Part shown: piece after piece, positions 1-32,536 of the stretch | Numbering within the stretch: the stretch's first letter is position 1 | Layout: every line of letters starts with the position of its first letter | Origin: a candidate division WOR-3 bacterium | Lineage (GTDB): Bacteria > Hydrothermota > Tepidihabitantia > SM23-42 > JAOAFX01 | NCBI GenBank assembly: GCA_039802005.1 | Contig: JBDRVV010000028.1 | Location: 1-32,536 of the forward strand | Direction of reading: 5' to 3' | DNA: 32,536 bases | The notes under the pieces: generated by a model | Seen by the model: only the letters and a program-made list of their open reading frames with translations | Database searches by the model: none | Told to the model about the DNA's origin: nothing | Made by a program: the position numbers and the translations under genes

Positions 1-37
1 CAACATTTTTCACCTGCCGAAAAATGGTAAAATGTTG
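1..37. repeat. Short inverted repeat at the window edge
   Basis: CAACATTTT at 1-9 is the exact reverse complement of AAAATGTTG at 29-37, giving a 9-bp stem around a 19-nt loop. No gene is visible in 1-229. The hairpin could be the terminator or repeat end of something lying before the window, which cannot be decided from here. Confidence 0.4.
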
Positions 38-180
38 ATTTTGATACATCGCTTCTATGCATCTACAAAATTTTGAATATGATTTTCCAATGCTACAGTA
101 GGCAGGGGACACAGGGGGTCAGATCTCTACTTTCTACATAAATCTTAAAGATAATGCAAATTATCAACGGTTGTGTAGTA

Positions 181-223
181 TTGACATATTACAAAATTCG
201 GGTAGAATATCCTTATTAGAGGA
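181..223 (+). promoter_or_regulatory. Promoter and ribosome binding site before the RHS remnant
   Basis: TTGACA at 181-186 and TAGAAT at 203-208 are 16 bp apart, the spacing used by most promoters in this window. AGAGGA at 218-223 lies 6 nt before the ATG at 230. The degraded reading frame that follows therefore still has complete transcription and translation signals. Confidence 0.6.
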
Positions 224-229
224 TACATA

Positions 230-631
230 ATGAAAATTTCTAAGTCCGAAATCCGAAATTCTAAACAATATCTAAATCCCAATGCTACAAACTTCAAATA
301 TTATTCAGTTTGGAATTTTGAATTTGGAATTTGTTTTGGATTTCGAAATTCGTATTTCGGATTTTACTATACTGCTGGTGCAGATACGAGTTGGTATCAT
401 TGTGATGCATTGGGTTCGCCGCGGAAGATGACGAATGAATCGGGAAATGTGGTATGGACTGGTGCTTACCAGCCCTTTGGTGAGATGCTTGCAGGTGCAG
501 GCAATGTGCATGGATTTACCCCGTTAGAAATCTCGACGCTTCTCACGGGGCAGGCAGGGAAAGAACTTGATGCAGAGATGGGACTCAACTACTTCTGCCA
601 GCGGTATTATGATGCCCAGATTAAATTTTAA
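230..631 (+). pseudogene. RHS-repeat-associated core remnant fused to an interspersed repeat
   Basis: The frame encodes 133 residues. Residues 1-45 come from the inverted-repeat element. From residue 46 (base 365) the sequence matches the RHS-associated core signature: YHCDALGSPRKMTNESGNVV, then YQPFGE, then GKELDAEMGLNYFCQRYYDA. Complete RHS/YD proteins run to hundreds or thousands of residues with many upstream YD repeats and a variable toxic or adhesive C-terminal region. Here there are no upstream repeats and only a few residues after RYYDA, so this is the debris of a larger gene. Unusually it still has a promoter, an SD site and an ATG. I infer that it is non-functional, although a small protein may be made. 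Confidence 0.7.
233..366. repeat. Interspersed inverted-repeat element
   Basis: The arm at 242-261 (AAGTCCGAAATCCGAAATTC) matches the reverse complement of 345-364 at 17 of 20 positions. The interior is a run of related AAATTC, AAATCC and CAAAT words in opposite orientations on the two sides. The whole element is open in the frame of the downstream RHS fragment and encodes about its first 45 residues. Related single-orientation sequence occurs at 25644-25682 and 27195-27300. It has no transposase and looks like a non-autonomous palindromic repeat. Confidence 0.7.
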
Positions 632-784
632 GAATTTCCATTCCATTTATGTTAAATACATTTTGCTACTAAATTGATTTTTGAAAATGGTTATCACTAC
701 AGATTTTTTATCCTCAAATAGGCTATTTTTAGTAATTACCAATAATTGAAAAGAAAAGGTGGAAAACTTAAGCAAATTAAAATA

Positions 785-812
785 TTGAAACTCATCATTA
801 ACCAGATATAAT
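785..812 (+). promoter_or_regulatory. Promoter for a leaderless rRNA methyltransferase mRNA
   Basis: TTGAAA at 785-790 and TATAAT at 807-812 are 16 bp apart. The -10 hexamer ends 6 nt before the ATG at 819, so transcription should begin at or next to the start codon. No SD sequence is present. The rest of the 632-818 gap shows nothing recognisable. Confidence 0.65.
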
Positions 813-818
813 TTTTAT

Positions 819-2129
819 ATGACCAAAACGATTGACCTGAAGATTGAGAAATTAAATCTTGGTGCGCAGGGGATTGGGTATATAAATGGCAAAGTCTGTT
901 TTGTGGACTTTGTTATACCGGGCGAAGAAGTCAAGGCAGATATCATTGTTGAAAAAAAAGATTATAATGTTGCACGGGTTGTTGAAATTATTAAATCATC
1001 ACCTGCAAGGGTTGAGCCACTTTGTTCGGTTTTTGGATTATGTGGTGGATGCCAGATGCAGCATATTGATTATAATAAACAAATAGAATTAAAGAGAGAA
1101 ATCCTTATTGATACTTTAAGACATATCGGAAAGATTGAATATAGTGATATTAAAGTTTTTTATAACCAACCCTGGTATTATCGTAATCGTGCCCAATTGC
1201 CTGTGCAGAAAAATAAAGAATTAAAAATTGGATATTTTAAAAAAGGAACGCATGAAGTCGTAAGTCATAATATCTGTTGTATCAATCAAAAAGAGATTAA
1301 CAGTGTAGTTGAGATTCTGCGCGGGCGTATAAAAAAATCAAATATAGAAATTTATAATGAATCCAGACATAAGGGAAATTTGAGACATATAATAGTCAAA
1401 AGAGGGACAAATACCGGGCAGATATTCATAACATTTGTGACGAAAGAAAAAACGCTACCCGGGATACTTTATACAGGGCTCTTAAATGAATGTAAAGAAA
1501 TTGTTGGTGTCAGTCAAAATATAAATACGAAAAGGACAAATAGAATCTTTGGTGAAAAAAATATTATAATTTCTGGAAATTCTTTTTACGAAGAAATACT
1601 TGACGGTAAAAGATTTCAGGTCGGTCCTACATCTTTTTTTCAGGTGAATACTCGGGTTTTTGAACAGATTATAAAAAAAATTAAGCAGGAAATTCAAGGT
1701 CCAATAGTAATTGACCTTTATGCAGGTGTGGGTGTAATAGGTATATGTGTGGCAGAGCTTTGTAATAAATTAATAGCGATTGAAGAAAATCCTAATTCGG
1801 TAAAAGAAGGAATAAATAATGCGAATCTGAATGGTGTTGACAATATTGATTTTATTGAAGGAAGGGTTGAAGACAAAATTTGCTCAGTTAGAGAATGTGA
1901 TACTTTGATAATGGACCCACCAAGAAAAGGCGTGGGTGAGAGCGTGATACAGTATTTTAAAGATATGAATGTGAAAAAAGTTGTTTATCTCTCCTGCAAT
2001 CCGGCAACCCTTGCCCGGGATGCAAATTTGATAATAAAGAACGGTTATAAAATAAAAAATGTTTACCTTTTTGATATGTTTCCCCAGACCTATCACATTG
2101 AATCATTAACGATATTTTACAATTCTTGA
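819..2129 (+). CDS. rlmD: 23S rRNA (uracil-C5)-methyltransferase, RlmD/RumA (TrmA) family
   Basis: This 436-residue protein should transfer a methyl group from SAM to C5 of a uridine in 23S rRNA. Residues 1-60 form a TRAM RNA-binding domain. Cys69, Cys75, Cys78 (pattern CSVFGLCGGC) and Cys153 or Cys154 are placed to bind the family's [4Fe-4S] cluster. The methyltransferase fold has QVGPTSFFQVN at 267-277, the SAM loop DLYAGVGVIGI from 299, DPPRKG at 366-371 and the catalytic Cys393 in YLSCNPATLARD. Length is normal. The start is fixed by the TATAAT box 6 nt upstream and the immediate TRAM domain. The family also contains RlmC, RlmCD and the tRNA enzyme TrmA, so the exact uridine cannot be assigned, although the cluster motif favours RlmD or RlmCD. 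Confidence 0.9.
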   Translation: MTKTIDLKIEKLNLGAQGIGYINGKVCFVDFVIPGEEVKADIIVEKKDYNVARVVEIIKSSPARVEPLCSVFGLCGGCQMQHIDYNKQIELKREILIDTLRHIGKIEYSDIKVFYNQPWYYRNRAQLPVQKNKELKIGYFKKGTHEVVSHNICCINQKEINSVVEILRGRIKKSNIEIYNESRHKGNLRHIIVKRGTNTGQIFITFVTKEKTLPGILYTGLLNECKEIVGVSQNINTKRTNRIFGEKNIIISGNSFYEEILDGKRFQVGPTSFFQVNTRVFEQIIKKIKQEIQGPIVIDLYAGVGVIGICVAELCNKLIAIEENPNSVKEGINNANLNGVDNIDFIEGRVEDKICSVRECDTLIMDPPRKGVGESVIQYFKDMNVKKVVYLSCNPATLARDANLIIKNGYKIKNVYLFDMFPQTYHIESLTIFYNS

Positions 2130-2153
2130 TTTAAGGAAAACTTTGATTATAAT
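2126..2153 (+). promoter_or_regulatory. Promoter for a leaderless peptidase mRNA
   Basis: TTGATT at 2126-2131 overlaps the stop region of the previous gene. TATAAT at 2148-2153 follows after 16 bp. The ATG at 2159 begins 5 nt after the -10 box and there is no SD site. Confidence 0.65.
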
Positions 2154-2158
2154 TCGGT

Positions 2159-4774
2159 ATGGTATTGTTGTCTTTTATAATCATATCCTGGTTTGATTGG
2201 AGGGTTTTAAAGACAGACAATTTTATTATTATTTATAAACCGGGTTATGAATACGAGGCATCCCAGACCTTAAAAAATCTTGAATACTATAGGAATGATG
2301 TAGTTAAACTCACAGGAAACTATCCCCGTCAACTTCCTATAGTCATAGAAGATATAGGAATTTTGAGTAATGGTTATGCCGACCCATTTTTCTATAATAT
2401 TCATATTTTTACCAATCCCCCCAATTTTGATTATTATCTTGAAGGAACTGAGGATTGGTTCAGAAATGTAAGCGTCCATGAGTTCACCCATATTGCTCAT
2501 CTAACCAAGACCAGCGGTTTGCCCAAGTTACTTACTGGTGCTTTTGGTTCGCTATTTCAGCCAAATATGTATTCACCAGGTTGGATTATTGAGGGAATTA
2601 CGGTCTATTCTGAATCGCAAATTTCACCTTATGAGGGAAGATTAAATGACGGTTTTTTTGATAACTATCTTGGTTTAAGGGCAAGTAAAAATAAATGTCC
2701 TACAATTGTTGAGGTAACGAATGAACCATTATCATTTCCTTACGGAGGAATTTATTTATACGGTGGTGAATTCTTTGATTTTTTATCTGATAAATATGGT
2801 CAGGATAGATTTGCCCGATTTTTCAATATTTATGGCTCCTACCCATGGGCACCATTCTCCGCATTACTTCCTATTCTGGGACCAGACCTTGCGGCATTAA
2901 GTACCTACAGTCGAACATTTCCCACACTTTTTTCTGAATGGCATCGTTATCTCAAAAGTAAAACAGTAGCGGAAAATTATGATGCTACAAGATTGACCAA
3001 AGACGGCTGGTACATATCTTCTCTGGTGAATTATCGAGACAAAATATACTATGTCCGCGAGAAACCAATCAAGATTAACGGATTTACATACGAAGTGTTG
3101 GTCCAGTTGATGGAATATGATTTGCAGAAAAAGAAGGAGAGGGTGTTTGCGACAATTAATAGTTGGTTGACGGCAAAAATGAGATTGTATAATAACAATT
3201 TATATTTTTGTTCAGCAGAGATAAAGCGTGCAAAAAATGCATATTTAAATGGATTTGGGATAACATCAGTTTTAAAAAGAATAAATTTAGAAACTAAAAA
3301 ATCTGAAAATTTGTTAAAGGATGATATCAGGACTTTTTGTGTTTTGAATGATTCGACAATTCTTTATGCCAAAAATAAACAGACAGGATACGGCTCTGAA
3401 ATTTGTTTATATAATAAAAGCGGCAAAAAGAAACTTCAGGAAAGTGAAATGTTGATAAACGATATTGAAACAAATGGAAAGTGGATTGTTGTTTCTGCAA
3501 AAAAGCAATTTGAAAACACGGATTTGTATACTTTTGATATGGATGGGGGAAGTTTTAATCCAATTATTACTACGCCCTGGACCGAAGGAAACTTGTATTT
3601 TATTGGTGAAGACCTGCTCGGTTTTATTGCAAACTATGATGGAAAACATTATGCCTATGCGGTTAATCTTAACAATCCCGAACAGATATTGCGCTATACA
3701 GAAGAAGGATTTACTAATGCCTTCGTCGTTCTGGATAATACTTTAATTTTTAGTGGTTTGAACATAGATGGTTTTGACATTTATGAAACAAAGTGCAAGC
3801 CAGAACTGTACTATATAAAAGACTATGAATACACACAGAAACCGGATTTCAATTCACTAAATATGCAAACAAAAAACGGTAATTATTTTGATATCGCAAA
3901 GACGCTTTATCCCTCAGTCCGCTTGCCAATTTTTCTGCCCGTGGATTCAACTTTTAAAAAATGGCTTTACAGTGCGGTTATTGCTGGTTTTGAAGCAACA
4001 GGGGAACACTCGTATTTAACTTGGATTGGTTATGACCAACTGAATGACGAACCTTTGTTGATGACAACAATCCAGTCTTATTTCTTTAGCCCACTTTCGG
4101 TTGGACTTTTTTACAATCTTGGTAATAGTTTTAGTATAATGTCTTATTATCCGCTTTACAGAAGTTTAGGCTATGGAATATCAAATGTCACATTCGGACT
4201 TTCATTTAATTCGTTTGATGATTTTATCCGAAAGGAAATTATACCAAGATTTTCTTTAACTGCAAGGCTACCTTATTCTACATATTTTGGAGATTTATCT
4301 ATACCCCTGGAAAGGATAGGGTTTAATTCATCAATCAACCGCACCTGTTTCAATGGTGTTCTCGGATTTAACAAGATTATGTTTGGTGGCGAATTACGAA
4401 CATATATTAATGGTTTCTACGACCCCCAGAATCCCGATACTCCATCGGTTTCAATCCGTGGCTATAATTCTGTCAATGTTCCTGAGGGAACAATATTCAC
4501 TGCCGAATATTCCCACACATTATTTAAATTAAGAAAAGGGTTCTGGAATCCGAATATTTATTTTGAGGACCTGTTTGGGATAATTTTCTTTGATTATGCA
4601 ATATTTCCCGAAAAAGATAATTATTACAGTTTTGGAATAGAACTTTCCTTAGAAACAAAAATGTGTTTTAATTTCCTACAATTTTTACCTCGGATTGGTG
4701 TGGCAATCAATGGAGATAAGGAGATAAAAGCAATATTGGATGTTAAGACTTCAACTGCGCTGTTTCATCCTTGA
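2159..4774 (+). CDS. Secreted gluzincin-type metallopeptidase with propeller-like and C-terminal beta-barrel-like regions
   Basis: This is an 871-residue protein. A short hydrophobic N terminus (MVLLSFIIISWF) may be a minimal signal peptide. Residues 20-160 resemble the peptidase MA-like gluzincin fold: HEFTH at 107-111 supplies two zinc-ligand histidines and the catalytic Glu, and PGWIIEGITVYSE places Glu145 as the likely third ligand. Residues of about 290-600 contain repeated beta-rich blades of the TolB/WD40-like kind. The last 250 residues alternate hydrophobic and polar positions with many aromatics, as in an outer-membrane barrel of the surface-antigen type. I infer a cell-surface or outer-membrane protease of unknown substrate. 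The domain order is read by eye; the peptidase motif is the firmest part. Confidence 0.7.
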   Translation: MVLLSFIIISWFDWRVLKTDNFIIIYKPGYEYEASQTLKNLEYYRNDVVKLTGNYPRQLPIVIEDIGILSNGYADPFFYNIHIFTNPPNFDYYLEGTEDWFRNVSVHEFTHIAHLTKTSGLPKLLTGAFGSLFQPNMYSPGWIIEGITVYSESQISPYEGRLNDGFFDNYLGLRASKNKCPTIVEVTNEPLSFPYGGIYLYGGEFFDFLSDKYGQDRFARFFNIYGSYPWAPFSALLPILGPDLAALSTYSRTFPTLFSEWHRYLKSKTVAENYDATRLTKDGWYISSLVNYRDKIYYVREKPIKINGFTYEVLVQLMEYDLQKKKERVFATINSWLTAKMRLYNNNLYFCSAEIKRAKNAYLNGFGITSVLKRINLETKKSENLLKDDIRTFCVLNDSTILYAKNKQTGYGSEICLYNKSGKKKLQESEMLINDIETNGKWIVVSAKKQFENTDLYTFDMDGGSFNPIITTPWTEGNLYFIGEDLLGFIANYDGKHYAYAVNLNNPEQILRYTEEGFTNAFVVLDNTLIFSGLNIDGFDIYETKCKPELYYIKDYEYTQKPDFNSLNMQTKNGNYFDIAKTLYPSVRLPIFLPVDSTFKKWLYSAVIAGFEATGEHSYLTWIGYDQLNDEPLLMTTIQSYFFSPLSVGLFYNLGNSFSIMSYYPLYRSLGYGISNVTFGLSFNSFDDFIRKEIIPRFSLTARLPYSTYFGDLSIPLERIGFNSSINRTCFNGVLGFNKIMFGGELRTYINGFYDPQNPDTPSVSIRGYNSVNVPEGTIFTAEYSHTLFKLRKGFWNPNIYFEDLFGIIFFDYAIFPEKDNYYSFGIELSLETKMCFNFLQFLPRIGVAINGDKEIKAILDVKTSTALFHP

Positions 4775-4799
4775 CTTGATTGATATTTATAGATAGACT
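4771..4799 (+). promoter_or_regulatory. Promoter for a leaderless rqcH mRNA
   Basis: TTGACT at 4771-4776 overlaps the upstream stop codon and TAGACT at 4794-4799 follows after 17 bp. The ATG at 4805 starts 5 nt beyond the -10 box. No SD site is seen. Confidence 0.55.
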
Positions 4800-4804
4800 G
4801 AAAT

Positions 4805-6274
4805 ATGAATGGTATATATCTACACCTTGTTTTGAAAGAGATAAGTCGTTTAATTATAAACAAATTTATTCACAGGGTTTCTGCTCAGGACAGATTAATT
4901 CAGGTTGAATTTGATGATGACTCATTATTTGTTTCACTTTATCCTCAAGCCTTAGGGTTATACATAGGAAATAAGAATAGCAAATTTTTGAAGTTGAATG
5001 TTTTTGATGAACATTTAGAAGGAGTGCACATCACACATATTCAGCAGATTGGTTTTGCACCAGTTGTTGATTTGTTTTTAGAAAGAGTTGAATATGGACA
5101 GCGAATTTCTTTTAAAATTAGATTATCATTTTATAAAGAAGGGCCAAATCTTTCACTTTTTCTTGATAAAACAAGAAGAGATTTATTCCTTAGATATATT
5201 GAAAAGACACCCAAAGATTCTATTTTTAATGTCACACTTCCCAACCTGGAAAGTAAAGAATTACTTATAAAAAATTTTGAAGGAATAGATAAATCACTTG
5301 CTCAGGAATTGAATCAGGGGACACTTGAAAATTTAAAAAATATTATTAATGGTGCGCCACATAAACCAAGAGTTATATCAATCCAACCATTGAAGATAAG
5401 TCTATTTGCTGATAAGTTTATTCGTGAATATGATTCGTGGAACGAATTATTTAAAGAAGAAATAACTTTTTATGTTGAGCAGAAAAACAAAATTTCAATA
5501 GAGAACAAAACAAAAAACGCAATAATTAAGATTGAACAAAAAATTGCAAGATTAAAGAAAGAAATTGCGGATAAAGAAGTAGTTGAATTTTACCGGATTG
5601 CCGGAGAATTGATTTTGATGAATATTTCCAAGATTAAAAAAGGCATGGAAAAAATCAAATTATTTGATCCATATTCACAAAAGGATATAGAAATCAAATT
5701 AAACCCAGTTAAAGATGCTTATAAAAATGCCGAGGAATATTTTAAAAAATATAAAAAGATGAAAAGAGGAATACCAAAAATAGAGGAGAGGATAAAGAAA
5801 TTAGAAAAAGAGATTAACTTACTTAAATCTGGTGTAGAGATAAAAAAACATATTTCTAAAAGTGCTGACGCGAAATTGGTCAAAGAAAAGAAAACTTCAC
5901 CTTTTCGTGAATTCGTTCTTGATTCTGGTTCACATATCTATGTTGGGAAAGATGCACGAACAAATATGGAATTGACTTTCAAATTTGCCCAGCCCGATGA
6001 CTATTTTTTCCATATCCGTGGTTATGAAGGTGCACATACTATATTAAGACCGGTTTTGAAAAAAGGTCAGAATGTAAGAAAAGATGATATAGAAAAGGCA
6101 GCGGCGATTGCTGCTTATTTCAGTAAGGCAAAAAATCAAAAAAATATTCCTGTCTCATATACCCAGAGAAAATATTTGAAGAAGAGCAAAAAAGGGAAAT
6201 TAGGATCTGTGATATTGATGAGGGAAAATGTAATTTTCGTTGATCCAGCTTTACCTTCTGATGCTCAGGATTGA
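4805..6274 (+). CDS. rqcH: Ribosome-associated quality control protein RqcH (NFACT/Rqc2/FbpA family)
   Basis: RqcH-family proteins bind obstructed 50S subunits carrying peptidyl-tRNA and recruit tRNA-Ala to add C-terminal alanine tails that mark the nascent chain for degradation. The 489-residue product has an NFACT-N-like first third (HRVSAQDRLIQVEFDDDSL). It then has a Lys/Glu-rich coiled coil from about residue 230 to 360 and a C-terminal NFACT-R domain (SGSHIYVGKDARTNMELTFK, then HIRGYEGAHTILR and VSYTQRKYLKKSKKGK). It is shorter than the roughly 570 residues of Bacillus RqcH. Its 3' end overlaps the convergent lptG by 24 bp. The start is supported by the promoter 5 nt upstream. Confidence 0.85.
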   Translation: MNGIYLHLVLKEISRLIINKFIHRVSAQDRLIQVEFDDDSLFVSLYPQALGLYIGNKNSKFLKLNVFDEHLEGVHITHIQQIGFAPVVDLFLERVEYGQRISFKIRLSFYKEGPNLSLFLDKTRRDLFLRYIEKTPKDSIFNVTLPNLESKELLIKNFEGIDKSLAQELNQGTLENLKNIINGAPHKPRVISIQPLKISLFADKFIREYDSWNELFKEEITFYVEQKNKISIENKTKNAIIKIEQKIARLKKEIADKEVVEFYRIAGELILMNISKIKKGMEKIKLFDPYSQKDIEIKLNPVKDAYKNAEEYFKKYKKMKRGIPKIEERIKKLEKEINLLKSGVEIKKHISKSADAKLVKEKKTSPFREFVLDSGSHIYVGKDARTNMELTFKFAQPDDYFFHIRGYEGAHTILRPVLKKGQNVRKDDIEKAAAIAAYFSKAKNQKNIPVSYTQRKYLKKSKKGKLGSVILMRENVIFVDPALPSDAQD

Positions 6275-7330
6275 TATTATCCCTGCGGTTGTGAAGACTA
6301 TATTAGGCAACCAGGCAGAAATGACAGGATGCATAATTCCAGTATAACCATAGGCGCGACAGGATTGAATAAATCCCCAATAAACAAATGCCAGAACAAT
6401 GCTTATCCCCAGTCCTATTGCAACACCACCACGACGGAGCACGACTGAAATCGGAAGACAGATTAAGAGTAGAATCAGGGTTATTAGTGGAAATGAGAAG
6501 CGATAGTTTAACTCCACATTTTCTTTTGCTACATCTTCGCCGGCGCGTAGCCGCTTTTTAACAAATTGTGATAATTCAATGAAATTCATCTCTTCAACTG
6601 GTTTAGGTAAACGTGCGAAATCAATCGGTTTTTCTTTCAATTCCAGCATATCAAGAATTGTAAAATGATTTATTTGTTCATTATCAAGGGTGTCAAAATC
6701 TCTGACAGTCGCATTATTAAACTGCCAGTGGCCAATAAATTTCGCTCCTTTAGCATCAATCCTTTTTATAATATGCCTTTTCTCATCAATCTTCCATAGC
6801 ATAATATTATTTAATGTCGAATCTCTGGGGTTAAATTCTTTAATATAGTAAATCCAGTTATTTTCGCCATAATAAAAAAAATTATAGCGTTTTGTTTCAG
6901 AAGGTAACGGTCTTTTATCAATTTTTGTCGTTTTGTGTTTTGAAAGTTTTGACTGTGACCATACCATAACGGTTTCCTGAAAAATAAATGTAAAGATAGA
7001 AATAAAAAACCCGGTTATTAGAATTAAAATAAATAGATTATTTAAGTCCATACCCTGTGCCTTTAGAGCGATGATTTCACGATATTTGGTCATATAACCG
7101 AAGATAAAAAATACACCGATTATTGCGGCAACAGGTATTAACAAAACAGTATAAGAAGGAATTAGATAAAGATAATAAATCAAGATATCTTTAAACGGGA
7201 TATTCCTTGATAAATATCTACCGAGATTATCAAATAAATTTATAATTATATAGATAAATATGAGTATAATAAGCGAAAAGAAAAGATAGCGTAGGAAATT
7301 GCTTAAAACATATTTATAAATTATCTTCAT
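6251..7330 (-). CDS. lptG: LPS export permease LptG (YjgP/YjgQ family)
   Basis: This is a 359-residue inner-membrane permease. With LptF and the ATPase LptB it would extract lipopolysaccharide from the inner membrane and pass it to the periplasmic Lpt bridge. Hydrophobic segments lie near residues 10-32, 50-75 and 95-115, and three more lie in the C-terminal quarter (FPLITLILLLICLPISVVLR and onward). The hydrophilic stretch between them is the jellyroll-like periplasmic domain. Its ATG overlaps the lptF stop by 4 nt, so translation is probably coupled. LptG rather than LptF is assigned from gene order and shorter length. No lptB is in the window. Confidence 0.82.
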   Translation of the reverse strand: MKIIYKYVLSNFLRYLFFSLIILIFIYIIINLFDNLGRYLSRNIPFKDILIYYLYLIPSYTVLLIPVAAIIGVFFIFGYMTKYREIIALKAQGMDLNNLFILILITGFFISIFTFIFQETVMVWSQSKLSKHKTTKIDKRPLPSETKRYNFFYYGENNWIYYIKEFNPRDSTLNNIMLWKIDEKRHIIKRIDAKGAKFIGHWQFNNATVRDFDTLDNEQINHFTILDMLELKEKPIDFARLPKPVEEMNFIELSQFVKKRLRAGEDVAKENVELNYRFSFPLITLILLLICLPISVVLRRGGVAIGLGISIVLAFVYWGFIQSCRAYGYTGIMHPVISAWLPNIVFTTAGIISILSIRR

Positions 7331-8574
7331 ATTTTCTTTTTGAATAATGGTAACCGTTCATATTCGGCAAGGTAGAAAAGGAGAATTCCGGGGATGAGTA
7401 ATATAATATTGGGTAGCCACATTGCCCAGAATGGAGAAAAATTTCTACGGTCTGCGAACTCTTCACCGGTTAAAAAGAGGATATAATAAGCAGAGAATAA
7501 CAGAATCCCGAGCAATAATCCAGCAATACCCCCTTTTCTGAATAGATAACCAAGCGGTGCGCCCATAATTAAAAAGACCAGGCAGGCAAAGGCAAGTGAA
7601 ATTTTTTTATTCACTTCAATTAAATACCGTGCACGATTTCTTAGTTTACTTTTTATTACTGAAATTTTTTGATCAATTTGAAATCGTATAACCTGGGTTT
7701 TTTCAATCTCTCCCTTGGTATATTTATCAATTGTGATTGTTCCAAGTTCATTGATTTCGGCTTTAATTTTATCAATTTCTGAAGATACCAATTTTATGTT
7801 TTTTATTAATCTTGGAAGGTTTAATTCATCATCACTGCGCACATTTCTTTCTTTTCTAACAAATTCAGTATTCACTGGAATATTTATTACCTGCTTTTCA
7901 AATTTTGTCTTTTGATACCTGGTATTATCTATCAATTGATGAAATTCTCCATTATAAAGAACGAATTGAGTGATATCTTCTGCTTCTATTGAATATAGAT
8001 TTCCTTTTGGTGCGGTTATTATTGAATTATTTTTAAAATCGTAAATTGTCACATTGAATATCTCGCCGGTCTTTTCAATTTTTTTTGCAATGTATATTGT
8101 ATACCCTGGAAATTCGTTGGTAAATACGCCGTCAGGAATTCTGACAGCCGGTCTTTTCCGGGCAACATCATACATAAGGTTTCTTGCGCGATGGTTCGCC
8201 TCAGGCAAAAAATAATGATTGAAAAATATTAGAAATGTCATAATTATTATTACAACAATGAACGGTGTTCTCAACATTTTCATAAAAGAAACTCCGCTTG
8301 TCTTGAGGGCAAGTATTTCATTGTCATGGCTGAATCTACCAAAACTCATAACAATAGCAATGAGAATTGCCATCGGTGTTGTATAAGAGATAATTAGAGG
8401 AAGGTTGTAAATCAAAATCTGTCCCACGACCGATATTGGCAAACCCTTCCGCACAAACAGGTCTATGAGCCGGAAGAGTTGGTCCATCAAAAGTATAAAT
8501 GTCAGGGCAAAGATTGAAAAAAAGAATGGCGGAATAAATTCTTTTATAAAATAGCGGTCAATCAAGCGGATCAT
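7327..8574 (-). CDS. lptF: LPS export permease LptF (YjgP/YjgQ family)
   Basis: This 415-residue protein starts MIRLIDRYFIKEFIPPFFFS, the typical amphipathic start of LptF followed by a first membrane segment. Two more segments precede a periplasmic domain of about 200 residues. Residues 255-320 add a Lys/Glu-rich, coiled-coil-like stretch, longer than in common LptF proteins. Three C-terminal membrane helices end the protein; one carries GAPLGYLFRKGGIAG, a conserved family motif. It lies between the TPR lipoprotein (4-nt overlap) and lptG (4-nt overlap), so all three appear to be one operon serving outer-membrane biogenesis. Confidence 0.85.
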   Translation of the reverse strand: MIRLIDRYFIKEFIPPFFFSIFALTFILLMDQLFRLIDLFVRKGLPISVVGQILIYNLPLIISYTTPMAILIAIVMSFGRFSHDNEILALKTSGVSFMKMLRTPFIVVIIIMTFLIFFNHYFLPEANHRARNLMYDVARKRPAVRIPDGVFTNEFPGYTIYIAKKIEKTGEIFNVTIYDFKNNSIITAPKGNLYSIEAEDITQFVLYNGEFHQLIDNTRYQKTKFEKQVINIPVNTEFVRKERNVRSDDELNLPRLIKNIKLVSSEIDKIKAEINELGTITIDKYTKGEIEKTQVIRFQIDQKISVIKSKLRNRARYLIEVNKKISLAFACLVFLIMGAPLGYLFRKGGIAGLLLGILLFSAYYILFLTGEEFADRRNFSPFWAMWLPNIILLIPGILLFYLAEYERLPLFKKKI

Positions 8575-9326
8575 TTTATAAATCCTTTATTTTTTAAATT
8601 AGTTATCCCATATAGTGCCATACTTAATGGGCCAGTTGATTCGGGATCAATATTTTCGTCAGGTTTTAGAATGTCCAGCGATATTAAACGCAAATATGGG
8701 AGATAAAGATAAGAGTCCGCTTTTATGTATTTTAAGTTCATATTAATTTCAGGGATTACGGGAGAAATAAAACTATCAAGAAGAAGAATTAATTGATTTA
8801 TCTTTATCGTATCATTATCATAAAATTTACCATCCGGGGAAGATTTCAACAATCCCTTTCTTATTACAAAGTTTACCGGATCGTTGACTTTACTTGATGA
8901 AATGGCACCGGTGAGCAATTCGGCAAACCTTCTTTTTGTCAATGGATATTTTTGATCAAACTTCTGAATTACAGATTGAGGTGCATTTAGGAGCATTTGA
9001 TTGATTTTATAAAAAAGATTGTTCTGGTGATAATAATTGAAAAGATTTGTATATATGTGCTCGGAGGGATTTTTTCTTTTTGCCAGTTCTCCAAGGATTT
9101 TTATCCCAGTTTGAACATCGCCGATTTTTATATAACAATTATATAGGAAAAAAAGGGTTGAATCTCCGGTGGGCGAATTTTTATAGAATTCTGTGAAATA
9201 CTTTATTGCCCTTTCATAATCTTTTTTTTCGTAATTTTTGAGACCTTTTTGATACAAATTCTGTTTTTGAAATAAACTGCAGGATATAAAAAACATTAAA
9301 GAAAAACCTATAAAACATTTGTGCAT
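8571..9326 (-). CDS. TPR-containing putative lipoprotein upstream of lptFG
   Basis: This is a 251-residue protein. The N terminus MHKCFIGFSLMFFISC has a hydrophobic core ending in a lipobox-like FISC, which makes Cys16 a plausible lipidated residue. Residues of about 24-95 contain two or three tetratricopeptide-like helical pairs (LYQKGLKNYEKKDYERAIKY and the next unit). The rest resembles no family I recognise. The gene overlaps lptF by 4 nt, which suggests a role near LPS export or envelope assembly, but that is context only. No good promoter or SD lies immediately before the ATG. Transcription may read through from the tRNA-Gly gene 64 bp upstream. Confidence 0.65.
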   Translation of the reverse strand: MHKCFIGFSLMFFISCSLFQKQNLYQKGLKNYEKKDYERAIKYFTEFYKNSPTGDSTLFFLYNCYIKIGDVQTGIKILGELAKRKNPSEHIYTNLFNYYHQNNLFYKINQMLLNAPQSVIQKFDQKYPLTKRRFAELLTGAISSSKVNDPVNFVIRKGLLKSSPDGKFYDNDTIKINQLILLLDSFISPVIPEINMNLKYIKADSYLYLPYLRLISLDILKPDENIDPESTGPLSMALYGITNLKNKGFIK

Positions 9327-9390
9327 TTCAAAACAGGGGGAATGCTTATATTGGTGTGCTTATTAATAAAATGAGAATAATAAAAACAGG

Positions 9391-9462
9391 AGCGGGCGAC
9401 GGGATTTGAACCCGCGACCCTCGGCTTGGGAAGCCGATGCTCCACCGCTGAGCTACACCCGC
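9391..9462 (-). tRNA. tRNA-Gly (anticodon CCC)
   Basis: On the minus strand the acceptor stem GCGGGTG pairs with CGCCCGC, with one G-U pair. The D-arm is TAGCTCAGCGGTGGAGCA. The anticodon stem TCGGC/GCCGA closes the loop TTCCCAA, giving anticodon CCC. The T-arm is GCGGGTTCAAATCCCGT. The length is 72 nt including discriminator U73. CCA is not encoded, because the genomic bases after the discriminator are CCTG. Confidence 0.95.
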
Positions 9463-9522
9463 ATCTTTTGTATTTTAATTCGTAAAATTCTTTCGCAACC
9501 ATAGATAAATTCATATAATAAC

Positions 9523-9551
9523 ATTATATTCATAACTTTGGCGATTGTCAA
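9523..9551 (-). promoter_or_regulatory. Promoter for tRNA-Gly and possibly the lpt operon
   Basis: On the minus strand, TTGACA (9551-9546) and TATAAT (9528-9523) are both perfect consensus hexamers 17 bp apart. Transcription should begin near 9516, about 55 nt before the mature tRNA. No other convincing promoter precedes the TPR-lptF-lptG genes, so this one may also serve them. Confidence 0.65.
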
Positions 9552-9559
9552 TACAGCAC

Positions 9560-9607
9560 TTGACATTGAAGATTTTTTAAATAATATAATTTTTATAAGA
9601 AGGGAGG
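9560..9607 (+). promoter_or_regulatory. Promoter and SD site of the TonB-dependent receptor gene
   Basis: TTGACA lies at 9560-9565. The -10 is TAATAT at 9582-9587 (16-bp spacing) or TATAAT at 9585-9590 (19 bp). GGGAGG at 9602-9607 is 5 nt before ATG 9613. This promoter is back to back with the tRNA promoter, the two -35 boxes being 8 bp apart. Unlike many genes here, this one has a leader with an SD site. Confidence 0.6.
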
Positions 9608-9612
9608 TTGAG

Positions 9613-12405
9613 ATGAGACGCTTTTATTGGGGAGTGATATTATTCTGTTCTTTTGCCCTGGCAACCGGTATGGGAAGGATCCAGGGCAAAGTGATAGATG
9701 AGTCTGACGGCACACCACTCATTGGTGTTAATGTCGTTGTTGAAGGGACGGAGATTGGTGCATCAACCGATGATAATGGTATCTATGTAATTCCGTTTGT
9801 TCCAGTGGGAACCTATGAGGTTACCGCCTCTTATGTAGGCTATAATACTGTGACTAAAAAGAACATAACCGTAATGAGCAATCAAACAACATTTGTAGAC
9901 TTTAAGCTAGCACCCGGAGTGATTATTCTTGAACCGGTGGTTGTTGTTGAGGAGAAGCCGATTGTTATCAGGACCCAGACGCAGACCACACATATTTCTA
10001 CATCTGAAGAAATAAAAAAATTGCCAATTACCGAGATCAATCAAATCATTACATTACAGGCAGGTGTATCAACGAGTAATCTGGGAACTCATATCAGGGG
10101 AGGAAGAAACACCGAGATAGCATATTATGTGGATGGAGTTCTTGCAAAGGCACCACACTATGGACAACAATCTGTTCAGGTAAATAAGGAAGCCGTGGAA
10201 GAGATTGGCGTTATCACGGGCGGGTTTGATGCTGAATATGGTGAAGCACTATCTGGGGTTGTCAATATTGTGACTCGCGAAGGAGGTGATAAAACGAGTG
10301 GAAGTTTGCGCTACACCACTGATGAAATCTTTCGCGGTGATAAATTGAATTATGGTTATAATCAATATGAGTTCAGTATCGGGGGTGGAGTTTTATCTAA
10401 ATCAAGACTGAGATACTTTTTATCCGGAGAGTCTTATCTCACTGATGCACATCAGAGAGCAAAATACAAAGTTCCTTCGCCGAGATTTGACTATAAGGCA
10501 CAGGGCAAATTATCTTATAGACTGCCCAACGCAAAAGGCAAAATAATATTTTCTGGATTTTATCAGAGAGAGATGTTTCGGTACTATAGTGATATTTGGG
10601 GTGAATTGAGTATGATCTATAATCTTGACCACCGCGCTGCTGAATTGCGTAAAGGGTATCTGGGAAGTTTGACTTTTAATTATATGCCCACAACAAAGTC
10701 AATTATTGAAGCGAAAGTCGGTTATACAAAAAATACAAGGTTTTATGCAGTGCGTGATTTAGAAGAAGAGGAAAGGCAGGGTAGGAAATGGTTTGATGAT
10801 TATATATTTAAGGCAAATCATTTTCCGCAGAAGTTATTTGAAATCCCTGATACACTTATAAAATCTTATCTGATTGACTCACTTGCTGACCCAAATATGT
10901 CTTATCATTATCAAGAATTTGAGAGGTCAACTGCACGCAGTTTACGCCGCAATCCATTTGGCGCTACGGGATTTTATTATACTATCGGCGACGACCGTAT
11001 GTGGCGTTATTTCTTTAATCGTGATTATCAATTCAATTTTTCTTATACAAATGCTATTGGAGAGGTTCATGAATTCAAGACTGGATTTAATGCAATCTTA
11101 CAAAATGTGGGATGGTTTGATAATAACCTCCCTTGGACACACACGCCGTTCTGGGACAGATATAACAAAAATCCTGTGAAAGGAGCAATCTTTGTTCAGG
11201 ACCGTATGGATTTTCAGGGTATTATCACAAGGGTGGGTATCAGGTTGGATTATTTTGATTCCAAGGCAAGTGGCTTGAGGAATCCAAGTGATATAAGAGA
11301 TTCAACGGTAATTGAAACACCGCCTAAGATAAGGTTATCGCCAAGGCTTGGTTTTTCCTTACCAATAACCGACCGTTCAAAATTTAGATTCAATTACGGA
11401 CATTTTTATCAAACCCCCACTTCTCATGACCTTTATCGCTCAACTGAACCAGAGGTTGTCTGGCTACTTTTAAGGAGATACAATTCAGTCGTTGGAAATC
11501 CAAATCTCACGGTTGAAAAGACGATCTCTTATGAAATGGGTTACGAGAATCAATTATCTGACATTTTCGCGTTAGGTTTTATTGCATACTACAAAGATAT
11601 TTATGACCTTATACAGACCCAGAAGATTGATGCACTACCTTATGCTTATTACCAGGTTCAAAATCTTGATTATGGAAATGTTAAAGGTATTGAGTTGACT
11701 TTGAAAAAACGGATGATGAATTATTGGGCTTTTGATATCTCCTATACGCTTCAATTTGCAAAAGGGACTGCTTCTTCTGCCTGGCAGAATTATTATAACA
11801 TTTATACTGAAAATCCTGACCCGATTACCGGACAATATCCAATTCCACGCATTGATTACTGGCTTGATTTTGATGAGAGACACATTGTTAATGCAACACT
11901 CGGATTTGAATCACCCGAAAATTTTATCTTCCTACCTTTACGCAATATGACGACTGATTTTATATTCTCCTACCATTCAGGCTTTCCATATACGCCAACC
12001 GATAATAAGGGAAATAAACTTGGCGATGATAACTCTGCGCGGATGCCCGGTTATATAAATGTTGATGCGAATATCACAAAAGGGATAACAATTCAGAAAT
12101 TGAATTTTATTCTGTTCGCAAATATCTATAACCTGTTTAACACCGAACAGATAACACAAGTCTATAGTACCACTGGCAAACCCGATGATGATGGTCAGAC
12201 TTCAACGGTAAGCATTGGGCAATTTTCAAATATTACTCTTTCAAGTTCGTATTACACACCACAGGCGGACCATAATCACGATGGTATAAATAACCCATAC
12301 GAATTGCGCGAGGAATACATTAAGGCAAGGGCATTTTATTACAATAATCCTTTTCATTGGAGTCCGGGTTTTAGAATGCGAGTAGGGGTAGGACTGAGCT
12401 TTTAA
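9613..12405 (+). CDS. TonB-dependent outer-membrane receptor with carboxypeptidase-regulatory-like domain
   Basis: This is a 930-residue outer-membrane transporter. The first 20 residues (MRRFYWGVILFCSFALATGM) are a signal peptide. Residues of about 23-105 are a CarboxypepD_reg-like beta sandwich (IQGKVIDESDGTPLIGVNVV, then DDNGIYVIPFVPVGTYEV). The plug follows, with LPITEINQIITLQAGV and RGGRNTEIAYYVDGV. A 22-strand-type barrel fills the rest and ends in an aromatic residue (RMRVGVGLSF), as outer-membrane barrels do. The architecture is that of SusC/RagA-like and oar-like receptors. I saw no SusD partner and no adjacent TonB/ExbB/ExbD, so the substrate is unknown. The start at 9613 is preferred over upstream in-frame codons because of GGGAGG 5 nt before it and the immediate signal peptide. 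Confidence 0.88.
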   Translation: MRRFYWGVILFCSFALATGMGRIQGKVIDESDGTPLIGVNVVVEGTEIGASTDDNGIYVIPFVPVGTYEVTASYVGYNTVTKKNITVMSNQTTFVDFKLAPGVIILEPVVVVEEKPIVIRTQTQTTHISTSEEIKKLPITEINQIITLQAGVSTSNLGTHIRGGRNTEIAYYVDGVLAKAPHYGQQSVQVNKEAVEEIGVITGGFDAEYGEALSGVVNIVTREGGDKTSGSLRYTTDEIFRGDKLNYGYNQYEFSIGGGVLSKSRLRYFLSGESYLTDAHQRAKYKVPSPRFDYKAQGKLSYRLPNAKGKIIFSGFYQREMFRYYSDIWGELSMIYNLDHRAAELRKGYLGSLTFNYMPTTKSIIEAKVGYTKNTRFYAVRDLEEEERQGRKWFDDYIFKANHFPQKLFEIPDTLIKSYLIDSLADPNMSYHYQEFERSTARSLRRNPFGATGFYYTIGDDRMWRYFFNRDYQFNFSYTNAIGEVHEFKTGFNAILQNVGWFDNNLPWTHTPFWDRYNKNPVKGAIFVQDRMDFQGIITRVGIRLDYFDSKASGLRNPSDIRDSTVIETPPKIRLSPRLGFSLPITDRSKFRFNYGHFYQTPTSHDLYRSTEPEVVWLLLRRYNSVVGNPNLTVEKTISYEMGYENQLSDIFALGFIAYYKDIYDLIQTQKIDALPYAYYQVQNLDYGNVKGIELTLKKRMMNYWAFDISYTLQFAKGTASSAWQNYYNIYTENPDPITGQYPIPRIDYWLDFDERHIVNATLGFESPENFIFLPLRNMTTDFIFSYHSGFPYTPTDNKGNKLGDDNSARMPGYINVDANITKGITIQKLNFILFANIYNLFNTEQITQVYSTTGKPDDDGQTSTVSIGQFSNITLSSSYYTPQADHNHDGINNPYELREEYIKARAFYYNNPFHWSPGFRMRVGVGLSF

Positions 12406-12422
12406 TAGAATTTTTGTAAAAC

Positions 12423-12450
12423 TTGACATCCTGAATTTTTCGGCTAAAAT
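12423..12450 (+). promoter_or_regulatory. Promoter for a leaderless BFD-like gene mRNA
   Basis: TTGACA at 12423-12428 and TAAAAT at 12445-12450 are 16 bp apart. ATG 12456 begins 5 nt after the -10 box and has no SD site. Confidence 0.7.
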
Positions 12451-12455
12451 GGGTT

Positions 12456-12725
12456 ATGAAGATTATTTGCCGTTGTGAAGATATTACTGAAGAAGAGATT
12501 GTCCAGAAAATTAAAGAAGGTTATCATACTATGGACGAGCTGAAAAGAATTTTAAGAGTGACAATGGGTTTATGTCAGGGCAAGGGATGTAGAAGGCATA
12601 TTGTAAGAATCATTGCACGCGAGCTCGGTATCCCTGTAGAAAAGATAAAGCAACCTACTTACAGACCGCCGACCAAACCCGTTCCAATAAAGGCATGTGG
12701 TAAGAGACTTCAAATCGCGAAATAA
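12456..12725 (+). CDS. BFD-like [2Fe-2S]-binding protein
   Basis: This 89-residue protein has the arrangement of the bacterioferritin-associated ferredoxin fold: Cys5-x-Cys7 (ICRCEDI), a helical segment TEEEIVQKIKEG, then Cys40 and Cys45 (TMGLCQGKGCRR). The four cysteines should hold one [2Fe-2S] cluster. Such domains occur alone or fused to amine or amino-acid dehydrogenases, nitrite reductase and NifU-like proteins. Here it is alone and no dehydrogenase partner is adjacent. A basic, proline-rich tail (YRPPTKPVPIKACGKR) with a fifth Cys81 extends beyond the domain. The exact role is unknown. Confidence 0.8.
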   Translation: MKIICRCEDITEEEIVQKIKEGYHTMDELKRILRVTMGLCQGKGCRRHIVRIIARELGIPVEKIKQPTYRPPTKPVPIKACGKRLQIAK

Positions 12726-12778
12726 AATTGCTAATTTAAGTAATCACTCTATTCGAAGTTTATCATATTAAAAAACTC

Positions 12779-13435
12779 ATGAATCAATTGAAAATTCTTG
12801 ATCTGGGCACGAGAGGTTATAAAGAGTCATGGGATTTACAAAAAGAATTGCATTCAAAAAGGGTGGCTGAGGAAATTCAGGATACGCTAATTCTTGTTCA
12901 ACATAATCCTGTGGTTACGATTGGTAAATCAGGAAAAGCTGAAAATATCAAAGTGCCCGTAAAATACCTTGAGGAGAAGGGGATAGAGTTATACCATATT
13001 GAGCGTGGGGGAGATGTAACATTTCATGGTCCTGGACAACTTGTCGGATACCCTATATTTAATATAAAAAAAGGACTTGCAGGTATACGACCTTTCATTG
13101 AAAAGATTGAAGATGCAATCATCGCTACGCTTATTGATTTCGGAATTCCCGCAGATAAGAAGGAAAAAATGATTGGTGTATGGGTGGGTGAGAAAAAAAT
13201 CTGTTCAATCGGTATTGCAGTTAAAAGATGGGTGAGTTTTCATGGATTTGCTTTAAATGTCAGCACTGATTTAAGATATTTTGATTTAATTAATCCCTGT
13301 GGATTTAAGGAAATAAAAATGACATCAATGCAGGAAATATTAAAATGTAAGATAGAAATGGATATTGTAAAGAAATCTATAATTCATAATTTTGTCAAAA
13401 TATTTGGATTTAATACAGTAGATAGTTTGTGCTAA
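12779..13435 (+). CDS. lipB: Octanoyl-[acyl carrier protein]:protein octanoyltransferase LipB
   Basis: LipB moves the octanoyl group from acyl carrier protein to lipoyl domains, the first step of lipoate assembly. The 218-residue protein has the signature ERGGDVTFHGPGQLVGYP at 75-92, the active-site Lys140 in KKICSIGIAVKRWVSFHG and the acyl-accepting Cys174 in NPCGFKEIKMTS. These correspond to the Lys/Cys pair of the E. coli enzyme. Length is normal. LipA is not in the window. Upstream promoter signals are weak; a TATTAA at 12766-12771 is only suggestive. Confidence 0.93.
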   Translation: MNQLKILDLGTRGYKESWDLQKELHSKRVAEEIQDTLILVQHNPVVTIGKSGKAENIKVPVKYLEEKGIELYHIERGGDVTFHGPGQLVGYPIFNIKKGLAGIRPFIEKIEDAIIATLIDFGIPADKKEKMIGVWVGEKKICSIGIAVKRWVSFHGFALNVSTDLRYFDLINPCGFKEIKMTSMQEILKCKIEMDIVKKSIIHNFVKIFGFNTVDSLC

Positions 13436-13449
13436 TAAAATATGCATTA

Positions 13450-13477
13450 TTGACAAATAATCAAATTACATTATAAT
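13450..13477 (+). promoter_or_regulatory. Promoter for a leaderless nrdJ mRNA
   Basis: Both boxes are perfect: TTGACA at 13450-13455 and TATAAT at 13472-13477, 16 bp apart. ATG 13483 begins 5 nt after the -10 box. This leaves no room for a cobalamin riboswitch or an NrdR-box-bearing leader downstream of the start site. Confidence 0.75.
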
Positions 13478-13482
13478 CAACC

Positions 13483-15525
13483 ATGATAAAATCTATAATC
13501 AAAAGAGATGGTACGATTGTAGAATTCAAACCCGAGAAAATTTATCTGGCAATTGAGAAGGCGTTGAGGGCAACGAATGAAGATACAGAACTTGCCAAAA
13601 AAATTGGGGATGAAGTAATAGCAGAGATTGAACAAAGATTTGGGAGTTTAAAACCAAATGTAGAGGATATTCAGGATATTGTAGAACAAATCCTTATTAA
13701 AAATGAGAAATTTAATACCGCACGAGCGTATATCGTTTATCGACAATTGAGAACAGATATCAGAAATAAAAAGGCGATACTTGGTGTCAAAGATCAACTG
13801 AAACTCTCCCTGAACAGTTTAAAGGTTTTGAGCGAGAGATATCTTTTGCAGGACAGCAAAGGAAAACCTGTAGAATCTCCTGCTGAAATGTTTAGAAGGG
13901 TTGCAAAAGCGATTGCACAGGTTGATGCAAATTATAATGAGGATGCAAATAAATCAGAAGAGGAATTTTATCAGGTAATGGCGAACCTTGAGTTTCTCCC
14001 AAATTCACCAACTCTTATGAACGCTGGCTGTACGCTTGGTCAACTTTCTGCCTGCTTTGTGTTGCCCATAGATGATTCTTTGATCAGCATTTTTGAAACT
14101 CTTAAAAACACCGCACTGATTCATCAATCAGGTGGTGGAACCGGATTCTCTTTTTCTAAAATCAGACCCAAGGGTGATATGGTGCGTTCTACAATGGGTA
14201 TAGCATCCGGTCCGCTTTCCTTTATGAGAATTTTTGATTGTGCCACCGAGGTGATAAAACAGGGGGGTAAACGGCGTGGTGCAAATATGGGTATATTAAA
14301 TGTTGACCATCCCGATATTGTTGATTTCATAAGGGCAAAAGAAAAAGAAAACGAATTAAATAATTTTAATATTTCTGTGGCGGTGTCAGATGATTTTATA
14401 AATCGTGCAATAAATAATCAGGGTTATGATCTGATAAATCCAAGAACACAGCGACCGGTTAAAAATATTAATGCCCGAGATATTTTTGATATGATAGTAT
14501 TAAATGCCTGGAAAACTGGTGACCCGGGAATTATATTTATAGATGAAATCAATCGGAGGAACCCTACACCTGATTTAGGCAAAATAGAGAGTACAAATCC
14601 CTGTGGTGAGGTTCCTTTGTTACCTTATGAATCCTGCAACTTGGGTTCGATCAATCTTGCAAGAATGTTTGTGGATGGTAATTTCAGTTATGAAAAATTG
14701 AGAAATGTCATTGAAATTGCGGTTCACTTTCTTGATAATGTGATTGACGCGAATAAATATCCATTACCTGAAATTGAAAAGATTACCAGGGGTAACAGAA
14801 AGATTGGTCTGGGTGTGATGGGATTTGCTGATTGTCTGATAAAAATCGGGATTCCTTATGATTCAGATGAGGCATTGAAATTTGCTGATAATTTGGCAAA
14901 TTTTATTCAGAATGAAGCTCGGCGTGTCTCCAAGACACTCGGTGAGAGAAGGGGTTCTTTTCCCAATATTGAAAAATCAATATATAAAAATTCGCAACCG
15001 ATGAGAAATGCTACAGTCACATCAATCGCACCGACTGGAACGATAAGTATGATTGCCGATACATCTTCGGGCATTGAACCTTTGTTCTCTGTCGGCTATC
15101 TTCGTAATGTTCTTGATACGACATTTGTTGTTGTAAATCCAATTTTTGAAGAGATTGCTCATAAAAGAGGATTTTATTCGCCGGATTTAATTTCTGAGAT
15201 TGTTCGGGAAGGTTCGTTAAAGAAGATCAGGGAAATACCTGAAGATGTAAAGAGATTATTCCCCATTGCCCATGAGATAATGCCTGAGATACATTTGAAG
15301 ATGCAGGCTGTATTCCAAAAATATGTTGATAATGCAGTCAGCAAGACAATTAATCTTCCTGAGGATGCGACATTAGAACAGACCCGCGCCGCATTTTTAC
15401 TTGCTCATAGGTTGAAATGTAAGGGAGTTACTATCTATCGCTACAATAGCAAAAAGACCCAGGTTTTAGAATTCGGTGATGTTGACTTTTTTAAGAAATG
15501 TGGTAGTGGTGTGTGTGATATATAG
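13483..15525 (+). CDS. nrdJ: Class II (adenosylcobalamin-dependent) ribonucleoside-diphosphate reductase
   Basis: NrdJ makes deoxyribonucleotides with a thiyl radical generated from adenosylcobalamin, independent of oxygen. The 680-residue protein begins with an ATP-cone ([20 protein letters not shown], about residues 5-95) for allosteric activity control. Then come [11 protein letters not shown] at 172-182, redox Cys191 ([11 protein letters not shown]), [15 protein letters not shown] and the radical-site motif NPCGE at 372-376 with Cys374. Redox partner Cys385 ([11 protein letters not shown]) and the phosphate-binding [14 protein letters not shown] follow. The C-terminal Cys673/Cys678 pair (CGSGVC) would pass electrons from thioredoxin. 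No small subunit (NrdB), activase or intein is present, which supports class II. Confidence 0.95.
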
Positions 15526-15563
15526 GAGACGCAAAATATAATAACAATTGAAGGGGAGGTAAA

Positions 15564-16481
15564 ATGGAATGGGTAAAGGCTAAGAGATTATGTTCATTTA
15601 CTACAGTTCCATATGCAGGCAATCCGGCATGGGTCATAATCGGTATGCAAGCACATTATGATGAGAAAAAAATGATGAAATTGGCCCGTGAATTAAATCC
15701 ACTTTCGGATACAACATTTATATTCCCGGGTGATAAAGAAGCAGACTTAATTTTGAGATTTTTCAGTGGTTCTGAAGAAATAAAATTTTCTGGACACGGT
15801 ACGGTTGCTGCCTATTATGCAATTGAAAATGAAGGTATTATTGATTTGATAGAGCCGACCACAATATTAAAACAAAAAACAAAATCAGGAATCCATGCAG
15901 TGGAGTTGCGAATTACAAATAAAAAAATAAATCGTGTTACAATCTCCCTTCCGCCGCCCAATACTATAAGTGTTGATCTGGAAATAAAGAATGTTGCTCG
16001 ATTTTTAGGTATATCACCAATTGATATTTCTGAAACAAATATGCCGATGAGTGCGGTACAGTCGGGACATCCAGAGATAATAGTGCCGATTAAATCGTTG
16101 CCACAATTATTGGATATAACACCGAATTTTGCATTGATGAAAAATTATTGTCAGCGATTGGGTATTACCGGGGTTGTTTTATTCACTATAGAAACAAATG
16201 ACCCGGAGGCCAATGTCCATATGCGCCATTTTGCGCCGGTCGTAGGTATCAATGAAGACCCTGCATCCGGGGGTGCAGCAGTCGCCCTGGGTTATTATCT
16301 TGTGAAAAATAAAATTGTTAAAATAGAAGAAACAACCCGTATCGTTGTTGAACAGGGATACTCACTCCAGATGCCGGGATTGGTTTATGTTCATATTTAT
16401 ACACACAATAATGAAATTTTGAGAACCGCCTTTGGCGGTCAGGCGGTTATGACCTTTGAGGGTAAAATTTGTTTACCCTGA
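15564..16481 (+). CDS. PhzF family isomerase/epimerase-like protein
   Basis: This 305-residue protein is of the PhzF (phenazine biosynthesis-like, diaminopimelate epimerase fold) family. Conserved segments are FTTVPYAGNPAWVI near the N terminus, ARELNPLSDTTF with the likely catalytic Glu43, FSGHGTVAAYYAI at 75-87 and DPASGGAAVALGYYL in the second half. Many genomes carry PhzF-like genes without phenazine pathways, and none is visible here, so no substrate is assigned. GGGGAGG lies 5 nt before ATG 15564, giving a strong SD and confirming the start. TATAAT at 15537-15542 is a possible -10. It converges on the SAH hydrolase gene with a 13-bp gap and no obvious terminator. Confidence 0.88.
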   Translation: MEWVKAKRLCSFTTVPYAGNPAWVIIGMQAHYDEKKMMKLARELNPLSDTTFIFPGDKEADLILRFFSGSEEIKFSGHGTVAAYYAIENEGIIDLIEPTTILKQKTKSGIHAVELRITNKKINRVTISLPPPNTISVDLEIKNVARFLGISPIDISETNMPMSAVQSGHPEIIVPIKSLPQLLDITPNFALMKNYCQRLGITGVVLFTIETNDPEANVHMRHFAPVVGINEDPASGGAAVALGYYLVKNKIVKIEETTRIVVEQGYSLQMPGLVYVHIYTHNNEILRTAFGGQAVMTFEGKICLP

Positions 16482-16494
16482 TTTAGCAATTTCT

Positions 16495-17736
16495 TTATGT
16501 TCCCATTTCCCAGGATGCGAGATACCGCTTTTGCTCGGGTGTTAATTTATCTATTGTTATTCCCATAGATTTTAATTTCAGATGGGCGATCTCCTGGTCG
16601 ATTTCAAGGGGCAATGAATATACCTGATTTTTAAGGCCGGGATTGTTTAAAATATATTCTACGGCAAGTGCCTGATTGGCAAAAGACATATCCATAACCA
16701 TTGCCGGATGGCCTTCTGCTGCAGCAAGATTTACAAGTCTTCCTTCCGCAAGTAAATATAGCCGTCGATTGTTTTTTAATGTATACTCTTCACAGAAATT
16801 TCTTATAAGTCGCTTTTTCTTTGTAATTTTTTTCAATCCATTTTTATCAATCTCTACATCAAAATGTCCTGAGTTTCCTATTATCGCGCCGTCCTTCATT
16901 TTCAACATATGTTCTTTTCTTATTACATTGATATCACCAGTTACAGTAATAAATACATCTCCAATCTTTGCTGCATCGATCATTGGCATAACCTGATAAC
17001 CATCCATCCGTGCTTCAAGTGCCTTTATCGGATCAACTTCAGTGATTATTACATTTGCGCCACAGCCTTTTGCCCTCATTGCTAATCCTCTACCACACCA
17101 CCCATACCCTGCAACCACAAAATTACAGCCGCTGATCAATATATTCGTTGCTCGCAGGATTCCATCAATGGTTGACTGTCCTGTGCCGTAACGATTATCA
17201 AAAAGATGTTTGGTTAGTGAATCATTTACGGCAATTATCGGAAACTGCAAAACATTATCATTCGCCATCTGTTTTAGCCTTATCACACCGGTTGTTGTCT
17301 CCTCAGTCCCACCAATAATGCCTTTAACATTCTTTTTGTGCACCGTGGATATTAAATCTGCACCATCATCAATAAGAATTTCCGGTTTGTTTTTAATTAC
17401 CTGATTCATATTATAGTAATATTCTTTACGCGACTCTCCTTTTACTGCAAATACACCAATTCCATCTTCAACAAGGGCTGCGGCAACATCATCCTGTGTG
17501 GAAAGCGGGTTTGAGGCGGTTAAAAAAACTCGGGCGCCACCAGATTTAAGAGTTCTCACCAGATTGGCAGTCTCGGTTGTCACATGGAGGCAACAGCCTA
17601 TACACCGATTCTTCAGTGGTTTTTCCCTCGTAAATCGTTCACGAATCAATCGCAGAACAGGCATCTTTGTTTCTGCCCATTCAATTCTTTTATGACCTTC
17701 TTTTGATAATTTTTTATCTTTAATATTAAATTCCAT
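16495..17736 (-). CDS. ahcY: S-adenosyl-L-homocysteine hydrolase (adenosylhomocysteinase)
   Basis: The enzyme splits S-adenosylhomocysteine into adenosine and homocysteine with tightly bound NAD, relieving product inhibition of methyltransferases. The 413-residue protein shows [21 protein letters not shown]-like [18 protein letters not shown], and the NAD fold [15 protein letters not shown] with ITEVDP after it. Its C terminus ends [17 protein letters not shown], as is usual. It is the short form lacking the roughly 40-residue insertion of many bacterial and eukaryotic enzymes, as in archaeal and Thermotoga homologues. It lies 46 bp downstream of metK on the same strand, so SAM synthesis and SAH disposal are probably co-transcribed. 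Only a weak SD (GAGGGTGG) precedes the ATG. Confidence 0.94.
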
Positions 17737-17782
17737 TAGCCACCCTCTAATTTATTATTTAATAAATTAAACAATTTTATAT

Positions 17783-18925
17783 TTATAAGCCTGCTTCTCG
17801 CCTTATGGCATCAGCCATATCGGTCAATTCCCAGGTGAATCCTTCCTCTTCTCGACCAAAATGTCCATAACAGGCAGTCTTTTTGAAGACAGGTCTGCGC
17901 AAGTTAAGTTTATCAATGATACCCTGGGGAGTAAAATCAAATAATTTTTTCAAAATTTTGACAATTTTTGCTTCTTCAATCTTTGCGGTACCAAAAGTAT
18001 GGACATTCACAGCAACAGGTTCTGCAACACCAATAGCATAGGCAAGTGAAACTTCTACCTTATCACATACGCCCGCTGCAACCAGATTTTTTGCTGTATA
18101 CCTTGCAATATATGATGCAGAGCGGTCAACTTTTGTCGGGTCTTTTCCAGAGAAACAACCGCCACCATGATGTCCTACTCCGCCATAAGTATCAACCATA
18201 ATTTTTCTACCGGTAACACCGGTATCCCCCTGGGGACCGCCGATAACAAATCTACCAGTTGGATTTATATATATCTTTGTGTTATCATCTATCAATTCTT
18301 TTGGAACGACCTCCAGCACAACATGTTTTTTAAGATCGGCATGTAATTTTTCATTTTTTATATCAGGATGGTGTTGGGCAGAAAGAATTATTGTATCAAT
18401 CCTTATTGGTTTGTCATTTTCATATTCAACCGTTACTTGAGATTTTCCATCTGGTCTTAAATAAGTTAAAATATTTGTCTTGCGGACTTCGGCAAGCCTT
18501 CGGACAAGTTTATGGGCAAGTATAATGGGCATAGGCATCAACTCTTTCGTTTCGTTTGTAGCATAACCATACATCATTCCTTGATCTCCTGCACCACCGA
18601 TATTCACACCCATTGCGATATCACTTGATTGTTCTTGAATTGCAGTGATTATGGCACAGGTGTAGGCGTCAATACCCATATCTGTATCAGTATAACCAAT
18701 TTCAACCAGAAGGTCTCTGATTAAATCAGGAATTTCGACATAGCAGTTAGTCGTTATCTCACCCGCCACAAAAATCAATCCTCTGGTCGTTAGCACTTCG
18801 CAGGCAACTCTGCCAAAGGGGTCTTTCTCAAGTATTGCATCCAGAATAGCGTCTGCAGACTGATCGCAGATTTTGTCTGGATGGCCCTCGGTAACTGATT
18901 CAGAAGTTATAAAATATCGTGCCAT
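17783..18925 (-). CDS. metK: S-adenosylmethionine synthetase MetK
   Basis: MetK makes SAM from methionine and ATP. The 380-residue protein has all family motifs: [20 protein letters not shown] at the N terminus, [20 protein letters not shown] with the GAGDQG signature, and the phosphate-binding region [20 protein letters not shown]. The last has [10 protein letters not shown] where GGGAFSGKDP is commoner. It starts with ATG 18925 preceded by AAAGGAGG and a promoter overlapping the end of the Rsm22-like gene. There is no room for a SAM riboswitch in the leader, which is about 20 nt long. Confidence 0.97.
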
Positions 18926-18951
18926 TTGCCTCCTTTTGATAAAGATTTTTA

Positions 18952-18979
18952 ATTATAATTATTTTTGTTCAAAAATCAA
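18952..18979 (-). promoter_or_regulatory. Promoter of metK-SAH hydrolase, overlapping the end of the upstream gene
   Basis: On the minus strand TTGATT (18979-18974) lies inside the last codons of the Rsm22-like gene and TATAAT (18957-18952) follows after 16 bp. The mRNA should start near 18945 and include the AAAGGAGG SD before metK. Confidence 0.6.
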
Positions 18980-20093
18980 GCCTTTTGATATTCGTATCTC
19001 TACTGATTTTCCAAATTTTTGATTTGTTCATTAATGGGTTATTTATTTCTATTATATCTCCCATACAAACATGGTCAAATGACTCATTAATTACACTCCT
19101 TTCGCGATTCAATCTTATTAATTCTACGATACCACCTTCGGTGCAGATGAAACATTTTATCCTCCCTTTTTCAATAGATAATCGGCTTATAACAGGATAA
19201 TGATTAGCAGGGAGCGAATTAAAATTATAATTGGATATGATAAGATAAGAGAACTTTAAATATTCAATCTTTCTAAATAACTTTTGGTTAATCATTTTTA
19301 GATATTCTGGCGGGTTCCATTTTATGCTTTGATGGCACCATTCTTCTTTTTTGTGAAGTCCGGGGCATTTGCTATTGTGTAAACAAGGGGAAAGGATAAA
19401 ACCAATTCTATTTACTATTATATCATTATGTAATTTCATAAGCCTGCGGGTTAAAGTTTTTAGTGCTGGTTCTATTAGAATGATAATCCCAAATTTTTTT
19501 AAGCGTTCAAAGAGTGATTTGATAAAAGATAACGGCACTTTTTCCGATTTAAATATTTCAGTAAGGGCATTTGAAAGTATTATAAAATCGTAATTATTTT
19601 TATCCCTTTGAATGAATTTTTGCGCCGATTCTTTTATTAATTTTATATCAATATTGAAATTTTTCTGTTTAAACCAATCTCCCATTGATGTACATCTTTT
19701 GATAAATGTATCATTTATATCTATGCCAGTTAATTGAAATCTACTTTCGGGTTGCTTTTTATGCAGGAAATAAAAAATGCCAAACATTCCTGCACCATCT
19801 CCACAGCCAATATCCAGGATTTTGATTTCTTCAGGTATTGCTATCATATATAAATTGAATAATTTTTTTGTTAATATCATTGATTTCATAAAATTCTGAG
19901 GGAAATTATAGCAGAAATACGCATCCGAAAACTCTTTAACTACCCGACATTCATAAGATAATACCTGGGATAAAGTGACTAATTCTTTTCTTAATTTATC
20001 TATTTCTTTACAGTAAATATCAGGTCGGGTATAAATGTTATCTAAATGCAATTCCGAAAGGATTTTCTTTTCAATATCTTCAGGTAAGTTCAT
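18969..20093 (-). CDS. Rsm22-like (METTL17 family) SAM-fold protein linked to the small ribosomal subunit
   Basis: This is a 374-residue protein. A class I methyltransferase fold has motif I LDIGCGDGAGMF at 93-104, an acidic motif II in LTGIDIND and a motif IV-like SNALTEI at 174-180. Residues 236-254 carry the hallmark of the Rsm22 family, PC-x-H-N-x-x-CPG followed by EEWCHQS, with Cys237, Cys243 and Cys253 as probable metal or [4Fe-4S] ligands. In mitochondria these proteins assist small-subunit assembly. The gene overlaps the glycosyltransferase by 4 nt (ATGA) and is in the same run as rpsT, which fits a small-subunit role. Methyltransferase activity has been doubted for some members, so I call the fold and not the reaction. 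Confidence 0.75.
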   Translation of the reverse strand: MNLPEDIEKKILSELHLDNIYTRPDIYCKEIDKLRKELVTLSQVLSYECRVVKEFSDAYFCYNFPQNFMKSMILTKKLFNLYMIAIPEEIKILDIGCGDGAGMFGIFYFLHKKQPESRFQLTGIDINDTFIKRCTSMGDWFKQKNFNIDIKLIKESAQKFIQRDKNNYDFIILSNALTEIFKSEKVPLSFIKSLFERLKKFGIIILIEPALKTLTRRLMKLHNDIIVNRIGFILSPCLHNSKCPGLHKKEEWCHQSIKWNPPEYLKMINQKLFRKIEYLKFSYLIISNYNFNSLPANHYPVISRLSIEKGRIKCFICTEGGIVELIRLNRERSVINESFDHVCMGDIIEINNPLMNKSKIWKISRDTNIKRLDF

Positions 20094-21298
20094 TTTCTTA
20101 TGGATGCCACAAAATAGGCACTAAAGATAAGCAGATATAATTCTACAGGCATGCGATATCTTATCAAACCTACATGTGTGAATATGTATATACAGGAGAT
20201 AAAAAATAAAGAAAAAATGATGAATAAAACATTCTCGCGATTTCTCATTGATAAAAAAACGCCAGCCATACCTAAGATAAAATTCGGAAGATAAAAAATA
20301 TAAAATAAGATTCTAAATTTCTCAAGGTCTTTTGATGAGTACTCACCTGATGGTGCAAACCAGAAATAGTAGTAAAATTTTTTGAATATAAGCCCAATAA
20401 ATTTTAATGGCTCTCTTATGATAAAATTTAATGCTTCGTTTAAATAGAAATATGTGCGTTCAATTTCAGGAATTTTAGATAAACTGTCTTGGACATTAAA
20501 GGGCAGAGTATGGGTCATTAGAATGTATTCTTCTTTTTCAATTGATTTTATTTTAAAATAGTCGGTTCCCGTGGCATGCGGGTTATTCCCAATCCATAGA
20601 TTAACACCGAATTGTGTGGTTATGGGGATGAGCTTCTTATGAATATTATAATTTCTTATTGTCCATGGTGTTAAAATTATTAATGACATAATAATTACCA
20701 GAATCATTTTAAAGAAGTTTATTTTTTTGTTGATAAGAAACCATAAAAACATTGAAGGATAAATTACTAACGCCACAGGGTCGCATAATATAGCGAGTCC
20801 TGTAACCACACCGGCAATGATATAATGGAAAAAAATTCTATCACTGCTTTTTAGTATTAGATAGATTGTTAGTGAGAATAAAAACAAAAAGATGGTCGTA
20901 GGCACGAGTTTGGTACAATAATAAATCAGTGGGGGATATAATCCGGCAAAAAGTTCGGTTAAACGGGCTGCTGGGTCATTAAAAATGAACCGCGAAGTTT
21001 TTGAAATCAATAAGATCGTTATCGTTGAGATTATTGCCTGAATGATTTGGATTAAAAGAAAAATTATTGGTTTGGTGCCAAATTTATAAAATAATGCGAG
21101 AAAAAAGGGATATAATGGAGCATGGGACGAACTTGGTGCGGGTTGTGTTTCAATATTATAGGACCTGCTAAAGCCCTTGCCCGCAATAATGTTTCTCGCT
21201 ATTTCACCATACTCAAAGTCTCGCGGCGCATAAAAATTTGCAATCAGTATGATAAAAAAGATTCTTATAACAAAATAAAAAAGATATCTTTTCAGAAT
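20090..21298 (-). CDS. GT39/ArnT-like membrane glycosyltransferase with a probable AUU start
   Basis: The frame is open from the rpsT stop codon to 20090. An apparent TTG start at 21010 would remove the family's N-terminal region. Translating upstream gives a first membrane helix (KRYLFYFVIRIFFIILIANF) and then APRDFEYGEIARNIIAGKGF. The acidic residues there match the first-loop catalytic region of PMT/ArnT-type transferases. No ATG, GTG or TTG exists in this upstream part. ATT at 21298-21296 overlaps the rpsT stop as TAATT, exactly where a TAATG junction would be expected; CTG at 21295-21293 is the alternative. With ATT the product has 402 residues and about nine membrane helices. It probably transfers sugar from a polyprenyl-phosphate donor; the acceptor is unknown. 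Confidence 0.7.
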   Translation of the reverse strand: MLKRYLFYFVIRIFFIILIANFYAPRDFEYGEIARNIIAGKGFSRSYNIETQPAPSSSHAPLYPFFLALFYKFGTKPIIFLLIQIIQAIISTITILLISKTSRFIFNDPAARLTELFAGLYPPLIYYCTKLVPTTIFLFLFSLTIYLILKSSDRIFFHYIIAGVVTGLAILCDPVALVIYPSMFLWFLINKKINFFKMILVIIMSLIILTPWTIRNYNIHKKLIPITTQFGVNLWIGNNPHATGTDYFKIKSIEKEEYILMTHTLPFNVQDSLSKIPEIERTYFYLNEALNFIIREPLKFIGLIFKKFYYYFWFAPSGEYSSKDLEKFRILFYIFYLPNFILGMAGVFLSMRNRENVLFIIFSLFFISCIYIFTHVGLIRYRMPVELYLLIFSAYFVASIRK

Positions 21299-21564
21299 TA
21301 TGTAAGTTTAGTTCTTATGAACTTCGCCAATCTTTCTTTGTACCGGGCAGCGGTATTCTTTTTTATTATTCCATCTTGAACTGATTTGTCGATTATAGAC
21401 TGAACCTTGGGAAACAATTTAACCGCTTCTTCTTTTGACTTCGCCTTTCTTATCTTTTTAATCGCTTCTTTCAATTTCTTTTTCTTTTTTAAATTTTGTA
21501 AATAGCGCCGCCTTGACTTGCGAATGTTCTTAAGCACCGATTTAGACCTTTTCTTTATTGGCAT
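21298..21564 (-). CDS. rpsT: 30S ribosomal protein S20
   Basis: This 88-residue, strongly basic protein (MPIKKRSKSVLKNIRKSRRR, then a run of lysines) has the two-helix form of S20, with the conserved end of a helical hairpin in KNTAARYKERLAKFIRTKL. S20 binds 16S rRNA early in 30S assembly. The length is usual for bacterial S20. Its promoter implies a leaderless mRNA, and its stop codon overlaps the likely AUU start of the next gene. Confidence 0.93.
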   Translation of the reverse strand: MPIKKRSKSVLKNIRKSRRRYLQNLKKKKKLKEAIKKIRKAKSKEEAVKLFPKVQSIIDKSVQDGIIKKNTAARYKERLAKFIRTKLT

Positions 21565-21570
21565 AAAAGC

Positions 21571-21598
21571 ATTATATATAAAAATTAGAAAAAGTCAA
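21571..21598 (-). promoter_or_regulatory. Promoter for a leaderless rpsT mRNA
   Basis: On the minus strand TTGACT (21598-21593) and TATAAT (21576-21571) are 16 bp apart. The -10 box ends 6 nt before ATG 21564 and no SD site is present. Confidence 0.68.
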
Positions 21599-21648
21599 GA
21601 ACGGCATTAATCAGAATCTTTAATCGTTTTTTAACCTGTTTTTCTTCT

Positions 21649-23040
21649 TCATTTTACAACAATTATTTTTTCTATGTAAAATGAATTTTCGGTATTTAAT
21701 TTCAGAAAATAAATACCGTTGGTTAATGAATTAATATCAATTTTCGCATGATGATTACCTTGATTCTTAACGCCTTCATATATTTTTTTGACTATTCTAC
21801 CTTCTATGTCATACATTATCAAATTAATTTTGCTTGTTTTATTTAAAGAATACCATATATTACATACATCAGTTGCGGGATTGGGAATGCATTTCAAAAT
21901 GGAATGTTGTGGTTTAGATCCGGATTCGTGAATATCACTGAAGATAGTTATATATGATCCATATATATCTAAATCAGAATTTCTGTCAGTCTGCCAGAAA
22001 ATCCAGAGATAACAGGGATAGCCGTTGACCATTGTTGTGACGGGTAGAATATCCTGGGCTGGATTTATATCCACAGGGATTGTATCACAGCCTCCCCAAT
22101 AATCAAAAAATAGCGAGTAAATATCATAATTTCCATTTCGGTCTGTACTGAAACCACATAATCGTGGTGTTGAAAAACGAACAAGCACTGCAAAATCAAG
22201 TGGATTAGGTGTGATATCATTGGCATTGTTGTTTGTTATTCTATAGAAAACATTCATACTGTCGCACCCGGTTCTATAAATTTCATAATTCCCATCACGA
22301 TTGCTCTGCCAGAGTACCCACACCCTCCGATACGGGTCGGGCCATTGTGGTGTTACAGCAATCTCGGGTAGTGTATCATTAGCAGTATGGGGTGCAATCG
22401 CCTGGGGTGCTGTCCAGGCGTTGTTTATATATTCGCTGTAATAAATATCACGGTCTCTTACCCAGACGACAAAGGGGTGATTTAATCGATTACTAATTTT
22501 AGGATTGTCATTCATTATTATTGTCGCATCATTCGTTACCGGCATAGGTGCTGACCAGATGGTGCCATTATAATAACAAGAATAGATATTATTATTTTTT
22601 CGCCATACCACCCAGACATTGGTGCCAATCACCCAGATTGATGGTGAGGCATCAGTATTTGTATCGTTGGTCAGACGGACGGGCGCTGTCCAGGGACCAG
22701 AGGTAGCCTTTGATGATACAAAGATTTCCCAGTTGTTATCAGTATATCTTTGCCAGGCACACCAGAAAAGATTTCTCAGTGTATCATAAGCAACAGTTGG
22801 ATTTATATCTGCACCTGGACCGGTAGGTATCCTTATTGTGTCGCTCCAATAGCTACTAATAACCCTTGAGAATATCTCCCAGTTACCGCTAACATTAGCC
22901 TGCCAGACAAGGCAGGTAGGACTTTCCCACAATTGTTCCCGACAGGTTTGGGGATTTCTGTCTTCCACACCGGGAATTCCAAGATTTACTGGCGTAGACC
23001 ATTGGGCAAAAATAAAATAAACTATCATTAATGATTGCAT
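21649..23040 (-). CDS. Secreted repeat protein with a type IX-like C-terminal sorting domain
   Basis: This is a 463-residue protein. The N terminus MQSLMIVYFIFAQW is a short signal peptide. Residues of about 15-375 hold repeated blades with the pattern W-x(5-9)-GN-W/Y-E/D-I-F/Y (GNWEIFSRV, NNWEIFVSS, GNYEIYRTG, GNYDIYSLF, SDLDIYGSY), most likely a beta-propeller. The last 75 residues match the Por-secretion C-terminal sorting domain: IPNPATDVCNIWYSL, then MYDIEGRIVKKIYEG, then LTNGIYFLKL and a basic end. In Bacteroidota such domains direct export by the type IX system and are removed at the surface. No type IX machinery gene is in the window. AGGAGG precedes ATG 23040 by 4 nt. Confidence 0.82.
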   Translation of the reverse strand: MQSLMIVYFIFAQWSTPVNLGIPGVEDRNPQTCREQLWESPTCLVWQANVSGNWEIFSRVISSYWSDTIRIPTGPGADINPTVAYDTLRNLFWCAWQRYTDNNWEIFVSSKATSGPWTAPVRLTNDTNTDASPSIWVIGTNVWVVWRKNNNIYSCYYNGTIWSAPMPVTNDATIIMNDNPKISNRLNHPFVVWVRDRDIYYSEYINNAWTAPQAIAPHTANDTLPEIAVTPQWPDPYRRVWVLWQSNRDGNYEIYRTGCDSMNVFYRITNNNANDITPNPLDFAVLVRFSTPRLCGFSTDRNGNYDIYSLFFDYWGGCDTIPVDINPAQDILPVTTMVNGYPCYLWIFWQTDRNSDLDIYGSYITIFSDIHESGSKPQHSILKCIPNPATDVCNIWYSLNKTSKINLIMYDIEGRIVKKIYEGVKNQGNHHAKIDINSLTNGIYFLKLNTENSFYIEKIIVVK

Positions 23041-23044
23041 AGTT

Positions 23045-23085
23045 CCTCCTGATTTATATTTTATTTATTATTTTTATCTTGTCAA
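23045..23085 (-). promoter_or_regulatory. Promoter and SD of the sorting-domain protein gene
   Basis: On the minus strand TTGACA (23085-23080) and TAAAAT (23063-23058) are 16 bp apart, followed by AGGAGG (23050-23045) 4 nt before the ATG. The predicted leader is only about 10 nt long. Confidence 0.65.
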
Positions 23086-23110
23086 GTAAGAGCGATGTTT
23101 TCAACGGACC

Positions 23111-23138
23111 TTGACTTCATGAATTATTTAATTATAAT
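23111..23138 (+). promoter_or_regulatory. Promoter of the PAC2 gene pair
   Basis: TTGACT at 23111-23116 and TATAAT at 23133-23138 are 16 bp apart. This leaves a leader of about 80 nt before ATG 23224, one of the few long leaders in the window. The leader contains CTATCCACAGGGATTGATGTGG with no clear fold. Confidence 0.6.
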
Positions 23139-23223
23139 CAATTAGAAAAAGATTTTAAATACTACTATCCACAGGGATTGATGTGGAGAAAAAGAAATAT
23201 CGGGATAGGGTAAGAGGTTGAAT

Positions 23224-24156
23224 ATGGGCTTAAAGATTTATAAAGAACCTAATTTGAAAAATCCTATTCTTTTATGTGGCTGGCCTGGCATTGGAAGGAT
23301 TGGACTTATCGCAATTGATACACTACGGGAACAGTTGAATGCGGAAGAATTTGCCGAGATTGAACCTTGGGACTTCTTTTATCCTTCTATAGTTTCCATA
23401 AAAGATGGAATTCTTGAATCATTGAATTTTCCGCGCAATAAATTCTATTTTAAATCAACAGAAAAATGTGATTTAATATTTTTTATCGCTGATGAACAGC
23501 CCTCTGAAATTCAGGGTGGCTACGCTAAGGGAGAGACCGCTTATAAACTTGCAAGTATGGTTCTTGAATTAGGATTGAAGTACGGAATTCAACGGGTCTA
23601 TACATCTGGTGCAGCAGTTGCTCAGATTCATCATACTTCAAGACCAAGGGTATGGGCAGTTCCTAACACTTCTTCCCTTATAAATGAACTTAAAGAGTAC
23701 GAAAATACAGTTTTGATGTCTGATGTTGAAGGAAGGAATGGTCAGGGAACAATCACAGGTCTTAATGGATTGATGCTCGGTGTTGCAAAAATATATGGAG
23801 TGAATGGAATATGTTTGATGGGTGAAATACCATACTATCTCCAGTGGCTTCCAATTCCCTGGCCCAAGGGGTCAAAGGCTGTACTACAAGTTCTCACCCG
23901 AATGTTATCATTAAATATTGATCTTTCTGTATTTGATACATTTATTGCACAGGTTGATAGAAATGTTGACCGAATCATCAATACATTTATAGACAGCCTG
24001 CCCCAGAAGATGAAAGAGAAGATAGTAGAAGGATTTGAGCAACTTAAGGAATATAAGGCACCACTCACACCGATAAGTGATGAAGAAATTAGATGGTTTA
24101 AGGAGCATGGTGATGAATTCTTCAAGGAGTTTTTCAAAAAAGATGCAGAGAAATGA
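23224..24156 (+). CDS. PAC2 family protein (proteasome assembly chaperone 2-like)
   Basis: This is a 310-residue cytoplasmic protein of the PAC2 family, long annotated in prokaryotes as ATP-grasp or carboligase-like without proven activity. Diagnostic segments are NPILLCGWPGIGRIGLIAID at the N terminus, LIFFIADEQPSE, VYTSGAAVAQIHHTSRPRVW and GQGTITGLNGLMLGVAK. GEIPYYLQWLPIPWPKGSKA follows, with a helical tail from about residue 235. AAGAGG lies 6 nt before ATG 23224, which is preferred to the in-frame TTG at 23218. The window has no proteasome genes, so the partner is unknown. The next gene is a paralogue. Confidence 0.85.
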   Translation: MGLKIYKEPNLKNPILLCGWPGIGRIGLIAIDTLREQLNAEEFAEIEPWDFFYPSIVSIKDGILESLNFPRNKFYFKSTEKCDLIFFIADEQPSEIQGGYAKGETAYKLASMVLELGLKYGIQRVYTSGAAVAQIHHTSRPRVWAVPNTSSLINELKEYENTVLMSDVEGRNGQGTITGLNGLMLGVAKIYGVNGICLMGEIPYYLQWLPIPWPKGSKAVLQVLTRMLSLNIDLSVFDTFIAQVDRNVDRIINTFIDSLPQKMKEKIVEGFEQLKEYKAPLTPISDEEIRWFKEHGDEFFKEFFKKDAEK

Positions 24157-24955
24157 TATAATCCGGTGGATTAGAGAACCGGAATTGAATAATCCAGTTC
24201 TTTTTGTTATCTGGGAGCGAGTTCCGGGGAAGATAGGGGAAAGGATATTTAATGAATTAAACAAAAAAATAAATGGAGAGGTTTTTTGTGAAATTACACC
24301 GGCAATATTTTATACTTTAAATGGTGTTGAGATTGAGAATGATATTGCAATTATACCCAATAATGGGTTTTATTGTGGGCAGAGGAATGACATTGTAATA
24401 TTTAAAGGCTCTGAACCTCAGTTTAATCATTATCAATTCGTATCAGCAATTTTGGAAATTGCCTGTGAAAGGTTATTCATTAAAGAAATATATACCTTGA
24501 ATAGTTTGGTATCTTCTTCAACTTTTTCTGCTCCAAGAAGGATATGGGGTGTTTATAACGAAAGTGGAATAAAAGAGAAAATGAAAGAATATGGACTATT
24601 AGATATGACATATGAAGGAACTCCGGCGACGAGCAGTTATCTTTTATATGAAGCCAAGAAAAAAAATCTTCCCGGAATGAGTCTCTGGTGTGAAATCCCT
24701 TTTTATCTTTCTTTGGTGGACGATTATCAATCCCAGAAGATGATTTTACAATTTTTAAGAAAAAGGTTTAATATTGATTTTGAATTTGATAAATTTGACC
24801 GTCTATCTGAAGAACAGGGGAAAAGATTATTTAATTTAAGAATGGTTGATAAAAAAATTGACCAATATCTGGGTTCGATAGAAATGAATATACCACTCAC
24901 AGAGGAAGAGAGATTATATCTTACAAATAAAATTTATGAGGGATTACGATTTTAA
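24143..24955 (+). CDS. Second PAC2-like protein, divergent paralogue
   Basis: This 270-residue protein follows the first PAC2 gene with a 14-nt overlap. It aligns by eye along its length: RNDIIRWIREPELNNPVLFV resembles the N terminus of the first, and DIVIFKGSEPQFNHYQFVSA replaces the FIADEQPSE region. IYTLNSLVSSSTFSAPRRIW corresponds to VYTSGAAVAQIHHTSRPRVW, and MSLWCEIPFYLSLVDDYQSQ to GEIPYYLQWLPIPWPKGSKA. Several conserved glycines of the first copy are lost (GWPGIG becomes WERVPGK). The pair may form a heterodimer, as eukaryotic PAC1-PAC2 do. I chose ATG 24143 because upstream ATGs lie deep in the first gene. Confidence 0.75.
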   Translation: MQRNDIIRWIREPELNNPVLFVIWERVPGKIGERIFNELNKKINGEVFCEITPAIFYTLNGVEIENDIAIIPNNGFYCGQRNDIVIFKGSEPQFNHYQFVSAILEIACERLFIKEIYTLNSLVSSSTFSAPRRIWGVYNESGIKEKMKEYGLLDMTYEGTPATSSYLLYEAKKKNLPGMSLWCEIPFYLSLVDDYQSQKMILQFLRKRFNIDFEFDKFDRLSEEQGKRLFNLRMVDKKIDQYLGSIEMNIPLTEEERLYLTNKIYEGLRF

Positions 24956-25028
24956 AAATAAAAATTTTAAACTCATTATTTAAATTACATTGTAATGCAG
25001 GATTTATGCAAAATGACGAATATTTTCC

Positions 25029-25056
25029 TTGATTTGAATTTGGATTTATATATAAT
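25029..25056 (+). promoter_or_regulatory. Promoter at the head of the Cys-His tail/radical SAM region
   Basis: TTGATT at 25029-25034 and TATAAT at 25051-25056 are 16 bp apart. It is the only convincing promoter seen before the four-gene group starting at 25256. The transcript would either start as a leaderless small ORF at 25063 or have a leader of about 190 nt filled by REP-like hairpins. Confidence 0.6.
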
Positions 25057-25062
25057 TTGTTT

Positions 25063-25197
25063 ATGAAAACCTGTAGAGGCTGTGTCTCAATTCAAATTTT
25101 GCGGGTAGCCGCAACCTTTAGAGTGCGAAATCCTCTGAGATTTAGACATATTTATCCGCAGGCTAAAGCCTGCGGCTACCATTTTTACGGGTTATAA
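25063..25197 (+). CDS. Possible leaderless 44-codon ORF running through a REP-like repeat
   Basis: An ATG lies 6 nt after the TATAAT at 25051-25056, the same geometry as real leaderless genes here. It opens MKTCRGC, with a CxxC pair, and continues through the REP-like pair to a TAA at 25195-25197. From about residue 12 the codons are repeat sequence (RVAATFRVRN and PQAKACGYHF). It may be a gene whose body was replaced by repeats, a leader peptide, or chance. No family is recognisable. Confidence 0.25.
   Translation: MKTCRGCVSIQILRVAATFRVRNPLRFRHIYPQAKACGYHFYGL
25101..25183. repeat. Inverted pair of REP-like palindromes
   Basis: The first unit, GGTAGCCGCAACCTTTAG from 25104, is mirrored by the second, CTAAAGCCTGCGGCTACC ending at 25180. 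The second unit contains the hairpin CCGCAGGC-TAAA-GCCTGCGG at 25156-25175, a perfect 8-bp stem. The arrangement of two inverted REP units resembles a BIME. The unit is much more GC-rich than its surroundings. The remainder of the gap at 24956-25255 holds the promoter, the doubtful 44-codon ORF and the SD at 25244-25251. Confidence 0.75.
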
Positions 25198-25255
25198 CAC
25201 GGCCCCTGTGGGTTTGCTTTAAAACGAAATGCAAACAAACAGAAAAGGAGGTATT

Positions 25256-25645
25256 ATGAATTTGCCTTTTGGTGAAATAAAGAATAATCTGCTGATAATG
25301 AAATTTTCAACCGCAGATTATTCAATTGCTTCGGTATTAGCAGCGATAAGGATTCATCTTGATGTGATTGAAGAGATGGGGGTTGTATTTTTAGGTGCCC
25401 AGACCGAGGTCGTTGCCGGACCAACACCAGTCTTCCAGCCGGTTCCGGTTATAGCCCAGTTTGAATATACAGGTAAAGGCGATGCTAAACCGATTCTTGA
25501 AAAAGTTTATAGACTCATCTGGCAGGGAATAGTCAATTCATTCCCGGATGAGACCTGCTGGTCCCAGGCAAAACAGGCGTACTCAGATTTCATATCGGCA
25601 CAGGCGGATTTATTAAGGGCAAGGATTGAGGCGACGAAGGAGTAA
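25256..25645 (+). CDS. Small orphan protein at the head of the Cys-His tail/radical SAM group
   Basis: This is a 129-residue protein with no family I recognise. AAAGGAGG at 25244-25251 is 4 nt before ATG 25256, so the nine-codon in-frame extension from 25229 is rejected. There is no signal peptide and no membrane segment. The first part predicts alternating helix and strand (YSIASVLAAIRIHLDVIEEM, then VVFLGAQTEVV). A proline-rich turn (GPTPVFQPVPV) and a C-terminal helix (AQADLLRARIEATKE) follow. It has one cysteine, in DETCW. It directly precedes the DUF2207-like gene with a 34-bp gap and may be a cytoplasmic partner. Function unknown. Confidence 0.7.
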   Translation: MNLPFGEIKNNLLIMKFSTADYSIASVLAAIRIHLDVIEEMGVVFLGAQTEVVAGPTPVFQPVPVIAQFEYTGKGDAKPILEKVYRLIWQGIVNSFPDETCWSQAKQAYSDFISAQADLLRARIEATKE

Positions 25646-25682
25646 ATACCTAAAAGTCCAAAATCCCTAAATACCTAAAATG
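25644..25682 (+). repeat. Interspersed direct repeat, copy 1
   Basis: This 39-bp sequence, built from AAATACCTAAA words, recurs at 27195-27231 with two mismatches and two single-base gaps. The two copies bracket the DUF2207-like gene. Copy 1 ends with that gene's ATG and separates it from AAGGAG at 25637-25642. The AAATACCTAAAAGTCCAAAA pattern belongs to the same sequence style as the inverted element at 233-366. Confidence 0.7.
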
Positions 25683-27188
25683 ATACTGCTTTTTTATTTA
25701 TTATCGCTGACAGCCGACCTGAAATGGGTTGAGGTGGATGTTGCCCTTTGGCAGGATGGAAGGGCAGATTTTGTTTATAAAATTCGCTGGAATGTTATTT
25801 CTGGCTCAATGAGTGCATTCTATCTTCAGGGGCTATCGGTTGAACCATTTTTTGACTACCAGAATTCCTATGCCCTTGATGAATACAATAATAGATATCC
25901 GATAGACATAAAGGACCTCGGCGGTGGTAAATATGATATCGTGCTCAGCAAAGGAAAGAGATATGGACCGGGCCAAATAACTTTTATTATCCATTTTGGT
26001 GGTGACCTGGGTAGAAGTGGCAATCTGGCGGTAACCCAGAGTGAGTTTGGTGAGCTCGTTGTATTTCACTGGGCACCGCCCCAGTGGGATGAACCAATGG
26101 AACATTATACGGTCAAAGTCTATTATCCGATAGAAGTAAGAGGTGAACAGGTTAATCCTGATGCATACGGATTCCGGACAGAAAAATTTATGAATGAAAG
26201 GTATTTGTTAGATTATTTTGGACAGGAGTCAAAGGGAAAGTATTATTTCACGGTGAGAATCCATAAAGATAATGTGGTAACTATGGAAAAATTATTGATT
26301 CAACAGTATATTCCTTCAAGTTATTTTAATACCGAAAGATTCGGCAGGATTGAGATAAAACCAGAACGCAGGAAAAAGTTTTTTATCCCTTACGAATTAA
26401 TCTATATGTTATTTTCAATCATCCCATATCTGTTTTATTCCAACAAGAAGGCAGAAAAGATAAAAGGGCTTTACAGTGATGTCCAGAGTTTGCAATGGCT
26501 CAGAACGGATTGGATACCGCCCAAAATTGAGGTTTCAACCTTCAGAAAATCGGGCAAGGTGGCAAAACTTGACTTGATTGAAGCCGCAATATTCTTAGAT
26601 TATCCAGTAAATAAAGTGTTTACCATCATTGCTCAAAAATTACAGAAAGACGGAATTTTACAAATCTCGAATTATAATCCGATAAAACTTTCAGTTTTAC
26701 AGCGGCCCTCAGGATTGAAATATTATGAGTCAATGTTTTTGGATGCGATAAAGAGCGATGGCACAATGGACGAAGCAGGATTAAAGGCACTAATAATGCA
26801 GATTGTAGAGAATATACAGGCAAAGGCATGGGATTGTGACCTGGACGCAACCAAGGCGTATTATACCGAAAAGATTGGTTCACCCGATGTGGAAGAACCG
26901 ATTGATGAAGATTATAAAGATATGTATTATTATTATTATCTGCGAAACCGTCCATTTGACCGCAGGGAGTATTATCAGCAAATGGAGGATGGATTTGTGA
27001 TATATGGAGAGCCGATAAAAGATTATTCAACATTTGTTCGCTCTGATGCCTGCCATAGTGCGTGCTATGTCCATACTGCCTGCCATGATGCCTGTCACTC
27101 CGCCTGTCATTCTGCCTGTCATTCTGCCTGTCATTCTGCCTGTCATAGTGCCTGCCATTCTGCGTGTGTGAGTGGAGGAGCAAGGTAA
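25680..27188 (+). CDS. DUF2207-like membrane protein with C-terminal Cys-His-Ser-Ala repeat tail
   Basis: This is a 502-residue protein. A short signal peptide (MILLFYLLSLTA) is followed by a beta-rich extracytoplasmic domain at about 14-225 (WVEVDVALWQDGRADFVYKI and onward) like that of DUF2207 proteins. One membrane helix lies near 235-253 (FIPYELIYMLFSIIPYLFY), with lysines after it that put the C terminus inside. A cytoplasmic domain at 265-400 looks winged-helix-like (AKLDLIEAAIFLDYPVNKVF). An acidic, tyrosine-rich linker leads to residues 458-496. There Cys458, 462, 468, 472, 476, 480, 484, 488, 492 and 496 alternate with nine His in units of HSAC, the last six exact. The tail ends VSGGAR. 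The next gene is a radical SAM/SPASM enzyme, so I infer that the tail is its substrate. A metal-binding tail is the alternative. Confidence 0.75.
   Translation: MILLFYLLSLTADLKWVEVDVALWQDGRADFVYKIRWNVISGSMSAFYLQGLSVEPFFDYQNSYALDEYNNRYPIDIKDLGGGKYDIVLSKGKRYGPGQITFIIHFGGDLGRSGNLAVTQSEFGELVVFHWAPPQWDEPMEHYTVKVYYPIEVRGEQVNPDAYGFRTEKFMNERYLLDYFGQESKGKYYFTVRIHKDNVVTMEKLLIQQYIPSSYFNTERFGRIEIKPERRKKFFIPYELIYMLFSIIPYLFYSNKKAEKIKGLYSDVQSLQWLRTDWIPPKIEVSTFRKSGKVAKLDLIEAAIFLDYPVNKVFTIIAQKLQKDGILQISNYNPIKLSVLQRPSGLKYYESMFLDAIKSDGTMDEAGLKALIMQIVENIQAKAWDCDLDATKAYYTEKIGSPDVEEPIDEDYKDMYYYYYLRNRPFDRREYYQQMEDGFVIYGEPIKDYSTFVRSDACHSACYVHTACHDACHSACHSACHSACHSACHSACHSACVSGGAR
27051..27167 (+). repeat. 12-bp tandem repeat encoding the CHSA array
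   Basis: The coding repeat unit is TGYCATTCTGCC, reading Cys-His-Ser-Ala. Three consecutive units near 27105-27140 are identical at the DNA level and flanking ones differ by one to three silent or Ser-codon changes. Identical units should make the number of repeats prone to change by slippage or recombination without loss of frame. Confidence 0.85.
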
Positions 27189-28709
27189 ATGAAAAAATAC
27201 CTAAAAATCAAAATGCCTAAATACCTAAATGATAAAATTAAATTCCAAAATTCAAATGTCAAATGTCAAACAAATTATAAATTCCAAATATCAAATGGAA
27301 AAGAAGAAATAAATTTAGAGTGGGTGGATGGGTTTATAAAAGCGGTTAAACCATATATTTATGTAAGAGAATTAGATAATCTTTTAATTTTAATTCCCAA
27401 TCAGGCATATAAATTAAATCAATCAGGTGTAGCAATTTTAAGTTATCTCTTAAAAGGGAATTCAATAAGTAAAATTATTGAATTGATTGGTGACGACGAC
27501 ATTAAGAAAAGGGAATTACATTACTTCTTCTGTGATCTGCGGGCAATTGTAAGCGGATGTCTTAAAGAGGGTGAGAAAAGAGAGGCAGTTATTTATGAAC
27601 AATTCAAGAGTGATTTGAATGACTATCCTGTGCTTTCGGAGATTGCGGTTACCTATCGGTGTAATCTTAATTGTGAATTCTGTTATGTGGGTCATAAAGG
27701 GTATCCAGAACTCAACACTTCAGATTTGAAAAAAATTATCTTTAAGATTTATAACGAAGCAAATGTTCCATCGGTCAGTTTCACCGGTGGTGAGCCGTTA
27801 TTGAGGAAAGATATTGTATCATTAATTGAGTATGCAAATAAAATTGGTTTGTGGACAAACTTAATAACGAATGGGACAATGCTTACAACGGACCTCGTAA
27901 AATCTTTGAAAAAGGCGGGTTTGCATAGTGCCCAGGTGAGCCTGGAGGGACCAAATGGCGAAATACATGACAGGATTACCAGGGTAAAGAATTCTTTTGA
28001 AAAAACAATTAACGGAATAAAATATCTTCTTGAAGAAAAAATCACCGTCCACACAAATACAACCGTTTCAAGACATAATATAAATCACCTTGAAGGGATA
28101 TTGCTATTGATCAAAACTCTCGGTTTGAAAAGGTTATCAATGAACCTTATGATTCCCTGCGGGAGTGCAGAGAATAGAAGCGATTTATGGATACCATATT
28201 CAGAGATTGGTCCTTATATTTTGAAAATCAAACACCTCGCCCAAAAAGAAAATATACAATTTTTATGGTATTCACCCGTTCCGATGTGCGAATTCAATCC
28301 CATTGCCTATGGATTGGGAAACAAATCCTGCGCGGCAATTACCGGACTTTTGAGTATCGACCCGATGGGTAATATTCTGCCCTGTTCTTCCTGGAGAGAA
28401 CCCGTTGGTTCTTTGCTGAAAAATAATTTTAAAGAAATCTGGTATTCACCAATGTTGAATTATTTTAAAAATGCAGATTATGCACCAGCGGAATGTCATC
28501 AATGTATTGAATTTAAGATATGTAAAGGGGCATGTCCGTTATTCTGGAAGGTGTTTTCTGTGGGAGCCATTTCCAATGGCGATTTTCATAAAATTAAAAA
28601 TGTAGGAGGCACTTCCAGTACCGACAAATTAAAATTGGAAACCCAACAAGCAGAAATGAATTCTGGTCGCGGCTGGGAAGCCGCTCCAATAGGAATTAAA
28701 AATGGATAA
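27189..28709 (+). CDS. Radical SAM/SPASM enzyme with an N-terminal PqqD-like region
   Basis: This is a 506-residue protein. Residues 1-40 are repeat-derived (KFQNSNVKCQTNYKFQISNG). Residues of about 53-124 (VKPYIYVRELDNLLILIPNQ, then LNQSGVAILSYLLKG) resemble a PqqD-type RiPP recognition element. The radical SAM core has Cys158, Cys162 and Cys165 (YRCNLNCEFCYVG) for the SAM-binding [4Fe-4S] cluster, and SFTGGEPLLRKD. A SPASM-type domain has Cys381, Cys399 (GNILPCSSWREPVGSL), Cys436, Cys439, Cys445 and Cys449 for auxiliary clusters. From about residue 455 the tail is again repeat-derived. GGAGGAG at 27174-27180 is 8 nt before the ATG, so this start is probably used. The position directly after the CHSA-tail gene suggests that it modifies that tail, perhaps by thioether formation at Cys. 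Confidence 0.85.
   Translation: MKKYLKIKMPKYLNDKIKFQNSNVKCQTNYKFQISNGKEEINLEWVDGFIKAVKPYIYVRELDNLLILIPNQAYKLNQSGVAILSYLLKGNSISKIIELIGDDDIKKRELHYFFCDLRAIVSGCLKEGEKREAVIYEQFKSDLNDYPVLSEIAVTYRCNLNCEFCYVGHKGYPELNTSDLKKIIFKIYNEANVPSVSFTGGEPLLRKDIVSLIEYANKIGLWTNLITNGTMLTTDLVKSLKKAGLHSAQVSLEGPNGEIHDRITRVKNSFEKTINGIKYLLEEKITVHTNTTVSRHNINHLEGILLLIKTLGLKRLSMNLMIPCGSAENRSDLWIPYSEIGPYILKIKHLAQKENIQFLWYSPVPMCEFNPIAYGLGNKSCAAITGLLSIDPMGNILPCSSWREPVGSLLKNNFKEIWYSPMLNYFKNADYAPAECHQCIEFKICKGACPLFWKVFSVGAISNGDFHKIKNVGGTSSTDKLKLETQQAEMNSGRGWEAAPIGIKNG
27195..27231 (+). repeat. Interspersed direct repeat, copy 2, inside the radical SAM reading frame
   Basis: This is the second copy of the sequence at 25644-25682. 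It lies a few bases after the radical SAM start and encodes KYLKIKMPKYLN. From 27232 to 27300 it grades into further AAATTCCAAA, CAAATGTCAAA and CAAATATCAAA words, the same vocabulary as the element at 233-366. Confidence 0.7.
28560..28690. repeat. Three REP-like units forming the radical SAM C-terminal tail
   Basis: Units GTGGGAGCCATTTCCAATGG at 28560, GTAGGAGGCACTTCCAGTAC at 28602 and, inverted, GCGGCTGGGAAGCCGCTCC ending near 28687 share the core GGAGNCNNTTCC. Unit 1 has the hairpin GCCATT-TCC-AATGGC and unit 3 has GCGGCT-GGGA-AGCCGC. They lie after the last SPASM cysteine, in frame, and supply about 50 extra residues before the stop at 28707. Confidence 0.7.
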
Positions 28710-29658
28710 TTATTATATTCTTGGTAAAATCTCCCCCAAACTTAGAAATTTTCTTACCGTTGTTCTTTTCTTCACGGGTTTTGCTTTACAATTGAGCTCC
28801 AGAAATATTCTTGTTGGTCTGCCATTTTTTATTTTCTGTCTTTTATTAAATTTGATTAGAAATTTTACAATAAAACCGATCCGTGCTCAGAAATTAGAAT
28901 GGAAAGAAGTCACACCGGAAAGGGTAGAGCAGGTTTATAAACACTGCCAGCGTCTCAGCAAGATTCGCGGCGGTGCTATGGGATGTGTAGTTTTTTTTAT
29001 TGTAGTTTTCTTCTTGATATTTTTTGTTCCCGTATTACTGGAAATCTTTGGTGAGATAATCCATATTCCGGATCCATTCCCAATAATTGCCTTGATAATT
29101 GATTCTTTGATTGTTTTTAGTGGCGTGCTATTAAGCGGCAATCGTTCGGTCTGGATTCCCAATAATCTTGATGTTAAAATGCCGATAATTAAGCGCATCA
29201 TCAATCATCCTGTGTTTTCAAAAGACCCCAACTTGAAGATAATTCCATATCTTGAAATTGGTAACACAAAAGATGGTCAATTTCCCAATGATACAAGAAT
29301 TTTGATTAGATTTAAGGATGCACCACAGGATTTCATCGGTGTACAATTCCAGATTTCAATAAATGATGTTCAGGGTAAAAAATATCCATATTGTTATTGT
29401 GTTATCATTGCCCGGAAATCCTTCGGATTATTTGCAAAATTCAAGCCTTTTGAATTAGAAAGAATAACCATTGAAACCGAAACAAGCAGTGATGCAGATG
29501 TGATTATAATCCGTCAGACGACAACAAAAAGTTCAGGTTATTATACGAATGAAGCAACCCAGGATTATATTTTGAGTAGTAGCATTAATATAGTCAAAAA
29601 ATTAATTTTAAGAATGAATTTAGTTAAGATTTTATCAGAACAGATCCCAGAGCCTTAG
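28702..29658 (+). CDS. Multi-pass membrane protein of unknown function, last gene of the group
   Basis: This is a 318-residue protein. Hydrophobic segments lie near 15-31, 35-52, 92-114 (MGCVVFFIVVFFLIFFVPVL) and 126-145 (FPIIALIIDSLIVFSGVLLS). A soluble C-terminal region of about 170 residues is rich in beta-strand patterns (KIIPYLEIGNTKDGQFPNDT, GVQFQISINDVQGKKYPYCY) and precedes a final helix. No family is recognised. Its ATG overlaps the radical SAM stop by 8 nt, so it belongs to the same transcript. It could be a partner or transporter for the modified protein, but that is context only. Its 3' end overlaps the convergent folC by 35 bp. Confidence 0.65.
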   Translation: MDNYYILGKISPKLRNFLTVVLFFTGFALQLSSRNILVGLPFFIFCLLLNLIRNFTIKPIRAQKLEWKEVTPERVEQVYKHCQRLSKIRGGAMGCVVFFIVVFFLIFFVPVLLEIFGEIIHIPDPFPIIALIIDSLIVFSGVLLSGNRSVWIPNNLDVKMPIIKRIINHPVFSKDPNLKIIPYLEIGNTKDGQFPNDTRILIRFKDAPQDFIGVQFQISINDVQGKKYPYCYCVIIARKSFGLFAKFKPFELERITIETETSSDADVIIIRQTTTKSSGYYTNEATQDYILSSSINIVKKLILRMNLVKILSEQIPEP

Positions 29659-31051
29659 ACAAGTCAGAGTAGAGATAAAATGAGCCGAAAACGATAACGA
29701 CGGATTTACAATCTATTTTTTCCAATAGATATTCCAGTGCATTTTTAGTTGAAGTAGCAATGATAATATTCTCTTGATAAATTTTTGCCCTCTTAAATAT
29801 TTCTAAGGGCTCCATCGCCCGCGGATTGTTTGCTTTGATAAGCACAACCTCTTTTGCTAATGGGAAGATGTTTTTTATTGCATAATTTATTTCTTTATCT
29901 TTATTACAGCCAAAGATGATGTAAATTTTATTCGTATACTCAGGCAGAAGTTTCAAATTGTCCAGCAATGCCTTGAATGAATCTTCATTATGTGCAACAT
30001 CATAGATAATCAATGGTTTTTCCGATAAAATTTCAAACCTGCCGGGGAGTTTTGCATTTTTTATTCCTGTTTTAATATTGGGGATTTTGATTTTAAACCC
30101 ACTCTTTTTTAACTCATAGAGAACCGCCAGGACAATCTGGAGATTTTCAATTTGATGTCTGCCAATAAGCGGCAGTAAGGCATAAAATTTACCCAATGCA
30201 CCGTTAATGTTCAGTTTGCTTCCTTTTATTGTCATATTTTTAAGTGTTATCTTGTGCAAATCATTGGAATAGATGATTATGTGGTTCCTTTCGTATGCAA
30301 CCTTTCGTAAAACCCTGTTAACCGAAGGTCTCTGGTGGATAGTGATAACCGTGCCACAATTCTTGCGTTTAACGTTTATCGGTTGTGAAAAGCTTCCGGT
30401 CTGTCGCTTATCGTTTATTGTTAAACAGGATCGATTATCAAAGCCGTATTGCCTTTCAAAATCTGTACCACCTTGAAGAACTTTCTTAATAATTCCTGCT
30501 TTTTCATAGGCAATATCAGAAAGTTTATTGCCTAATAAATTCATATGGTCATAACCAATTCTGGTAATTACCGGAATAGGAGAATGGAAGACATTTGTCG
30601 CATCCAGCCTGCCGCCCAGTCCGACTTCCAGAACTGCAAAGTCAACTTTTTTTTCCGCAAAATACATAAATGCAATCGTAGTAAGGACTTCAAAAAAAGT
30701 CCGTGCACCGATACGGGTTTTGAAATTGATGTGTGGTTTTATTATTCTGATATATTTTTCCATTTCTTTTTCGGTGATTTCCTGATTATTGATTCTTATC
30801 CTTTCAGTAATTCTGACAAGATGGGGAGATGTGAAGAGCCCAACTTTATACCCACTCGCAATCAAACAGGAGTTAATCATCGTTGCAGTTGAACCTTTCC
30901 CTTTTGTCCCTGCAATCAATATTACATTTTTCAGTTTTTCGTGGGGCGCGCCGAGTTTTTTTAGAAATTCTTTAAATGCCTCAAGGTCATATTTATAACC
31001 CGGCACTTTCTCATAATTCACTAATGAATTTAAAAATTCTGCCACCTTCAT
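29624..31051 (-). CDS. folC: Folylpolyglutamate synthase/dihydrofolate synthase FolC, with an in-frame insertion
   Basis: FolC adds glutamate to dihydropteroate and/or to folates with ATP. The 475-residue protein has the P-loop LIAGTKGKGSTATMI at 45-59 and GLFTSPHLVRITERI at 71-85. It also has LEVGLGGRLDATNV at 141-154, RIGYDHMNLLGN, AYEKAGIIKK at 181-190 and LPGRFEIL with YDVAHN farther on. Between AGIIKK and GTVITIHQRP about 42 residues (191-232) have no counterpart in usual FolC; without them the length, about 433, is normal. Start ATG 31051 is chosen over the longer frame from 31207 because family homology begins here and a promoter lies 7 nt upstream. Confidence 0.92.
   Translation of the reverse strand: MKVAEFLNSLVNYEKVPGYKYDLEAFKEFLKKLGAPHEKLKNVILIAGTKGKGSTATMINSCLIASGYKVGLFTSPHLVRITERIRINNQEITEKEMEKYIRIIKPHINFKTRIGARTFFEVLTTIAFMYFAEKKVDFAVLEVGLGGRLDATNVFHSPIPVITRIGYDHMNLLGNKLSDIAYEKAGIIKKVLQGGTDFERQYGFDNRSCLTINDKRQTGSFSQPINVKRKNCGTVITIHQRPSVNRVLRKVAYERNHIIIYSNDLHKITLKNMTIKGSKLNINGALGKFYALLPLIGRHQIENLQIVLAVLYELKKSGFKIKIPNIKTGIKNAKLPGRFEILSEKPLIIYDVAHNEDSFKALLDNLKLLPEYTNKIYIIFGCNKDKEINYAIKNIFPLAKEVVLIKANNPRAMEPLEIFKRAKIYQENIIIATSTKNALEYLLEKIDCKSVVIVFGSFYLYSDLSKALGSVLIKS
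30356..30481 (-). repeat. Palindromic-type insertion inside folC
   Basis: This segment of about 126 bp interrupts the conserved region of FolC in frame. It contains GTTTAAC at 30367-30373 and its exact inverse GTTAAAC at 30420-30426, with CGTTTATCG and CGCTTATCGTTTATTG words between them. Boundaries are estimated from where FolC similarity stops and resumes. It has no stop codon in the folC frame. Confidence 0.55.
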
Positions 31052-31058
31052 TGCTGGT

Positions 31059-31086
31059 ATTTTAACTAAAAATAAGATTGTGTCAA
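31059..31086 (-). promoter_or_regulatory. Promoter for a (near-)leaderless folC mRNA
   Basis: On the minus strand TTGACA (31086-31081) and TAAAAT (31064-31059) are 16 bp apart. The -10 box ends 7 nt before ATG 31051. No SD is present. Confidence 0.62.
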
Positions 31087-31119
31087 TAAAAATGAATTGC
31101 AGACCTTGCCTCCATATTA

Positions 31120-31147
31120 TTGACAGCCCATCATTTTTTAATATAAT
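31120..31147 (+). promoter_or_regulatory. Promoter for a leaderless PAS-protein mRNA
   Basis: TTGACA at 31120-31125 and TATAAT at 31142-31147 are perfect hexamers 16 bp apart. ATG 31153 follows 5 nt after the -10 box. It is divergent from the folC promoter. Confidence 0.75.
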
Positions 31148-31152
31148 CCGGT

Positions 31153-32493
31153 ATGGTAAAGAAAAATGGAAATCCAAGCGATGATTACAAAAAAATAATT
31201 GATGCACTAATGAGGGCTGGAGCCGGTGATCTGACTACAGAAATTACTTTATCCTCAGAAGATCCCGATCTAAATGCAGTTGCCCGTGAATTTAATAAAA
31301 TGATAAGTAGATTGAAAATAACATTTAACGAACTCAGAGAATTAAATCGGCAATTGGATATTAAACTAAAAAAACTAGAACGAATATTTGACAACAGCAA
31401 CGACATAATCCTTTTTATCAATAAATATGGAACAATCGTTGATATCAATAAGAGCGTTAGGAATAGTTTGGGTTATGAACCTGATGATTTAAAAGGCAAA
31501 CACTTTGCCAAATCAGGTTTGATTTTTTCTGAAGAGATTCCTGCCCTTTTAGAAAAATTTAAAATTGCGATGAAGAAGGCGATTATAAAAGATAGATTAA
31601 ATTTAACCTGTATAGCAAAAAGCGGTAAAGAAGTTTATATGGAAGCGAGTTTAAGATTATTTAAAAGCGAAGATGAAGTTGAGGGAATAATCGTTGTTTT
31701 AAGGAATGTTACTGAACATATACAGAACGATATTAAATTAAAGGAAGAGAAAGAAAAACTACGGTCTATTATATCTTCGATTGAGGATTTAGTTCTCATT
31801 GTCGATAAGGAACTACATTTGATTGAATATTATCAATCGCCCGTGTCTCGGGAAAATTTAGTTTTAACCTCGGTAAAAGGTTATGTTGGTAAATCAATAA
31901 AAAACTTTTTCCCAAAATCAATTGCGTCAGAAATAGAAAAGACGATTCAATATTGTATAAAAACAAGTCAAATGCAACAGATTGATTATCCGGTATCGGC
32001 ACAGAAAAAATCTTTATGGTTCAATGCGAGGATTACACCACTTAAGGATTCAGGTGAGAATGTGACAGGTGTATCGATTTTGATCCGTGATATAACAGAG
32101 CAAGTAGATATGGAAAAAGCATTAGAACAGACTGAAGAAAAATACCGGAAAATATTTGAACAGTCACCACAGGGATTAATTATTCTTGACGCTGAAGGTA
32201 GAATAGTTGATGTCAATAAAAAATTGTGTGAATGGCTTGGGTATAAAAGGGCAGAAATGATTGGTAAAGACCATTTGATGTATCCATTCTTAACAAAATC
32301 AGGAAAGATAATGGCAATGAGAAAATTTATTCAGCGGTTGTCGGGGAAATTTGTCCAGCCTTACGAACTCGAATTTATTGCCAAGGATGGGACTGTGTAT
32401 CTCGGTGAGATAGATGCACGGTCTATTAAAGACGAAAGTGGAAATATTGTTCTTCTTGTCGTGATGGTTACAGATGTAACAAAAAGGCGTTAA
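31153..32493 (+). CDS. Soluble protein with a HAMP-like start and three PAS domains, no output domain
   Basis: This is a 446-residue protein. Residues of about 12-62 resemble a HAMP or linker module (MRAGAGDLTTEI, then NAVAREFNKMISRLK) leading into a coiled coil. PAS1 spans about 75-190 (IFDNSNDIILFINKYGTIVD to VVLRNVTEH). PAS2 spans about 203-320 (IISSIEDLVLIVDKELHLIE to ILIRDITEQ). PAS3 spans about 328-444 (KIFEQSPQGLIILDAEGRIV to VVMVTDVTKRR). Each ends in the D-V/I-T motif that usually joins a PAS domain to a kinase or cyclase, but the frame stops there. There is no membrane helix, histidine kinase, GGDEF or other output. The ligand and partner are unknown. It could be a truncated sensor or an adaptor. 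Confidence 0.8.
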   Translation: MVKKNGNPSDDYKKIIDALMRAGAGDLTTEITLSSEDPDLNAVAREFNKMISRLKITFNELRELNRQLDIKLKKLERIFDNSNDIILFINKYGTIVDINKSVRNSLGYEPDDLKGKHFAKSGLIFSEEIPALLEKFKIAMKKAIIKDRLNLTCIAKSGKEVYMEASLRLFKSEDEVEGIIVVLRNVTEHIQNDIKLKEEKEKLRSIISSIEDLVLIVDKELHLIEYYQSPVSRENLVLTSVKGYVGKSIKNFFPKSIASEIEKTIQYCIKTSQMQQIDYPVSAQKKSLWFNARITPLKDSGENVTGVSILIRDITEQVDMEKALEQTEEKYRKIFEQSPQGLIILDAEGRIVDVNKKLCEWLGYKRAEMIGKDHLMYPFLTKSGKIMAMRKFIQRLSGKFVQPYELEFIAKDGTVYLGEIDARSIKDESGNIVLLVVMVTDVTKRR

Positions 32494-32536
32494 CAACCTC
32501 CTATCGGTTTCATCTTCAAAGCAATGTCAATCGCGG
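32490..32536 (-). CDS. Possible 3' end of a minus-strand gene
   Basis: Read from the right edge on the minus strand, the sequence is open for 14 complete codons (AIDIALKMKPIGGC) to a TAA at 32492-32490, overlapping the PAS gene stop. The composition looks protein-like and would repeat the convergent-overlap pattern of this genome. It is too short to identify. Confidence 0.3.
   Translation of the reverse strand, partial: AIDIALKMKPIGGC

Follow-up and report, generated by a model that had tools for sequence, protein, structure and literature searches.

A conserved non-canonical start, probably CUG, for the glycosyltransferase gene behind rpsT in a candidate division WOR-3 bacterium

Non-canonical start codons and translational coupling are both of known kinds, and the glycosyltransferase gene described here adds another member to them. 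The infC gene (IF3), which starts at AUU or AUC, and the Streptomyces sigR gene, which starts at GTC, have conserved, non-canonical starts that are repressed by IF3 (PMC5472188). In Staphylococcus aureus, the AUU start of cvfC1 and the AUA start of ccpN are kept between species and have extended Shine-Dalgarno motifs (PMC13009471). Coupling is documented at spacings of -4, -1 and +3 nt, and coupling in vivo without a Shine-Dalgarno sequence has been reported (PMC12548453). In a comparison of 36 genome triplets, start switches to CUG or AUU were very rare and CUG was at least as frequent as AUU; AUG had changed to CUG in two and to AUU in one of 61,358 cases, GUG had changed to CUG in one and to AUU in one of 5,080, and UUG had changed to CUG in one of 2,468, no AUU figure being given for the last (PMC5622118).

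The window that we analyzed is a 32,536-nucleotide stretch from a candidate division WOR-3 bacterium (contig JBDRVV010000028.1 of assembly GCA_039802005.1), and the genome to which it belongs is referred to as G000. On its minus strand, rpsT, encoding ribosomal protein S20 (positions 21298 to 21564; Pfam PF01649, Ribosomal_S20p, E 7.6e-17), ends in CTT ACA TAA with the stop codon at 21300-21298. It is followed by a gene of 401 codons plus stop (20090 to 21295, minus strand) for a PMT_2-type, GT39-like glycosyltransferase, which matches Pfam PF13231 with an E value of 5.6e-12 and a score of 46.6 bits against a cut-off of 26.1. Matches to this protein were present in 64 of the 120 genomes searched, its own included, and the only others of the same genus were the sister species G001 and G002, whose proteins are 61 and 58% identical to it and score 41.2 and 46.6 bits with PF13231. 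A profile of 10 glycosyltransferase sequences found no PDB chain by sequence at 1e-3. The next two genes on the minus strand were named by eye; one is methyltransferase-like (18969 to 20093), the ATG of which forms an ATGA overlap with the glycosyltransferase stop, and the other is metK-like (17783 to 18925) and about 90% identical in both sisters. The gene order of rpsT, glycosyltransferase, methyltransferase-like gene and metK is retained in G001 and G002.

The glycosyltransferase frame opens past a TAA at 21310-21308, reads ACT TAC ATA ATT CTG AAA AGA TAT from there and closes at the TGA at 20092-20090. As the earlier note had stated, it is open without a canonical start near the rpsT stop; the first in-frame ATG, GTG or TTG is the TTG at 21008 to 21010 (minus strand), 95 codons past the CTG. 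The rpsT-glycosyltransferase junction is common to the three species, and a canonical start is absent from it in all of them. One might suppose that this TTG, being the first codon within the usual start set, is the true start, or else that the gene is decaying. However, the first canonical codon lies at a different site in each of the three species (codon 95, TTG; codon 83, ATG; codon 45, TTG), and the region ahead of it shows the purifying pattern that is seen in the remainder of the gene. Between G000 and G002, differences at codon positions 1, 2 and 3 number 26, 12 and 51 in the 94 codons past the CTG and 98, 48 and 188 over the 306 remaining codons, and in G000 the other two sense frames contain eight and six stops across the same 94 codons. 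Within the APRDFEYGEIARN stretch, residues E28, Y29, G30, I32 and A33 do not vary among 10 homologues. Seven homologues of other genera can be aligned over the first helix and the conserved EYG-IA stretch, across the codons that precede the TTG, and their ATG or GTG starts lie 8 to 13 residues further upstream still. The earlier note had allowed for homologues that begin near 21010; because those with ordinary starts begin so far upstream, the TTG is rejected as the start. A start at 21010 and a decaying gene together seem very improbable. As that note had also held, the part before the TTG, with its first helix and acidic stretch, is on this comparative evidence, together with the PMT_2 match, part of the glycosyltransferase.

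A consensus error that masks an ATG at the junction, also raised earlier, would have some appeal in a draft assembly of 62 contigs. Its probability is nevertheless negligible, as two separate assemblies of other species, G001 and G002, also lack ATG, GTG and TTG at the junction. Judged from these alignments, the non-canonical start of the glycosyltransferase is real and conserved.

Three near-cognate codons lie at the junction on the minus strand. The ATT at 21296 to 21298, which had been proposed as the start, overlaps the rpsT stop as TAATT; the ATA at 21299 to 21301 overlaps it as ATAA; and the CTG at 21293 to 21295 lies 2 nt past it. The last two adjoin the ATT and had not been weighed. 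The junction reads TAA-TT-CTG in G000, TAA-CT-CTG in G002 and TAA-TT-CTG in G001, each followed by AAAAGATAT, so that the CTG and its 2-base spacing from the rpsT stop are found in all three species. In place of the ATT of G000 and G001, G002 has ACT, and in place of the ATA of G000 and G002, G001 has TTA; thus, each codon is found in two of the three and they are missing in different species, and every species has some AUH codon at the rpsT stop. The proposal of AUU therefore does not stand well against the sister genomes, whereas CUG, kept in all three species as against two for AUU or AUA, is favored as the likeliest start. No Shine-Dalgarno-like run was seen by eye 5' of the CTG in the three species. 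A start in the third frame was considered and rejected; a TTG at -22 in that frame is present in G001 and G002 and absent from G000.

The CTG heads an invariant block, CTGAAAAGATAT (L/M-K-R-Y; 21284 to 21295, minus strand), that has the same codons in all three species. In the three-species protein alignment, 203 of the 405 columns are invariant, and the same codon is kept in 63 of these, including the first four columns; runs of at least four identical codons occur only twice in the 405 columns. Elsewhere in the gene, identical codons are found at 3 of 22 Leu, 4 of 8 Lys, 2 of 9 Arg and 9 of 23 Tyr columns, which gives a product of about 0.006 for the block, a rough figure, since adjacent codons do not vary independently and a gene start may be constrained for other reasons. 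A single codon is kept in four of the 23 invariant Leu columns, and the start-site column is the sole CTG among them; CTG is an uncommon Leu codon, making up 9.5% of Leu codons in the G000 sample. The codon that follows it, AAA, is a favored second codon directly after a start.

Taken together, we consider it reasonably likely that the glycosyltransferase starts at the CUG at 21295-21293 by re-initiation of ribosomes that finish rpsT. Some points count against CUG. The arrangement is carried by three species only; each of these also has an AUH codon at the rpsT stop; a survey of starts in 160 order-level pairs, covering 130 G000 genes, found no second CUG start; and in E. coli, CUG complexes are less stable than those with AUG, GUG or UUG (PMC11497404).

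The same survey, and a screen of a 452-kb sample of G000 for genes with long leads free of canonical starts, did reveal other non-canonical starts. At least four aligned columns ahead of both first canonical starts were found in 15 of the 160 pairs, and on reading, two cases were convincing, manC and a bifunctional nuclease, both of which have AUH starts. The remaining pairs look like antisense shadow, conserved leaders or short chance matches, and a general change of start-codon rules in the order is rejected, as the survey is convincing for these two genes only.

The manC gene (L081:8464-9498, plus strand, in G000; other order loci L088-L101, L155-L160, L162 and L163) encodes a mannose-1-phosphate guanylyltransferase-like protein by an NCBIfam match below the curated cut-off and a Pfam NTP_transferase match. 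At the expected M-K-K-F position, 22 of the 23 order genomes have ATT, in most cases preceded by a Shine-Dalgarno-like run; the 23 are all those with a match, and all were read. In G011 and G012, a TTG lies two codons or one codon 5' of the ATT. In four genomes of the same class but not of the order, the gene has an ATG. The nuclease (Pfam BFN_dom; L078:7816-8292, minus strand, in G000; others at L102-L104, L106-L115, L168, L169, L171 and L175) starts at ATT, ATC or ATA, mostly behind Shine-Dalgarno-like runs, in 17 of the 18 order genomes that were read, with six further order genomes that have a match left out of the count. Outside the order, two genomes have ATG and two more gave no resolved start. 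The exception within the order is the same for both genes; G003 (L161 and L105; genus g2), the one other family member searched, has the canonical starts TTG for manC and ATG for the nuclease. The infC gene of G000 (L067:13693-14262, minus strand) has AAGGAGGAGAAG before ATT AAA and a GTG eight codons upstream of the ATT without a Shine-Dalgarno-like run, and its layout suggests that it probably starts at the ATT behind AAGGAGGAGAAG. By sequence comparison, manC, with ATT kept as its start across the order, is a firmer and cleaner case than the CUG of the glycosyltransferase.

Because manC and the nuclease of the same order, and probably infC of G000, use AUH starts, an AUH start is kept as a rival for the glycosyltransferase. 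It would be AUU at 21298 in G000 and G001, with a one-base overlap, and AUA in G002, at spacings (-1 and -4) that are the commonest among coupled genes (PMC12548453). However, the start codon would then have moved between species, the manC and nuclease starts mostly follow Shine-Dalgarno-like runs of a kind that the glycosyltransferase junction does not have, and the invariance of CTG AAA AGA TAT would be left to chance. We regard an AUH start as a possibility to be taken seriously, if an unlikely one.

Relative to rpsT, the glycosyltransferase frame is -1, and its opening lies a few codons short of the rpsT stop, and so a -1 frameshift near the end of rpsT could in principle yield a fusion of S20 and the glycosyltransferase. 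This is highly improbable; the frame is open for just 12 to 42 nt upstream of the CTG, inspection by eye showed no slippery heptamer in the three species, and there is no common RNA structure (z scores of -0.59, -4.22 and -1.04), unusually good folding being found in G002 only. The strong hairpin of G002 (L003:2666-2746, minus strand; z -4.22) spans the rpsT stop and the CTG and is peculiar to that species.

The 5' end of rpsT has features of its own. A predicted sigma-70 promoter (21571 to 21598, minus strand) consists of TTGACT at 21598-21593 and TATAAT at 21576-21571, the latter 6 nt 5' of the ATG. This TTGACx/TATAAT layout is present in 26 of 30 rpsT loci, the best 30 of the 105 genomes with an rpsT match; it is found in all 25 loci within the order and in one of five same-class loci outside it. 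In all 25 order loci, 5 or 6 bases separate the end of the -10 box from the ATG; in the outside locus (L051), the distance is 8 bases. A -10 box so close to the ATG suggests that the rpsT mRNA is probably leaderless. In the G000 sample, a leaderless-type layout with TATAAT just before the ATG is common, occurring at 54 of 258 first ATGs as against 16 of 240 internal control ATGs.

With CUG as the start, the following series of events can be proposed. The rpsT gene would be translated from a leaderless mRNA, and a ribosome that terminates at its stop codon would re-initiate two bases on, at the CUG, without a Shine-Dalgarno sequence. The product would begin with fMet-Lys-Arg-Tyr, the first membrane helix coming next, and would be a membrane glycosyltransferase. 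The weak CUG would cap glycosyltransferase output at a small fraction of that of rpsT, and the methyltransferase-like gene would presumably be coupled in turn via the ATGA overlap.

In the classical coupled pairs trpE-trpD, galT-galK and rplK-rplA, the second start is canonical, unlike that of the glycosyltransferase. The likeness is that the second start of these pairs lies a few bases from the first stop, and one of them is a ribosomal protein pair (PMC12548453). With infC and sigR, the glycosyltransferase shares a conserved non-canonical start, low expression, which is proposed here, and a start that prediction misplaces; IF3 control has been demonstrated for those genes, whereas the glycosyltransferase start has no Shine-Dalgarno run (PMC5472188). 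As with cvfC1 and ccpN, the start is conserved across species; however, both of those have extended Shine-Dalgarno motifs (PMC13009471), and Shine-Dalgarno-like runs likewise stand before most manC and nuclease starts of the order, whereas the glycosyltransferase has none and would use CUG. A limited search for literature on WOR-3 start codons, or on manC with non-canonical starts, returned nothing relevant, which is no proof of unpublished status.

A gene finder restricted to ATG, GTG and TTG starts would drop the first 95 residues of the glycosyltransferase, including the conserved acidic stretch, and would truncate G000 manC behind its nucleotide-binding motif. If the proposal is true, a conserved CUG behind a leaderless rpsT would be a natural test of whether ribosomes fresh from termination evade the check on the start codon. 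A wider idea, which we offer as speculation and hold to be rather doubtful, is that, in the WOR-3 order, a few genes (infC with ATT, manC with ATT, the nuclease with ATT, ATC or ATA and, in one genus, the glycosyltransferase with CUG) are kept on deliberately weak starts, and that the level of IF3, whose gene infC is present in G000, or the supply of ribosomes sets their output, so that the synthesis of sugar nucleotides and glycans is linked to the capacity for translation.

Some minor observations on G000 remain. The 16S 3' end was not found by pattern in this genome, and scoring of Shine-Dalgarno-like runs assumed a general complement. A codon-score screen kept 298 segments, not all genes, and the glycosyltransferase of the window is not among the segments listed, probably because of its codon score. 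A stem pattern that we take to mark initiator tRNA has one match in the genome, and a tRNA-Met is found at that locus. Finally, an open frame at L071:19304-19831 (plus strand) has a lead of 82 codons in which no canonical start occurs; its AbiEii match is weak, falling slightly short of the Pfam cut-off, and it is possibly a truncated gene.
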